Positions 1 to 64,000 of a stretch of 64,000 nucleotides of DNA are shown one piece after another (positions within the stretch are counted from its first letter, which is position 1; every line of letters begins with the position of its first letter). Source of the stretch: Hippea alviniae EP5-r (GTDB lineage Bacteria > Campylobacterota_A > Desulfurellia > Desulfurellales > Hippeaceae); contig NZ_ATUV01000002.1 of assembly GCF_000420385.1 (NCBI RefSeq), forward strand, positions 248,001 to 312,000, in the 5' to 3' direction. The translations under genes were made by a program, and so were the position numbers. The notes beneath the pieces are model-generated. The model had not been told where the DNA came from. It searched no databases and saw only the letters and a program-made list of their open reading frames with translations.

Positions 1-1
1 A

Positions 2-895
2 ATAGATACACAAAAGCTATCAGGTATCCTAAAAGAGATAAACACAGAGAACATAGAACTAAACATAAACGAGAGAACACTAACAATAAAAGCAGAAAAC
101 TTCAAAACCACAATAAAGATTCAAGATGGCCAGATGTTTCCACAACTCCCAAAGAAAGAGTACAAACCAATAACAAAAATAGAAGCAGAAGTACTAAAAA
201 AGCTGATAAAGGAGACAATATACTGCCCAGATAAAAACGACATATCAAGAGAATATACAGGCATCTATATAGAGTTCGAACAAGAAAAAATCAAAGCAAC
301 AGCGACAGACCACTATAGGCTTATAAACATATCAGCTTCAAAAAGCTCAAATACAGAAGAGAGCCTAATCATAGAAAATGCAGGTGCAACGCTCATAAAC
401 CGAATCCCACTCAACGGCGAGATAGAGATACTAAAATCAGAAGACGAGATAATGATAAAATCAGAAAACTTAAACATAACATCGAAATTGATAAACAGCG
501 CATTTCCTGATTACAATCAGATTCTTTTAAATAAAGAGACATCAAATACAGTAGAGTTAAACAGAAGCGAGTTTAAAGACGCTATAAGGAGAAGCTCTAT
601 TTTAAGCTCAAACAGAGAGATAACCATAGAAGTAAATTTAAATGAGAAAAAAGCCACTATAAAAGCACAGAACCAGGAAGGCGAAACAGCAGAAGATATA
701 ATTGAAATAAACCCAAAACAGGCAGAGTCTAATCTGATAATAAAGTTAGACTCAAAATTTATACTGGATTTTCTAAACCAGACAAACTCAGAAACGGTTG
801 ATATGATTTACAAAACCGGCGAAGATCCAATAATGTTTAAAGCAGAAGAAGACATTTACTCATACAAATACATAATGACGCCAATAATCGAGTAA
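2..895 (+). CDS. dnaN: DNA polymerase III beta subunit (sliding clamp), 5' truncated
   Basis: This is the ring-shaped clamp that tethers DNA polymerase III to template. The open frame runs in from the left edge with no stop from base 2, so the start lies outside the window. About 298 codons are visible, against roughly 370 for a full clamp, so the first domain is partly missing. Family signs are a central ATDHYRL stretch typical of clamp domain 2, and the C-terminal YKYIMTPI segment that corresponds to the usual end of the protein. recF follows directly (stop TAA then ATG), the classic dnaN-recF-gyrB order near a replication origin. Codon use is unusually A-rich (ATA, CTA, AAC, ACA favoured) compared with genes a few kilobases downstream. 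Identification is by motif and context. Confidence 0.93.
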   Translation: MDTQKLSGILKEINTENIELNINERTLTIKAENFKTTIKIQDGQMFPQLPKKEYKPITKIEAEVLKKLIKETIYCPDKNDISREYTGIYIEFEQEKIKATATDHYRLINISASKSSNTEESLIIENAGATLINRIPLNGEIEILKSEDEIMIKSENLNITSKLINSAFPDYNQILLNKETSNTVELNRSEFKDAIRRSSILSSNREITIEVNLNEKKATIKAQNQEGETAEDIIEINPKQAESNLIIKLDSKFILDFLNQTNSETVDMIYKTGEDPIMFKAEEDIYSYKYIMTPIIE

Positions 896-4241
<3,346 letters not shown>

Positions 4242-4250
4242 GGTTGGTAA

Positions 4251-6692
4251 ATGAAAGATTTATTTAGTTCGGCGAATATTTTGCCTATTGATATAAAAGA
4301 TACGATGCAGCAGTCGTATTTGGATTACTCGATGAGTGTTATTGTTGGAAGGGCAATTCCCGATGCAAGGGATGGCTTAAAACCTGTCCACAGGCGCATT
4401 CTCTATGCGATGAAGGAGTTAAATCTTGAGCATAATAAACCGTATAAAAAGAGTGCCCGTGTTGTTGGTGATGTCATAGGTAAATACCATCCACACGGCG
4501 ATATGGCTGTCTATGATGCTTTGGTTAGAATGAGTCAGGATTTCTCCATGCGCTATCCTTTGATTGATGGACAGGGAAACTTCGGCTCAATTGATGGTGA
4601 TTCACCTGCAGCAATGAGATATACAGAAGTAAGACTCACACGATTAGCCGAAGAGATGCTTAAAGACCTTGATAAAAACAGCGTTGATTTTGTTTTAAAT
4701 TATGACGACTCATTAGAAGAGCCTTCTGTTTTACCTACATTTATACCAAACCTGTTAATGAACGGCTCAGATGGAATCGCTGTTGGTTTTGCAACTAAGA
4801 TTCCACCGCACAACTTAAACGAAGTAATAGATGCATGCCTTGCCTATTTGGATAGAGATGGTGAGATAAGCATAGATGAGATACTTGAGTTTATAAAAGG
4901 GCCAGACTTTCCAACGGGTGGTATCTGTTTTGATATAAACTCGATTAAAGAAGCATATAGAAAGGGAATTGGTAAGGTTCAAATCAGAGCAAGGGTAAAG
5001 GAAGAGAAGATTAAGAATAGACAGGCTTTGGTTGTTTATGAGCTGCCGTATCAGGTAAATAAGGCTCTCTTACTTCAGAGTATTGCTCAGCTTGTTAAAG
5101 ATAAGAAGATTGAAGGTATAGCGGATTTAAGAGATGAGTCAAATAAGGAAGGTATTAGGGTTGTTATAGAGCTCAAAAAAGATGAACAACCCAAAGTGAT
5201 TCTCAATAAACTGTTTAAACTAACGAATCTTCAGATAACATTTGGTATAAACATGATGGCTTTGGTTGATAATACACCAAAGCTTTTGAATATAAAGGAT
5301 GCAATAGGCGTCTTTATAAATCACAGGATAGATGTTGTAAAGAGAAGAACATCGTATCTTTTGGCAAAGGCAAAAGACAGGGCTCACATACTCGAAGGGC
5401 TTTTAATAACGCTTGATAATATAGATGAAGTTGTTGCGATTATAAAATCTTCTCAATCCACATCTGAAGCAAAAGAGAGACTAAAAAAGAGATTTACTTT
5501 GAGTGATAAACAGGCTCAGGCTATCTTGGATATGAAACTTGCGCGCCTTGTTGCACTCGAGAAGCAGAAGATAATTGATGAGTATAACCAGCTTTTGAAG
5601 GATATTGAGTATTACGAGAAGATTTTAAGGGATAAGGAGACTTTGAAGTCTGTTATAAGAGATGAGCTTGTGTATGTTAAAAACACCTATGGAGATGAGA
5701 GAAGAACCCAGATTTTAGATAAAATCGTCGATATAGGCGTTGAAGATGTAATCAAAGATGAAGAGCTGATTATCACATTCTCAAAGAAGGGTTACATTAA
5801 AGCTGTGCCGCTTGATATTTACTCAACCCAGAACAGAGGCGGCAAAGGCAGAATAGCTGCAACATTCTCAGATAACGACTATCTCGTTGATATATTCCTA
5901 ACAAACAGCTTAAATACACTGCTCTGCTTTACCAACCTTGGCAGGGTTTATGCGATTAAGGCTTACAATATACCAAAGCAGGCACCATCTTCAAAGGGAA
6001 GGCCTGTTGTTAACTTTGTAAAACTGCAGGCTGGTGAGCAGATAAAGACAATCGTGCCGATGAGAGATGTTGATAGCCTGTTTTTTGTTACAGAGTCTGG
6101 TGTTGTTAAAAAGTCGGCGTTTAAACACTTTGAGAATATACCGTCAAATGGTAAGATGGCGATTAGGTTGAGCGAGCAGGATTCTCTAATCAGGGTGTTT
6201 GGCGTAAAGGAGAGTGATGAGATTATTATTGTAACAAAGAACGGCTTATGTATCAGGTTTGATGCTGAAGAAGTAAGAGATATGGGTAGGTCTGCAGCTG
6301 GAGTAAAAGGTATAAGGCTTGTTGGTGATGACATTGTTGTAAGTGCCGATAGCTTGGATTTGGACAGGCATACGAAGGTTATTGTTGTTACAGAGACAGG
6401 TATTGGCAAGCTTATAAAAATTGATGACATAAGAAAAATAAGAAGGGGCGGCAAAGGAGTTAAATGCATCAAACTAAAGGATAACGACGCTGTTGTCTCG
6501 AGTTTAACCTTAAGTGATGAAGATGATGTGTTAATTATTACCAAAAATGGTAAAATGATAAAGATGGATGCAAGCTCAATCAGTGTTATGGGCAGATATG
6601 CTAAGGGTGTTAGATTAATTAACTTAGACGATGATGATAGGGTTGTAAGTATATCGATAGCAAGGGAAGAAGATGGATATAAGGATTCTTAA
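4251..6692 (+). CDS. gyrA: DNA gyrase subunit A
   Basis: This is the DNA cleavage and wrapping subunit of gyrase. The active-site tyrosine is Y124 in [10 protein letters not shown]. The quinolone-pocket stretch reads [11 protein letters not shown], with Met85 where E. coli has Ser83 and with the following acidic residue kept. The C-terminal beta-pinwheel carries the GyrA box QNRGGKGR around residue 530, which distinguishes it from ParC. Length 813 is normal. The start ATG at 4251 follows a GAGGTTGG ribosome site. The next gene begins 20 bases before the stop, so a polyprenyl synthase is coupled to gyrA. Confidence 0.98.
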
Positions 6693-7623
6693 TGCTTTAA
6701 AAAGTGATATTAAAAATGTTGATAGGACTTTAGAAGCTCTCATTAAACCAGAGAGCGATTTGACAAAAAAGGTATATAAACAGGTTATAGATGGTGGCAA
6801 GCGCTTGCGTCCTTTACTTGTTTTGTATTCTGCCTATTCGCTTGGATTTGGAGATGAGAAAAAAGCGCTTCTGCTTGGCTCTATTATTGAGCTTGTCCAC
6901 ACGGCAAGCCTTTTACACGATGATATAATTGACGAGGCTTTGTATAGACGCGGCAGGCCTTCTGCTAATGCGATTTATGGTGTAAAACCTGCTGTTTTGG
7001 GCGGTGATTATCTTTACTCTTTGGCTTATAATCTTGTTTTGGAGTTTGGACAAGAGATATCATCTGTCATATCGAAGGCTGCCTATGTGTTGAGTGAAGG
7101 TGAGATTTTAGAGATTGAAAAAGCTTTTAATGTTGATGTAAAAAGGGAAGATTACCTTGATATTATCTATAAAAAGACGGCTGTTCTGATAGAAGCAAGC
7201 ACAACGGTTGGCTGTCTGCTTGCAGATAAGAGTTTTAAAGATGTGTTTGTTGAGTATGGCAAGAATGTGGGTATGGCGTTTCAAATAAAGGACGACTGTT
7301 TGGATTATATGTCAGATAAAGAGTCTGTTGGTAAAGATACAGGCATTGACTTAAAAGAAGGTAAAATGACACTGCCCGTGCTTATTGCTTTGGAAAAAGG
7401 CGTATTAAAAAGAGAAGCTGTTAAAGAGTTTTTTGAAAGCAAAGATGAGCAGCTGCTCTCTGAAATAGTGGAGATTGTAAAGAGAAATTCGCTTGATGAG
7501 TCAATAGAAATAGCAAAGAACTATGCTTCCAAGGCAAAGGATGCACTTAAAAGCTTAAAGGATTCTAAGTTTAAAGAGTATCTGCTTGCTATAGCCGATT
7601 ACTCTATTGAAAGGAGCAAATGA
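6673..7623 (+). CDS. Polyprenyl diphosphate synthase (trans, long-chain type)
   Basis: This enzyme condenses isopentenyl diphosphate units to build a prenyl chain for quinone side chains or other prenyl lipids. Motifs: GGKRLRP near residue 42, first aspartate-rich motif LLHDDIID near residue 80, and second aspartate-rich motif IKDDCLDY near residue 208. The two residues before the first DDxxD are small/aliphatic rather than bulky aromatic, which fits a medium- or long-chain product, but chain length cannot be fixed from sequence. It lies directly upstream of hemA, as in many Campylobacterota. Overlap with gyrA is 20 bases and with hemA it is the ATGA type. Confidence 0.9.
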
Positions 7624-8903
7624 AAAGTATCACTTTAATTGGCACAAATCACAACTACTCCCCGCTTGAGATAAGAGAGAAATTAGCCTTTGATAACGAT
7701 AAGTTGAATGTTGAACTTGAGAGATTAAAGTCATTAGGCCTTGATGAAGTGATGATTCTTTCAACATGCAATAGGGTTGAGATTCTGTATGTCTCTGCTT
7801 CTGATAAAAAGGAAGAGATTATCAGATTTTTGTCTGATTATTCCAAGATAGGTATTGATGAGCTAAAAGGTTATCTCTATGTAAAGGAAGATATTGATGC
7901 GATAAGACATGTGTTTGAAGTTGCAAGCGGGCTTGATTCGATGATTATAGGCGAGCCGCAGATTTTGGGTCAACTAAAGGAAGCCTATAAATGGTCTGTT
8001 GAGTTTTCAACCAGTGGTGCAACATTGAACAGGATTATGCGTAAGGCGTTCCACTGTGCAAAGGTTGTGCGCTCAAAAACGGATATCTCTAAGGGTGCGA
8101 TAAGCTTTGCCTATGCTGGTTTATTAAAAATAAAGGAGCTTGTCAGTCTAAAAGACAAAAGGGTTGTAAATATTGGAGTTTCAGAGATGAATAGGCTCGC
8201 ATGTGAGCACTTCTCTGAGCATGGTGCACGAATCGAAGCCTTTGTTAATAGGACTGTCGAAAATGCCAAAGAGCTTGCAGAGAGATATAAGGCAGAGCTG
8301 TATTCACTGGATAACCTAAAGGAAGCGCTAAGAAAAGCTGATATTGTCATAACATCGACTGCATCAAAAGAGCCTATAATCAAAGATGAGCATCTGCCAA
8401 AGGATAGGGAGATTTTTATTCTCGATTTGGCTGTTCCACCAGACACAGATAAAAGCGTTAAGAAGCTGAATAATGTAAAGCTGTTTCTGATTGATGATTT
8501 AAAAGAGATAGTTAAGCAGTCTATTGAGTATAGGAAGAAACAGGCTGAGCTTGCAAGGGATATAATAGAAGAAGAAATTGAAGCCTATAAGGCTTATGTT
8601 GAGAGTCTCGATTATGACGAAGTTATAAAACAGATAAGACAAACAGCAGAGAGAATTAGAAAGCTTGAGCTTTACAAGTTTAAAAAGATTTATAAAAATA
8701 AGGTTGATGATGAGATCTTAGATGGTGTTGATAAACTGACAAAGGCACTTCTGTCAAAGGTTTTACATCAACCAACGATGAATATAAAGTCGTTTTTGAA
8801 TCATCCAGAAGGAGACCTTTACATAGAGCTTTTAAGGAGACTGTTTAACCTAAGCAGTTCAAGGAAGGATATACGATGTTTCTTCTCAGAACACTCAGAA
8901 TAG
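7620..8903 (+). CDS. hemA: Glutamyl-tRNA reductase
   Basis: It reduces glutamyl-tRNA(Glu) to glutamate-1-semialdehyde, the first committed step of tetrapyrrole synthesis by the C5 route. The catalytic cysteine is C50 in STCNRVEI, and the GEPQILGQ segment near residue 111 is conserved. The NADPH domain follows: its glycine motif, usually GAGEM, reads GVSEMN at residues 186-191, so the middle glycine is replaced. A C-terminal helical dimerisation domain completes the 427 residues. Start ATG overlaps the previous stop (ATGA), and the 3' end overlaps hemC by 28 bases. Use of the C5 route argues against an aminolevulinate-synthase role for the oxoamine synthase gene at 51177. Confidence 0.95.
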   Translation: MKSITLIGTNHNYSPLEIREKLAFDNDKLNVELERLKSLGLDEVMILSTCNRVEILYVSASDKKEEIIRFLSDYSKIGIDELKGYLYVKEDIDAIRHVFEVASGLDSMIIGEPQILGQLKEAYKWSVEFSTSGATLNRIMRKAFHCAKVVRSKTDISKGAISFAYAGLLKIKELVSLKDKRVVNIGVSEMNRLACEHFSEHGARIEAFVNRTVENAKELAERYKAELYSLDNLKEALRKADIVITSTASKEPIIKDEHLPKDREIFILDLAVPPDTDKSVKKLNNVKLFLIDDLKEIVKQSIEYRKKQAELARDIIEEEIEAYKAYVESLDYDEVIKQIRQTAERIRKLELYKFKKIYKNKVDDEILDGVDKLTKALLSKVLHQPTMNIKSFLNHPEGDLYIELLRRLFNLSSSRKDIRCFFSEHSE

Positions 8904-9772
8904 GCACGCGCTCATCGAAGCTTGCCCTATGGCAGGCTGAGTTTGTTGCAGAAAAGCTAAAAAAACTTGGTTTTAAAACCGAGATAGTGCCGATTAAGAC
9001 AGAAGGCGATAGGATTAAAAAGCCCTTATATCAGTTTGGCGGCAAGGGTCTGTTTGTTAAAGAGATAGAGAAAATCCTGCTTGATAAAAGGGTTGATATA
9101 GCCGTTCATAGTTTGAAGGATATGAGTGTTTTTGAAGATGAGCCGTTTGATTTTGTGGTTTTAGAAAGGGATTATCATCAGGATACATTTGTGAGCTTTA
9201 AGGGTAATCTGTTGGAGCTTGAAAAACCCAAGATTGGCACGACTTCCTTAAGAAGAAGGGCTGAGATTTTAAGGATTAAGCCTGATGCTGAGTTTGTTGA
9301 TTTGCGTGGCAACCTTGACACGCGCTTGAGTAAGCTAAAAGATGGTGAAGTCGATGGTATTGTTGTTTCAAAGAGCGGTTTAATGAGATTAGATTTATAC
9401 GATGAGACTTGTATGTATGATTTGGAAGTTATAACACCTGCTGCAGGACAGGGTGTTGTTGCGATTGAGTTTCTGCGTGATTTTGAGTTTAAAGAGCAGA
9501 TTGAATCTTTGGAAGATAAAAAGACAAGGTTGTGCATAGATGCAGAAAGGACATTTGTCAGAGAACTCAATGCAAGCTGCAACTATCCAATTGGTGCTCA
9601 TGCCTATTTTGAAAATGAAGAGTTCTGCATGCGTGTTATGTATGGCTTTGTTGACGATTTGAAAAAGGTTATAAGATATTTAAGGTGTGATAGAAGTATG
9701 CTGTTTGTTTTGGCTGATGTAATGGATTATGTTAAGAAGAAGGTGAAAGAGTATGAGAGTAGGAATAAGTAA
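8876..9772 (+). CDS. hemC: Porphobilinogen deaminase (hydroxymethylbilane synthase)
   Basis: It polymerises four porphobilinogen units into hydroxymethylbilane. Visible motifs are RIGTRSSKLALWQ at the N-terminus, VHSLKDM near residue 78, the arginine-rich TSLRRRA, and the cofactor-anchoring cysteine C235 in LNASCNYPIGAHA that holds dipyrromethane. Length of 298 residues is slightly under the common 310 or so. The start lies 28 bases inside hemA and the end overlaps hemD by 20 bases, so hemA-hemC-hemD are co-translated. Confidence 0.96.
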   Translation: MFLLRTLRIGTRSSKLALWQAEFVAEKLKKLGFKTEIVPIKTEGDRIKKPLYQFGGKGLFVKEIEKILLDKRVDIAVHSLKDMSVFEDEPFDFVVLERDYHQDTFVSFKGNLLELEKPKIGTTSLRRRAEILRIKPDAEFVDLRGNLDTRLSKLKDGEVDGIVVSKSGLMRLDLYDETCMYDLEVITPAAGQGVVAIEFLRDFEFKEQIESLEDKKTRLCIDAERTFVRELNASCNYPIGAHAYFENEEFCMRVMYGFVDDLKKVIRYLRCDRSMLFVLADVMDYVKKKVKEYESRNK

Positions 9773-10610
9773 GAGTTTGCCTTTAAAATTGACACCGGTT
9801 TTTGACTCTGTCTGGTTTGATAATGATTTGGATAGAAAGTATCTGCTTAAGGCATGTAAAATTGACAAAGAAAACTATAGTGCCTTTTTGACGCATGATG
9901 TTGATTCGGCCGATATCTCAATCGAGACTAAGCTTAAGCCTTTTTACAAAGCAAAGGTGCTGTTTAGTGCGAATAGGGAAGATTTGATTAGATACACACA
10001 GATGTTTGATGAGATATTCGATATACACCCGGTTTATTCTATGAAGTTTGAAGGGATTGAGTTTATGGTGGAGAGCAAGGTTGACTGGGTTGTCTTTACA
10101 AGCAAAAGGGCTGTTGAGTTTTTCTTTAAAAGAGTCGGCGTTAGATATCTGTGCGATAAGAGAATGGCAGCAATAGGCGATAAAACGGCTCAGGCTTTAA
10201 TAGAGAAGGGTTTTAGGTTGGATTATGTGCCGGGTGATTTTTACGGTGAAGCGTTGGTTGAGTTTTTGAAGGATAAGGGCAGATTGCTTATTATTACGGC
10301 TGAGAAGTATAACAAGATTTATGATGAGCTCGATAATGTGTTGGTTGTGCCTGCTTATAGGAATGTGATACCCGAAGAGATAGGCTATTTCAAGCCAGAA
10401 GGTGAGTTTGATTTTGGTCTGTTTAGTTCTCCATCTGCGTTCTGGCATCTGAAAGAAGCATTCGGCAGCTATGATTTTGCAAAGAAGATAAAAAGGATTA
10501 TAGCAATAGGTAAAACGACAAAGTCATACATAGAGTCGTGTGGCTTTGAAGCAGAAATACCCGAAAAGGCGGGTATAGATGAGATGTTTAAATACATATT
10601 GGGGGAGTGA
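9753..10610 (+). CDS. hemD: Uroporphyrinogen-III synthase with an N-terminal extension
   Basis: It closes and inverts ring D of hydroxymethylbilane to give uroporphyrinogen III. HemD is poorly conserved, but the characteristic pieces are here: VVFTSKRAVEFFF near residue 113, an AAIGDKTAQAL block with a following DYVPG, FGLFSSPSAF around residue 228, and IAIGKTT near residue 250. The usual HemD start (a KVLFSANRED-like strand) only begins near residue 68, so about 65 N-terminal residues are extra and unrecognised. The assignment is strengthened by its place right after hemC. No SUMT methyltransferase domain is fused. Confidence 0.85.
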   Translation: MRVGISKSLPLKLTPVFDSVWFDNDLDRKYLLKACKIDKENYSAFLTHDVDSADISIETKLKPFYKAKVLFSANREDLIRYTQMFDEIFDIHPVYSMKFEGIEFMVESKVDWVVFTSKRAVEFFFKRVGVRYLCDKRMAAIGDKTAQALIEKGFRLDYVPGDFYGEALVEFLKDKGRLLIITAEKYNKIYDELDNVLVVPAYRNVIPEEIGYFKPEGEFDFGLFSSPSAFWHLKEAFGSYDFAKKIKRIIAIGKTTKSYIESCGFEAEIPEKAGIDEMFKYILGE

Positions 10611-10613
10611 GCA

Positions 10614-11438
10614 ATGGGAGAGTTTGACAATCTTGAGAGAATTGCACGGGATTTAAGAAAAGATATTCTGATAATGTTGAACAAGGCTGGCAGTGGTCAT
10701 TCTGGCGGCTCATTAAGTGTGCTTGATATACTCGTTGCACTCTATTTTGGCGGAATAATGAACTATGACCCTGAGAATCCAGAGTGGGAAGACAGAGACA
10801 GGCTTGTTTTATCAAAGGGTCATGCCTGTCCTGCTTTGTATGCAGTTTTAGCCAAAGCTGGGTTTTTTGAGAAGGGTTTGTTGTGGACTTTGAGAAAACT
10901 CGGCTCGCCACTTCAGGGTCATCCAGACTCAAAAAAGCTAAAGGGTATAGATGCAGCAACTGGCTCACTTGGAAACGGCATAACGCAGGCTGTTGGTATG
11001 GCTTTGGCTGGTAAAGTGTTGAAGAAGAGATATAAAGTCTTTTGCGTTATGGGTGATGGTGAGCTGCAGGAAGGTGTTGTTTGGGAAGCATTTATGGCTG
11101 CCAATCATTATAAGCTGAATAATTTGATAGTGATTATTGATTATAACGGTTTGCAGATTGATGGTGCTGTCGCAAATGTGATGAACATAAACCCGCTTAA
11201 GGATAAACTTGAAGCGTTTGGCTTTAGGACATACGAGATAGGCGGGCATGTGTATAAAAACCTTATTGATACGCTGACGACGGCAAAGAGAAACGCACTC
11301 TCGCCAACAGCTATCATAGCAAGGACAGTTAAGGGATATGGCGTATCGTTTATGGCTAATAGGGTTGAGTATCATGGTGTTGCACCGACAGATGAAGAGC
11401 TAAAAAAGGCGTTAAAGGAGCTTGACAATGGAGTTTAA
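10614..11438 (+). CDS. Transketolase, N-terminal (thiamine diphosphate-binding) subunit
   Basis: This is half of a split transketolase that moves two-carbon units in the non-oxidative pentose phosphate pathway. The thiamine diphosphate site is visible as GDGELQEG near residue 143, with a downstream NGLQIDG segment, and the N-terminus has the GHSGGSLS and SKGHACPALY motifs. Length 274 fits the N-terminal half only. The C-terminal half is the next gene, overlapping by 11 bases. Split transketolases are common in thermophiles and anaerobes. A GGGGGAG ribosome site sits just upstream of ATG 10614. Confidence 0.93.
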   Translation: MGEFDNLERIARDLRKDILIMLNKAGSGHSGGSLSVLDILVALYFGGIMNYDPENPEWEDRDRLVLSKGHACPALYAVLAKAGFFEKGLLWTLRKLGSPLQGHPDSKKLKGIDAATGSLGNGITQAVGMALAGKVLKKRYKVFCVMGDGELQEGVVWEAFMAANHYKLNNLIVIIDYNGLQIDGAVANVMNINPLKDKLEAFGFRTYEIGGHVYKNLIDTLTTAKRNALSPTAIIARTVKGYGVSFMANRVEYHGVAPTDEELKKALKELDNGV

Positions 11439-12357
11439 AGCGACAAGGGAAGCATACGGAAAGGCATTAGTTGAATTAGGAGAAAAAAATGAGAAAGTTG
11501 TTGTTCTTGATGCTGATTTGAGTGGTTCAACGAAATCAAAAGAGTTTCAAAAGGTGTTTGAAAATAGATTCTTTAATATGGGAATAGCCGAAGCAAATAT
11601 GGCTGGTGTTGCAGCCGGCATGGCTCTTTCGGGTTTAAGACCTTATGCTTCTTCATTTGCCGTTTTTATTACGGGCAGGGCGTTTGAGATTGTAAGACAG
11701 TCCATCTGTTATCAAAACCTGCATGTTGTTTTGTGTGGTTCCCATTCGGGTATCAGTGTTGGTGAAGATGGCGGCTCTCATCAATCTGTTTGTGATATAG
11801 CACTTATGAGAGCTTTGCCGAATATGAAGGTTGTTGTGCCGGCAGATTATAACGAGACATATTTGGCTGTGCTTGAAAGCATTAATTGGGATGGGCCTGT
11901 CTATATCAGAACATCTCGTGCAAAATCGCCTGTTTTTATAAACAAAGAGAAGTTTGAACTTGGCAGGTTTGATGTACTTAAAGAAGGTGATAATTTAACG
12001 CTTGTTGCGTGTGGCATGATGGTTCACCTTGCTTTGGAAGTCTCCAAGCTGCTTGAAAAGAACGGCATAAAAGCTGAAGTTATAAACGCATCTTCCATAA
12101 AGCCGTTGGATGAAGAGACGCTATTCAATTCGGCTAAAAAGACAAACCTTGTGATAACAATTGAAGAACACTCCATAATAGGTGGTTTGGGTTCTGCTGT
12201 TAGTGAGTTTTTGTCTGAAAACCTGCCAACGAGAGTCAAGCGTATAGGTTTAAATGATGTGTTTGGTGAGTCTGGCTCAAAAGATGACCTGTTCTGCAAA
12301 TATGGGTTTACAAAGGAGAAGTTAACAGAAGAGATAAAGAAAACCTTGAAGGTGTAA
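11428..12357 (+). CDS. Transketolase, C-terminal subunit
   Basis: This is the second half of the split transketolase, with the central pyrimidine-binding domain and the C-terminal domain. The N-terminus TREAYGKAL, the FNMGIAEANMAGVAAG segment near residue 50, and EDGGSHQSVCDIAL near residue 115 are typical. I chose ATG 11428 rather than TTG 11422 because the AAAGGAG at 11414-11420 is then correctly spaced. 1-deoxyxylulose-5-phosphate synthase shares these domains but is a single long chain, so split transketolase is the better call. Confidence 0.92.
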   Translation: MEFKATREAYGKALVELGEKNEKVVVLDADLSGSTKSKEFQKVFENRFFNMGIAEANMAGVAAGMALSGLRPYASSFAVFITGRAFEIVRQSICYQNLHVVLCGSHSGISVGEDGGSHQSVCDIALMRALPNMKVVVPADYNETYLAVLESINWDGPVYIRTSRAKSPVFINKEKFELGRFDVLKEGDNLTLVACGMMVHLALEVSKLLEKNGIKAEVINASSIKPLDEETLFNSAKKTNLVITIEEHSIIGGLGSAVSEFLSENLPTRVKRIGLNDVFGESGSKDDLFCKYGFTKEKLTEEIKKTLKV

Positions 12358-13133
12358 TGCAGGTTTGGTCTGTTTTAGAAGGTTTAAAGATTATAAATGC
12401 TGATTTTTTAAATGTTGATATAGAGCCTGCAACTGTTGACCTTATAATAACTTCACCGCCTTATAATGTTGGAATTGAGTATAACACTCATGATGATGAA
12501 ACATCTTACGATGAGTATTTAAGATGGACTGAAAAATGGTTGTCAAAGGCTTTTGATGTTTTAAAAGAAGATGGGCGGTTGTGTCTAAATATTCCGCTTG
12601 ATAAAAACAAGAATGGTCAGCAGAGTGTTTATGCCGATATAACGACTATAGCTAAAAGTGTGGGTTTTAAATATCACTCAACAATAATATGGAACGAAGG
12701 GAATATATCGAGAAGAACAGCATGGGGAAGCTGGCTTTCTGCGTCTGCTCCTTATGTGATAGCTCCTGTGGAAGTTATATTGATTATGTATAAAAGGTTT
12801 TGGAAGAAGTTAAATAAAGGCGATTCCGATATAACAAAGGATGAGTTTTTGGAGTGGACAAACGGTCTGTGGACATTTTCTGGCGAGAGTAAAAAAAGAG
12901 TGGGTCATCCTGCTCCATTTCCTGTTGAGTTGCCAAAAAGGTGTATAAAGCTGTTTAGTTATGTGGGAGATTTGGTTTTAGACCCATTTTTGGGTAGTGG
13001 CTCTACGCTTATTGCTGCATATAAGTTAAACAGAAAGGCAATAGGTGTGGAGATAGATGAAGGCTATTTTAAGTTGGCAATTGATAGGGTATCAAAAGAG
13101 TGCTCTCTTTATAGGAAGATGTTATGGAAATAG
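12357..13133 (+). CDS. DNA adenine-N6 or cytosine-N4 methyltransferase (beta class) of a type II system
   Basis: It transfers a methyl group from S-adenosylmethionine to an exocyclic amino group in DNA. The catalytic motif IV is SPPY at residues 33-36 and the AdoMet motif PFLGSGS is at 210-216, so the order (catalytic before AdoMet site) is the beta class. SPPY is more frequent in N4-cytosine enzymes but occurs in N6-adenine ones too. The ATG overlaps the transketolase stop (TAATG). The end overlaps the restriction endonuclease gene by 10 bases, so this is the protecting half of a restriction-modification pair inserted between metabolic and cell-division genes. Confidence 0.9.
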   Translation: MQVWSVLEGLKIINADFLNVDIEPATVDLIITSPPYNVGIEYNTHDDETSYDEYLRWTEKWLSKAFDVLKEDGRLCLNIPLDKNKNGQQSVYADITTIAKSVGFKYHSTIIWNEGNISRRTAWGSWLSASAPYVIAPVEVILIMYKRFWKKLNKGDSDITKDEFLEWTNGLWTFSGESKKRVGHPAPFPVELPKRCIKLFSYVGDLVLDPFLGSGSTLIAAYKLNRKAIGVEIDEGYFKLAIDRVSKECSLYRKMLWK

Positions 13134-13792
13134 ATGGTATATCCGAGATTTTAGAAAGTGAAAAGAAGAGTTATTTAAACAAAAAGATTGATGAGTATAT
13201 TAAAAAGGGTTTTTCAAGTGAAGAGTCCGTTAATAGAGCAAACCAATCATGGAGAACATATATCGGTTTTAGAGTTCAGAAGATTATATTTGAGCTGTTA
13301 AAGAGAGAGATTGATGATTCATTTGTTGGTATAATATCCGATAAAGAGCTGCTTAAAAGTCATTTAGAAGAAGAGTATCAAAAGGTTAAAAGAAAGCTTG
13401 CTATAGATTATGGGCAGTATCTGTTTTTGCCAGATGCTGATATAATTCTTTACAAAAGATGCAAAAAAGTTAATGATATTGAGATTATAGCCGTTGTGTC
13501 GGTTAAAAATTCCTTTAGAGAAAGGGGCTTTGAAACTGCCTATTGGAAATTAAAACTAACACAATCTTCTATCACATCAAGGATTGTTATGTTTTTAGCA
13601 ACACCTGATAAAGATGGTGAAATATCTTACAGGGTGCACAAAAGGAACCCGAGAAAGATGAGAATAATTTTGGAGCATGAGCTTGACGGTATATATTTCT
13701 TAAAGAGCGATTTTGAAAAGACAGAGAAGGCGAAGCATTTTAGCGAGATGATTAGAGATTTAAAAAGGCTAATAAAAACAGTTGATTGTTGA
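13124..13792 (+). CDS. Type II restriction endonuclease, BsaWI/CCGG-type fold (predicted)
   Basis: It is the probable cutting partner of the adjacent methyltransferase. Over 222 residues the catalytic features are PDAD at 103-106, then SVKNS at 126-130 with Lys128, immediately followed by RER at 132-134 and Glu137. A PD, then K, then R-(D/E)-R arrangement with a downstream acid is the signature of endonucleases that recognise CCGG or CCNGG cores (for example BsaWI, NgoMIV and EcoRII relatives). The motif reading is mine; the specificity is inference. The coupled methyltransferase upstream supports the role. The gene ends 9 bases before ftsE. Confidence 0.75.
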   Translation: MEIDGISEILESEKKSYLNKKIDEYIKKGFSSEESVNRANQSWRTYIGFRVQKIIFELLKREIDDSFVGIISDKELLKSHLEEEYQKVKRKLAIDYGQYLFLPDADIILYKRCKKVNDIEIIAVVSVKNSFRERGFETAYWKLKLTQSSITSRIVMFLATPDKDGEISYRVHKRNPRKMRIILEHELDGIYFLKSDFEKTEKAKHFSEMIRDLKRLIKTVDC

Positions 13793-13801
13793 TTTTGCTT
13801 T

Positions 13802-14428
13802 ATGGTTGAGTTTATTGATGTAAACAAAAGCTATAACAGGCGTGTTATATTTAAAAATTTGAACTTTAGAATCGCTCAAGGCAGGATAAATCAGATAATA
13901 CTGCCACAGTCTGCAGGCAAAAGCACAATTCTAAAGATGATTTATGGTGCAGAGAAGCCAGATAGTGGGTTTGTGCGGGTGTTTGATTTTAATGTGGGTG
14001 ATTTGAATTACTCAGGCATCCTTCTGCTTAGAAGATATTTAGGCATTATATTTGAAGATATAAGGCTTATCTCAACAATGACAGTCAAGGAGAACCTGCA
14101 GGCTATAACGAAACTGACAAAGAGAAACCTGTATCTGTCAGAAGAGATATTTGACATACTTTCGATTGGTCATCTGCTTGACAAGTATCCGCAGGAGTTA
14201 TCCATTAGCGAACAGTCGCTTGTCAATATTGCCCGTGGTGTTATATACAACTTTCCGTTGGTTATAGCAGATGAGCCTTTGAGATATCTCTCTGAGCATT
14301 ACAGGAGAAAGGTTATTCACCTGTTTAAAAGATTAAACGAGAAGAAGGGTATAACATTTCTGATTGCAACGCTGAATTCGATAGACGATGAGTTTTTTAC
14401 CATAGAGATAAACAATGAGACGGCGTGA
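13802..14428 (+). CDS. ftsE: FtsE-like cell-division ABC ATPase with degenerate nucleotide motifs
   Basis: FtsE normally hydrolyses ATP to drive FtsX and switch on periplasmic peptidoglycan hydrolysis during division. The 208-residue length, overall FtsE layout and a following ftsX identify it. However, the motifs are eroded. Walker A reads LPQSAGKS (residues 34-41), missing the first glycine. The Q-loop glutamine is Glu85, the signature is LSISEQ (133-138) instead of LSGGEQ, and the switch histidine is Leu191. Walker B with its glutamate (LVIADE, 153-158) is intact. It may bind nucleotide weakly or act structurally. Overlap with ftsX is 14 bases. Confidence 0.82.
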   Translation: MVEFIDVNKSYNRRVIFKNLNFRIAQGRINQIILPQSAGKSTILKMIYGAEKPDSGFVRVFDFNVGDLNYSGILLLRRYLGIIFEDIRLISTMTVKENLQAITKLTKRNLYLSEEIFDILSIGHLLDKYPQELSISEQSLVNIARGVIYNFPLVIADEPLRYLSEHYRRKVIHLFKRLNEKKGITFLIATLNSIDDEFFTIEINNETA

Positions 14429-15248
14429 TAATGTAAAGGTTGCACTTTTCTTCATATTTGTTTCGTTTGTCTTAACGATGAGTATCTTGATGAGCATCTT
14501 TTTTGCATTAAACGCCTATGTTGAGCAGAAAAAAAGCCAGACGCCACTGTTTGTCTTTGTAAAACCTGAAGCTTCAGCAGAAGAAGTCAATGCTCTCATA
14601 AACCAGATAGAGCTAAAAAAGGGCGTGCGTAAAGTAAAGCTGATAGACAAAGATAAGGCATTCAACGAGATGATTAAGAAGTTCTCCATAGATAAAAACC
14701 TATTCAGTAGAAATCCGTTTCCTTACTCGATTGAAGTTTTCTTTATACCTTCGTTTACAACGGAGTCTTACTTTAATCAGTTTGCCCTTTCGTTGAACTC
14801 TGATATTGTTGATGCCGTTAAGTATCCAAAGGGCGTTTTGGCAGAGATTAGCTCCCTGCATGAAAGACTTATTTACTTTTCTGAAGTTGTTGTCGGAGTT
14901 TTGTATGCTGTTGAGTTTATTGTCTTTTTGTCCATTATGACGATATTTTACTCCCATCGCAAGTTCGATTACGATACGCTTAAATTCTTCGGTATAAAGC
15001 GGTTTATTATCTTTAGGATGTTCCTTAAGGATACGATAGTCCCTGCGGTTTGGGGTTTTCTATTCTCTGTTGTCGTTATTGTTGCAATCTACTTTGTTTA
15101 CGACAAATACGGCGACATTCCATACATCAGCAAGGAGTTGTTTAAAAGTTCCCAAAAAAGCACATTTGCCTTAAATATACTCATCGGTTTTCTGTTTACT
15201 TTCGTCTCATCGCTTATCGTTTTCGTTTTCAATGATGAAAAGGTTTAG
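14415..15248 (+). CDS. ftsX: FtsX cell-division membrane protein
   Basis: This is the membrane partner of FtsE. One N-terminal transmembrane segment (about residues 12-35) is followed by a periplasmic domain (about 45-150) and then three hydrophobic segments near 158-180, 212-235 and 252-275, the FtsX plan. The periplasmic loop binds EnvC-type activators in other bacteria, and an EnvC-like gene is next, overlapping by 17 bases. The sequence itself is divergent, so the call relies on topology and neighbours. Confidence 0.85.
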   Translation: MRRRDNVKVALFFIFVSFVLTMSILMSIFFALNAYVEQKKSQTPLFVFVKPEASAEEVNALINQIELKKGVRKVKLIDKDKAFNEMIKKFSIDKNLFSRNPFPYSIEVFFIPSFTTESYFNQFALSLNSDIVDAVKYPKGVLAEISSLHERLIYFSEVVVGVLYAVEFIVFLSIMTIFYSHRKFDYDTLKFFGIKRFIIFRMFLKDTIVPAVWGFLFSVVVIVAIYFVYDKYGDIPYISKELFKSSQKSTFALNILIGFLFTFVSSLIVFVFNDEKV

Positions 15249-16386
15249 TTTTTTTATACTTTTTTTGATTCTTCTTAATCCGATTTGTGGATATTCAGCA
15301 AATAAAAAGGCAATAGAAGAGAAGCTAAAAAGCATCTCCGAGACGATAAAACAGCGAAAGGAAGATTACAACAAGATAAGAAGCCAGTATTTGACGATAC
15401 TTAAGCAGATTTCAAACACAGACAAAAGGATAACCTTTCTGAAATCAAAAATAAAAAGAACAAAAAGGGACTTAGATTTGCTAAATAAAAAGATAGCAAC
15501 TTTGAAGAAAGAGATTGACAAGGTGTCTTTAGATTTAGAAAGGCAGAAAGAGAAGCTCTATAGGGAACTTGTTAGCTATTATGAGTATTCGAAGGTGAGC
15601 AACTATTATGCCAAGGGTGTCTGGTATAGCTATATGAACAGGTTTATTACTTCGTATATGCAGCAGAAGATAAAGAATTATATCTCAAAAAGGGAGTATC
15701 TTAAAGAGAGAATAGCCAAGCTAAATGCGTATATGGTTCAAAAGCAGAAAATTATGGAGAAGATAAAGAGTCAACAGAGAGATTTGGATACGCAGAAAGC
15801 AACATTGAGCAAGCTTGCAGAGATGGCAGAGAACAAAAAGAAGCAGTATCTTGCCGAGATACAACAGTTGACAAAGCAGAGAGAGAATCTAAAGGAGCTT
15901 CTTAAGAAGATTATAGAAGAAGAGAAGAAAAAGAGAGAAAGCAGAAAGCTTAAGGTTGTCCAGAAGGTAAACCCGAAACTTGTTGAGAAAGAGTTTAAAG
16001 CCTTAGCGCATAAAATAAAACCGCCTGTTTATGGTAAGGTTGTGGCTTATTTTGGCAGGAAGTATGACCCTGTTTTTAAGGTTTATACAAGAAACGACGG
16101 CATAGATATAAGGGCAAAAAAAGGAAGCTGCATAAGAACCATAGCATACGGCAAGGTTGGGTTTGTTGGTGATTTGCCGGGATATGGTGGTGTTGTTATA
16201 ATAAACCACTTAAATGGTTACTATACCGTTTATGCTGGACTTAAGAGCTCTTTAAGGGTGGGTCAGATTGTTAAGGCTTATCAGTGCATAGGTAGATTGA
16301 GCTCAACAAAACTGCACTTTGAGATAAGGAGACATGCAACGCCAGTCAATCCGTTATATTTTCTTGATAGGAGGTTTTTGAGATGA
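15232..16386 (+). CDS. envC: EnvC-like murein hydrolase activator with a degenerate LytM (M23) domain
   Basis: A signal peptide (first 20-odd residues) leads into a long coiled coil (about residues 25-245) and a C-terminal M23/LytM fold (about 265-375). In the LytM part the zinc-ligand histidine of the HxGxD motif is Asn (NDGID) and the HxH motif keeps only the second histidine context (LHFEI), with YAGL where active enzymes have YAHL. It is therefore probably a non-catalytic activator of amidases, as in E. coli EnvC, rather than a peptidase. It follows ftsX and overlaps ctpA as ATGA. A candidate client is the amidase at 19399-20493. Start 15232 or 15235 cannot be separated. Confidence 0.88.
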   Translation: MMKRFSFFILFLILLNPICGYSANKKAIEEKLKSISETIKQRKEDYNKIRSQYLTILKQISNTDKRITFLKSKIKRTKRDLDLLNKKIATLKKEIDKVSLDLERQKEKLYRELVSYYEYSKVSNYYAKGVWYSYMNRFITSYMQQKIKNYISKREYLKERIAKLNAYMVQKQKIMEKIKSQQRDLDTQKATLSKLAEMAENKKKQYLAEIQQLTKQRENLKELLKKIIEEEKKKRESRKLKVVQKVNPKLVEKEFKALAHKIKPPVYGKVVAYFGRKYDPVFKVYTRNDGIDIRAKKGSCIRTIAYGKVGFVGDLPGYGGVVIINHLNGYYTVYAGLKSSLRVGQIVKAYQCIGRLSSTKLHFEIRRHATPVNPLYFLDRRFLR

Positions 16387-17618
16387 AAAGGTTATTTGCC
16401 TTGGTCTTTGCATTTGTAATTGTTGCTGTGCCGACATTTGCCAAAGAGAGCGAATATGAGAAGCTAAAAATCTTTGCTAAAGTCATGGCGATTATTGAGC
16501 ATGATTATGTTGACAATGTGAGCCAGACAAAGCTGATTAACGATGCTATCAAAGGCATGGTAAGCTCATTAGACCCGCACTCATCTTACATGACAAAGGA
16601 TGAGTATAAGGAGCTTAAAATTACAACAACCGGTAAGTTTGGTGGTCTTGGAATGGTTGTTACGATGAAAGATGGTATTTTAACGGTTGTCTCACCCATC
16701 GAAGATACACCGGCTTTTAAGGCTGGCATAAAAGCTGGTGACAAGATTATAAAGATAAACGGTGAAAGCACATTTGGTATGACGCTTGAACAGTGTGTGA
16801 AGCTTCTGCGTGGAAAACCCGGCACAAAGGTTACGATAACGATTATAAGGGAAGGTAAACAGAAGCCGTTTGATGTTACAATCACAAGGGCGATTATTCA
16901 TGTAAAGAGCGTTAAATACAAAAAGTATGGTGATATCGGTTATGTAAGAATAACGCAGTTTCAAGATGGAACAACGAGCGAGCTTAAAAAGGCTTTGAAA
17001 AAGTTGGGCAAAATAAAAGGCCTTGTGATTGATTTAAGAAACGATCCGGGTGGTCTTTTAAGGGAAGCAATAGGTGTGTGTGATTTGTTTATTAAGAAGG
17101 GTGTAATTGTATCGATTAGGGGAAGAAACAAGTCAGACAGTAGATACTTCTATGCACACGATGACGGTAATGAGCCCAATTATCCTATTGTTGTTTTAAT
17201 CAACTCTGGAACGGCAAGTGCGGCAGAGATTGTCTCAGGCTGTTTAAAAGACCATAAAAGGGCAATCATAATGGGTGTAAGAAGCTTTGGTAAGGGTTCT
17301 GTTCAGTCGATTATACCGCTTGGAGACGGTTCTGCTTTAAGGCTTACGACGGCTAAATATTACACGCCAAGTGGCAAGAGTATTCAAGCTGTTGGCATTG
17401 AGCCGGATATTGTCGTGCATCAGGCAAAGATTATAGAAGAAGAGAGCAACTTCACGATAAGAGAAAGCAATCTATTGCATCATCTAAACAATCCGACAGG
17501 TCAGAAGGTTAAAAAAGAGACAGACCTACAGAAGGAGTTAAAAGACGATTATCAGCTGTTAAGGGCAATAGAGCTGATAAAGGCAGAAGATATAATATGT
17601 TCAAGAAAATCGCACTGA
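16383..17618 (+). CDS. ctpA: Carboxyl-terminal processing protease (S41 family)
   Basis: This is a periplasmic serine protease that trims C-termini or degrades cell-wall regulators. It has a signal peptide (residues 1-20), a PDZ domain (about 85-165, with GFGGLGM-like and AGIKAGD elements) and the S41 catalytic core. The Ser-Lys dyad is visible as Ser279 (SGTASAAE) and Lys304 (FGKGS), 25 residues apart as in Prc/CtpA. The gene sits between envC and a divergent polysaccharide deacetylase, a recurring arrangement in proteobacteria that links it to control of peptidoglycan hydrolysis. Confidence 0.95.
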   Translation: MKRLFALVFAFVIVAVPTFAKESEYEKLKIFAKVMAIIEHDYVDNVSQTKLINDAIKGMVSSLDPHSSYMTKDEYKELKITTTGKFGGLGMVVTMKDGILTVVSPIEDTPAFKAGIKAGDKIIKINGESTFGMTLEQCVKLLRGKPGTKVTITIIREGKQKPFDVTITRAIIHVKSVKYKKYGDIGYVRITQFQDGTTSELKKALKKLGKIKGLVIDLRNDPGGLLREAIGVCDLFIKKGVIVSIRGRNKSDSRYFYAHDDGNEPNYPIVVLINSGTASAAEIVSGCLKDHKRAIIMGVRSFGKGSVQSIIPLGDGSALRLTTAKYYTPSGKSIQAVGIEPDIVVHQAKIIEEESNFTIRESNLLHHLNNPTGQKVKKETDLQKELKDDYQLLRAIELIKAEDIICSRKSH

Positions 17619-18334
17619 TTCTTGTTTTTGTCTTTATATCGCAGAGTGTATTTGGAGCAAGTGCTCTCTATCTTTTAAAAAAGAAGAGACTTGCAATTGT
17701 AATAGACGATATGGGCTATGATGTAGGCTTGGCAAGGGGTTTTGAAAAGCTTGGCCTTCCCCTTGCCTTTTCTTTTTTACCCGATGCTCCTTATACGCAA
17801 GAGCTTTCTAAAGAGTTTGCAAAAAACGGTTATATTGTTATGATTCACATGCCCAGTCAACCGCTTGATTATCCGAAGAACAATCCGGGTAAAAATGCCA
17901 TATATTTGTGGACTTCAAAGAGAAAGACATTTGAGCTTTTAGAGAGAGCTTTAAATAAAATTCCAGATGCTGTTGGGCTTAATAATCACGAAGGCTCTGC
18001 AATATTAAGGGATAAAAGGCATATTGATTGGATTTTAGAGTTTTTGAAAGAGCATAAAATGTTTTTTGTTGATAGTTATACCGTTAAGGATAGTTTGGGA
18101 TGCATTGAAGCAAAAAAAATAGGTGTTCTGTGTCAGAGAAGAAGGGTTTTTCTTGATAATGTTGCCGATGTTGGATACATTGAAGGCCAGATTAGAAAGG
18201 CGATTGAGATGCTAAAGAGAAGGGATGTCGTTCTTGCTATAGGGCACTGCAGACCAAAAACATTAATAGCTTTAAGAAGAATGAGAAAAGAACTAAAACC
18301 GTATCTTGTTAATGTGGTGTTTGTGTTGAGATGA
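17597..18334 (+). CDS. Divergent polysaccharide deacetylase family protein (YibQ/DUF610 type)
   Basis: It is a periplasmic protein of the divergent polysaccharide deacetylase family, which shares the NodB-like barrel fold. It has a hydrophobic signal segment (residues 1-21), then AIVIDDMGYD, MIHMPSQP, GLNNHEGS and AIGHCRPKT, which are the family's recurring blocks. The conserved Asp-Asp and His residues could bind metal, but activity of the family is not well defined. It overlaps ctpA by 22 bases and tsaD by 4. Location after envC-ctpA, as in other Gram-negatives, suggests a cell-wall role. Confidence 0.87.
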   Translation: MFKKIALILVFVFISQSVFGASALYLLKKKRLAIVIDDMGYDVGLARGFEKLGLPLAFSFLPDAPYTQELSKEFAKNGYIVMIHMPSQPLDYPKNNPGKNAIYLWTSKRKTFELLERALNKIPDAVGLNNHEGSAILRDKRHIDWILEFLKEHKMFFVDSYTVKDSLGCIEAKKIGVLCQRRRVFLDNVADVGYIEGQIRKAIEMLKRRDVVLAIGHCRPKTLIALRRMRKELKPYLVNVVFVLR

Positions 18335-19329
18335 TTTTGGCATTTGATACATCGTGTGATGATACATCTGTATCCTTCTATAAAGACTGCAATCTCTATT
18401 CAAACATTATCTCATCTCAAAATGATATACACGCAAAGTTTGGTGGTGTTATACCAGAGCTTGCAGCAAGAAAGCATGCAGAGACAATAGCCTATTTAAC
18501 AGAAGAAGCGCTAAATAGGGTTTCAAAGGGTTTGGGTGATGTTGAGTATGTTGCCGTTACGGTTGGTCCTGGGCTTTTACCCAGTCTTCTTGTTGGTGTT
18601 GCTTTTGCTAAGGCTTTAGCTTATGCAAACAGATTGCCCATCATTCCTGTTAACCACATAGAAGGGCACATATTCGCTCCATTTTTTGACAGAGAAATTA
18701 ACTATCCATTTCTTTCGCTTGTTGTATCTGGCGGACATACGCATCTGTTTTTGGTTGAATCCTTTGGCAGGTATAAACTGCTTGGAAAAACATTAGATGA
18801 TGCGGTCGGAGAAGCCTTTGACAAGGTTGCAAGGATTTTAGGTCTTGAATATCCGGGTGGGCCTGCGATAGATAAGCTGTCAAAAACTGGAAATCCTTAT
18901 CGTTTCAAGATCCCCAAAGGCCTTGAGCATGAAAAATCCTATAACTTTAGTTTTAGTGGCGTGAAGACTTTTGTCAAAAACCTTGTCAGTAAACTGGGTA
19001 ACCTGTCAAAAACTGACATTTCCGATATTGCAGCATCATTCCAAAAATCCGCTGTTGATATATTGGTTGAAAAGTCGCTTAGAGCTTGTAAGGATTTAAA
19101 TGTTAAAAATTTGTCAATATCTGGTGGTGTATCTGCCAACTCACTCTTAAGAGATACCTTTAAAGAAAGATGCGAAAAAGAAGGTATCAATCTTATACTG
19201 CCACCAAAAGAGTTGACGACAGACAATGCATTAATGATTGCGTTTGCGTCATCTCTATCTTTGGATAGGGCAACATTTGATTATGCTTCCATAGAAGCCG
19301 ACCCGTCACTTAGGCTGACCGTTGATTAA
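18331..19329 (+). CDS. tsaD: tRNA N6-adenosine threonylcarbamoyltransferase
   Basis: It transfers the threonylcarbamoyl group to A37 of tRNAs that read ANN codons, together with TsaB, TsaE and TsaC. Recognisable features are the N-terminal DTSCDDTSVS phosphate loop, the metal-site histidines in NHIEGH near residue 110, the SGGHTHL motif near residue 134, and SGGVSANSLLRD near residue 270. Length 332 is typical. ATGA overlap with the previous gene. It ends the rightward run, facing the amidase with a 69-base gap. Confidence 0.96.
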   Translation: MILAFDTSCDDTSVSFYKDCNLYSNIISSQNDIHAKFGGVIPELAARKHAETIAYLTEEALNRVSKGLGDVEYVAVTVGPGLLPSLLVGVAFAKALAYANRLPIIPVNHIEGHIFAPFFDREINYPFLSLVVSGGHTHLFLVESFGRYKLLGKTLDDAVGEAFDKVARILGLEYPGGPAIDKLSKTGNPYRFKIPKGLEHEKSYNFSFSGVKTFVKNLVSKLGNLSKTDISDIAASFQKSAVDILVEKSLRACKDLNVKNLSISGGVSANSLLRDTFKERCEKEGINLILPPKELTTDNALMIAFASSLSLDRATFDYASIEADPSLRLTVD

Positions 19330-19398
19330 AAAATTTTCTTCTATGGTCGAAGGTTTTGTCAAATCTTGGACTTCTTTAGAGTGTAATAGAAATTTTTG

Positions 19399-20493
19399 CT
19401 AACTTTTGCCTTTTAGGAAGTTTTCTATGCCTTTTGCTATGCCTTTTGCTAAAGCTCTTCTGAATGTTGGGTTTCTTAGGTATAAGGCATCGGATGGATT
19501 GTTTATGAAGGCTGTCTCTATCAGGATTGATGGACAGTGTGTTCCGACAAGCACATAGAATGGAGCCTGTCTTACGCCTCTGCCTTTGTATGAGCGATAT
19601 ACTTTTCTTCCATATTTTAACATCTCTTTGTAAACATCTGCTGCCAAGACCTTTGAGTATTGAATCTTTGATGTTTGAATAAGAGATAGAATGATGCGGT
19701 TTAAGTCGCTTATCTGGGCTATACTCATGCCATTCTCTTTGGCTGCAAGCCAAAGCGCTCTTTTGTCTGATGTTGTGTTTACAAAATAGACTTCCAAACC
19801 TTTGGCTTTGAGTCTGTCTTTGGGTGCATAGTTTGCATGTATCGAGACAAACAGCGTTGCATGAACCTTGTTTGCGAGTTCGACCCTTTGTGCTAAGGTA
19901 GGATATGTATCTTTTGTGCGCGTCATAACCACTTTGTATCCATCTTTTCTTAAGAAATAGGCTACATATTTGCCTATTGAGAGTGTTATTGTCTTCTCTT
20001 TGTTGTATATACCAACAGCGCCCGGGTCTTTGCCGCCATGTCCTGGGTCTATCACGATTACCGTCTTCTTTTTCGGTTTTGATGGTGTGTATGTCTGTTT
20101 TTCTTGTGGCTTTATTGCAACGCTTTTTTCTATTCTGACGATAAGAAACCTATCTGATGAGAGAAGAAGTCTAAACCTGTATTTGAAGTTTCTGTTGAGT
20201 TTAAAGAATATCCTTGTTTCACCCTTTATTATCCTGACCAGTATTTTTTCAACAGAACCTTTCGGTATGAGTGGTGTTTCTATTGCTATGATGGTGTTTG
20301 GTATGGCTATGTAGAAGTAATCGTCACTTAATCTTATAAATCTGTAATGTTTTATCTTGTCGAATCTAAAGATTAGGTTATCGACGCCGTTTTGCAGGTT
20401 TACGATACTGAAGCTTTTGAGTTTTGCTATCTGGGTTGCATCTGCCTGCAGGCTGAACAGGATAAAAAGTATCGAAACTATTGCTTTTAACAT
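19399..20493 (-). CDS. N-acetylmuramoyl-L-alanine amidase (AMIN + Amidase_3)
   Basis: It cleaves the amide bond between peptidoglycan glycan and stem peptide, mainly at the septum. It has a signal peptide (first 18 or so residues), an AMIN-like beta domain that targets peptidoglycan (about residues 25-125), then Amidase_3 with zinc-site motifs IDPGHGGKDPG, SIHAN and the catalytic glutamate in LIETAFI. EnvC-like proteins activate this family, and such a gene lies 3 kb away. The only possible start is ATG at 20493: an in-frame TAA is immediately upstream, and there is no Shine-Dalgarno. A strong -10 sits about 9 bases upstream, so the transcript may be leaderless. Confidence 0.93.
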   Translation of the reverse strand: MLKAIVSILFILFSLQADATQIAKLKSFSIVNLQNGVDNLIFRFDKIKHYRFIRLSDDYFYIAIPNTIIAIETPLIPKGSVEKILVRIIKGETRIFFKLNRNFKYRFRLLLSSDRFLIVRIEKSVAIKPQEKQTYTPSKPKKKTVIVIDPGHGGKDPGAVGIYNKEKTITLSIGKYVAYFLRKDGYKVVMTRTKDTYPTLAQRVELANKVHATLFVSIHANYAPKDRLKAKGLEVYFVNTTSDKRALWLAAKENGMSIAQISDLNRIILSLIQTSKIQYSKVLAADVYKEMLKYGRKVYRSYKGRGVRQAPFYVLVGTHCPSILIETAFINNPSDALYLRNPTFRRALAKGIAKGIENFLKGKS

Positions 20494-20515
20494 TGAAAGT
20501 TATTATAGTTATAAT
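20487..20515 (+). promoter_or_regulatory. Predicted sigma-70 promoter for ruvX operon
   Basis: TTAACA at 20487-20492 and TATAAT at 20510-20515 are separated by 17 bases, near consensus. Transcription would begin about 20 bases before the ruvX ATG and serve ruvX-mltG-miaB and beyond. It overlaps the oppositely directed amidase promoter. Confidence 0.6.
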
Positions 20516-20529
20516 CCGACTGTTTGCAA
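20502..20529 (-). promoter_or_regulatory. Predicted sigma-70 promoter for the amidase gene
   Basis: On the minus strand, TTGCAA (20529-20524) and TATAAT (20507-20502) lie 16 bases apart. The expected start point falls within a few bases of the amidase ATG at 20493, which would give a leaderless or nearly leaderless mRNA. The box interleaves with the ruvX promoter, so the two may exclude each other. Confidence 0.55.
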
Positions 20530-20543
20530 GTCAAAGGTGGCTT

Positions 20544-20948
20544 ATGCGTATTTTGGGTATTGATTACGGAACGAAGAAGATTGGACTTGCCATATCTGAT
20601 GAGACAAACACAATAGCTTTGCCTTTAAGTGTGATAGATTCTGACGAGAACTCGATAGATGAGATTAAAAGGATAACTGAAATCAACAATATAACAAGGA
20701 TCGTTGTTGGTTTGCCTATGACCTTAAGCGGTATGAAAGGTAAAAGGGCTCAAGAGACAGAAGATTTTATAGACAAGCTAAGGGAAGTCTTAGATATTGA
20801 GATTGTTGAATGGGATGAGAGAATGTCAACAAGGTTCTCTGAAAGGATTTTAAATAACGCCAATGTAAAGGGAAGAAAAAATAAAAAGAAGGTTATCGAT
20901 AAGATAGCTGCAACATTTATCCTTCAAGGCTATTTAGACTCGCTATGA
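20544..20948 (+). CDS. ruvX: RuvX/YqgF Holliday-junction resolvase-like nuclease (pre-16S rRNA processing)
   Basis: This is an RNase H-fold nuclease; family members process the 5' end of 16S rRNA and were proposed as resolvases. Motifs: LGIDYGTKKIGLAIS at the N-terminus with the first catalytic Asp, VVGLPMTLSG near residue 55, and WDERMSTR near residue 90. I start at ATG 20544, where the AAAGGTGG at 20534-20541 is well placed and the family N-terminus MRILGIDYG begins. A longer frame upstream overlaps the promoter and is not credible. It overlaps mltG by 4 bases. Confidence 0.93.
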   Translation: MRILGIDYGTKKIGLAISDETNTIALPLSVIDSDENSIDEIKRITEINNITRIVVGLPMTLSGMKGKRAQETEDFIDKLREVLDIEIVEWDERMSTRFSERILNNANVKGRKNKKKVIDKIAATFILQGYLDSL

Positions 20949-21898
20949 GTTTTATAAAGAAGCTGTTTATAGCCAATATAATCCTGTTTCTTTTTGTTTT
21001 GGCTTTTGTTGTTTTTACCATATTCAAGTTTGAAAGTTTTTTAAACACTAAAGCTTCGAATAAACATAAGCAGGTTTACATAGAGATAGCCAAGAATCAA
21101 ACTGTTCCAAGTATTGTTGATACTCTCAAAGAGAAAGGCATAATAACAAGAAGCGACTGGTTTTACTATTATCTGCGTTTAAGCGGACAAGCAAGACAGA
21201 TAAAGGCAGGTCTTCATCTATTTTACACAGATTATACACCAAAGCAGGTTTTAAACGAACTTGTAAGTCCGAAGGTTTATACGGCAAAGATAACGGTTAT
21301 TGCAGGGTATAATATCAAAAGAGTTGCAGATGTTTTATCAAAGGCTGGCTTTGATGGAGATAGATTGCTTAAGCTAAACGACAACGAGAGTTTTGTAAAG
21401 AGATGCAGCGGGTTTGACAAGGCAAAAAGTCTTGAAGGGTTTTTATATCCTGATACATACTTTGTCTCAAAGGACGATAAGGTTGAATCTATTGCGCTTT
21501 TGATGTGTAAGCAGTTTAAGGATAAGTTTAAGAAGCTCACGGGCAGGAGTGATTTTAAAGAAGATGACTATAAAAGACTGATAGTTGCATCTATTGTTCA
21601 GAAGGAAGCAACGGATAAGAAGGATATGAGACTGGTTGCAGGCGTGATTTATAATAGATTGAAAAAGGGTATGTATCTTCAGATGGACTCAACAAGGTTT
21701 GATGAGAAGTTTAACACATATCTGCATAAAGGTTTGCCGCCTGAGCCTATCTGTAATCCATCTTACGATGCTTTGGCAGCTGCTTATGAGCCGCAAAAAA
21801 CCGACTATCTTTACTTTATCTCAAAAAAAGATGGAAGCATGATTTTTAGCAAAACATTGAAAGAGCACAACAGGAACATAAGGAAGTATCTAAAATGA
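20945..21898 (+). CDS. mltG: Endolytic murein transglycosylase MltG (YceG-like)
   Basis: It is an inner-membrane lytic transglycosylase that cuts nascent glycan strands and so sets their length. It has an N-terminal transmembrane anchor (about residues 8-30), a LysM-like portion, then the YceG catalytic domain with LEGFLYPDTY near residue 160, the proposed catalytic glutamate in SIVQKEA near residue 218 and the NTYLHKGLPPEPICNP block near residue 258. Length 317 is normal. ATGA overlaps join it to ruvX and miaB; ruvX-mltG adjacency is a frequent arrangement. Confidence 0.95.
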   Translation: MSFIKKLFIANIILFLFVLAFVVFTIFKFESFLNTKASNKHKQVYIEIAKNQTVPSIVDTLKEKGIITRSDWFYYYLRLSGQARQIKAGLHLFYTDYTPKQVLNELVSPKVYTAKITVIAGYNIKRVADVLSKAGFDGDRLLKLNDNESFVKRCSGFDKAKSLEGFLYPDTYFVSKDDKVESIALLMCKQFKDKFKKLTGRSDFKEDDYKRLIVASIVQKEATDKKDMRLVAGVIYNRLKKGMYLQMDSTRFDEKFNTYLHKGLPPEPICNPSYDALAAAYEPQKTDYLYFISKKDGSMIFSKTLKEHNRNIRKYLK

Positions 21899-23163
21899 GA
21901 TTTTACATAAAGACATTTGGCTGTCAGATGAACGAAAGGGATTCAGAGAAGGTTGAAGCGATTTTGGAAGAGAATGGTTGGCAGAAGAGTGATGACCCTA
22001 AAACGGCAGACCTTTTGATTGTAAATTCCTGTGCGGTTAGAGAGAAAGCTGAGAACAAGATTTACAGTGAGATAGGAAGATTAAGGTTTAAGAACAGAAA
22101 AGCAAAGATTGTGGCGATGGGCTGTGTTGCCCAGTTTGCATACGATAGGTTATCTAAGGTTGCAGATATTGTAATCGGCACAAATACGATAGACGAGTTT
22201 TGCAGAATCGCTAAGGATTACTCTGTTGAAGGTGTTTTTATAAAGGATAAGATGGAAGAGCCAGACCATATATTCCCGCATGTTAAGAGTGTGGTTTCGT
22301 TTGTCGATATTATGTATGGTTGTGATAACTTCTGCACATACTGTATTGTTCCATATACTCGTGGAAGGGAAATTTCTCGCAAGAAGGAAGCTATAATTGA
22401 TGAGATAAAAGAACTTGTCGATAATGGCACGAAAGAAGTTGTTTTGCTCGGTCAGAATGTTAACTCATATGGCAAGAGCTTGGGCTATAATTTTGTTGAT
22501 TTGCTCTATGAAGTGAACAAGATAGAAGGCTTGAAGCGTATTAGATTTACCACATCCCATCCAAAGGATTTCTCAAAAGAGCTTATCTATGCGATAAGGG
22601 ATTTGGACAAGTTGTGTGAGCATGTTCACCTGCCGTTTCAGGCAGGCTCAAATAGGATTTTGAAGCTAATGAGAAGAAAATACACGATTGAAGAGTATCT
22701 TGAGAAGGTGTTTTTATTGAAGAGCGAAGTAAAAAACTGCTCGATTACAACAGATATTATCGTTGGTTTTCCCACAGAGACAGAAAATGATTTTGAAAAG
22801 ACGCTTGAAGTAGTAAAAACCGTTGAATACGATACATCGTTTTCGTTTAAATACTCACCGAGAAGATTTACAAAAGCAGCCGAAATGGAAGGCCAGATTG
22901 AAGAAGACAAAAAGCTTAAACGCTTAAACATACTTCAACAGCTTCAGGCTGAGATTACCCAAAAAAAGCTCAAGGAGTATGAAGGCAAGATTGTTGAAGT
23001 GCTTATAGAAGGAAAATCAAAGAAGGGCGATAAGCTTTATGGTAGAAATAGGCAAAATATAGTTGTCAATGTTGATTTTAGGGATAATATAAAAGCAGGC
23101 GACTGTTTAAGGGTTAAGATAACAAAAGCCCTTAAGCATTCCCTGATAGGGGAGCCAATTTAA
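21895..23163 (+). CDS. miaB: tRNA-2-methylthio-N6-isopentenyladenosine synthase
   Basis: This radical-SAM methylthiotransferase acts on i6A37 of tRNA. The N-terminal cluster-binding domain has Cys in TFGCQMNE and in VNSCAVRE and MGCVAQ. The radical-SAM cysteines are in YGCDNFCTYC near residue 145. A C-terminal TRAM domain covers about residues 360-422. The opening MRFYIKTFGCQMN separates it from RimO and MtaB. ATGA overlap with mltG. Confidence 0.96.
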   Translation: MRFYIKTFGCQMNERDSEKVEAILEENGWQKSDDPKTADLLIVNSCAVREKAENKIYSEIGRLRFKNRKAKIVAMGCVAQFAYDRLSKVADIVIGTNTIDEFCRIAKDYSVEGVFIKDKMEEPDHIFPHVKSVVSFVDIMYGCDNFCTYCIVPYTRGREISRKKEAIIDEIKELVDNGTKEVVLLGQNVNSYGKSLGYNFVDLLYEVNKIEGLKRIRFTTSHPKDFSKELIYAIRDLDKLCEHVHLPFQAGSNRILKLMRRKYTIEEYLEKVFLLKSEVKNCSITTDIIVGFPTETENDFEKTLEVVKTVEYDTSFSFKYSPRRFTKAAEMEGQIEEDKKLKRLNILQQLQAEITQKKLKEYEGKIVEVLIEGKSKKGDKLYGRNRQNIVVNVDFRDNIKAGDCLRVKITKALKHSLIGEPI

Positions 23164-23184
23164 TAAAACAGAAGGTGAATAGCG

Positions 23185-23613
23185 ATGGTTAGAATTGAGC
23201 TTACCGATATAGATTTAAGCGATGATTTTTGTGATATCTATTTTGAAGACGATGAAGGCTATACATACAAGTTTAGAACCGACGCTGAAAAGGGTAAAAT
23301 GATCTCTCTTCTTGCTCACGGTGTATATGTTCAGAATAACAGTGTTTATGAGCTTCTGTTGAATCTGTTAAATATGACTGGCCTTGGTATTCACTCAGTT
23401 GTTGTGCTTGATGGATACAAAGATAGAGCAGTTGTTAACCTTACAGATTCAAAGGAGATAAAATCCCTTCCAGTTAATATAGATGATGCTTTGATTTTGG
23501 GCTTGTTATCTGAAGCTCCCCTGTTTGTCAAAAAAGAAGCCTGCTTTTTGGAAATTGAAGAGCTTGAGCGATACATCTGGTATAGGTTTTTAAAAGAGCT
23601 TGATTTATGCTAA
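23185..23613 (+). CDS. Bifunctional nuclease family protein (DUF151)
   Basis: This is a small acidic protein of the bifunctional nuclease (BFN/DUF151) family. Members were first described as nucleases in plants; the bacterial role is unclear. The family blocks seen are [23 protein letters not shown] and [19 protein letters not shown], which include the run of small residues and the DALxLAL-like motif. It sits between miaB and the dGTPase-like gene, overlapping the latter by 7 bases. Length 142 is typical. Confidence 0.85.
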
Positions 23614-24629
23614 TAAGGGAAATCCTTGAAAAGATAGAAGAAGATACGCTAAGCAGATATGCTTTTTTGTCTAAAAATGCAACAAGACCCAAGGGTGATG
23701 AGAAAGACCCTGTAAGAACGGATTTCATGCGGGATAGGGATAGGATTATCCACAGCAAGGCATTTAGAAGACTAAAACATAAGACGCAGGTATTCTTCTC
23801 TCCCGGTGGCGACCATTACAGAACCCGAATGACGCACACCTTAGAAGTATCCCAGATTGCAAGAACCATAGCAAAAGCACTGCTTTTAAACGAAGATTTA
23901 ACAGAAGCGATAGCGCTCGGGCATGATTTGGGTCATACGCCATTTGGTCATGCTGGTGAGAAGATTCTCAATGAGAAGTCAAAAAAGGGTTTTAAGCATT
24001 GGGTTCAGAGTTTGCGTGTTGTTGATGTTATAGAAAAAGATGGTAAAGGCTTGAATTTAACAAACCAAGTTAGAGATGGTATAGTGAAGCACTCCAAAGG
24101 CAGAGGGGCAATAATCCCAAAAGATAAAAGCAACCTTGCCAATACGCTTGAAGGCCAGATTGTTAGGATTGCAGACATTATAGCGTATGTAAATCACGAC
24201 ATAGACGATGCTGTAAGGGCATCGATAATTAAAGAGAGCGATATACCAAAAGATATATCCGATGTGCTTGGAAACAGCCATGCACAAAGAATAGCAACTA
24301 TGGTTAAAAGTGTGATAAAGGATACACAGGACAAGAACTATGAGTTTATCTCGATGGAAGAAGATGTGCTTGAAGCTTTGAATAAATTAAGGGATTTTCT
24401 CTTTGAACATGTCTATTACAGCGATAGGGTTATGAGCGAAGTTAAAAAATCAGAAAAGATATTAAGTGATCTGTTTGATTACTTTATGGAACATCCAGAT
24501 TTGATAGAGAAGCACTATTCAGACGATATAGAGACGGTTGTTGTTGACTATATATCAGGCATGACAGACAGATTTGCCTTGAATCTATACCAGAAGATAT
24601 TTCTGCCAAAGCCATGGGAGGGTGGTTAA
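23607..24629 (+). CDS. dgt: Deoxyguanosinetriphosphate triphosphohydrolase-like protein
   Basis: This is an HD-domain enzyme that removes triphosphate from dNTPs and controls nucleotide pools. Key features: [15 protein letters not shown] near residue 50, [13 protein letters not shown] with the first HD histidine, [16 protein letters not shown] with the HD pair, and a later NHDIDDA motif giving the last metal ligand. Length 340 matches the shorter dNTPase subfamily found in many thermophiles rather than the about 500-residue E. coli Dgt, so substrate preference is not certain. Confidence 0.9.
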
Positions 24630-25934
24630 GTGTTAGCTGAAGAGATTCTAAACAAGATTGCCGATGATTTTGATGAAGTTGAAGTGTATGTTGAAGAGAG
24701 TAAGTCCGAAGAGTTTGAGCTTAAGAATTCCAAAGAGTTTTCAAAGGGTTTGGAAGAGAAAAAGGGTTGCGGTATAAGGGCTGTTAAAAATGGTAAATTT
24801 GCTGCAGGTTGGTTTAGCGGTTTTGATAATCCAGACGATATTGTAAATGAGATAAAATCGTCTATTGAGTTTGCAAAGGATGTTGACGCAGATATTTTGC
24901 CGAAAGAGCCGATTGTTTTTTCTGAAGTTAAAGCAGAGTTTAAGAGCATAAAGAGTGCAGAAGCAGAGGAGCTTTTAAAAGAGACTGTCGAAAAGATTGG
25001 TAAGTTTGACAAAAGGGTTAAACAGACAAAAAGCATTGGTCTTGGTATCTCTTATAAGAGATTTGAAGTAGCAAACAGCTATGGAGTTAAAGCAGAAGGA
25101 AGCTATAGTTTGGTTTCTGCTGCAGCTGAAGTTTTAGCTGAAGACAAGATTGCCGATTTGGGTTATTTTCATTTAGATGCCGATAGGTTAGAGAGTATAG
25201 ATTTTGACTTTTTGGCTAAGAAGTCCGCAAGTATAGCCGTAAATAAGCTGTATCCAAAGCCAATTCAGACAAAAAAATACAGCGTTATAATAGAAAACAG
25301 CGTGTTTAGAGATATGCTTGCGCATTTTATCTCGGCATTTAGTGCTTACAGCGTTATAAACCATACAACGCCGTTTGAAGGTAAATTGGGTGAAAAAGTC
25401 TTTAGCGACTGCATAACGATTATTGATGCTAAAAGCTTCAAAAATAGGCCTTATGCCTTGCCTTTTGACCACGAAGGAAACAGAAGAGAAGATACGGTAA
25501 TCGTTGAAGATGGCGTTTTGAAGACATTTATGCACAATAGTTATACATCATCTAAGTTAAACCAAAAAAATACGGCAAATGCAAAGAGAAGCTCGCTTGC
25601 ATCGGTCGATGTTGGGCCTTTTAACTTCTATGTCAAGCCGTCTGATTTGCCTTTTGAGAAGCTGCTTAACATGATAGATGGCGTCTATATCACAGAGATT
25701 ATGGGTCTTCATATGGCAAATGCAGTGAGTGGCGATTTCTCATTTGGAATAAACGGGTTTTTGATACACAACGGTGAGCTTGTCTCTTACTTTAAATCCG
25801 CCACCTTTGCCGATAATTTTTATGAGATGATAAAGCGCATTATCAATGTCTCAAACAACCTATACTTTAGCGGCTCTGTCGGTTCTGTTGATGTTGCTGT
25901 CGCAGATTGTGTGATAGGAGAGAGTAATGGATAA
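24630..25934 (+). CDS. pmbA: TldE/PmbA-type metalloprotease subunit
   Basis: It is a member of the TldD/PmbA family, which forms TldD-TldE heterodimers that degrade unfolded peptides and mature modified peptides. Recognised from the overall TldE layout: N-terminal alpha-beta domain, [19 protein letters not shown] near residue 45, and the C-terminal [22 protein letters not shown] block. It lacks the HExxxH zinc site, as expected for the TldE partner; no tldD is in the window. The start is GTG at 24630, directly after the dGTPase stop, with GGGAGGG at 24616-24622. Overlap with guaA is 8 bases. Confidence 0.88.
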
Positions 25935-27447
25935 GATAATAATACTCGATTTTGGCAGTCAATACACTCAGCTGATAGCAAGAAAAATCAGGGAGTTGGG
26001 TGTATATGCCGAGATTGTGCCCTTTAATAGGTATTTTGATAAAACAGATGTAAAAGGCATTATTTTGAGCGGTTCACCTTCAAGTATTTACGATAACGAC
26101 GCTCCACTGCCGAGTAGAGAGATTTTTGAGATTGGTTTGCCTATTCTTGGCATCTGTTATGGTATGCAGGTTATAGCCAAGTTTTTCTCTGGCAAGATTG
26201 CACCATCCAAAAAAAGGGAGTATGGACCTGCAATAATTAGACTAAAAAAGAAAAATGAGCTTATAGATGAAGAGATTGATGGCTCTGTTGTATGGATGAG
26301 TCATGGCGATAGGCTTGAAGAGTTACCCGAAGGTTTTGAGTCGGTTGCATATACGGATAATTCACCGTTTGCTGTTGTGCAGAATACAAAAAGAAGAATT
26401 TGGGCTGTTCAGTTTCACCCTGAAGTGCACCACTCCAAGAAAGGCAAACAGATACTAGCCCGTTTTGTGTTTGATATATGTGGCGCAGAAGCGAACTGGA
26501 ATATGGAGAACTTCCTTGAGACGCAGATAAATCAGATAAGAGAAACGGTTAAGAATAAAAGGGTTATTGGTGCTGTGTCTGGCGGTGTTGATTCGAGTGT
26601 TGTTGCCGTTTTAATGAATAAGGCAATCGGTGAGAATTTTATAGGCGTTTTTGTCAACAACGGACTTTTGAGAAAAAACGAAGCTCAATATGTGCTTGAA
26701 TCCTTTAAAAAATTGGGCGTGAATATACGCTATGTCGATGCATCTGAACTCTTTTTGGAGAGATTGAAGGGTGTAATTGACCCAGAGAAAAAGAGAAAAA
26801 TCATAGGCCATACATTTATAGATGTATTTAGAGAAATTGCTGAAGAGTACGATGATGTTGAGTTTTTGGCTCAAGGCACACTATATCCAGATGTGATAGA
26901 AAGTGTCTCTGTAAAAGGCCCGTCGGCAACAATAAAGAGCCATCACAATGTTGGTGGCTTGCCTAAAGATTTAAACTTCAAGCTTATTGAACCGTTAAGG
27001 GAGCTGTTTAAGGATGAAGTTAGAAGGTTGGGCAAAAAGCTTGGACTTGATGATGAGTTTATAAACAGACATCCGTTTCCAGGGCCCGGTCTTGCTATAA
27101 GGGTGATTGGCGAGATAACACAAGAGAGATTAAATGTTTTAAGGGAAGCAGATGCTATCGTAATTGAAGAGATAAAAAAGGCAAGCGTTTATAACGATGT
27201 GTGGCAGGCTTTTGCTGTTTTGTTGCCCATCTCAACTGTAGGTGTTATGGGTGATAAAAGGACTTATGAAAATGTTGTTGCTCTGCGTGTTGTTGAGAGT
27301 GTTGACGGCATGACGGCTGACTGGTCAAGACTACCCTATGAACTGTTGGGTAGAATTTCAAATAGGGTTATAAACGAAGTTGAAGGTGTAAACAGGGTGG
27401 TTTATGATATATCTTCAAAGCCACCATCAACAATAGAGTGGGAGTGA
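25927..27447 (+). CDS. guaA: GMP synthase (glutamine-hydrolysing)
   Basis: It converts XMP to GMP with glutamine as the amino donor. The N-terminal class I amidotransferase has Cys77 in GICYGMQ and the FHPEVHHS His/Glu pair near residue 165. The ATP pyrophosphatase has the PP-loop SGGVDSS near residue 218, and the C-terminal dimerisation domain ends in [10 protein letters not shown], the invariant GuaA tail. Length 506 is typical. The stop overlaps the next gene by one base. Confidence 0.98.
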
Positions 27448-29720
27448 TGAAGCTAAAAAAGATAAAAGATGATTTAGCCGATAACATAGAAAACTTCTTT
27501 GAGAAGGTTTTTAACAAGTATGTGATAACCATTCTGTTCTTCGTTGTTATCATTATTTTGAATTTTCCACGCTCATCTGAGAACTATTACAATCTAAAGA
27601 TAGGCGATATAGCGCCAAAAACAATCAGAGCAACCGTTTCTATGCTTGTTGAAGACAAACAGGCAACCCAGAAAAGAATAGAAGAAGCAATGAATAACAC
27701 ACCGCCTGTGTTTGATTATAATGCCAATGTTTTTTCAAATGCCATAGACTCTTTAAAAAAGGCGTTAAATCAAATAAACGATGAAGATTTAAAGAGCTCT
27801 GAAAAAAAGTTTTTTGAAATATTAAAGATAAAACCGTCTCATCCGCTTTTTATGAGAATTTTAAGATACAATAAGGATGATATATTCAAATATGCTTCGG
27901 ATGCACTCAACACGCTGCAACATTACTATATCGTGAACTCTGTAAGACAACTTTATAAATTCTCACCCGATAAAATCATTATAAGGAGCATCAAAAACCC
28001 CCAAAAAGAACGTTTGTTAAGTAAAGATGATGTGATAGATACAACAAGAGCAAAGATAATTGCATATAATAGACTTAAAAGTATTGTCGATGATGTTAGT
28101 TTGAGAAATACTGTCTGGGATTTAATATCTCAGTTGATTGTTCCTAATTTAACATTCAACTCTCTTGCAACACGGCAGAAGAAGCAGGAAGCAGCAAAAA
28201 AAGTTAACAAAGTTTTTTTCAAAATATCCAAAGGTGAAATAATTGTACGCAGTGGAGATGTTATTACTAAAGCTGATTATCTTAAACTTAATGCTTTAAA
28301 CTCTTTAAAGCAGAAACAGAATACCTATATTAAGTTCGTAGCTGATATGCTCCTATTTATGGTTTTGTGTTTTATACTGTATGAAGTTTACAGAATAACG
28401 AAGGCAAAAAAGAATAAATGGATAAGCGAAGCTAAGCTACTTGCAATTACAGAGAGCCTTGTTGTTATACAAATTCTTTTATTTAAGCTATTTGTTTATT
28501 TGTCAAATGTTATCACATTTTCCAATGTTGACCTTCCACAAACAGCAGTTCTTTTTGCGACACCATTTGCCGTTGCTTCTATGATGGTTGCGATTATGAT
28601 AGACTTTGAGCTTGCATTTTTGGTTTCTATTCTGTTTGGTGTCTCTGCTTGGCTACTTTTGAATCCAGAGATGTTTTTTGTAGGTGTTTATGTCTTTCTG
28701 GGTAATATAGCTGGAATTTTTGGCATAAGAAAAGAGAAGACAAGAACAGGTGTTATAAAAGCTGGCTTGTATGTCTCTTTAAGCAGTCTTCTGTTTATTC
28801 TTCTATTTTACACACTTAAAAATGGTGAGATTAACAAATCAATGCTGATAGATTTGGCCTTTGGCTCTTTTGGTGGTGTTCTCTCTGCTATAATTGTAAG
28901 TGGGTTTTTGCCGGTTTTTGAATATGCGTTTAACATCACAACGGATATAAAACTATTAGAATTAGGTAATCTTAATAATCCTTTACTAAAGGAGCTTGCC
29001 ATTAAAGCACCAGGAACTTATCATCATAGCATTGTTGTGTCGTCGTTGGCTGAAGCTGCAGCAACGCAGATAGGAGCAAACCCGTTGATTGTTAAGGTTG
29101 GCTCATACTACCACGACATAGGCAAAATAAAAAAACCGCTCTATTTTATAGAGAATCAGGTTGACGGCATCAATCCGCACGATAAACTAAAACCTTCGAT
29201 TAGCGCTTTGATTATTAAGAACCATGTAAAGTATGGTGTTGAGATAGCAAAAAAACATAGGCTCGGCAATTACATAATAGACATTATCCAGCAACACCAC
29301 GGAACGAGTTTGATAAAGTATTTTTACAACAAGGCAAAGGAGAATGGTTTAAACCCTAAGGAAGAAGATTTTAGGTATCCAGGCCCTAAGCCGCAGACAA
29401 AAGAAGCGGGTATTGTTATGATAGCAGATGAAGTTGAAGCAGCATCAAAAACACTTTCCAATCCTACGGTTGCACACTTAAGGGATTTTGTAAGGGATAT
29501 AACAAATAAAATATTTTTAGATGGCCAGCTTGATGAGTGCGAGTTGACGCTAAAGGATTTAAATCTTATTGTTGATAGTTTTGTTAAGGTTTTGGTTGGT
29601 ATATTCCATCACAGGATTGAGTATCCAGAAGACGAGAAAAAGGATAATGTAGCTGGAGAAACCTGTAAGTTGAATGCAAAAGGCGAAAATGAATTTAACC
29701 CTAATAGAACACAAGGTTAG
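27447..29720 (+). CDS. pgpH: 7TM-HD receptor / PgpH-type cyclic-di-AMP phosphodiesterase
   Basis: It is a membrane protein whose cytosolic HD domain hydrolyses c-di-AMP in characterised homologues. Layout: an N-terminal transmembrane helix (about residues 22-42), an extracytoplasmic 7TMR-HDED domain (about 50-290), seven hydrophobic segments (about 295-490) and an HD domain with PGTYHHSIVVSSLAE, YYHDIGKIKKP and IQQHHGTSL. ATG 27447 is preferred over GTG 27438 because it gives TGATG coupling to guaA. ybeY follows, as it does in many genomes, although the usual phoH neighbour is absent. No diadenylate cyclase is in the window. Confidence 0.92.
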   Translation: MKLKKIKDDLADNIENFFEKVFNKYVITILFFVVIIILNFPRSSENYYNLKIGDIAPKTIRATVSMLVEDKQATQKRIEEAMNNTPPVFDYNANVFSNAIDSLKKALNQINDEDLKSSEKKFFEILKIKPSHPLFMRILRYNKDDIFKYASDALNTLQHYYIVNSVRQLYKFSPDKIIIRSIKNPQKERLLSKDDVIDTTRAKIIAYNRLKSIVDDVSLRNTVWDLISQLIVPNLTFNSLATRQKKQEAAKKVNKVFFKISKGEIIVRSGDVITKADYLKLNALNSLKQKQNTYIKFVADMLLFMVLCFILYEVYRITKAKKNKWISEAKLLAITESLVVIQILLFKLFVYLSNVITFSNVDLPQTAVLFATPFAVASMMVAIMIDFELAFLVSILFGVSAWLLLNPEMFFVGVYVFLGNIAGIFGIRKEKTRTGVIKAGLYVSLSSLLFILLFYTLKNGEINKSMLIDLAFGSFGGVLSAIIVSGFLPVFEYAFNITTDIKLLELGNLNNPLLKELAIKAPGTYHHSIVVSSLAEAAATQIGANPLIVKVGSYYHDIGKIKKPLYFIENQVDGINPHDKLKPSISALIIKNHVKYGVEIAKKHRLGNYIIDIIQQHHGTSLIKYFYNKAKENGLNPKEEDFRYPGPKPQTKEAGIVMIADEVEAASKTLSNPTVAHLRDFVRDITNKIFLDGQLDECELTLKDLNLIVDSFVKVLVGIFHHRIEYPEDEKKDNVAGETCKLNAKGENEFNPNRTQG

Positions 29721-30135
29721 TGCATTTTATAATAGCGAAACGATAAAGAGATTCGTTGAATTTCTATTTGACAGCTTTGGAGTGGACAAGTCTAAAGAAT
29801 TCAATATTCTTTTCTGTGATGATGATGAGATAAGAGATTTAAACAAAGAGTTTAGAGGAAAAGATGCACCAACCAATGTGTTGAGTTTTTACGGATACGA
29901 TGGAAATGTTTTTGGAGATATAGCTATTTCGCTTGATACGATAGAAAAAGAAGCAAAAGAGAAGAATCAAGACCCTTTTGAGTATATGCTTTTTATCATT
30001 GCTCACGGTTTTTTGCATCTTTTGGGTTATACGCATGAGACTATGGAGAAGTTTGATAAAATGATGAAGATGCAGAGTGAGCTTGTTGAAGAATTTTTGA
30101 AGAAGGAGAGTCAAGATGAAGAAGCTTCCAGTTAA
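29689..30135 (+). CDS. ybeY: Endoribonuclease YbeY (16S rRNA maturation)
   Basis: It is a zinc-dependent endoribonuclease needed for 16S rRNA 3' processing and ribosome quality control. The metal motif H-x3-H-x5-H is visible as [11 protein letters not shown] near residue 107, and the substrate loop has PTNVLSF. I prefer ATG 29689 over ATG 29674, because the protein then starts directly with the conserved first strand. The gene overlaps pgpH by about 30 bases and cysE by 20 bases. Confidence 0.93.
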
Positions 30136-30928
30136 ATTGGGTTGGACAGCAATAACATTGACTGCCGGTTATGTTGCTTTGAAAAAGACCGGTGCATTAG
30201 AGACAATAAAGGAAGACATAGATGCTGTGTTTGAGCGAGACCCTGCAGCAAGGAGCATTCCCGAAGTTATATTCTGCTATCCAGGACTCCATGCACTCTG
30301 GTTTCATAGGGTTGCACACTTCTTATGGGAGCATGATTTTAAGTTTTTGGGTAGATTTGTATCGCATGTCTCCCGATTTTTAACAGGTATTGAGATACAT
30401 CCCGGTGCAAAAATTGGTAAAAGGTTTTTTATAGACCACGGAATGGGTGTTGTTATTGGTGAAACGGCAGAAATTGGCGACAATGTGACACTGTATCAAG
30501 GTGTTACGCTCGGTGGAACGAGTTTAAAAAAAGTAAAAAGACACCCAACTGTTGGCAATAATGTGGTAGTTGGCAGTGGAGCAAAGGTGCTTGGTGCTTT
30601 GAAGATTGGTGATAACTCAAAGATTGGCTCAGGCAGTGTTGTAATTAGAGATGTACCAGAAAATTCAACGGTTGTTGGTATCCCTGCAAAGGTTATAAAG
30701 AAAGAGAAGATTGATAAAAAGGTTGACCTTGAGCATACAAAACTGCCGGATGTCGAAGGTAAGGTTATAAGGTATCTGTTGCACAGAATTGAGGAGCTTG
30801 AGAAAGAGATATCGGCTTTAAGAGAAGGAAAGCCTGAAGAGATAGAGAAGGAAAGAAAAAAGGAAGCAGAAGAGCTTAAGAAGATAGAGAAGTATATTAA
30901 AAGTTATGAGATAGAAGGCATAGATTAG
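30116..30928 (+). CDS. cysE: Serine O-acetyltransferase
   Basis: It acetylates L-serine with acetyl-CoA to give O-acetylserine for cysteine synthesis. The CysE N-terminal [12 protein letters not shown] helix begins near residue 40 and the left-handed beta-helix covers about 90-195. It includes the catalytic [13 protein letters not shown] and the YQGVTLGGT block. Two features are unusual for the family. There are about 25 apolar residues before the normal start, and there is a charged coiled-coil tail (about 215-270). AAGGAGAG upstream supports ATG 30116. Its stop overlaps the stop of the convergent pheA. Confidence 0.93.
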
Positions 30929-32034
30929 TTTTTGTATGTTGATTTAGGATAAGAGCCTAAGATTTTTAAAAATACGGTCAGATTTTCTATCTTAGAGAGT
31001 GCATCTTGCAGGTTTTTGTCCTGAATATGCCCTTCCACATCAACATAGAAGATGTATGAGAAGCTCTTTTGTCTTGATGGACGGGATTCTATGCGTGTTA
31101 GATTGATTTTATTGTCGTAGAATGGTTTTAATATCTCATACAGTGCACCAACCTTATCTTTTATCGAGAACATAAACGATGTCTTGTCGTTGCCTGTGGG
31201 TTTAGGTATGTTTTTGCCTATAACAAGAAAGCGTGTTGTATTGTTTGTTTTATCTTCTATGCCGCTTGCCAAGATGTTAAGATTATAGATTTCGCTTGCG
31301 GCTTTGCTTGCTATAGCCGCAGCAGAACTATCCTTCTCTGCTATTTTGGCTGCTTTGGCTGTTGAGACAGTTTCAAACAGTGGAACATTGGGCAGGTGTT
31401 TTTTTAACCAGCTTTTGCATTGACCAAGAGCGTTGGGATGAGAGTATATTGCCTTTATCTCTTGCAGAGACTTTGCCTTTGAGAGAAGGTTGTGATGAAT
31501 GTCTATATATATTTCTGAGACTATCTTCACATTTGAGTTTGTAAACATATCGAGCGTATAGTGAACAACACCTTCTATAGAGTTTTCAATTGGAACGACG
31601 CCAAAATCTGCCCTATCTGCTTCAACATCCATAAACACATCTTCAATCGATTCTTCGGCTATGTAATGCAGGGAAAGGCCGAATCGCTCGATTGCCGCCT
31701 GATGTGTGAAGGTGGCTTCAGGTCCTAAATAGCTAATGGTTAAAGGCTCTTCCAGTCTTATAGAAGCACTCATTATCTCTCTGAAGATGTTTTTTAGGCT
31801 TTTTTTGGGAAACTCTCCATTGGGCAGCTCTTCAATCATCTTGTATATCTTTGCTTCTCTGTCGGGAGAATAAAAGGGCAGACCACTTTTTTGCTTTAGC
31901 CTGCCCACTTCCTTTACTAAGACAGCACGCTTATTTAGAAGCTCTATGATTTTTTTATCTATATCACTTATGTTTTTTCTTAGCTCTTCAAGTTTTACAG
32001 AAATTGCGTTGTCATCTTTCTCCATTTTTCCCAT
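30925..32034 (-). CDS. pheA: Chorismate mutase / prephenate dehydratase (P-protein)
   Basis: It catalyses chorismate to prephenate to phenylpyruvate for phenylalanine synthesis. Order: an AroQ chorismate mutase helix bundle (about residues 12-95, [19 protein letters not shown] at its start), prephenate dehydratase (about 98-275, with [13 protein letters not shown] and TTRFLVIG), and a C-terminal ACT domain (about 280-360, with ESRPSR) for phenylalanine feedback. The start is uncertain: ATG 32034 or 32025, both inside accA. It is the last gene of the leftward operon, with no visible terminator before cysE. Confidence 0.95.
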
Positions 32035-32945
32035 CTCTTCTGAATGAGTTTCTTTTTTGAGAGTCCAAGCAACTCTTCGAAACTTCTCAAAATAAAGTCT
32101 TTTACATTTTCTGCTATCTTATCGTAATCTCTATGCGCTCCACCTAAAGGCTCCTCTATTATTTCATCAATTACGCCGAGCTCATATAAATCTTTTGCTC
32201 CCACTCTCATTGCCTTTGCAGCATCGATTGAATGTTCTGTATCTCTCCATAGGATTGATGAGCAACCTTCTGGCGATATAACGCCGTATATTGCAAACTG
32301 CAGCATTCCGACTCTGTCGCCTGCTGCAATAGCCAAAGCACCACCAGAGCCACCTTCACCTGTTACAACAACCACAATTGGCACTTCTGTTTCAAACATC
32401 ATTTTTAGGTTTGTGGCTATGGCTTCGGATTGACCTCTCTCTTCTGCTCCAATACCTGGGTATGCTCCGGGTGTGTCAACAAATGTTATAATAGGTATGT
32501 TAAACTTCTCTGCTAACTTCATTATGCGCTGGGATTTTCTGTATCCTTCTGGGTTTGCCATACCGAAGTTTCTGTAAAGGTTGTCTTTTGTGTTTTTGCC
32601 CTTTTGATGGCCTATGATTGCAACCCTTTGTCCATCTATATAGCCAAAACCCGTAACAATAGCCTTATCGTCTGCAAATCTTCTATCGCCGTGAATCTCT
32701 GTAAAGTCATCAATAATTCTTTCTACATAATCCAGGGTGTATGGTCTGTTTGGATGCCTTGCTATTTTTATTATCTTGTCTATGGAGAGATTTTCAAACT
32801 CCCTTTTTAATATCTGATTTTTCTTCTCTTCGAGTTTCCTTATCTCGTCAAGAACATCTATATTACGCTCTTCGGCCATCTTTTTAAGGTTGGCTATCTG
32901 CTCTTCTATCTCATAGATGGGCTTTTCGAAGTCCAAGGTAAACAT
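31995..32945 (-). CDS. accA: Acetyl-CoA carboxylase carboxyltransferase subunit alpha
   Basis: This is the alpha half of the carboxyltransferase that makes malonyl-CoA for fatty-acid synthesis. Family blocks: RHPNRPYTLDY near residue 64, GDRRFADDKAI, FVDTPGAYPGIGAEERGQ near residue 160 and GEGGSGGALAI near residue 200. The beta subunit accD is not in the window. AAGGAGGG precedes ATG 32945. It lies between lysC and pheA in a biosynthetic run. Confidence 0.97.
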   Translation of the reverse strand: MFTLDFEKPIYEIEEQIANLKKMAEERNIDVLDEIRKLEEKKNQILKREFENLSIDKIIKIARHPNRPYTLDYVERIIDDFTEIHGDRRFADDKAIVTGFGYIDGQRVAIIGHQKGKNTKDNLYRNFGMANPEGYRKSQRIMKLAEKFNIPIITFVDTPGAYPGIGAEERGQSEAIATNLKMMFETEVPIVVVVTGEGGSGGALAIAAGDRVGMLQFAIYGVISPEGCSSILWRDTEHSIDAAKAMRVGAKDLYELGVIDEIIEEPLGGAHRDYDKIAENVKDFILRSFEELLGLSKKKLIQKRWEKWRKMTTQFL

Positions 32946-32957
32946 TTAAAGCCCTCC

Positions 32958-34184
32958 TTATTGTTCTTTATATAGTTCAAACGCATCATGCAATGCTCTT
33001 ACTGCAAGCTCTGTATATTTTTCATCTATAAGACAAGATATTTTAATTTCTGAGGTTGTAATTGCCCTTATGTTTATGTTTTCAGTTGCCAAGGTGTTGA
33101 ACATTTTCGCTGCAACACCTGGATGTGAACGCATACCGACACCAACAATAGATACCTTTGCCACATCCTTATTTATGCTTACTTCTCCAGCGTTTAGCTC
33201 TTTTGATAAGTTTTGCAGTATTTCAAACGCCTTATCTGCGTCGTCTCTTGGAACCGTAAAAGATATGTCCGTTGTTTTACCATCATCACTAACATTCTGG
33301 ACAATCATGTCAACATTGATGTTGTTTTTGGCTATCTCATCAAATATCTTTGCTGCAACACCTGGTTCATCCTTAACCTTGTTTATCTTGAGCCTTGCCT
33401 GATTTTTGTCGTGTGCCACCCCAGAAACAACGATTTTCTCCATCTCTTTGTCCTCCTTTGTTACTAAGGTTCCCGGATTAAATGTGAAGCTTGATAGAAC
33501 CATGATCGGCACATTGTATTTCATGCCAAACTCAACAGAACGTATTTGAAGCACCTTAGCACCCAAGCTTGCAAGCTCCATCATCTCTGAATAGCTGATT
33601 TTATCCAGCTTTCTGGCATTATTAACGATTCGTGGGTCTGCTGTATAGATGCCGTCGACATCGGTGTATATCTCACACATATCAGCCTTTAATGCTGCTG
33701 CTATGGCAACGGCTGTTGTATCTGAGCCGCCTCTTCCCAAGGTTGTTACATCTCCTGTTGTCTCACTAATTCCCTGAAATCCTGCAACAATAACTATCTC
33801 TCCATTATCCAAATGTTCAAATATTCTTTTAGCATCAATTGATTTTATTCGTGCTTTTGTATGTATCTCGTCTGTTACGATGCCACACTGCCTTCCTGTC
33901 ATTGCAACAGCTTTAGCACCAATCTCATTTAATCTTATGGCAACAAGGGCACTTGAGATTCTCTCACCGCTGGACAAAAGTAAGTCCATCTCTCTTTCGC
34001 TTGGTCTTTTTGATAGTTCTTTTGCCATTTTAATTAATTTATCTGTTTCGCCAGCCATTGCAGATACAATGGCGACTACCTTATTACCTTTTTCTGCTGT
34101 TTCTTTAATGTGTTGGGCTACGACTTTAATGCGTTCAATAGAGCCAACGCTTGTTCCACCATACTTCTGAACAATCAGAGCCAT
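32958..34184 (-). CDS. lysC: Aspartate kinase
   Basis: It phosphorylates aspartate at the head of lysine, threonine, methionine and diaminopimelate synthesis. The kinase domain starts with [12 protein letters not shown] and includes [19 protein letters not shown] near residue 145. Two C-terminal ACT domains (about 265-405) would carry lysine and/or threonine feedback. Length 408 matches the monofunctional class; there is no homoserine dehydrogenase fusion. AGGAGGG precedes the ATG. Confidence 0.97.
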
Positions 34185-34196
34185 TTTAAATCCCTC

Positions 34197-36323
34197 CTAA
34201 ATAAGGATTTCCCTTTTCCCCCTGTGGTCGGGTTTTGACAGTATACCTTTTTTCTCCATTTGTTCAACAATTCTTGCAGCTTTATTGTATCCTATCTTTA
34301 ATTTTCTTTGCAAATACGAAATTGACGGATTGCCACCTTCTTTTATTACCCTGACGGCTTCTTCAAACATCGGGTCTAACTCTTCGTCATTTTCGGTTAT
34401 GCCCACTATCTCTTTTGTTGCTTCAATTAGCTCTTCGTTGTATTCTGGCGAGCCTTGTGATTTTACAAAGTCTGTTACTCTTTTTATCTCGTTATCGCTT
34501 ATAAATGCTCCGTGAACCCTAATTAAGCTTGCAGCACCGGGTTGCATAAACAACATATCTCCCATACCGAGTAAGGCTTCAGCACCTTGCTGGTCTAAAA
34601 TTGTTCTTGAATCAACCTTAGATGTTACCTTGAATGAGATTCTTGCAGGGAAGTTTGCCTTGATTAATCCGGTTATAACATCGACGCTTGGCCTTTGTGT
34701 TGCAACGATTAGGTGAATACCGCTTGCCCTTGCCTTCTGAGCTAATCTTTCGATATACATCTCAACCTTTTTGCCACTTGCCATCATTAAATCTGCAAGC
34801 TCATCAACTACAACGACGATATAGGGCATGGGTGGATAATCTATACTGCCTGCTTTTGCCTTTTTATTGAAACCTTCAATATTCCTTACGCCTGTCTCGT
34901 TCATTATTTTGTATCGTGTCTCCATCTCGTTTACCAGAGCGCTCAAGGCTGCTGCTGCCTCTTTTGGGTCTGTAACGACGGGCATCATCATATGCGGGAT
35001 GCCGTCATACATGGAAAGCTCCAAAATCTTCGGGTCAATCATGACGAACTTTACTTCCTTTGGCGTAGCTTTGTATAGGATGCTTACAATCATCGTATTG
35101 AGCGATACGCTTTTGCCCGAACCTGTTGCACCAGCAATCAGAAGGTGTGGCATTCTTGTTAAGTCCGTTACAAATACATTGCCAACCGTATCTTTGCCTA
35201 AGCCGAGCGTTAGTTTGCTCGTTGAGTTCATAAATGTTTTTGATGCGATAATCTCCTTCATATAGACGGTTTTTCTCTGTTTGTTTGATATCTCAATACC
35301 AACAGCTGCCTTGCCTGGAATGGGAGCTATGATTCTAACTGACATCGCTTCCATTGCCAAAGCTAAATCGTTGTAAAGGTTAGCTATCTTGCTGATTTTT
35401 ATGCCGGATTTGGGTCTAAACTCATACATAGTGACGACAGGGCCTGGTTTTACACCAACAACCTTGCCATCGACACCAAAGTGTCTGAGTTTCTCTTCTA
35501 ACTTTCTTGCACTCTCTTCTATCTCTTGCCTGTTAAACTCTTCATCGCCAATCTGGATAGGTTCATCCAAAAGTTCAATAGACGGAAATGTATATCCGTC
35601 TTCTGCTTCTCTTTCGGTTTTTTCTGTCTCTGTCTCGTCTTTTTTCTCTAAATACTCTGTATCTATTCTGATTGAACTTGTGTTTTCTGGGTTGGTTTTT
35701 TCTGTTTTTTCTTTAGGCTGTTCTTTTGGTTGTTCTTGTTGTTTTTCTTCTAAAGTCTCTTTATGAGTCTTGCTGTTTGTTATTCTCTCTTTGTCGTTTT
35801 TTTTTACTTCTTTGTTCTCTTTTTTTGGAATGAGAGAGATAAGAAAGACAAAAAACTCCTTTTGGGCTATGTATAAAATGGCAAATGAGAGCGGCAAAAA
35901 TATAATGAATGTGCCTATTTTACCCAAGAAGAATATAACCGATGAGCCAACCATATAACCTATACTGCCGCAGATAAAGAAGCCGTGATTTATAAGGTTT
36001 GCCCTGTTTATCGAAACTGTTGCATATAGCACAATGTCAAAAAAGATTATAAATAGAAGTGAAAAGAGTATGCTTCTTATGTATTTTAATGGGCTTTTAG
36101 CAAAAGAGAAAAGGCTTAGCGCCATAAAAAGCGGAATAAGAAAAGCCAAAATGCCAAACCTGTTTAAAAGGAAGAATGATAGCTTTGCTCCAAAGAGTCC
36201 TATGAAGTTTTTTATGTTCTGATATGGATAAAAGATATCACTAAAGTGATAAGAAACAAGGGCTAAGACTATGATGAGTGCCAAAAAGAGATTGATTAAA
36301 GGAAAAGGTTTTAGTTTTTTCAT
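34197..36323 (-). CDS. ftsK: FtsK/SpoIIIE DNA translocase
   Basis: It is a septal DNA pump that clears and aligns chromosome termini at division. Hydrophobic segments in the first 160 residues (four apparent membrane spans) are followed by a charged, Glu/Lys/Pro-rich linker (about 170-245). The motor follows, with Walker A GATGSGKS near residue 400 and Walker B VVVVDELADLMM near residue 510, and then a winged-helix gamma domain (about 640-705). The linker is much shorter than in E. coli, which explains the 708 residues. It abuts rnj with no spacer. Confidence 0.96.
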   Translation of the reverse strand: MKKLKPFPLINLFLALIIVLALVSYHFSDIFYPYQNIKNFIGLFGAKLSFFLLNRFGILAFLIPLFMALSLFSFAKSPLKYIRSILFSLLFIIFFDIVLYATVSINRANLINHGFFICGSIGYMVGSSVIFFLGKIGTFIIFLPLSFAILYIAQKEFFVFLISLIPKKENKEVKKNDKERITNSKTHKETLEEKQQEQPKEQPKEKTEKTNPENTSSIRIDTEYLEKKDETETEKTEREAEDGYTFPSIELLDEPIQIGDEEFNRQEIEESARKLEEKLRHFGVDGKVVGVKPGPVVTMYEFRPKSGIKISKIANLYNDLALAMEAMSVRIIAPIPGKAAVGIEISNKQRKTVYMKEIIASKTFMNSTSKLTLGLGKDTVGNVFVTDLTRMPHLLIAGATGSGKSVSLNTMIVSILYKATPKEVKFVMIDPKILELSMYDGIPHMMMPVVTDPKEAAAALSALVNEMETRYKIMNETGVRNIEGFNKKAKAGSIDYPPMPYIVVVVDELADLMMASGKKVEMYIERLAQKARASGIHLIVATQRPSVDVITGLIKANFPARISFKVTSKVDSRTILDQQGAEALLGMGDMLFMQPGAASLIRVHGAFISDNEIKRVTDFVKSQGSPEYNEELIEATKEIVGITENDEELDPMFEEAVRVIKEGGNPSISYLQRKLKIGYNKAARIVEQMEKKGILSKPDHRGKREILI

Positions 36324-37979
36324 TTAAATCTCCATTATTATTGGCAGAACCATCGGATTTCTCATGAGTTTTTTGTGTAAAAACTTGTTCATCGCCTTTC
36401 TGATTTTTTTCTTTATTTCGTATGCGTCTGTTCTTAAATCTATATTGCTTTGGTTTATTAGGTTTTTTACCATCATAGTTGCTTCGTGTAAAAGCTTTTG
36501 GGATTTCTCTTCATACAGCAGACCCTTTGTTATAATCTCTGGATTGCTTAAAAGTTCACCCGTTGTGTTGCTTACCGTAACAATGACAACGACAAACCCG
36601 TCTGTTGAGAGTTTCATTCTGTCTCTGATTACAACATCTTCAACATCTCCAACACCCTTGCCATCAACAAACACTCTGCCTGTTCTTATCTTTCCATCGA
36701 CTTTAACGCCATCCTTTGTTATCTTGAGTATATCGCCGTTATCTATGTTGAATATGTTTTGTGGCTTTATGCCCAGCTCTTGAGCTATCTTTGCGTGCTG
36801 CCTTCTCATCATGTATTCGCCGTGTATGGGCATAAAGTATTCAGGTCTTACCATGTTTATCATTAGTTTTAACTCTTCCTGTGATGCATGGCCTGAGACA
36901 TGGACATTGGAATTGCCTTCATAAAAGACATCAGCACCCTTGCGGGAGAGCGTGTTTATGATTTTTAGGATAGCCCTTTCGTTGCCGGGTATTGCTTTGG
37001 CTGAGATAACAACTGTGTCTGTTGGTTTTATCTTAATCTTTTTGTGTTCGCCTAACGCTATACGGGATAATCCACTCATCGGTTCGCCTTGAGAACCTGT
37101 TGTTACGATTATGACTTCTTTGTCTGGGTATTTGCAGATATCGTCTTCGCTTATTAAGACATTTTCTGGAACCTTTAAATATCCAAGCTCCATAGCTATG
37201 GTTGCATTTTGTATCATACTTTTTCCGGTTATGCAGACTCTTTTATTCGTCTCGACGGCTGTATTTATAACCTGCTGTATTCTGTGTATGTTTGATGCAA
37301 ATGTGACAAGCAGGATTCTGCCTTTGGCATTTGAGAATATATCAAAGAACCCTTTTTTTATCTCTTTTTCAGAGCCTGTAAATCCTTTGGCTGTAGCGTT
37401 TGTGCTATCACTTAAAAGCAGCTTTACACCGCGAGAACCATACTCTGAAAATTTGAGCATGTCGAACGGCTTACCATCAACGGGCGTCTGGTCTATTTTG
37501 AAATCACCCGTATGAATAATAACGCCCACATCCGTTGTTATTGCAAAACCGACGCCATCAACAATTGAGTGTGTTGTTCTGATAGGCTCTATCTTAAAAT
37601 CACCGATTGTGAACTTTTTTGATGGTTCTATCTCAATCATCTCTATGTTTGTTAAATCAAACTCCTTTAGTTTTGCCTTTACAAGGCCAAGCGTAAGTTT
37701 TGTGCCGTATATAGGCACCTTTATGTTCTGAAGTAGATAAGGAATTGCTCCCACATGGTCTTCATGTGCATGAGTTAGAACTAACGCTCTGAATTTATCC
37801 TTGTTTTCATAAATGTATGTGAAGTCAGGTATTACGATATCGACACCTAACATATCTTCTTCTGGAAACATTAACCCTGCATCTATCAGGATTAGGTCGT
37901 TTTCAGTCTCAAATACGGTTGAGTTTATGCCTATCTCGTCTAATCCACCCAAAGCTATGATTTTTACGAATTCTGCCAT
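36324..37979 (-). CDS. rnj: Ribonuclease J
   Basis: It is a metallo-beta-lactamase/beta-CASP exo- and endoribonuclease central to mRNA decay in bacteria lacking or supplementing RNase E. Seen: THAHEDHVGAIPYLL near residue 72 (zinc ligands), DSTNATAKGFT near residue 190, a beta-CASP block, and IHGEYMMRRQHA near residue 385 for the last histidines. Length 551 is normal. RNase J occurs in Campylobacterota and Firmicutes, so this fits the suggested affiliation. It overlaps rsmA by 16 bases. Confidence 0.95.
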   Translation of the reverse strand: MAEFVKIIALGGLDEIGINSTVFETENDLILIDAGLMFPEEDMLGVDIVIPDFTYIYENKDKFRALVLTHAHEDHVGAIPYLLQNIKVPIYGTKLTLGLVKAKLKEFDLTNIEMIEIEPSKKFTIGDFKIEPIRTTHSIVDGVGFAITTDVGVIIHTGDFKIDQTPVDGKPFDMLKFSEYGSRGVKLLLSDSTNATAKGFTGSEKEIKKGFFDIFSNAKGRILLVTFASNIHRIQQVINTAVETNKRVCITGKSMIQNATIAMELGYLKVPENVLISEDDICKYPDKEVIIVTTGSQGEPMSGLSRIALGEHKKIKIKPTDTVVISAKAIPGNERAILKIINTLSRKGADVFYEGNSNVHVSGHASQEELKLMINMVRPEYFMPIHGEYMMRRQHAKIAQELGIKPQNIFNIDNGDILKITKDGVKVDGKIRTGRVFVDGKGVGDVEDVVIRDRMKLSTDGFVVVIVTVSNTTGELLSNPEIITKGLLYEEKSQKLLHEATMMVKNLINQSNIDLRTDAYEIKKKIRKAMNKFLHKKLMRNPMVLPIIMEI

Positions 37980-38689
37980 TCTTCTCTCCAGAGATAATAG
38001 ATTTCATCCAAACTTAAATCGGATGGTCTTTTATGTGCAAACTCTTCTCTCACAGAGAAGGGTTTTAAGTTATTTTTCACGGTTTTTCTTGGATATGAAA
38101 ATAGTTTATCGATAAATTTAAAAAAGCTGTTATCTATTTGATAACTGCTCTTTTTTCTTTTGAACTTAACAACGCTTGATACGACCTTTGGTTTTGGTTT
38201 AAATGAGCCTGCAGAGACATTGAACAGCTTTGCTGTGTCGTAATAGAGCTGACATAAAACACTGAATTTTGAAAACTCCTTTGTTTGTGGTTTTGCCGTT
38301 ATGGTATCTGCAACTTCTTTTTGAACCATAAAAACCATCTTTGGTATAAAATCAAACTGTAAAACGAAATTCTTTATTATAGCTTTTGCTGAGTTGTATG
38401 GCAGGTTGCCACATATAACAGCTTTTCTTTTTATCTTAAGGTGCGCTGCATCCCCTCCTATCAGATAAAAATTCTTACCTTTGAACTTTTCTTTTAGATA
38501 GCCAAAAAGCTCCCTGTCCAACTCAACGCCGATAACTGTTCTATTATCGACTAAAAGCTTTTCGGTTAGGGCTCCCTTGCCAGGCCCAATCTCAATGATT
38601 AGAGATTCACCTTCGCACTGCTTAGCTATTTTAAGGGCAACACCTTCGTTTATTAAGAAGTGTTGCCCGAGCTGTTTCTTTGCTTCCAT
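37964..38689 (-). CDS. rsmA: 16S rRNA dimethyladenosine transferase
   Basis: It dimethylates the two adjacent adenines near the 3' end of 16S rRNA. AdoMet motif IEIGPGKGALTEKL is near residue 32, preceded by the family opener KKQLGQHFLIN, and catalytic NLPYNSA is near residue 95. At 241 residues it is shorter than E. coli KsgA (273), with the C-terminal domain reduced. It starts 37 bases inside pdxA; the pairing pdxA-rsmA is widespread. Confidence 0.94.
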   Translation of the reverse strand: MEAKKQLGQHFLINEGVALKIAKQCEGESLIIEIGPGKGALTEKLLVDNRTVIGVELDRELFGYLKEKFKGKNFYLIGGDAAHLKIKRKAVICGNLPYNSAKAIIKNFVLQFDFIPKMVFMVQKEVADTITAKPQTKEFSKFSVLCQLYYDTAKLFNVSAGSFKPKPKVVSSVVKFKRKKSSYQIDNSFFKFIDKLFSYPRKTVKNNLKPFSVREEFAHKRPSDLSLDEIYYLWREEWQNS

Positions 38690-39678
38690 CGTGCCATTCT
38701 GTATGCCTGATTGACGGCTTCTGAGAAACTTCTGTGGCTTGCTATGAATCTGCCAGCTATGTCAAAAGCCGTTCCGTGATCTGGCGATGTTCTTATTATG
38801 GGTATGCCGAGCGTTATGTTTACGCTTGTGTCGAAGTATAACGCCTTCAAAACACTCAATCCCTGATCGTGATACATGCTTATGAAACAATCATAATCGC
38901 TGCGTCTGTCTTTGACGAATATGGTGTCGGCAGAGAATGTGCCTTCAACATCTATTCCTTCGCTTTGAGCCTGCCTGATTGCAGGTATTATCTCTTTTTC
39001 TTCTTCATCACCCAAAAGACCACCTTCTGAGTTGTGCGGGTTTAGACTTGCAACGGCTATTCTTGGTTTTGGCATGCCATACCACTTCTTTAAATCGTCG
39101 TTTACTATCTTTATCGTTTTGTAAACTCTCTCTTTTGTGATGAGTTTTGGAACTTCTCTTAATGGGACATGCGTTGTTACAAGGGCAATTCTGAAACGCT
39201 TTGCAGCAAGCATCATAACATACTCTTTTACTCCGGTAAGCTCTGCTAAAATCTCTGTATGGCCTGCATACTTATGCCCGGCTAAATTAACTGCTTCTTT
39301 GCTGAAAGGCGCCGTTATAATGGCACTTACATAATCGTTCTTTGTTGCTTCAACGCCTGCGACGAAGCTTTTAAATGCTATATCTCCACAGGCCGCACTG
39401 ATTTGGCCAACCTTTAGTTCATCGATGTCAAACTTGTCCACTTCAACGATATTAATCTCTCCATCTTTGTAAGAGTTTTGAATAGACTCTGCATCCTTTA
39501 TGGAGTTTATCTGCATAGCAAGGTTGAACTTTTCAAGGTAATACTCAAAAACTGCGCTTGAGCCAAAAATGACGAGTTTGTGTTTAGAGCTTGGTTCGTA
39601 TATTAAGTGCTTTAAAATCACCTCAGGGCCTATGCCCGCAGGGTCTCCCATACTAACGCCTAATAGTGGTTTATTCAT
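38653..39678 (-). CDS. pdxA: 4-hydroxythreonine-4-phosphate dehydrogenase
   Basis: It oxidises 4-phosphohydroxy-L-threonine in pyridoxal-phosphate synthesis by the DXP-dependent route. The opener GVSMGDPAGIGPEV and metal/substrate histidines in GHKYAGHTE (near residue 138), NPHNSEGG (near 212) and MYHDQGL (near 270) are all present. Length 341 is typical. It overlaps the S4-domain gene by 8 bases and rsmA by 37 bases. Confidence 0.97.
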   Translation of the reverse strand: MNKPLLGVSMGDPAGIGPEVILKHLIYEPSSKHKLVIFGSSAVFEYYLEKFNLAMQINSIKDAESIQNSYKDGEINIVEVDKFDIDELKVGQISAACGDIAFKSFVAGVEATKNDYVSAIITAPFSKEAVNLAGHKYAGHTEILAELTGVKEYVMMLAAKRFRIALVTTHVPLREVPKLITKERVYKTIKIVNDDLKKWYGMPKPRIAVASLNPHNSEGGLLGDEEEKEIIPAIRQAQSEGIDVEGTFSADTIFVKDRRSDYDCFISMYHDQGLSVLKALYFDTSVNITLGIPIIRTSPDHGTAFDIAGRFIASHRSFSEAVNQAYRMARWKQRNSSGNTS

Positions 39679-39931
39679 AATACTCCTCGCTAATCGTAGT
39701 GTAATATTTTTTAGCTAAGGATTTTGGCGTGCCTTTCTGCGGCAAATCTTCAACCTTGTATTTTATCTTTTTCTGCTTGAAGTATATCTCTATCTCATCA
39801 CCCATCTTTACTTCATAGGATGCTTTTGCTTTTTTTGAGTTTACGAACACAAAACCTTCATCGCACATCTGCTTTGCAACAGTTCTGCGCTTTATTATTC
39901 TTGACTCCTTCAAGAACTGGTCTAATCTCAT
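39671..39931 (-). CDS. rqcP: S4-domain RNA-binding protein, RqcP/HslR type
   Basis: It is a small basic protein with one S4 RNA-binding fold. Residues 1-60 match the fold, with RLDQFLKESRIIKRRTVA opening it and VNSKKAKASYEVKMGDEI closing it. The 86-residue length and the tail fit RqcP, which stabilises P-site tRNA on split 50S subunits during ribosome-associated quality control, and the related Hsp15/HslR. The two cannot be firmly separated by eye. It lies between pdxA and a SurA-like chaperone. Confidence 0.8.
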   Translation of the reverse strand: MRLDQFLKESRIIKRRTVAKQMCDEGFVFVNSKKAKASYEVKMGDEIEIYFKQKKIKYKVEDLPQKGTPKSLAKKYYTTISEEYYE

Positions 39932-40785
39932 TTTAGATAAATCTCGATGTCACTTCTTGCCCTAACAAGCTTCAGCCAGCTTTTTAGCTTTGAATTTATG
40001 CGTTTGTCTATAAGAATATTTCTTATCTGTTGATCTATGTCTTCAGCTTCTTTTATCTTTATAAGTTTTACTATGTAAAATCTGCCTTCTGACTCTATTA
40101 TATTTGTATGTTCGCCACTCTTTAGGCTTAGAATCTGGCTTTGAAGATACGGGTTTAGAGCAGAAATAGGCACATCCCTTGTCTTATCTTTGGTTAAAGA
40201 GTATTTTTCAAGGAGTTTGTAAAAATCTTTACCCTTTTGAAGGAGTTTATATACCTTTTGGGCTTTCTTTAGACTGTCTAAGGTTATTATGCTTAAGACG
40301 GCAATCTTGTTTGAGCTTGAAAGCTCGTTTTTGTGCAGCTTATAGTAATTTTTTATATCCTGCTCTGTTATCTTTATTGAAGGTAAAAACACCTTTCGTG
40401 CAAACTTTATCCTGTAAAGTATTAGTCTTACACCTTCCTTGTAATAGTCAAAATCTATACCGCTTGCCTTTATCTTGTTTATAAACTCTTCTGTGCTTAG
40501 GTTATTTTGAGCTGCAAGGTTTTCTATGTATCTTTCAACATCATCATCGCTTATTGTTATGCCAACATTCTCTGCATACTCTTTTATCAGATAATCATCT
40601 ATCACTCTGTTTAATAGTTCTTGCGGTTTTTTTGCATTGTAAAATCCGGCTATGTTTTTAAGCTCATACAGGGTTATCGGTTTGCCATCGACTGTTGCCA
40701 CGATTTTATCAACAAGAGTAGCGGCGTTTGGTAGGCTCGTTAACCCAAAGAAAACCACAACCAAAACAATCAAAATTTTTTTCAT
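39928..40785 (-). CDS. SurA-like periplasmic peptidyl-prolyl isomerase/chaperone
   Basis: It probably helps outer-membrane proteins fold. A signal peptide (MKKILIVLVVVFFG and a following cleavage region) starts at ATG 40785, which has GGAGAG just upstream; the longer frame from 40830 is rejected. A SurA N-terminal domain (about residues 22-140, starting DKIVATVDGKPITLYEL) is followed by a parvulin-like domain (about 155-255) with the ILSLKSGE and GRFYIVKLI elements. Only one, rather weak, rotamase domain is seen, so chaperone activity is the safer role. It heads the leftward operon. Confidence 0.82.
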   Translation of the reverse strand: MKKILIVLVVVFFGLTSLPNAATLVDKIVATVDGKPITLYELKNIAGFYNAKKPQELLNRVIDDYLIKEYAENVGITISDDDVERYIENLAAQNNLSTEEFINKIKASGIDFDYYKEGVRLILYRIKFARKVFLPSIKITEQDIKNYYKLHKNELSSSNKIAVLSIITLDSLKKAQKVYKLLQKGKDFYKLLEKYSLTKDKTRDVPISALNPYLQSQILSLKSGEHTNIIESEGRFYIVKLIKIKEAEDIDQQIRNILIDKRINSKLKSWLKLVRARSDIEIYLK

Positions 40786-40881
40786 CTTCGTCTCTCCATC
40801 TTTGTTATCTGTTTCTGCACTCAAAACCACACATTATCAAACATAACTATACAAAAAAAACGATTTTTAGCAAGAAGTTTC

Positions 40882-40908
40882 TTGAAAAGGAAGGATGTTT
40901 TATATATC
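40882..40908 (+). promoter_or_regulatory. Possible promoter for the yhaM-like/tmk operon
   Basis: TTGAAA at 40882-40887 and TATATC at 40903-40908 are 15 bases apart; TATCTT at 40905-40910 gives 17. A GGGAGG ribosome site follows at 40921. The intergenic region 40786-40934 holds nothing else that I can name. Confidence 0.35.
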
Positions 40909-40934
40909 TTTTAGCGTGCAGGGAGGTAGCAAAA

Positions 40935-41894
40935 ATGTATGATTGCATCGAAGCTATAAAACAGAAAAGGCTAAAGAAGATAAACGGTGAGACTTTCTTG
41001 GTTTCTGAGAAGCATATCTTAAAGGCTCGAAATGGTGATGAGTATGTTGGGTTGAAGCTTAAAGACAGAAGCGGAATTATCGATGCTAAAATTTGGAACA
41101 ATCTGCTGCATCTGAAGGATAAATTTGAAGCTGGCGATTTTGTGAAGATTACGGGTGAGAGCAACTATTACAACGATAACTGGCAGGTGATTATAAAGGA
41201 TTTGGAAAGGGTTGAAGAAGAAGATGTGGATAAGAAGGCGTTTTTACCATCGACACAGAAGGATATAAGCAAGCTGCAGAGCGAACTTTTGGGCCTTATA
41301 GATTCTGTAAAGCATCCAGGATTAAAAAAATTGCTTGAAGAGATATTTACAGATGAAGAGTTCTTTGAGCGTTTCAGTCATGCACCAGCTGCAAAGACGA
41401 TGCATCATGCCTATGTTGGCGGTTTGATTGAGCACACTGTATCGGTTGGAAAGCTTGCAAGTCAGGTTGCTTTAGCCTATAAGGATATAGACAGGGATTT
41501 GCTTGTAAGTTGTGCACTCCTGCACGACATAGGAAAGGTGTATGAGCTTGACCCTATGACATTTAATTACACAACGGAAGGCAGATTGATAGGCCACATT
41601 GTTATAGGCTATACGATTGTTCACGACAAGATAAAAGCTTTAGGGCTTTTGAATCGAGAAAAAGAGATGTTGCTTTTGCACTGCATTTTGGCTCATCATG
41701 GAGAGTATGAGTATGGTTCTCCTAAGAAACCAAAAACAAAAGAAGCTGTGCTCATGAATATGATAGATATGCTGGATTCAAGGATGCAGCCGGTGGTTGA
41801 TGCAAAGGTTGATGAGAGTAGCGGATGGAGTGATTTGATAAAAATCATAGGAAAGGCGATATATGCACCAAAGAAGTCAAAAGAGCTCCTTTAG
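40935..41894 (+). CDS. YhaM-like 3'-5' exoribonuclease (OB-fold + HD domain)
   Basis: It has an N-terminal OB-type nucleic-acid-binding domain (about residues 10-95) and an HD phosphohydrolase domain (about 140-290) with HHAYVGGLIEHT, LLHDIGKVYELD and LLHCILAHHGEYE. This is the YhaM/CBF1 architecture, known as a 3'-5' exonuclease on RNA and DNA. ATG 40935 is chosen because GGGAGG at 40921 is well placed; the reading frame upstream to 40728 crosses the divergent gene and is not used. It overlaps tmk by 32 bases. Confidence 0.88.
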   Translation: MYDCIEAIKQKRLKKINGETFLVSEKHILKARNGDEYVGLKLKDRSGIIDAKIWNNLLHLKDKFEAGDFVKITGESNYYNDNWQVIIKDLERVEEEDVDKKAFLPSTQKDISKLQSELLGLIDSVKHPGLKKLLEEIFTDEEFFERFSHAPAAKTMHHAYVGGLIEHTVSVGKLASQVALAYKDIDRDLLVSCALLHDIGKVYELDPMTFNYTTEGRLIGHIVIGYTIVHDKIKALGLLNREKEMLLLHCILAHHGEYEYGSPKKPKTKEAVLMNMIDMLDSRMQPVVDAKVDESSGWSDLIKIIGKAIYAPKKSKELL

Positions 41895-42480
41895 ATACAT
41901 AGCATTTGAAGGTATCGATGGTTCTGGTAAGACAACTCAGGCTAAGCTGTTTGTGGAGTTTTTAAAAAGGGAAGGTAAGAGTGTCTTTTTTGTTAGGGAG
42001 CCTTACAACGAGAAGTTGAGAAATATTCTGCTTAACGAGAACTTCAACGACAAAGCCAAACTGTTTATGTTTTTGGCAGACAGAAGTGAGCTTGCAGATT
42101 TGATTTTTGAAAAGTTAAAAGAGAGTATTGTTGTAAGTGATAGAAGTTTTTTCTCAACACTTGCGTATCAAGGATATGGCGACAAGATGGATGTTGAGTT
42201 TCTCTTTGAGTTGAACATGTTTGCTTTGGAAGGCTTAAAGCCGGATGTTGTTTTTTGCATTGATATACCGGTTGAGATTATGCATAAGCGTATCAAAAGC
42301 AGGGATTTTATCGAGTCAAAGGGTGATGATTTTTTTAGAAGGGTTAGGGATGGTTATTTAGGGCTTGGAAAATTTTGTGAAAATTACTTTATCGTTGATG
42401 GTTCGAGAAGTGAAAATATGGTTTTTGAAGAGATTGTGGGTATATGGAAGGGTTTGATAGGTTCTCAAGCTTTATCTTGA
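41863..42480 (+). CDS. tmk: Thymidylate kinase
   Basis: It phosphorylates dTMP to dTDP. The P-loop is GIDGSGKT at residues 17-24, the DR(S/Y) motif is SDRSFFSTLAYQG near residue 90, and the FVREP segment is present. A basic LID-type region follows. Length 205 is normal, with a short extra N-terminus of about ten residues. It overlaps holB by 37 bases; tmk-holB-ricT is a conserved run in many bacteria. Confidence 0.95.
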   Translation: MHQRSQKSSFRYIAFEGIDGSGKTTQAKLFVEFLKREGKSVFFVREPYNEKLRNILLNENFNDKAKLFMFLADRSELADLIFEKLKESIVVSDRSFFSTLAYQGYGDKMDVEFLFELNMFALEGLKPDVVFCIDIPVEIMHKRIKSRDFIESKGDDFFRRVRDGYLGLGKFCENYFIVDGSRSENMVFEEIVGIWKGLIGSQALS

Positions 42481-43055
42481 AAGATGCAACGATAGATGAT
42501 GCCATAGGTTTTGCCAAAGAGCTTGGTGTTGAAGATAAAAATATTGTCTCTTTTGATAAGCTAAAGATAGACGATGTAAGAGAGATTAAAAATAGATGCG
42601 AAGTGTTGCATGATAAGAAGATTGCGTTTGTATTTGGTGATATTGGTTTTGATGCGCAGAATGCACTGCTTAAGTTGACCGAAGAGCCGCCAGAGAATAC
42701 ATTTTTTATCTTTTATAAGCCAGAAAACCTGCTTGATACGATATACTCTCGCTGTCAGGTTGTCTCAATAAAGAGAGAAAAGGATTTTGTTGATGATGAA
42801 CTAAAGAGTGTGATTGAAGGAGACGATGAAGGCTTGCTTAAGTATCTGCTTTCCTGTGAGTCGTTTTCAAAGGAAGAGATGCTTGTCCTTTTGAAAAAGC
42901 TCCTTTTTTATTTTTCAGAGAAGAAGGATGCAAAAGGTGTTGGAAGGATTGTTGAGTTTTTAAAAACATATAGAGAGTTTAATCTAAACAAGAGATTGTT
43001 GCTTATCAACATATATCTCACACTGCGGGGTGGACATGAAAATAGCTATTGTTGA
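42444..43055 (+). CDS. holB: DNA polymerase III delta'-like subunit, short form
   Basis: It is a clamp-loader subunit. The family blocks are DAQNALLKLTEEPPENTFFI near residue 73 and LLDTIYSRCQVV near residue 97, the AAA+ sensor and arginine-finger region (SRC). There is no N-terminal P-loop segment, and at 203 residues it is far shorter than E. coli delta' (334). The small version matches clamp-loader proteins reported from Campylobacterota genomes (recalled, not checked). The position after tmk supports the call. Confidence 0.85.
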   Translation: MEGFDRFSSFILKDATIDDAIGFAKELGVEDKNIVSFDKLKIDDVREIKNRCEVLHDKKIAFVFGDIGFDAQNALLKLTEEPPENTFFIFYKPENLLDTIYSRCQVVSIKREKDFVDDELKSVIEGDDEGLLKYLLSCESFSKEEMLVLLKKLLFYFSEKKDAKGVGRIVEFLKTYREFNLNKRLLLINIYLTLRGGHENSYC

Positions 43056-43875
43056 GTTTATGAGAGTTGGACAGCTCTATCCTTATACATTTGAAGAAGA
43101 GTTAAAACCGGGTGATAGGGTTGTTGCAGAGTATGAGCGTGGCGTTGCGTTGGGCAAGGTTGTTAAGGTTTATGAAGCAGAGTATATCGAAGATGATATA
43201 AAGCCAATAATAAGAAAAGCGACAGAAGAAGATTTTCAGATATACGAAGAGAACAAGAAGCTATCCGAAGAGGCGTTCAAGATTTGCAAAAAAGAGATAG
43301 AGAACTTCAATCTCAATATGAAGCTTGTAAAAGTTGAATACATGATGGATAGAAAGAAGATAGTGTTCTATTTCACTTCACCTACTCGGGTTGATTTTAG
43401 AGCTTTGGTTAAAAAGCTTGCGTCCATATTTAAAACGAGAATAGAGATGCGTCAGATTGGCGTAAGAGATGAAGCCAGAATGCTTGGCGGACTTGGTCTG
43501 TGTGGCGATGAGCTCTGCTGTGCCCGTTTTTTAAGGACATTCAATCCTGTTTCTATGAAAATGACAAAGCAGCAGAATTTAAACATAAATGTTAAGAAGA
43601 TTTCCGGAGCTTGTGGCAGGTTGATGTGCTGTTTGTGGTATGAACATGAGATGTATGAAGAGTTCTTAAAGATAGCACCGCCGATGGACTCATTGGCTAA
43701 AGCAGGTGATGTGGAAGGCAGGGTTGTTTACATAAATCCTATCAAGAAAACTGTTATTTTAAGAACGCAGGAAGGTTTGATGGTTGAAGTTGGTGCTTTT
43801 GATGTTGAAGTGCTTGAAGCACCAGAGATTACAGAAGAGAACAATAATGAAGAGATGGAAGGAGAAGAGATATGA
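43036..43875 (+). CDS. ricT: PSP1-domain protein (RicT/YaaT family)
   Basis: RicT homologues join complexes that tune RNA processing and, in Bacillus, phosphorelay signalling, and they bind iron-sulphur clusters. The PSP1 domain core is plain: GLGLCGDELCCARF near residue 155 and GACGRLMCCLWYE near residue 193 supply the cysteines. An acidic tail of about 20 residues ends the protein. GTG 43030 or ATG 43036 may be the start; I use the ATG. It lies between holB and metG as in many bacteria. Confidence 0.9.
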   Translation: MKIAIVEFMRVGQLYPYTFEEELKPGDRVVAEYERGVALGKVVKVYEAEYIEDDIKPIIRKATEEDFQIYEENKKLSEEAFKICKKEIENFNLNMKLVKVEYMMDRKKIVFYFTSPTRVDFRALVKKLASIFKTRIEMRQIGVRDEARMLGGLGLCGDELCCARFLRTFNPVSMKMTKQQNLNINVKKISGACGRLMCCLWYEHEMYEEFLKIAPPMDSLAKAGDVEGRVVYINPIKKTVILRTQEGLMVEVGAFDVEVLEAPEITEENNNEEMEGEEI

Positions 43876-45734
43876 AAAAATACTACATAACAACACCGAT
43901 TTACTATGTTAACGATGTGCCGCATATTGGACACTCATATACAACTTTGGCCGCTGATACGCTTGCAAGATACAGGAGATTGCTCGGAGATGATGTTTTC
44001 TTTTTGACAGGCACAGATGAGCATGGACAGAAGATTCAGAAGGCTGCAAAGCAGATTGGCTTACAACCAAAACAGCTTGCCGATAAAGTCGTTGAGAATT
44101 TTAAAAAGCTGTGGGAGAGACTGGATATAACCAATGATTTCTTTGTAAGAACAACCGATGATTATCACGAAAAGTGCGTTCAGGAAGCGTTTGAATACAT
44201 TTACAAAAAGGGTGATATATACAAGGGTGAGTATGAAGGCTGGTATTGTATTCCATGTGAGAGCTATTACTCAGAGATTGAGATAGGAGAAGACAAAACC
44301 TGTCCCGTCTGCGGAAGAAAACTTGACCTTGTAAAGGAAGAGAGCTATTTCTTTAGGCTTTCTGCTTATCAGGATAAACTGCTTGATTTTTATGAGAAAA
44401 ACCCAAATTTTGTTATTCCACAGACTCGCTATAACGAGATAAAGAGCTTTGTTAAGATGGGATTAAAGGATTTAAGCATCACAAGAACATCGTTCGATTG
44501 GGGTGTTCCTGTTCCATTTGACGATAAGCATGTCATATATGTCTGGTTTGATGCGCTGTTGAATTATGTCAGTGCGATAGGTTGCAGAAAGGGTGATTTT
44601 GATAGTATATGGCCTGCTGATGTTCACTTTGTTGGTAAGGATATTTTGAGATTCCATGCAGTATATTGGCCTGCCTTCTTGATGGCTTTGGATCTGCCAC
44701 TGCCCAAGCATGTTGTCGCACACGGTTGGTGGACTGTTGATGGTAAAAAGATGAGTAAATCTTTGGGTAATGTTGTTGACCCAAACGAGATGATAGAGAA
44801 GTATCCAAGAGACGCTTACAGATACTTTCTTTTAAGAAATGTACCGTTTGGTTTAGATGGCGACTTCTCTGAAAGGGAATTGATCGAAAGGATAAACTCT
44901 GACCTTGTAAACGATTTTGGCAATCTTCTAAACAGAAGCTTGACAATGATGGAGAAGTATTCAGCCGGCAGAGTGAAAAGGCCGCAGGCGGTATCTGATG
45001 AGACATTGAGAAACCTTGCATCTGAAACCTTTGAAAAGGTCAAAAAACATCTTGATGTGTTTAGGTTTGATGAAGCGTTAATAGACATATTCGATTTTAT
45101 AAAGTCTGCAAACAAGTATATAACCGTAAAAGAGCCGTGGACTCTTAAAAAGCAGGGCAAGGAAGATGAGCTTGGCGAAGTTTTGTATATGCTCTATGCG
45201 TCGCTTAAGTTTATAGCGGGTATTATAAGACCGTTTTTGCCAGATGCTGCGGCTAAGATGAGCCAGATGTTGGGTATAAAGGGTGATGAGAAGATTGATT
45301 ACTATTTAGATTTTTATAATGTTGACGAAGCAGAGGTTAAAAGAAGCGGTGTTCTGTTTAAAAGGATAGATCAGAAAGAGAAAGAAGAGAAAAAGGAAGA
45401 GAAAGAGAAGAGAATTTCGATAGATGAGTTTTTCAATGTTCAGCTTAAGGTTGCAAAGGTACTGGAAGCTGAAGCTGTTGAAAAATCTAAAAAATTGCTT
45501 AAACTTAAAATAGATATAGGTGAAGAGAAACCAAGAACATTGGTTGCGGGTTTGAAGGAGTTTTATAAACCCGAAGAGTTGGTTGGCAGATATATTATTG
45601 TGGTAGCTAATTTAAAACCGGCAAAGCTAATGGGTATTGAGTCAAACGGTATGCTGCTTGCAGCTAAGGATGGCAAGAATTTAGCTCTGCTTACCGTTGA
45701 AAAGCCCGTTAAACCGGGGGCTTCGATTAGCTAA
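43872..45734 (+). CDS. metG: Methionyl-tRNA synthetase with C-terminal tRNA-binding domain
   Basis: It charges tRNA(Met). The class I signatures are PHIGHSYT near residue 17 and KKMSKSLGN near residue 294. A single zinc knuckle has CIPC and CPVC (about 125-147). The C-terminal 105 residues or so, after a Lys/Glu-rich linker, form an EMAP/Trbp111-like OB domain with VAGLKEFY and NLKPAKLMGIESNGM. Length 620. ATGA overlap with ricT. Confidence 0.97.
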   Translation: MKKYYITTPIYYVNDVPHIGHSYTTLAADTLARYRRLLGDDVFFLTGTDEHGQKIQKAAKQIGLQPKQLADKVVENFKKLWERLDITNDFFVRTTDDYHEKCVQEAFEYIYKKGDIYKGEYEGWYCIPCESYYSEIEIGEDKTCPVCGRKLDLVKEESYFFRLSAYQDKLLDFYEKNPNFVIPQTRYNEIKSFVKMGLKDLSITRTSFDWGVPVPFDDKHVIYVWFDALLNYVSAIGCRKGDFDSIWPADVHFVGKDILRFHAVYWPAFLMALDLPLPKHVVAHGWWTVDGKKMSKSLGNVVDPNEMIEKYPRDAYRYFLLRNVPFGLDGDFSERELIERINSDLVNDFGNLLNRSLTMMEKYSAGRVKRPQAVSDETLRNLASETFEKVKKHLDVFRFDEALIDIFDFIKSANKYITVKEPWTLKKQGKEDELGEVLYMLYASLKFIAGIIRPFLPDAAAKMSQMLGIKGDEKIDYYLDFYNVDEAEVKRSGVLFKRIDQKEKEEKKEEKEKRISIDEFFNVQLKVAKVLEAEAVEKSKKLLKLKIDIGEEKPRTLVAGLKEFYKPEELVGRYIIVVANLKPAKLMGIESNGMLLAAKDGKNLALLTVEKPVKPGASIS

Positions 45735-45755
45735 TAACGAAAGGGGGTAGCGGCA

Positions 45756-46298
45756 ATGAACATATCTCCATCTGCCGCTAATCCTATTTTGCATTATAAA
45801 TTAGATCCAGGCGAGTGGGGCTCTTCTGCTCCAGCAACTGCAGGAACATCCATAATGCGTGTAGCAACGCATGAGTCTGCCAATATTCAGCGTTTTGAGA
45901 AGGAAGCCTTAAAGAAGGGTTGCTATGTTGTTGCAAAGGACCTTTACCTGAATCTTCAGCAGGACGGTATGTATCTTGCAGCGACAAGTGGCAGGTCAGA
46001 AGTGCTTACATACTGCCCAAAGAAAGCAAAGGAAGAGCAGGTAAAGGGTAATCTTGGCAGCATGTTGAACAGTAAGCTCAATCAGTATCAAAGAGAGCAG
46101 CTCAACTTAGACTTAATGGTTAAGCAGGCAAAAAGCGAAACAGAAAAATCGCTCTATGAGAATAAGCTTAAACAGATAGAAGATAGAAAGTTAAGGCTTC
46201 AGCAGGAAAAATTAAAGCTTTATACTGAAGTTACGCTGCTTTTAGCTCAAAATCTTCCTGTAAATCCTGATATGATAAATGTTAATCTGTTGGTTTGA
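45756..46298 (+). CDS. Protein of unknown function with C-terminal coiled coil
   Basis: I do not recognise this 180-residue protein with confidence. It has no signal peptide or membrane segment. Residues 1-30 are rich in Ser, Pro, Ala and Gly, residues 35-90 look globular, and about 95-165 form a Gln/Lys/Leu-rich coiled coil. A faint pattern, HE at 38-39 followed about 30 residues later by DGMYLAATSGRSEV, recalls SprA-related (putative metalloprotease) proteins. The HExxH zinc motif is not there (it reads HESAN), so any protease role is doubtful. AAAGGGGG precedes the ATG, 21 bases after metG. A terminator follows. Confidence 0.7.
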   Translation: MNISPSAANPILHYKLDPGEWGSSAPATAGTSIMRVATHESANIQRFEKEALKKGCYVVAKDLYLNLQQDGMYLAATSGRSEVLTYCPKKAKEEQVKGNLGSMLNSKLNQYQREQLNLDLMVKQAKSETEKSLYENKLKQIEDRKLRLQQEKLKLYTEVTLLLAQNLPVNPDMINVNLLV

Positions 46299-46305
46299 TT
46301 TAAAG

Positions 46306-46329
46306 AAAGGGAGCTAAAAGCTCCCTTTT
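46306..46329. terminator. Bidirectional intrinsic terminator between the metG operon and livF
   Basis: A perfect inverted repeat AAAGGGAGCT / AGCTCCCTTT with a three-base loop spans 46306-46328 and is flanked by T runs on both strands (TTTT at 46326-46329 on plus, TTTCTTT on minus). It overlaps the livF stop codon and should end both convergent transcripts. Confidence 0.85.
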
Positions 46330-47050
46330 AATTCTCTTTCTTCTTGCCAAGATAGGCTTCTTGAATCTTTGGTGAGTTCATCAACTCTTCGGATGTGCCT
46401 TCCATGACGATTTTGCCAACTTCTAAGACATAGGCTCTATCTGCGAGCTTTAAAGCCGCCTTTGCATTCTGCTCAACAAGGAGAATCGTAACGCCGTTTT
46501 GTTTTATCTGTTTTATTGTTTCGAATATGGCTTTAACAAGCACAGGTGCTAATCCCAAGCTTGGCTCATCCAAAAGTAGCATCTCAGGTTCTGCCATCAA
46601 AGCCCTTCCGATTGCGAGCATCTGCTGTTCACCACCGGATAGTGTTCCGGCAAGCTGTGTTTTTCTCTCCTTTAATCGTGGAAACAGCTCATAAATCCAC
46701 TCTAAGGTTGCTGTGTTGGGCTTTGGTTTTGTGTATGCTCCAAGCAGGAGGTTCTCTTCGACTGTCAATGTGCCAAAAACCCTTCTTCCTTCGGGGGATT
46801 GGCTTATTCCAAGTCCAACAATCTTATGTGCAGGAAGGCTTGTAAGCTCAATGTTTTTGTATCTTATGCTGCCGGATTTTGCCTTTATAAGGCCGCTTAT
46901 GGTTCTTAGTGTTGTTGTTTTTCCTGCACCATTTGCACCTAAGATTGTGATTAACTCTCCCTTATTGACATGGAAGGATATACCCTTTACGGCTTCAATG
47001 CTTCCGTATGAGACGACAAGGTCTTCAACGATTAGTAATTTTTCGCTCAT
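46328..47050 (-). CDS. livF: Branched-chain amino acid ABC transporter ATPase LivF
   Basis: This is one of the two ATPases of the Liv importer. Walker A GANGAGKTT is near residue 38, signature LSGGEQQML near residue 138 and Walker B MLLLDEPSLGL near residue 158. The 240-residue length and the C-terminal IQEAYLGK tail are typical of LivF. It overlaps livG by 4 bases and is the last gene of the operon, ending at the bidirectional terminator. Confidence 0.95.
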   Translation of the reverse strand: MSEKLLIVEDLVVSYGSIEAVKGISFHVNKGELITILGANGAGKTTTLRTISGLIKAKSGSIRYKNIELTSLPAHKIVGLGISQSPEGRRVFGTLTVEENLLLGAYTKPKPNTATLEWIYELFPRLKERKTQLAGTLSGGEQQMLAIGRALMAEPEMLLLDEPSLGLAPVLVKAIFETIKQIKQNGVTILLVEQNAKAALKLADRAYVLEVGKIVMEGTSEELMNSPKIQEAYLGKKKEN

Positions 47051-47814
47051 TCTTCTTCCTCTTTACCTAAGTAGGCTTCGATAACTTTTGGATTGTTTTG
47101 TATCTCTTCGGGTTTGCCTTCTGCTATTTTCTTACCAAAGTTGAGAACGCTAATGTATTCTGTGATGCTCATAACAAGGTCCATGTTGTGCTCGATCAGA
47201 AGGATAGTGACACCCATGTCTCTAATTTTTTTAATCGTCCCAACAAGCTCGAGTCTCTCTTTGTCGTTTAGTCCTGCTGCAGGCTCATCCAGTATCAAAA
47301 GCTCTGGTTCTGTCGCCAATGCCCTTGCCATCTCTATCTTTCTCTGAATACCGTAAGGTTGGCTGCCTGCTGGCATTTTGGCAAGGTGGGTAAGTCCGAA
47401 TAGATCCATATACTCTTTTACCTTTAGCCAGTTCTCCTTTTCGTCCTTATAGTAGAAAGGTGTATGGATTATGCCATGCCACCACTTCTGTCTGCTTCTG
47501 AAGTGTCTTCCAGACATGATGTTTTCTGCAACACTCATATCACCAAAGAGCCTTATTGTCTGGAAGGTTCTTACTATTCCCATATTGGCTATTCTGTGCG
47601 GCGACAGACCCGTAATGTCTTTGCCGTTGAATATGATTTTGCCCTTTTCTGGTTTGTAAACGCCTGTTATACAGTTGAACACAGTGGTTTTTCCCGCTCC
47701 GTTTGGCCCTATTATGCCGTAAATCATTCCTTTGTCTATAGAGAGACTCAGCGAGTCAACAGCAACAAGACCACCAAATATCTTCGTTATCTGTTGTAAT
47801 TCTAATAGTGCCAT
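47047..47814 (-). CDS. livG: Branched-chain amino acid ABC transporter ATPase LivG
   Basis: This is the second Liv ATPase. Walker A GPNGAGKTT is near residue 38. The LivG-specific insertion (SGRHFRSRQKWWHG region) lies before the signature-like GIQRKIEMARAL, and Walker B LLILDEPAAGLN is near residue 172. The 255-residue length with that insertion distinguishes LivG from LivF. It ends with the same EAYLGKE tail type. One base separates it from livM. Confidence 0.95.
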   Translation of the reverse strand: MALLELQQITKIFGGLVAVDSLSLSIDKGMIYGIIGPNGAGKTTVFNCITGVYKPEKGKIIFNGKDITGLSPHRIANMGIVRTFQTIRLFGDMSVAENIMSGRHFRSRQKWWHGIIHTPFYYKDEKENWLKVKEYMDLFGLTHLAKMPAGSQPYGIQRKIEMARALATEPELLILDEPAAGLNDKERLELVGTIKKIRDMGVTILLIEHNMDLVMSITEYISVLNFGKKIAEGKPEEIQNNPKVIEAYLGKEEEE

Positions 47815-47815
47815 C

Positions 47816-48766
47816 TTACTGTTCCTTGGTTAAGAAATTTGGGATTCTTCCGAATTTTACAGGCCAGATGCCCTTAGGTCTAAATATCATAATAAGTATC
47901 ATTGCGATACCGAATACAAGGTATCGTGCTTCTGCGAACTGTCTGAATATCTCAGGAACAACAAACATAAAGAAAGTTCCGAGAAGAACGCCTGGAATTG
48001 AAGATGGTCCACCCACTAAAACTATGGTAAAGAATAAGACTGATTGGATGAAGTTAAATGCATCTGGGCTAACCGCTGAGAATTGAAGTGTAAATACAAC
48101 ACCTGCCAATCCTGCAATTGCCGCACTTAGAGCAAATGAGTAGAGTCTGTAAAACTTTGTATTGATACCTATGCATTCGCTTGCCAAAGAGTCAAGATTT
48201 AAGTAATGTAAAGCCCTTCCCGGTTTACTCGTCTCAAGGTTATGGATGATAATTAGGGTAAGTATCAATATAAATAAGGCAAGAAAGTATACTGAGTTTT
48301 GGGAAGCAAATGTGAAACCAAATATTTTTAACGGTTCTACACCGAATATACCATTTGGACCACCTGTTACGCCAAACACATTATTTTTTAAAGCTTGGGT
48401 AAAAACTATGTTGAAACCTATTGTCGTGACAAGCAGATAATCGCCGCGCAAGTGAATTATAGGTGCAGCCAAAAGAACACTCGCTATAGTTGGCAGTATT
48501 ATAGCTATAGGAATTGTAGCTAAAATAGGCCATCCAAATTGCATATTCAAGATAGCAGTTGCATAAGCTCCAAGTCCAAAGAATATGGCATGACCCATAT
48601 CAAACATGCCTGCCCTACCTAAGACTATGTCTTGACTTAAAGCAACTGTTGAATATATAAGAAAAGTTGTCATTACAGAGACCCAGTTGGAGTTTAAACC
48701 AAAAGGTAAAGCTGCAAGAATAAGAAGAAAAATTCCGTAGGAAAGCGTTTTTTTTGTATCCATCAT
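47816..48766 (-). CDS. livM: Branched-chain amino acid ABC transporter permease LivM
   Basis: It is a membrane permease of the Liv importer. The protein has about eight to ten hydrophobic segments and carries the LivM motifs LGRAGMFDMGHAIFFGLGAY near residue 50 and GGPSSIPGVLLGTF near residue 265. Start ATG 48766 or 48763. It overlaps livH by 4 bases. The basic tail after the last membrane span is short. Confidence 0.94.
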   Translation of the reverse strand: MMDTKKTLSYGIFLLILAALPFGLNSNWVSVMTTFLIYSTVALSQDIVLGRAGMFDMGHAIFFGLGAYATAILNMQFGWPILATIPIAIILPTIASVLLAAPIIHLRGDYLLVTTIGFNIVFTQALKNNVFGVTGGPNGIFGVEPLKIFGFTFASQNSVYFLALFILILTLIIIHNLETSKPGRALHYLNLDSLASECIGINTKFYRLYSFALSAAIAGLAGVVFTLQFSAVSPDAFNFIQSVLFFTIVLVGGPSSIPGVLLGTFFMFVVPEIFRQFAEARYLVFGIAMILIMIFRPKGIWPVKFGRIPNFLTKEQ

Positions 48767-49662
48767 ACTTTCTCCGCCACTCTCTCTCCGAGGATTCCTG
48801 TAGGCCTAATAATCATTATCACTATCAGAAGGACATATGTTAAAGCCATAGCCCAACTACTGGATAGATATCCTGCTATAAGGGCGTTGAATATTCCGAG
48901 CAACATACCACCCAGCATTGCACCGGGTATATTTCCGATTCCACCAATTATTGCGGCAACGAATGCATTAAGGCCGTAAATCCATCCCATATTGAATGTA
49001 ATGCCACGGTAATACATGCCTATAAAAAGACCACCAACAGCACCTAAAGCTGAACCTATGATGAATGTTGTGACTATAACGCGGTTTACATCAATGCCCA
49101 TCAACCTTGCTGCATCTTGGTCTATAGCACAGGCTCTCATAGCTGTACCAAGCTTGGTTTTGTTAACAAAGAAGTAGAGTCCAATCATTAGGACAAAAGA
49201 GATTACTAAAACCAGTATTTGCATTAAACTTATGTAGACACCGTGTAAATCATAATTTACATTTGGAACAATACTAGCGGGATATATTCTTGGCATTGGT
49301 CCCCAGATAAGCATTATGCCATTTTCTATAACAAGAGATGCACCCAACGCAGAAACAACAGCACTTAATCGTGGTGCTTTTCTTAAAGGTCTATATGCAG
49401 TTCTTTCAAGTATTACACCTGCTATAGCTATAATAACCATAGTTGCAAGAAATGTAATAATGATTAAAGCAGCAGGAGACAAAGCTCCTGCTAATTGCAT
49501 CATTATTACAAGTCCTATGTAAGCACTTAGGGCAACAAGGTCTCCGTGTGCAAAGTTGATGAGCTTAAGTACGCCGTAGACCATTGTATAACCTAATGCC
49601 ACAAGGGCGTAAATGCTTCCGATTGTTAAACCGTTTACAAGCTGCTGAAGGAAGATTTCCAT
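48763..49662 (-). CDS. livH: Branched-chain amino acid ABC transporter permease LivH
   Basis: It is the partner permease to LivM. LivH features: NGLTIGSIYALVALGYTMVYG at the start, INFAHGDLVALSAY near residue 35, and AAIIGGIGNIPGAMLGG near residue 240. Seven to eight membrane segments in 299 residues. It lies 12 bases after livK with no hairpin between, so the binding protein and permeases share a transcript. Confidence 0.95.
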   Translation of the reverse strand: MEIFLQQLVNGLTIGSIYALVALGYTMVYGVLKLINFAHGDLVALSAYIGLVIMMQLAGALSPAALIIITFLATMVIIAIAGVILERTAYRPLRKAPRLSAVVSALGASLVIENGIMLIWGPMPRIYPASIVPNVNYDLHGVYISLMQILVLVISFVLMIGLYFFVNKTKLGTAMRACAIDQDAARLMGIDVNRVIVTTFIIGSALGAVGGLFIGMYYRGITFNMGWIYGLNAFVAAIIGGIGNIPGAMLGGMLLGIFNALIAGYLSSSWAMALTYVLLIVIMIIRPTGILGERVAEKV

Positions 49663-49674
49663 AAGCTATTCCTC

Positions 49675-50811
49675 TTACTTCTCTTTGTAAACGATGTGGT
49701 ATTTTAAATCTGGACCTATCTGGTAAGCCATGTATGCACTTCCGATTCTTTCGCCATTTGGTGCAAAACTTATAGGACCTGTTATACCTGGGAAGTCTTT
49801 GAGTTCATAGTGTAAATAGTGAGCGATTTTCTTTGTGTCGAGTGATTTTGTCTGTTGGATTGCATAAAGTATTACTCTTAATCCGTCAACGTTGAAGAGA
49901 GTCCAAATGCTTGCTGGATTCTCATGATATGTTTCTCTGTAAGCTTTTAAGAACTCTTTTGCTGCAGGATATGGGAGCATGTTTGGAAGTGGAACGTTGA
50001 TTAAGTATGCACCAACAGCAGCCTTGCCGGCAAGCTTTAAGAACTCTGGGTTGTCATTGGAGTCACCGCCTACGAAATCTGCCTTGATTCCAAGTTGAAC
50101 CATCTGAGCCCTTATAAGACCACCGTCTGTATAATAACCACCGAAGTAGATTACATCAGGATGATAGGATTTAATCTTGGTTAAAATAGGTGTAAAGTTC
50201 TGAGAACCGGAAACGATCTTACCCTGGTATACGATATTCCCACCAAGTTTCTTGATATCTTTTGCTACTGCATTTGTAAGGTTAACAGAGAATGTAGAGT
50301 AATCGGAAATTAAAGCGATTCTTTTATAGTGCTGTTTTTTTAAGAAAAATTCAGCTGTGAATTTTGCTTCTGCGGAGTTAGGAGAAGAGTTTCTGAAGAA
50401 TGTCCAGTATCCGTGTTTTACGAGTGTGTCGCTCGTTCCGTCAGATGTCTGAAGAACACCAGCTCTGTAATAGATTGGCTCTGCGGCTTCTGCGCATGTG
50501 GAAGTGTAGGAACCTATAACTGCAATTACGCCAGCATCAACGAGCTTTCTTGCACAGATAGCGGCTTTAACTGCTTTTCCTTCGTCGTCACATGTAATGA
50601 CTTCGAGTTTTTTTCCCAAAATGCCACCTTTTGCGTTAACCTGTTTAACGATTAATCTTACAGCTTTGTCGATGGACTGACCTTCACTTGCAAACTTACC
50701 TGTGATAGGAGCCTGAACACCGATTTTGATGACGCCTTCTGCCATCGCAGAAAAGCCAAAAAGAACCGTAACCAAAAGCGCCACCAGTGCAACCAAACCC
50801 TTGCGCTTCAT
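49675..50811 (-). CDS. livK: Branched-chain amino acid periplasmic binding protein
   Basis: It captures leucine, isoleucine, valine or related substrates for the Liv importer. A classic signal peptide with an AMA cleavage motif (about residues 1-24) precedes IKIGVQAPITGKFASEGQ. The type I periplasmic-binding fold follows with a CAR-LVDAGVIAVIG block and GSYTSTCAEAAEP near residue 95. The real substrate cannot be read from sequence. A very strong ribosome site, TAAGGAGGTG, precedes the ATG, suggesting high expression relative to the other liv genes. Confidence 0.95.
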   Translation of the reverse strand: MKRKGLVALVALLVTVLFGFSAMAEGVIKIGVQAPITGKFASEGQSIDKAVRLIVKQVNAKGGILGKKLEVITCDDEGKAVKAAICARKLVDAGVIAVIGSYTSTCAEAAEPIYYRAGVLQTSDGTSDTLVKHGYWTFFRNSSPNSAEAKFTAEFFLKKQHYKRIALISDYSTFSVNLTNAVAKDIKKLGGNIVYQGKIVSGSQNFTPILTKIKSYHPDVIYFGGYYTDGGLIRAQMVQLGIKADFVGGDSNDNPEFLKLAGKAAVGAYLINVPLPNMLPYPAAKEFLKAYRETYHENPASIWTLFNVDGLRVILYAIQQTKSLDTKKIAHYLHYELKDFPGITGPISFAPNGERIGSAYMAYQIGPDLKYHIVYKEK

Positions 50812-50865
50812 ACAGCACCTCCTTAAAAAATTAATTGCTCGTAAAGTTTCAACAACCCTTCTGTA

Positions 50866-50893
50866 ATTATAGGCATTTTTTAAATTAAATCAA
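50866..50893 (-). promoter_or_regulatory. Predicted sigma-70 promoter of the livKHMGF operon
   Basis: On the minus strand TTGATT (50893-50888) and a perfect TATAAT (50871-50866) are 16 bases apart. The leader before livK is about 50 bases and contains the strong ribosome site. The -35 context TTGATTTAATTTAAAA resembles that of the pruA promoter. Confidence 0.65.
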
Positions 50894-51031
50894 ATAAAAT
50901 TTTTCATATATTGAAATGCTGTTTTAAATAGGTTAAAGTCTGTTTAACTTAGGAATTCTCGCCGTTATACTCTGTTGAAAAATACACTCTTTCCTGTTTT
51001 TGTGTTTGAATTATAAGCAAGTGTCGGTTCA

Positions 51032-51053
51032 TTTGTTCTTTAAATTGAACAAA
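51032..51053. repeat. Inverted repeat TTTGTTC-N8-GAACAAA, possible operator
   Basis: Perfect 7-base arms flank an 8-base AT-rich spacer, about 65 bases upstream of the putative -35 at 51118. Arm length and spacing suit a dimeric regulator, but no regulator gene is nearby, and a weak hairpin is the alternative reading. Confidence 0.35.
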
Positions 51054-51117
51054 AGATAAAGGTAAATTTGTTAGTAAAGTTAGATTTTAGTTAAGATTCT
51101 GCTTATTTTTACACTGC

Positions 51118-51144
51118 TTGACAAAAAAACGATTTTTTTATAGA
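51118..51144 (+). promoter_or_regulatory. Possible promoter of the oxoamine synthase/GNAT operon
   Basis: A consensus TTGACA lies at 51118-51123. The best -10 is TATAGA at 51139-51144, a short 15-base spacing. The ribosome site AGGGAG at 51163 follows. An alternative start farther upstream is TTTAAC-17-TATACT at 50943-50971. Confidence 0.45.
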
Positions 51145-51176
51145 AGTGTAAATCATTTACTAAGGGAGTGGGCAGA

Positions 51177-52358
51177 ATGGATTTATTTGAGAAATGTTAT
51201 AATTTTAGGGAAGCAGAAGAGATAAGAAAGATAGGTCTGTATCCCTATTTTCAGCCTATATCTTCAGAGCAGGATACAGAAGTTATCATAAACGGCAAAA
51301 GGATATTAATGCTTGGTTCCAATAGCTATCTTGGTTTGACGGTTCATCCGAAAGTCAAAGAAGCCGCAATTAAGGCTATAGAAAAATACGGAACAGGTTG
51401 TGCAGGTTCAAGGTTTTTAAATGGAACATTAGATATACACGAAGAGTTAGAAGAGAGACTTGCAGCTTTTGTTAACAAAGAAGATGCACTGCTGTTTAGT
51501 ACGGGCTTTCAAGCAAACTTGGGTGCTATAGCTGGGCTTGTTGGTAAGGGCGAGTATGTAATCTTGGATAAGTCAGACCATGCAAGTATCGTCGATGGTT
51601 CAAGGTTGTCTTTTGGAACGGTTAAAAGATTTTTACACAACGACATGGAGTCGCTTGAAAAGGTTTTAGCATCAATTGAATTTGAAGCGGGTAAACTCAT
51701 TGTTGTAGATGGTGTTTACAGTATGGATGGTGATATCGCCAATCTACCCGAAATGGTAAAACTTAAAAAGAAATACAATGCTCGATTGATGGTTGATGAC
51801 GCTCATGCTTTTGGTGTTATTGGTAAGAATGGTCGTGGAACGGCTAATCATTTTGGTTTGGAAGATGAAGTTGACATCATAATGGGCACATTCAGTAAAT
51901 CATTTGCTTCGCTTGGTGGTTTTATAGCATCCGATAAAGAAGTTATAGATTACCTAAGGCATTTTGCAAGAAGTGTTATTTTTTCTGCAAGCATAACGCC
52001 TGCTTCGACTGCTGCGGTTTTGGCTGCTTTAGATATTATGGAGAACGAGCCTGAGCTTATAGATAAGCTATGGGCAAACACAGAGAGAATGAGAAAAGGT
52101 GTTGTTGAAATGGGATATGACATTGGAACAAGTTGCACGCCAATAATTCCCTTGATTGTTGGAGATAACGAAACGGTTTTGAAGATGAGAAGAATGTTGT
52201 TTGATGAAGGTTTGTTTGTAAATCCCGTTTTGTCGCCTGCTGTTCCGCCAAATCGTGCTTTGATAAGATTGAGTCTTATGGCGACGCACACATTTGAACA
52301 GATAGATTTTGCCCTGGATAAGCTTTATAAGGTTGGCAAAGCATTGAAGGTCATATGA
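51177..52358 (+). CDS. Alpha-oxoamine synthase, serine palmitoyltransferase-like
   Basis: It is a PLP enzyme that joins an acyl-CoA to an amino acid with loss of CO2. The PLP lysine is Lys241 ([10 protein letters not shown]), with His135 (DHASIVDG) stacking on the cofactor and DDAH at 207-210 contacting its ring. Relatives are glycine C-acetyltransferase (Kbl), KAPA synthase (BioF), ALA synthase and serine palmitoyltransferase. The opener MDLFEKC with [11 protein letters not shown], and the [23 protein letters not shown] block, are as I recall them from bacterial serine palmitoyltransferase-like proteins. Haem is made here through HemA, so ALA synthase is unlikely. ATG 51177 is chosen over GTG 51168 because of ribosome-site spacing. 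It is coupled (ATGA) to a GNAT-like gene. Confidence 0.8.
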
Positions 52359-53461
52359 TAAAGATTGAAAAAACTGATAATATCGATAAGTTTGTTAGGT
52401 TTCCTTTTTCGCTTTATGAAGACGATCTACTCTATGTGCCAAATCTGATAGAAGAAGATAAAAAACTGCTGGATGATAAAAAAAATCCGTTTTATAGGTA
52501 TTCTAAAAGGGCTCTCTTTCTTGCATATAAAGATGGTTCTTTAGCTGGTAGAATAGCAGCCATCGTAAACCCAAGACATAATGAAATTCACAGGGATAAG
52601 GTTGGTTTCTTTGGTTTTTTTGAGAGTATAAATAATAAAGAAGTTGCTTTTGCTTTATTTGAAGCTGCTGAAAAGTTTCTAAAAGATAACAGCCTTAAAG
52701 AGATAAGGGGCCCTATAAGTCCTTCGATGAACGATATGAGCGGTTTGCTGATAAAGGGATTCTTTTCTGAACCTGTCTTTATGATGCCTTACAACAAGGC
52801 TTACTATATCGATTTGATTGAGTCTTACGGGTTTAAAAAGATAAAGGATCTATATGCATTTTATTTGACAACAGCGAATAAGCCAAAAGAGAAACTAATA
52901 AAGCTTGCCGATTATGTTCAGAAGAAGTTTAAAATAGAGTTAAGGAATTTTTCGAAGAAGAACTTTGAAGAAGATGTAAAGATTATACACGAATTGTATT
53001 GCAAAGCATGGGAGAATAACTGGGGCTTTGTGCCGCCAACCTATGAAGAGTTTAGATGGGGCATAGAAGATTTCAAAACTATGGTTCCAGAAGAGCTTGT
53101 TATAATAGCTTCAAGAGACGGTGAACCGTGTGGTTTTTCTGCAATAGTGCCAGATTTCAACCAGGCTTTAAAATACGCCAAGGGCAAGATAACACCGTTT
53201 AATGCGTTGAAAGTGCTTTATAGATTCAAAAAGATAGATAATTACAGGTTGATTACACTTGGTGTATTGCCAGAGTGCAGAAAAATGGGTGTTGATTTGT
53301 TGCTTTATATAAAGAGTTTTGAAGTTGTTGAAAGAAGAAAAGGTAAAGGTGGTGAGCTGTCCTGGACACTTGAAGACAACGATGCCATAAACAAACCCAT
53401 CCTAAAAATGGGTGCAGAACATTACAAAACTTACAGGATTTATCAGAAGGAGATAGATTAG
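52355..53461 (+). CDS. GNAT-superfamily acyltransferase-like protein, candidate ceramide synthase partner
   Basis: This soluble 368-residue protein has features of a large GNAT-fold family. An N-terminal block ([16 protein letters not shown], near residue 18) is followed by [14 protein letters not shown] and GFFGFFESI, then [18 protein letters not shown] near residue 118. A second GNAT-like half has [19 protein letters not shown] near residue 307, the acyl-CoA-loop region. The 4-base overlap with the oxoamine synthase argues for a joint pathway. In Caulobacter a GNAT-type protein (bCerS) acylates the product made by serine palmitoyltransferase, so an N-acyltransferase acting on a 3-ketosphinganine-like product is a reasonable inference. 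It is not proved by sequence. Confidence 0.65.
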
Positions 53462-53463
53462 TT

Positions 53464-53715
53464 TTGCCCACTGTATCAATGTTTTAATGTATTGTGCACC
53501 TTCTGAGCATGAACCCCCACATATTCATGCATATTATCAATATAAAGTTGCTATTAAAATAGAAGACGGGGAAGTTATTGCTGAAAAATTTACCAGCTAA
53601 ACAACTTAAGCTTGTTCAAGCTTGGATAGAGATACATAAGGATGAACTTTTTGCTGATTGGACTCTATCTCAAAAAAAAGGAGAATTACCATTCAAGATA
53701 GAACCTTTGAGATGA
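53464..53715 (+). pseudogene. DUF4160 family gene broken by frameshifts
   Basis: Three frames read in turn give a recognisable DUF4160 protein: LPTVSMF from 53464, then EHEPPHIHAYYQYKVAIKIE from about 53505, then KQLKLVQAWIEIHKDEL and PFKIEPLR to a TGA at 53713. A shift is needed at the T run near 53482-53485, where a few residues also seem lost, and another at the A run near 53584-53588. Each frame meets stops soon after. DUF4160 genes usually sit beside DUF2442 genes, and one follows 17 bases later. The family is often listed as toxin-antitoxin-like, without firm function. Sequencing error in homopolymers is the alternative. Confidence 0.85.
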
Positions 53716-53732
53716 TTTAAGGGGTAATTAAG

Positions 53733-54002
53733 ATGCATATCGAAGTGAAGAGTGTAAAGGTTCTGGATAATTATATATTAAAAATAAGGTTTGAAAATAA
53801 CGAAGAGAAAATATTTGATTTGGAACCGTATCTTGGTTTGGGTAAATTTTCAGAGCTTAGGGATTTGGATCTTTTTAGAAGGGTTAGAGTTGTTTTTGAC
53901 ACAATAGAGTGGCCCAATGGTGTGGATTTTGATCCAGAGTTTCTATATGAGCACTCTGTAAAAGAGAAGAGTTCTTCGGATAAAGTTGGTGGAATTGCTT
54001 GA
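53733..54002 (+). CDS. DUF2442 domain protein
   Basis: This 89-residue protein has the DUF2442 pattern: VKSVKVLDNYILKIRFENNEE at the start, FDLEPYLG, then FRRVRVVFDTIEWPNGVDFDPEFLYEHS. The last part is highly typical. Function is unknown; the domain is commonly paired with DUF4160 and discussed as an antitoxin-like partner. Here the partner is decayed while this gene remains open with a good ribosome site (AAGGGGT). The remainder is acidic. It ends just before a terminator hairpin. Confidence 0.85.
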   Translation: MHIEVKSVKVLDNYILKIRFENNEEKIFDLEPYLGLGKFSELRDLDLFRRVRVVFDTIEWPNGVDFDPEFLYEHSVKEKSSSDKVGGIA

Positions 54003-54028
54003 AAAAATAGGGTGGCAAAAGCCACCCT
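54001..54028 (-). terminator. Intrinsic terminator after the proline dehydrogenase gene
   Basis: AGGGTGGC (54009-54016), loop AAAA, GCCACCCT (54021-54028). On the minus strand the stem is followed by ATTTTTTC, so it ends the proline operon. On plus the tail is only TTATTTTA, so termination after DUF2442 would be weaker. Confidence 0.8.
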
Positions 54029-54034
54029 GAACTG

Positions 54035-54925
54035 TTATTTTAGATAGCCTTCTAAAGCAGACCTTACAATGTTTGGGTTCTCTTTGAGTCTTCTGATTGA
54101 GTAAGGCAGCCAATCTCTTCCAAATGGAACATAAACCCTTAATCTGTGGCCGTTATCCAAAATAATATTTCTTAACTCTTCGTCAACTCCGAGCAACATC
54201 TGGAATTCGTACTCATCTCTTTTCAATCCGTATTCTCTGATTAGTCTCTCTGCATGGAATACTAAGTATTCGTCGTGCGTAGCTATTCCTACATAAGCCT
54301 TCTTCTTAAAAAGCGTCTCAAGACAATATATAAAGTTGTCTCTTACGATATCTTTCTCTTTATATGCTATTTTCCTTGGTTCGTCGTAAATACCTTTGCA
54401 TAGTCTGAAATTTAGTCTTCCATCTGACAATTTCTCTATGTCGTTTATTGTTCTTCTCATGTATGCTTGAAGTACGGTTCCTATATTAAACTCATCCCTG
54501 TAATTTCTATAAATCTCGAGTGTATCGTCTGTGCATGTTGAATCTTCCATATCAATCCTGACAAATATTCCAAGTTCAGTTGCTCTTTTAAATATCTTTT
54601 CTATATTGTCAAGACATAGACTTTTTGAAAGTTTTAAACCCATTTGAGTTAATTTTAGCGATAAGTTAGCGTCTAATTTGTGGCTGTCTATAGCTTCCAA
54701 AACCTTTATGGCTAAGTTTCTGAAGTGTATTGTTTCTTCGGCATTAGAAACAAACTCACCCAAGACATCAATAGTTGTCATCGCACCTTGAGCGTTGAGT
54801 TGTTTTGTTACCCTTATTGCATCTTCGAGTTCAGGGCCTGCTATGTATCTTTTAGCAAAAACAGCCACCGCCTGCGGTGGCACTTTATCTATTACAAGAC
54901 TTACGCTTTTGTTGAAAAGCGACAT
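54035..54925 (-). CDS. Proline dehydrogenase
   Basis: It oxidises proline to pyrroline-5-carboxylate with FAD, passing electrons to the quinone pool. It is the stand-alone type (296 residues) as in Gram-positives and Deinococcus-Thermus, not a PutA fusion. The barrel has FVRIDMEDSTCTDDTLEIYR near residue 170, the RLCKGIYDEPRKIAY block near 205, ATHDEY near 245 and a late YVPFGRDWLPYSIRRL motif that carries the substrate arginines. ATG 54925 is chosen because GGAGGAG lies 8 bases upstream; that site overlaps the end of pruA. A terminator follows. Confidence 0.93.
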   Translation of the reverse strand: MSLFNKSVSLVIDKVPPQAVAVFAKRYIAGPELEDAIRVTKQLNAQGAMTTIDVLGEFVSNAEETIHFRNLAIKVLEAIDSHKLDANLSLKLTQMGLKLSKSLCLDNIEKIFKRATELGIFVRIDMEDSTCTDDTLEIYRNYRDEFNIGTVLQAYMRRTINDIEKLSDGRLNFRLCKGIYDEPRKIAYKEKDIVRDNFIYCLETLFKKKAYVGIATHDEYLVFHAERLIREYGLKRDEYEFQMLLGVDEELRNIILDNGHRLRVYVPFGRDWLPYSIRRLKENPNIVRSALEGYLK

Positions 54926-54926
54926 T

Positions 54927-56561
54927 TTACTCCTCCGCCATGAATGGATATTCAAAACTTTCTGGTGCTATGAAGTTTTCTTTAATTGCCCTTGGTGTTA
55001 CCCATCTTAAAAGATTTAGATGACTTCCTGCTTTGTCGTTTGTTCCACTGCCTCTTGTTCCGCCAAATGGCTGCTGGCCAACGACTGCACCTGTTGGTTT
55101 GTCGTTTATGTAGAAGTTTCCTGCACTGCCTTCAAGTATATCTATAGCTACTCTTGTTGCATCTCTGTCTTCTGAGAAGATTGCACCAGTCAATCCGTAT
55201 GGGCTTGTCTGGTCGCACAGATGTAGTGTTTCAATATATTTATCATCATCGTAAGGATAAATCGTTACGACCGGGCCAAATATCTCTTCTTCCATTGTTT
55301 TGAAGTGTGGGTTTTCTGTTAAGATGACTGTTGGCTCAACAAACCAACCCTTAGAGTTGTCGTATCCACCGCCTTTTACAATCTCAGCATCGCTTGCATT
55401 TTTTGCATAGTCTATGTAGCTTGTAACTTTTTTAAAGGCTTTTTCGTCGATTAGGGCGTTCATAAAGTTTGTGAAATCTTCTGGTGAACCCATCTTTATC
55501 TTGTCAATCTCTTTGAATAAGTCATCCTTTATTTCGCTCCACATAGATTTTGGTATATAGACCCTTGAGACAGCAGAGCACTTCTGTCCCTGATATTCGT
55601 ATGCTCCTCTTACTATAGCTGTAATTAATTTTCTTCTGTTTGCTGACTTATGAACAAATATGTAATCTTTTCCACCCGTTTCACCGACGATTCTGGGATA
55701 TGCTTTGTATTTGTGAATGTTTTCTGCCATCATTTGCCACATCTTGTTAAATGTTGGCACGCTTCCTGTAAAGTGGATGCCTGCAAAGTGTTCAGATGCA
55801 AATACGAAATGACCAATTTCTCTTCCAATTGCAGGTATAAAGTTAATTACACCGTCTGGCAGACCAGCTTCCTGCAAGATTTTCATGAAAATATATGGTG
55901 CATAAACAGAACTTTCTGCTGGTTTCCATAAGACAACATTACCCATCATTGCCGGTGCTGTTGGCAGATTTCCTGCAATTGATACGAAGTTGAAAGGTGG
56001 AACAGCAAAGATGAATCCTTCCAAAGGTCTATACTGCATTATGTTCCATGTGCCTTTTGGTGAATATAAAGGCTGCTCTTCGTAAATTTTCTGCATATAG
56101 AACAGGTTAAACCTTAGAAAGTCTATAAGCTCACAAGCTGAGTCTATCTCTGCCTGGAATACATTTTTGCTTAAAGAGAGCATGGTTGCAGCATTTATCA
56201 GATATCTGTATTTTGTGCTTAAAAGCTCTGCAGCCTTCAAGAATATGGCAGCTCTGTCAATCCAATCATACTCTCTCCACTTTTTAGCTGCCTGCATTGC
56301 TGCATCTATTGCCATGTTTATCTCTTTTTCTCCTGCCATGTGATAGACGCCGAGAACCGATTTTGTGTCGTGCGGCTCAACGATTTTTGCTACATTACCT
56401 GTTTTTATCTCTTCTCCGCCGATTATCAAAGGAATCTCAATCTCTTGGGATTTTATCTCTTTGATGGCTTCTTTTAATTTTTCTCTCTCTTCCGTTCCTG
56501 GTGCATAGGAATAAACCGGCTCATTTGTTGGGATTGGGATTCTTGCTATGGTGTTGCGCAT
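54927..56561 (-). CDS. pruA: 1-pyrroline-5-carboxylate dehydrogenase
   Basis: It oxidises the semialdehyde of pyrroline-5-carboxylate to glutamate with NAD+. Aldehyde dehydrogenase features are FTGSVPTFNKMW near residue 280, GGKDYIFVH near residue 313, the catalytic cysteine in YQGQKCSAVSRVY near residue 342 and EEIFGPVVTIYPYDD near residue 440. The 544-residue length and PRIVGETGGKDY segment fit P5C dehydrogenase. AGGAGGTGTCCT before ATG 56561 is a strong ribosome site. The proline dehydrogenase gene begins 2 bases after its stop, so the enzymes share a transcript and can channel the unstable intermediate. Confidence 0.95.
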   Translation of the reverse strand: MRNTIARIPIPTNEPVYSYAPGTEEREKLKEAIKEIKSQEIEIPLIIGGEEIKTGNVAKIVEPHDTKSVLGVYHMAGEKEINMAIDAAMQAAKKWREYDWIDRAAIFLKAAELLSTKYRYLINAATMLSLSKNVFQAEIDSACELIDFLRFNLFYMQKIYEEQPLYSPKGTWNIMQYRPLEGFIFAVPPFNFVSIAGNLPTAPAMMGNVVLWKPAESSVYAPYIFMKILQEAGLPDGVINFIPAIGREIGHFVFASEHFAGIHFTGSVPTFNKMWQMMAENIHKYKAYPRIVGETGGKDYIFVHKSANRRKLITAIVRGAYEYQGQKCSAVSRVYIPKSMWSEIKDDLFKEIDKIKMGSPEDFTNFMNALIDEKAFKKVTSYIDYAKNASDAEIVKGGGYDNSKGWFVEPTVILTENPHFKTMEEEIFGPVVTIYPYDDDKYIETLHLCDQTSPYGLTGAIFSEDRDATRVAIDILEGSAGNFYINDKPTGAVVGQQPFGGTRGSGTNDKAGSHLNLLRWVTPRAIKENFIAPESFEYPFMAEE

Positions 56562-56609
56562 AGGACACCTCCTAAAATTATTTTATTTCAAAACACTTTC
56601 ACTATAATG

Positions 56610-56638
56610 AACATAAACCAATTTTAAAAATAAATCAA
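56610..56638 (-). promoter_or_regulatory. Possible promoter of the proline-catabolic operon
   Basis: On the minus strand TTGATT (56638-56633) and TATGTT (56615-56610) are 17 bases apart. The -10 is weak; TATAGT a few bases downstream is an alternative. The -35 context TTGATTTATTTTTAAAA matches the liv promoter closely. Confidence 0.4.
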
Positions 56639-56686
56639 GTATTTTAATAAGAATTTTGCAAAAGTGGGCTGTTCTATTTTTAGAAA

Positions 56687-57252
56687 TTAAACCAGAGCAA
56701 ATGTATAGGAGAGCATAAACATGTCGTTTTCCGTAAGTTCAAGTGTGTTTGTTAAAGAGATGTTTAGTAGGTTGTTTGTTGGCTCTGCCTTTAGGTTTGC
56801 TTCTTCTTTGAATATGCAACCTAAGTATATATCCTGTTTCTCATTTACAAGAAGAAAATCCTTTGCCTGTTGCTCTATGCTCTCTTTTAATTCAAACCTA
56901 TCCTTTGAAATCATCATGTAATCCATCCAGTTGTTGAACTTCAGCTCAAACCCAAAATCTATGCTCATAGGTTTTAGGGTTATGAAGTATATATCAACAA
57001 CGAGAGATTTTTCCCTTATGTTGAAAACCTTTTTGATTTGGCCATTTTCAAAATCCCTTTCAAAGATGGCAGAAGAAGATGTGCTGCTTGCAAACGGCTC
57101 TTCTGTCTCTATGCTAAGTTTGTCTTCAAATGAAGCCGTGCTTATTAGGGTTATGCCTTTGTTTTTTACCTGCCAGCTTAGAATTTTTCCTGTATTGTCG
57201 ATGTTTATAATAAAATCTGTGTTTTTTAAAGAGAAATAGCTCTCTTTTTCTT

Positions 57253-57271
<19 letters not shown>
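56687..57271 (-). CDS. Protein of unknown function, predicted beta-rich
   Basis: I do not recognise this 194-residue protein. It lacks a signal peptide, membrane segment and cysteine-rich site (one Cys). Alternating polar/apolar strands such as DFIINIDNTGKILSWQVKN and a Ser/Thr run near residue 63 suggest a beta-sandwich. The N-terminal pattern recalls carbohydrate-enzyme beta-sandwich or mutarotase-like domains, but I would not assign one. Its start lies 19 bases inside holA, so it belongs to the pyrG-holA transcript. The ribosome site is weak. Confidence 0.6.
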
Positions 57272-59840
<2,569 letters not shown>

Positions 59841-59842
59841 GA

Positions 59843-59871
59843 AAAATTAAGCAAGCAGGGTTAAACCCTGC
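59843..59871 (-). terminator. Intrinsic terminator of the thioferritin gene
   Basis: The stem GCAGGGT (59855-59861) / ACCCTGC (59865-59871) with loop TAA is followed on the minus strand by TTAATTTTTC. It separates the thioferritin transcript from pyrG just downstream. Confidence 0.75.
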
Positions 59872-59874
59872 CTG

Positions 59875-60369
59875 TTATTTGGATGTTAGAATCTGGAAGT
59901 CTTCCATTAAGGATTGCAAGTCTTCTTCATGTTCAACTTCATCTTCAAGAATCTGGAGTGCAAGATTGTAAGTGATTGGGTCTTTCATGTGGGTTATCTC
60001 AAGCAGACTCTTGTAAACGCTGATTGCACACTGTTCACCCTTTATGTTCTGTCTTAAAATCTCTTCAACCACAGGGTTTGAAGGTGCATCATAACCGCAG
60101 TTTGTGAAATCATACCACTTTTTTGGCTCTAAAATAGGTGTTCCACCAAGCTGTATAATCCTGTTTGCTACCATATCTGCATGACGCAACTCATCGTTTG
60201 CATGCTCTGTTAGTTCAGTTATAACAGCATCTTTCATAGGTCCTTTAACCAGTTTTGCACCAAGCCAATACTGATAATATGCAAGCCACTCATCAGCATA
60301 TGCTTTGTTTAAAAGATTAATGACTTCGTTAACATCCATTCCTACAATTTCAATACCTTTGCTACCCAT
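59875..60369 (-). CDS. Dps-like thioferritin (DPSL family)
   Basis: It is a four-helix ferritin-fold protein that probably stores iron and detoxifies peroxide in an anaerobe. Metal ligands are visible: Glu27 (DEWLAYYQY), Glu60 and His63 (DELRHAD), Glu112 (KGEQCA), and the Glu/His set in LEDEVEHEED (142-147). Two cysteines, Cys91 (TNCGYD) and Cys114 next to Glu112, match the cysteine pair that defines DPSL/thioferritins of thermophiles. It is not rubrerythrin, as no CxxC domain is present. ATG 60369 is chosen since TAAGGAGGTG, an ideal ribosome site, precedes it; a longer frame to 60438 lacks one. Expression is likely high. Confidence 0.85.
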   Translation of the reverse strand: MGSKGIEIVGMDVNEVINLLNKAYADEWLAYYQYWLGAKLVKGPMKDAVITELTEHANDELRHADMVANRIIQLGGTPILEPKKWYDFTNCGYDAPSNPVVEEILRQNIKGEQCAISVYKSLLEITHMKDPITYNLALQILEDEVEHEEDLQSLMEDFQILTSK

Positions 60370-60409
60370 AGAGCACCTCCTTAATTTGTCTGGATTTATT
60401 TCATCTTTG

Positions 60410-60438
60410 AGTATAAACGCTTTTTTGTGTAAAGGCAA
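60410..60438 (-). promoter_or_regulatory. Predicted promoter of the thioferritin gene
   Basis: On the minus strand TTGCCT (60438-60433) and TATACT (60415-60410) are 17 bases apart, about 40 bases before the ATG. The -35 overlaps one copy of CCTTTACA, whose inverted partner covers the -35 of the rpsO promoter. Confidence 0.55.
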
Positions 60439-60483
60439 GTTTTGGAAAGGTTTTTGTTTCTTCTGTTTATTTTATAAAACACC

Positions 60484-60510
60484 TTTACAAATAAAGGCTT
60501 TTTGTATAAT
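60484..60510 (+). promoter_or_regulatory. Predicted promoter of rpsO-pnp
   Basis: TTTACA (60484-60489) and a perfect TATAAT (60505-60510) lie 15 bases apart. The start would be near 60517, giving a leader of about 33 bases with GAAGGAG before rpsO. Confidence 0.55.
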
Positions 60511-60549
60511 ATAAACGCTGGAAAATTTTTTGGGAAGAAGGAGTGAAGT

Positions 60550-60816
60550 ATGCTTACTAAGGAAGAGAAGCAAGAAATCATCAAAAAGTTTGGGAAGAAT
60601 GAGAACGATACAGGTTCTGCTGCTGTTCAGATTGCCCTTTTGACAGCAAGAATTAAATATCTGACAGAGCATTTTAAAACCCACAAGAAGGATTTTCACT
60701 CAAGAAGGGGACTTCTCAAACTCGTCGGAAGAAGAAGAAAACTTCTTAAGTATTTAAGGAATTACAATTTCGAAGAGTATAAGAAGGTAGTAACAGAACT
60801 TGGCTTGAAGGGTTAA
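60550..60816 (+). CDS. rpsO: 30S ribosomal protein S15
   Basis: It is a primary 16S rRNA-binding protein of the small subunit. The whole 88-residue S15 pattern is present: [38 protein letters not shown] and [10 protein letters not shown]. It is followed 3 bases later by pnp, the near-universal rpsO-pnp pair. S15 often represses its own mRNA through a leader structure; the leader here is short and I cannot define one. Confidence 0.98.
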
Positions 60817-60819
60817 TCT

Positions 60820-62946
60820 ATGGTTTTCGTTCAGAAGACTATAAACGGTAAACCTTTCAAGATAGAGACGGGTTGGTATGCAAAGCAGGCTGACGGTGCC
60901 TGTGTTGTAAGACTTGGCGACACGATGGTGCTTGCCACTGCTGTCTCTTCAAAAGAGCCACCAAAGGAGTTTTTGGACTTTTTGCCTTTGACGGTTAATT
61001 ATCAGGAGAGATTCTATGCTGCGGGTAAGATTCCGGGTGGTTTTGTAAAGAGAGAAGGTAAGCCAACCAATCACGAGACGCTTGTGTCTCGTTTGATAGA
61101 TAGATCCATAAGGCCTTTATTTCCCAAAGACTATAAACAAGAGATTCAGGTTATCGTTACAACTATAAGTGCAGATGGAGAGAACGACCCAGCTGTTTTG
61201 GGTATAACGGCAGCATCGTGTGCTTTATGCTTGAGTGATATACCGTTTTTTGGCCCTGTTGCTGGCGTTAGGGTAAGTAAGATAAACGGTAGACTTGATG
61301 TGTTCTCTTCAATGAAAGAGCTGGATGAGTCGAAGCTCAATCTGATACTTGCAGGCACAAAAGAAGCCATAAACATGATAGAAGCGGGTGCTGTAGAGTT
61401 AAGCGAAGATGAGATGGTTGAAGCTATAATGTTTGGAAAAGAGCACTTAAATGCCCTGCTTGAAGCTCAAGAAGAGATTATCTCAAAGGCTGCAAAACCA
61501 AAGAGAGAATATGTGCCGATAGATGTTTCTGAAAATATAGTGAATAAGATAGAAGAGCTGGCTTCTGATGAGCTTACGGAAGCTGTTAACATAAAGGAGA
61601 AAAAGAAGAGAAACTCAACGATAGAAGCGATTTTCAACAAGGTTAAAGAGAAGATAGTTGATGAGTTTGAAGACGAAGAGTATATAGAAGAGAAGACGGC
61701 GGCTGCATTTGAAGATGTTGTTAAAAATATAGTAAGAGCCAAGATAATAAATACAGGTGTAAGGATAGATGGCAGACAGCTTGATGAGATAAGACCTATC
61801 ACCTGTGAAGTGGGTGTTCTGCCGAGAGCCCATGGTTCTGCTGTATTTACGCGGGGTGAGACTCAGGCACTTGTTGCAACCACTCTTGGTTCAAGGGAAG
61901 ATGCCCAGATTATAGATGATGTCTCAGAAGAGGGATACGAAAGATTTATGCTGCATTACAACTTCTTACCATTCTCAACGGGTGAAGTAAGAAGATTAGG
62001 TCCGCCGGGCAGAAGAGAGATAGGGCATGGCAATCTTGCAAAAAGGGCTGTTGAGCCGATGTTGCCAACCGAAGAGGAGTTTCCTTATGCTATAAGAGTG
62101 GTCTCTGACATACTTGAGTCAAATGGCTCAAGCTCAATGGCAACGGTTTGCGGTGCAACACTCTCTTTGATGGATGCTGGTGTACCTATAAAGAAACCGG
62201 TAAGCGGCGTTGCAATGGGCCTTATAAAGTATGAAGGTGGTTATGCAATTTTGACTGATATACTGGGTGATGAAGACCATTACGGCGATATGGACTTCAA
62301 GGTTGCAGGCACGAAAGATGGTATAACAGCTCTTCAGATGGATATAAAGATAACGGGTGTTGATGCAAACCTTCTCAAAGAAGCGCTTGAAAGGGCAAGA
62401 AAAGCAAGACTGTTTATACTTGACAAGATGCTTGCCGTTTTGCCTTCACCAAGGCCGTCAATCTCCAAATATGCACCACAGATTAGAAGCTTAACTATAA
62501 ATCCAGAGAAGATAAAGGATTTGATAGGGCCTGGTGGAAAGACGATTAAATCGATTATAGATAAGACGAATGTTAAAATAGATATCAATCCAGACGGTAA
62601 AATAAATGTGTTTGGAACACTTGAGTCAGACCTTGATGGTGCTGTTGAGCTTATTAGGGAAGTTACAGCAAGCCTAAAAGAAGGCGATGTGATAGAAGGC
62701 GTTGTAACGCGTATAGAGAAGTATGGAGCATTTGTAAAGATTTTACCCAACAAGGAAGGTTTACTGCACATCTCCCAGATTTCAAACGACAGGATAACCA
62801 ACATAGCCGATGTTTTGCACATAGGCGATAAGGTAAAAGTCAAGGTTATGAACATCGATGAGTTCGGTAGAGTGGCTTTAAGCAGAAAAGTCCTTCTTAA
62901 CAACACTTCAACAAGTCCATCCAATGAAGATAAAAAGGATAGCTAA
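60820..62946 (+). CDS. pnp: Polyribonucleotide nucleotidyltransferase (PNPase)
   Basis: It is a phosphorolytic 3'-5' exoribonuclease and RNA polymerising enzyme, a trimer in the degradosome. Order: first RNase PH domain, an alpha-helical linker, and the second RNase PH domain with TRGETQALVATTLG near residue 345 and the FSTGEVRRLGPPGRREIGHG block near residue 390. A KH domain follows (about 560-620, PEKIKDLIGPGGKTI), then an S1 domain (about 625-695). Length 708 is normal. The M16 peptidase gene starts inside its end by 23 bases. Confidence 0.98.
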   Translation: MVFVQKTINGKPFKIETGWYAKQADGACVVRLGDTMVLATAVSSKEPPKEFLDFLPLTVNYQERFYAAGKIPGGFVKREGKPTNHETLVSRLIDRSIRPLFPKDYKQEIQVIVTTISADGENDPAVLGITAASCALCLSDIPFFGPVAGVRVSKINGRLDVFSSMKELDESKLNLILAGTKEAINMIEAGAVELSEDEMVEAIMFGKEHLNALLEAQEEIISKAAKPKREYVPIDVSENIVNKIEELASDELTEAVNIKEKKKRNSTIEAIFNKVKEKIVDEFEDEEYIEEKTAAAFEDVVKNIVRAKIINTGVRIDGRQLDEIRPITCEVGVLPRAHGSAVFTRGETQALVATTLGSREDAQIIDDVSEEGYERFMLHYNFLPFSTGEVRRLGPPGRREIGHGNLAKRAVEPMLPTEEEFPYAIRVVSDILESNGSSSMATVCGATLSLMDAGVPIKKPVSGVAMGLIKYEGGYAILTDILGDEDHYGDMDFKVAGTKDGITALQMDIKITGVDANLLKEALERARKARLFILDKMLAVLPSPRPSISKYAPQIRSLTINPEKIKDLIGPGGKTIKSIIDKTNVKIDINPDGKINVFGTLESDLDGAVELIREVTASLKEGDVIEGVVTRIEKYGAFVKILPNKEGLLHISQISNDRITNIADVLHIGDKVKVKVMNIDEFGRVALSRKVLLNNTSTSPSNEDKKDS

Positions 62947-64000
62947 GGATACAAAGAGCGTTTCCGTGGGTATCTTTGTGCCCACAGGAAGCGCCTTTGA
63001 AACAGAAGAAGAGCAGGGTTTAGCCCATTTTATTGAACATATGCTCTTTAAGGGCACAAAAAATAGAACATACAAAGAGATAGCCGCAGATATAGACAAG
63101 ATTGGCGGCGTTATAAATGCCTTCACTTCGGCTGAATATACAGGCTTTTACATAAAGGTTTTGAGAGATTATTTAGAAGAAGGCTTTGATGTGTTGGCTG
63201 ATCTGATAAAGAATTCACTTATTGATGAGAAGGAGCTTGAAAAAGAGAAGGGTGTAATTATTGAAGAGATAAACATGGTTGAAGACAATCCAGATGAAGC
63301 CGTTTACGAAGCGTTTACAAAAAACGCTATTGAAGGCAGTTATGGAAAGCCGATTCTTGGCAGCAAAGAGAAGGTCTCTTCATATACAAGGGACGATTTG
63401 CTCAATTTCTTGGGCAAGTTTTACAATCCGGATAAGATTATTGTCTCTGCTGTAGGTGGTGGTGTTGAAGGGTTTGATTTTAACTTAGAAGGTGATTTTT
63501 TCTTTGATGAGTATAGACAAGATTATTCATTTGAGCCCACTTTTAAATTTAAGCCGGGTATAGATGTTATTAGACGGGATATATTTCAGACGAATGTGGT
63601 TATGGGATGCGAGCTGTTTGATGTGTATGATGAGAGAAAATATGCAGCTTACATATTGAACGATAGCTTTGGCGGGATGATGAGCTCTCGTCTGTTTCAA
63701 TCTATAAGGGAAGATAAGTCGCTCTGCTATAGTATTTACTCATCCATAAGGCTTTATAAAAAAGGCGGGATGTTTGTTGTCTCTGCTGCAACATCAAACG
63801 AAAAGGCTCAAAAGCTTTTAGATGCTGTGAAGAGTGAGCTTTTGAAGTTAAAAAAGCAAGGTTTAACAAAACAAGAGCTTGAAGATGCAAAAACGCATTC
63901 GCTCGGCTCTTATGCATTGGGACTTGAATCTAACTATTCTGTAATGGTCAAGCAGGCTGTTGATACGATACTGTATGGCGATTACATTGATGAGAAGATT
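62924..64000 (+). CDS. M16 family zinc peptidase (pitrilysin/processing-peptidase type), 3' truncated
   Basis: The frame is open from ATG 62924 to the right edge (359 codons), so the C-terminus lies outside. The inverted zinc motif is HFIEH near residue 31, with the downstream Glu in KGVIIEEINM near residue 107. The second-domain block SSRLFQSIREDKSLCYSI near residue 250 is typical of the about 400-residue processing-peptidase-like members (YmxG/PqqL type). There is no signal peptide. Coupled to pnp by overlap; pnp next to an M16 gene is common in bacteria. Confidence 0.93.
   Translation, partial: MKIKRIAKDTKSVSVGIFVPTGSAFETEEEQGLAHFIEHMLFKGTKNRTYKEIAADIDKIGGVINAFTSAEYTGFYIKVLRDYLEEGFDVLADLIKNSLIDEKELEKEKGVIIEEINMVEDNPDEAVYEAFTKNAIEGSYGKPILGSKEKVSSYTRDDLLNFLGKFYNPDKIIVSAVGGGVEGFDFNLEGDFFFDEYRQDYSFEPTFKFKPGIDVIRRDIFQTNVVMGCELFDVYDERKYAAYILNDSFGGMMSSRLFQSIREDKSLCYSIYSSIRLYKKGGMFVVSAATSNEKAQKLLDAVKSELLKLKKQGLTKQELEDAKTHSLGSYALGLESNYSVMVKQAVDTILYGDYIDEKI

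Follow-up and report, generated by a model that had tools for sequence, protein, structure and literature searches.

Class-wide and selected loss of most ATPase motifs in the FtsE of Hippea alviniae and its relatives

The window, by which the whole stretch of 64,000 nucleotides analysed here is meant (positions 248,001 to 312,000 of contig NZ_ATUV01000002.1 of Hippea alviniae EP5-r), belongs to a genome of 1.75 Mb in 4 contigs and carries an intact operon of the order tkt-ftsE-ftsX-envC-ctpA (Table 1). The placement of tkt before ftsE and of ctpA after envC is kept in relatives. As the preliminary description of this DNA had it, ftsX and envC are both open and lie next to each other, and they overlap. 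The FtsX protein contains the stretch LKFFGIKR, which is kept in the family and which we take to be its coupling helix. The envC-like protein has NCBIfam EnvC as its best family, at 63.6 bits against a cut-off of 270; it joins a coiled coil to a LytM domain devoid of zinc ligands and is in this respect an EnvC-type activator. The canonical zinc motif of LytM, replaced in EnvC, is HxxxD / xxH / HxH.

The genome encodes FtsA (482.8 bits) and a single Amidase_3 protein was found in it, which is likely to be the target of EnvC. Two M23 proteins were found, of which EnvC alone is degenerate, and a second degenerate LytM protein that could stand in for NlpD was not found in the genome. The other M23 protein (L082, G000:C1:305609-305893) has a long N-terminal part and reads HKGYD / YGHL / HLHF, by the same motif an intact zinc site. 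The interval 12357-13792, between tkt and ftsE, encodes a DNA methyltransferase of the N6_N4_Mtase family and a restriction endonuclease of the BsaWI type (PF18643, 107 bits). No match to either was found at the loci of 23 relatives (L009-L014, L017-L026, L044, L046-L048, L067-L069), and where a relative's stretch reaches tkt, this gene sits close before ftsE; hence the pair looks like a recent insertion.

Table 1. Features of the ftsE locus in the window, with the residues of FtsE placed by alignment, and the clearly eroded FtsE of other lineages
Feature	Position	Strand	Remarks
ftsE-derived nucleotide-binding domain (NBD), 208 aa, eroded ATPase motifs	13802..14428	+	open ORF; adjoins FtsX
Walker A residues 34-37, LPQS for GxxG (Gly1 to Leu34, Gly2 to Ser37)	13901..13912	+	alignment
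P-loop Gly39 Lys40 Ser41 Thr42, kept	13916..13927	+	G39, K40, T42 in 22/22 and S/T41 in 22/22 of the class
Glu85 in place of Q-loop Gln	14054..14056	+	class Glu 19/22, Asp 3/22; Campylobacterota Gln 7/7
LSISEQ (133-138) for signature LSGGEQ; Ile135, Ser136 for both glycines	14198..14215	+	first Gly lost 22/22, second 18/22; Ser134, Glu137 kept 22/22
Walker B Asp157 and catalytic Glu158, kept	14270..14275	+	22/22
Ser164 in place of D-loop Asp (GNLD to RYLS)	14291..14293	+	Asp lost 22/22
Leu191 in place of switch (H-loop) His	14372..14374	+	His lost 22/22; in the family Leu 8, Gln 7, Ile 1 of 16
ftsX, 277 aa	14415..15248	+	14-base overlap with ftsE; FtsX extracellular domain PF18075, 43.3 bits, cut-off 23.5
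envC-like, coiled coil and degenerate LytM (M23) activator	15232..16386	+	overlaps ftsX; PF01551, 72.4 bits; NDGID / YAGL / KLHFE
ctpA (S41 protease)	16383..17618	+	overlaps envC, in conserved gene order; CtpA 80-82% identical in L044, L046, L047, L048
N-acetylmuramoyl-L-alanine amidase, sole Amidase_3 found in the genome	19399..20493	-	3 kb downstream of envC
L111, other lineage			LSLGE; Glu to Asp; His to Ser
L112, other lineage			LSYGE; His to Lys
L124, other lineage			ISCNE; Glu to Gln; His to Ser
L131, other lineage			Gln to Pro; FSTGE; His to Thr
L134, other lineage			ISENE; His kept
L135, other lineage			Walker A broken too; LSFNE; Glu to Gln; His to Gln

By gene order the reading frame before ftsX is most probably an ortholog of ftsE, and the adjacent FtsX has the FtsX extracellular domain. 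Its best NCBIfam family is FtsE (TIGR02673), with 127.8 bits against a curated cut-off of 264.85, and the match covers positions 1-196 of the 214 of the model, about 18 positions being missing at the model end. This cut-off is passed by the canonical FtsE of another lineage (L138, 266 bits) and is missed also by a canonical FtsE of Campylobacterota (L080, 210.4 bits); therefore, the cut-off alone is not decisive for membership in FtsE. The closest solved structures are the FtsE of 6z4w, 6z63 and 8idb. A structure prediction made from four close FtsE sequences had a mean pLDDT of 43.8 and carries no structural claim.

The names and roles of the ABC motifs are well established. The residue positions of the window protein were set by alignment with 7 canonical FtsE of Campylobacterota and 42 FtsE of other lineages, and 6z4w was also aligned. 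The preliminary description had put Leu34 in the place of the first Walker A glycine, Glu85 in that of the Q-loop Gln, LSISEQ in that of LSGGEQ and Leu191 in that of the switch His, and the alignments with the 7 Campylobacterota proteins and 6z4w agree on all four. The erosion of most FtsE motifs is real and reaches wider than was then noted, as Ser37 (second Walker A Gly) and Ser164 (D-loop Asp) come in addition. Hence, the motif set of a competent ABC ATPase, that is GxxGxGK[ST], the Q-loop Gln, LSGG, the D-loop Asp and the switch His, is not found in this protein (motif names and roles for FtsE are given in the review PMC11627006). Walker B with its Glu, earlier described as intact, is indeed present as Asp157-Glu158. 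Gly39, Lys40, Ser41, Thr42 and Ser134 are likewise as in canonical FtsE, and a Tyr stands at position 11.

The losses are shared by all members of the class in which FtsEX was found. The sample consisted of the 25 genomes of the window's GTDB phylum, in which FtsX was searched with the FtsX extracellular domain model and found in 22 (16 of the window's family, f1, and 3 each of the families f2 and f3). The Q-loop Gln, the first signature Gly, the D-loop Asp and the switch His are absent from FtsE in all 22 FtsX-bearing members, and the same 22 keep Gly39, Lys40, Ser or Thr at 41, Thr42, Ser134, Asp157 and Glu158, so that the Walker B Asp, the catalytic Glu and the P-loop GK[ST] are found together in every one. 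In Walker A, 19/22 (every member of f1 and f2) are without the second Gly, which f3 retains, and 10/22 are without the first, with Leu instead in 9 members of the window's genus and Ala in one further. The second signature Gly has gone from 18/22, the keepers being L023, of the same family as the window, and the three f3 members. The loci L046, L047 and L048 show the same state but coincide with G007, G006 and G003, and hence do not add independent cases. The switch position varies freely across the class (Leu, Gln, Ile, Lys and others). There is no internal stop in any FtsE copy found. In one f2 member (L024) the protein scores slightly higher with L_ocin_972_ABC (120.8 bits) than with FtsE (113.3 bits), neither being over its cut-off, and hence it is taken as FtsE on account of the FtsX encoded beside it. 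In a tree built of FtsE only, with no other ABC family in it and with the partial genes L015 and L016 excluded, the class members form one branch with a support of 100/99. Close relatives with intact motifs would, in the preliminary description, have indicated a local pseudogene or an error, and the alignment of relatives that it called for shows the loss fixed in 22/22 instead.

Purifying selection on FtsE is strong. The two same-family pairs whose dS is unsaturated have dN/dS ratios of 0.021 and 0.022. The ratio is 0.014-0.061 in seven other same-family pairs with a high but finite dS, 0.110 in one f2 pair, and 0.140 and 0.197 in two f3 pairs. Because 13 of the closest 25 same-family pairs listed have a saturated (infinite) dS and several others one above 1, these ratios are firm for the closest pairs alone. 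Between the window and eight genus-mates, FtsE is 79-85% identical and FtsX 58-65%. The derived residues Gln36, Ser37, Glu85, Arg161 and Tyr162 are invariant in 16/16 family members and the switch position is variable, which points to a protein constrained by a new function for which the switch residue is irrelevant; the fixed residues are as expected for a changed function rather than for decay.

The direction of change is best seen from Campylobacterota. These were picked from 386 genomes by HobA (PF12163), which we take to be a marker confined to Campylobacterota and which was positive in 3/386, and the GyrB yardstick singled out none. The FtsX domain model was positive in 7 of 121 Campylobacterota genomes, four of the seven being of one genus (g331). 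The FtsE adjacent to FtsX carries every canonical residue in 7/7 of them, and the order ftsE-ftsX-envC is common to both groups. Since these seven Campylobacterota FtsE are all canonical, the losses of the class are most simply derived from a canonical ancestor. As f3 retains Walker A and the second signature Gly, an order of loss is weakly suggested, in which the Gln, the first signature Gly, the D-loop Asp and the His went earliest, followed by the second Gly of Walker A and of the signature, and last, mainly in the window's genus, by the first Walker A Gly. This order leans on the GTDB labels of kinship (same order or same class); the FtsE tree, which groups f2 with f3 at 92/60, leaves it unconfirmed, and GyrB, at 55-58% to the window for both f2 and f3, gives no separation.

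The FtsE of this class is probably a selected ortholog turned pseudo-ATPase, which would at most bind nucleotide and would scaffold FtsX-EnvC without a normal cycle of hydrolysis. The window protein would still fold as an FtsX-binding nucleotide-binding domain. From the sequence we infer that it probably still holds Mg-nucleotide, having the P-loop GKST, the Walker B Asp-Glu and an aromatic A-loop residue, and that it does not hydrolyse efficiently: with the Q-loop Gln, the signature glycines, the D-loop Asp and the switch His gone, the parts that sense the gamma-phosphate, close the two-site dimer and drive hydrolysis would be missing. Most likely, the FtsEX of the class would act as a scaffold or a slow latch: it would recruit EnvC to the septum, EnvC would thereby be held able to activate the single amidase, and the timing would come from recruitment to the divisome, not from an ATP hydrolysis cycle.

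There is experimental precedent on both sides of this reading. For example, recruitment of EnvC by FtsEX, and not ATP hydrolysis, is reported to suffice for cell separation in E. coli when NlpD is present, and hydrolysis by FtsEX to be needed when NlpD is missing (PMC7343993). The FtsE(E163Q)X-EnvC complex, ATP-bound and non-hydrolysing, is described as activating AmiB, and FtsX-EnvC without FtsE as giving no rise in amidase activity (PMC11139282). ATP binding is reported to drive the activation of EnvC (PMC12505981). Hydrolysis is stated to be required for RipC activation in M. tuberculosis (PMC10694151), and the E. coli FtsE ATPase mutant D162N is reported to block septal synthesis through FtsA (PMC7343993). 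As FtsA is present and no NlpD-like second degenerate LytM protein was found, the E. coli precedent predicts trouble for a hydrolysis-free FtsEX, and the block through FtsA would have to be absent or otherwise solved in the class.

The chief doubt on the pseudo-ATPase reading is the invariant catalytic Glu. Glu158, together with Lys40 and Asp157, is the same in 22/22 members, which is more than pure scaffolding needs, and a slow or altered hydrolysis is possible. FtsE might still be an ATPase with a slow, altered cycle, in which Glu158 with Glu85, Ser37, Ser136 and Arg161-Tyr162 replace the lost residues; we hold this to be unlikely, and yet worth serious thought, as the catalytic Glu, the Walker A Lys and the Walker B Asp are kept throughout, the new residues are fixed in the family, and the second signature Gly is retained in L023 and three f3 members. 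However, the switch His has been replaced by unrelated and freely varying residues, and the D-loop Asp and the Q-loop Gln are gone. All three are usually needed for turnover in ABC ATPases.

FtsEX could also have dropped the control of wall splitting and taken another role in the envelope. This is improbable, as the FtsX extracellular domain persists in most genomes of the phylum (22/25) and EnvC and the gene order are kept. What speaks for it is a further family of the class, f4, in which FtsX was not found in 3/3 genomes (G020, G022 and G024, two of them 87-88% complete) by the Pfam model and by an alignment profile, the latter giving weak matches alone, inside ORFs of 400 residues, in 2/3 genomes. 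The FtsEX pathway may have been lost in f4, so that the system may be dispensable in the class.

A third possibility is that FtsX pairs the eroded FtsE with a canonical ATPase encoded elsewhere, as a heterodimer with one working site. ABC exporters with one degenerate site are described (PMC7756269), and over 30 ABC ATPase matches are found in the genome (34 in one search and 40 in the other). Still, we regard such a pairing as very improbable. No match over the cut-off of the FtsE model was found in the whole genome, and a second canonical FtsE, which the preliminary description had named as evidence against itself, did not turn up. Of the 10 paralogs typed, 9 fit other ABC families best, mostly under the cut-off, and the tenth (L008) could be assigned to none at the threshold applied. 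No second NBD gene was found beside ftsEX at the locus. That the gene is a locally broken pseudogene or a sequencing or assembly error, as the joint change of many motif residues and the low FtsE-model score could suggest, has next to no probability and is rejected, because there are no internal stops, the losses recur in 22/22 class members under purifying selection (dN/dS 0.021-0.022 in the unsaturated pairs), and all 10 ABC ATPases read in the same genome have a canonical Walker A (LSGG in 8/10 by a simple pattern), so that neither chance nor error accounts for them.

The preliminary description had suggested that the activation of cell-wall splitting may not use normal ATP hydrolysis by FtsE in this lineage. 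As the losses are not local and no second FtsE was found, it is therefore favoured that the normal hydrolysis cycle is unused, in keeping with the pseudo-ATPase reading; it is put no more strongly than that in view of the invariance of the P-loop GKST, the Walker B Asp and the catalytic Glu.

There are hints of the same loss elsewhere. The background was made up of 80 genomes of other lineages, of which 49 have the FtsX domain (30 loci and 19 stretches), with an FtsE-like ORF at 42 of the 49 loci. The seven FtsX loci without such an ORF in the stretch (L096, L103, L105, L119, L125, L130 and L137) were left uncounted; there, the two genes may be separated or the stretch may be cut. Canonical residues among the 42 are the first Walker A Gly in 41, the second in 41, the Lys in 42, the Q-loop Gln in 41, the first signature Gly in 33, the second in 39, the Walker B Asp in 42, the catalytic Glu in 39, the D-loop Asp in 42 and the switch His in 36, one of the six misses of the last (L095) being unreadable DNA. 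Clear erosion is seen in six of the 42 (Table 1), each from a single genome; L099, L106 and L116, which are without the first signature Gly alone, were not classed as such. Like the FtsE of the window's class, these six stand directly upstream of ftsX and have lost the first signature Gly (6/6) and mostly the switch His (5/6). Unlike it, they keep the D-loop Asp (6/6), the loss of which is seen in the window's class alone when set against the 42 FtsE of other lineages and the 7 of Campylobacterota. In three of the six the catalytic Glu is replaced, twice by Gln and once by Asp, a change that the window's class never shows. The change from Glu to Gln is the one made in the laboratory for trapping the ATP-bound state. 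In the FtsE tree, L112 groups with six canonical rows in a starred branch (96/98) and L124 likewise with canonical rows (84/91), and hence their losses look separate from the one in the window's class; the remaining four stand on very long branches and are unplaceable.

A wider proposal may be made, which we offer tentatively and with some doubt. FtsE would have become a pseudo-ATPase several times. One such change would date from the origin of the class, all three FtsEX-bearing families of which are fixed for it, and others would have occurred separately in at least two further lineages, some with the change from Glu to Gln. Wall splitting would be hydrolysis-free there, and hydrolysis would be a dispensable add-on, with recruitment or nucleotide binding as the core of the system. 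The need of FtsEX for nucleotide is described as disputed, with binding in P. aeruginosa, hydrolysis in M. tuberculosis and no dependence in V. cholerae (PMC11139282). A class with a conserved, motif-stripped FtsE, together with the scattered others, is a natural experiment on the need of FtsEX for hydrolysis. With one amidase and one degenerate LytM activator, the pathway could be rebuilt from few parts. The FtsE of the class should not carry the standard annotation as an ATPase. A literature search, made largely outside subscription papers and including the FtsE of Campylobacter and Helicobacter and the distribution of FtsEX, returned no report of a naturally eroded FtsE; it returned no paper joining Desulfurella with FtsEX, and one with FtsE and Hippea that is unrelated by its title.

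The nearest known system is the FtsE of FtsEX-EnvC in E. coli and P. aeruginosa, a type VII ABC system. The window protein shares with it the ftsX/envC order, the NBD fold by homology, the P-loop GKST, the Walker B Asp-Glu and the LRR.LG..F region before the Q-loop. In contrast to it, the window protein is without the Q-loop Gln, the signature glycines, the D-loop Asp, the switch His and the Walker A glycines. Heterodimeric exporters, for example TM287/288, ABCB2/B3 and ABCC1, are well known to have degenerate ABC sites; they resemble the window's class in that catalytic residues were lost naturally under conservation, and their degenerate sites are described as thought to hold ATP rather than to hydrolyse it (PMC7756269). 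These exporters combine one degenerate site with one working site, and their catalytic Glu is usually changed, whereas it is kept in the window FtsE. Here a single NBD gene accompanies ftsX, and in a homodimer both sites would thus be degenerate.
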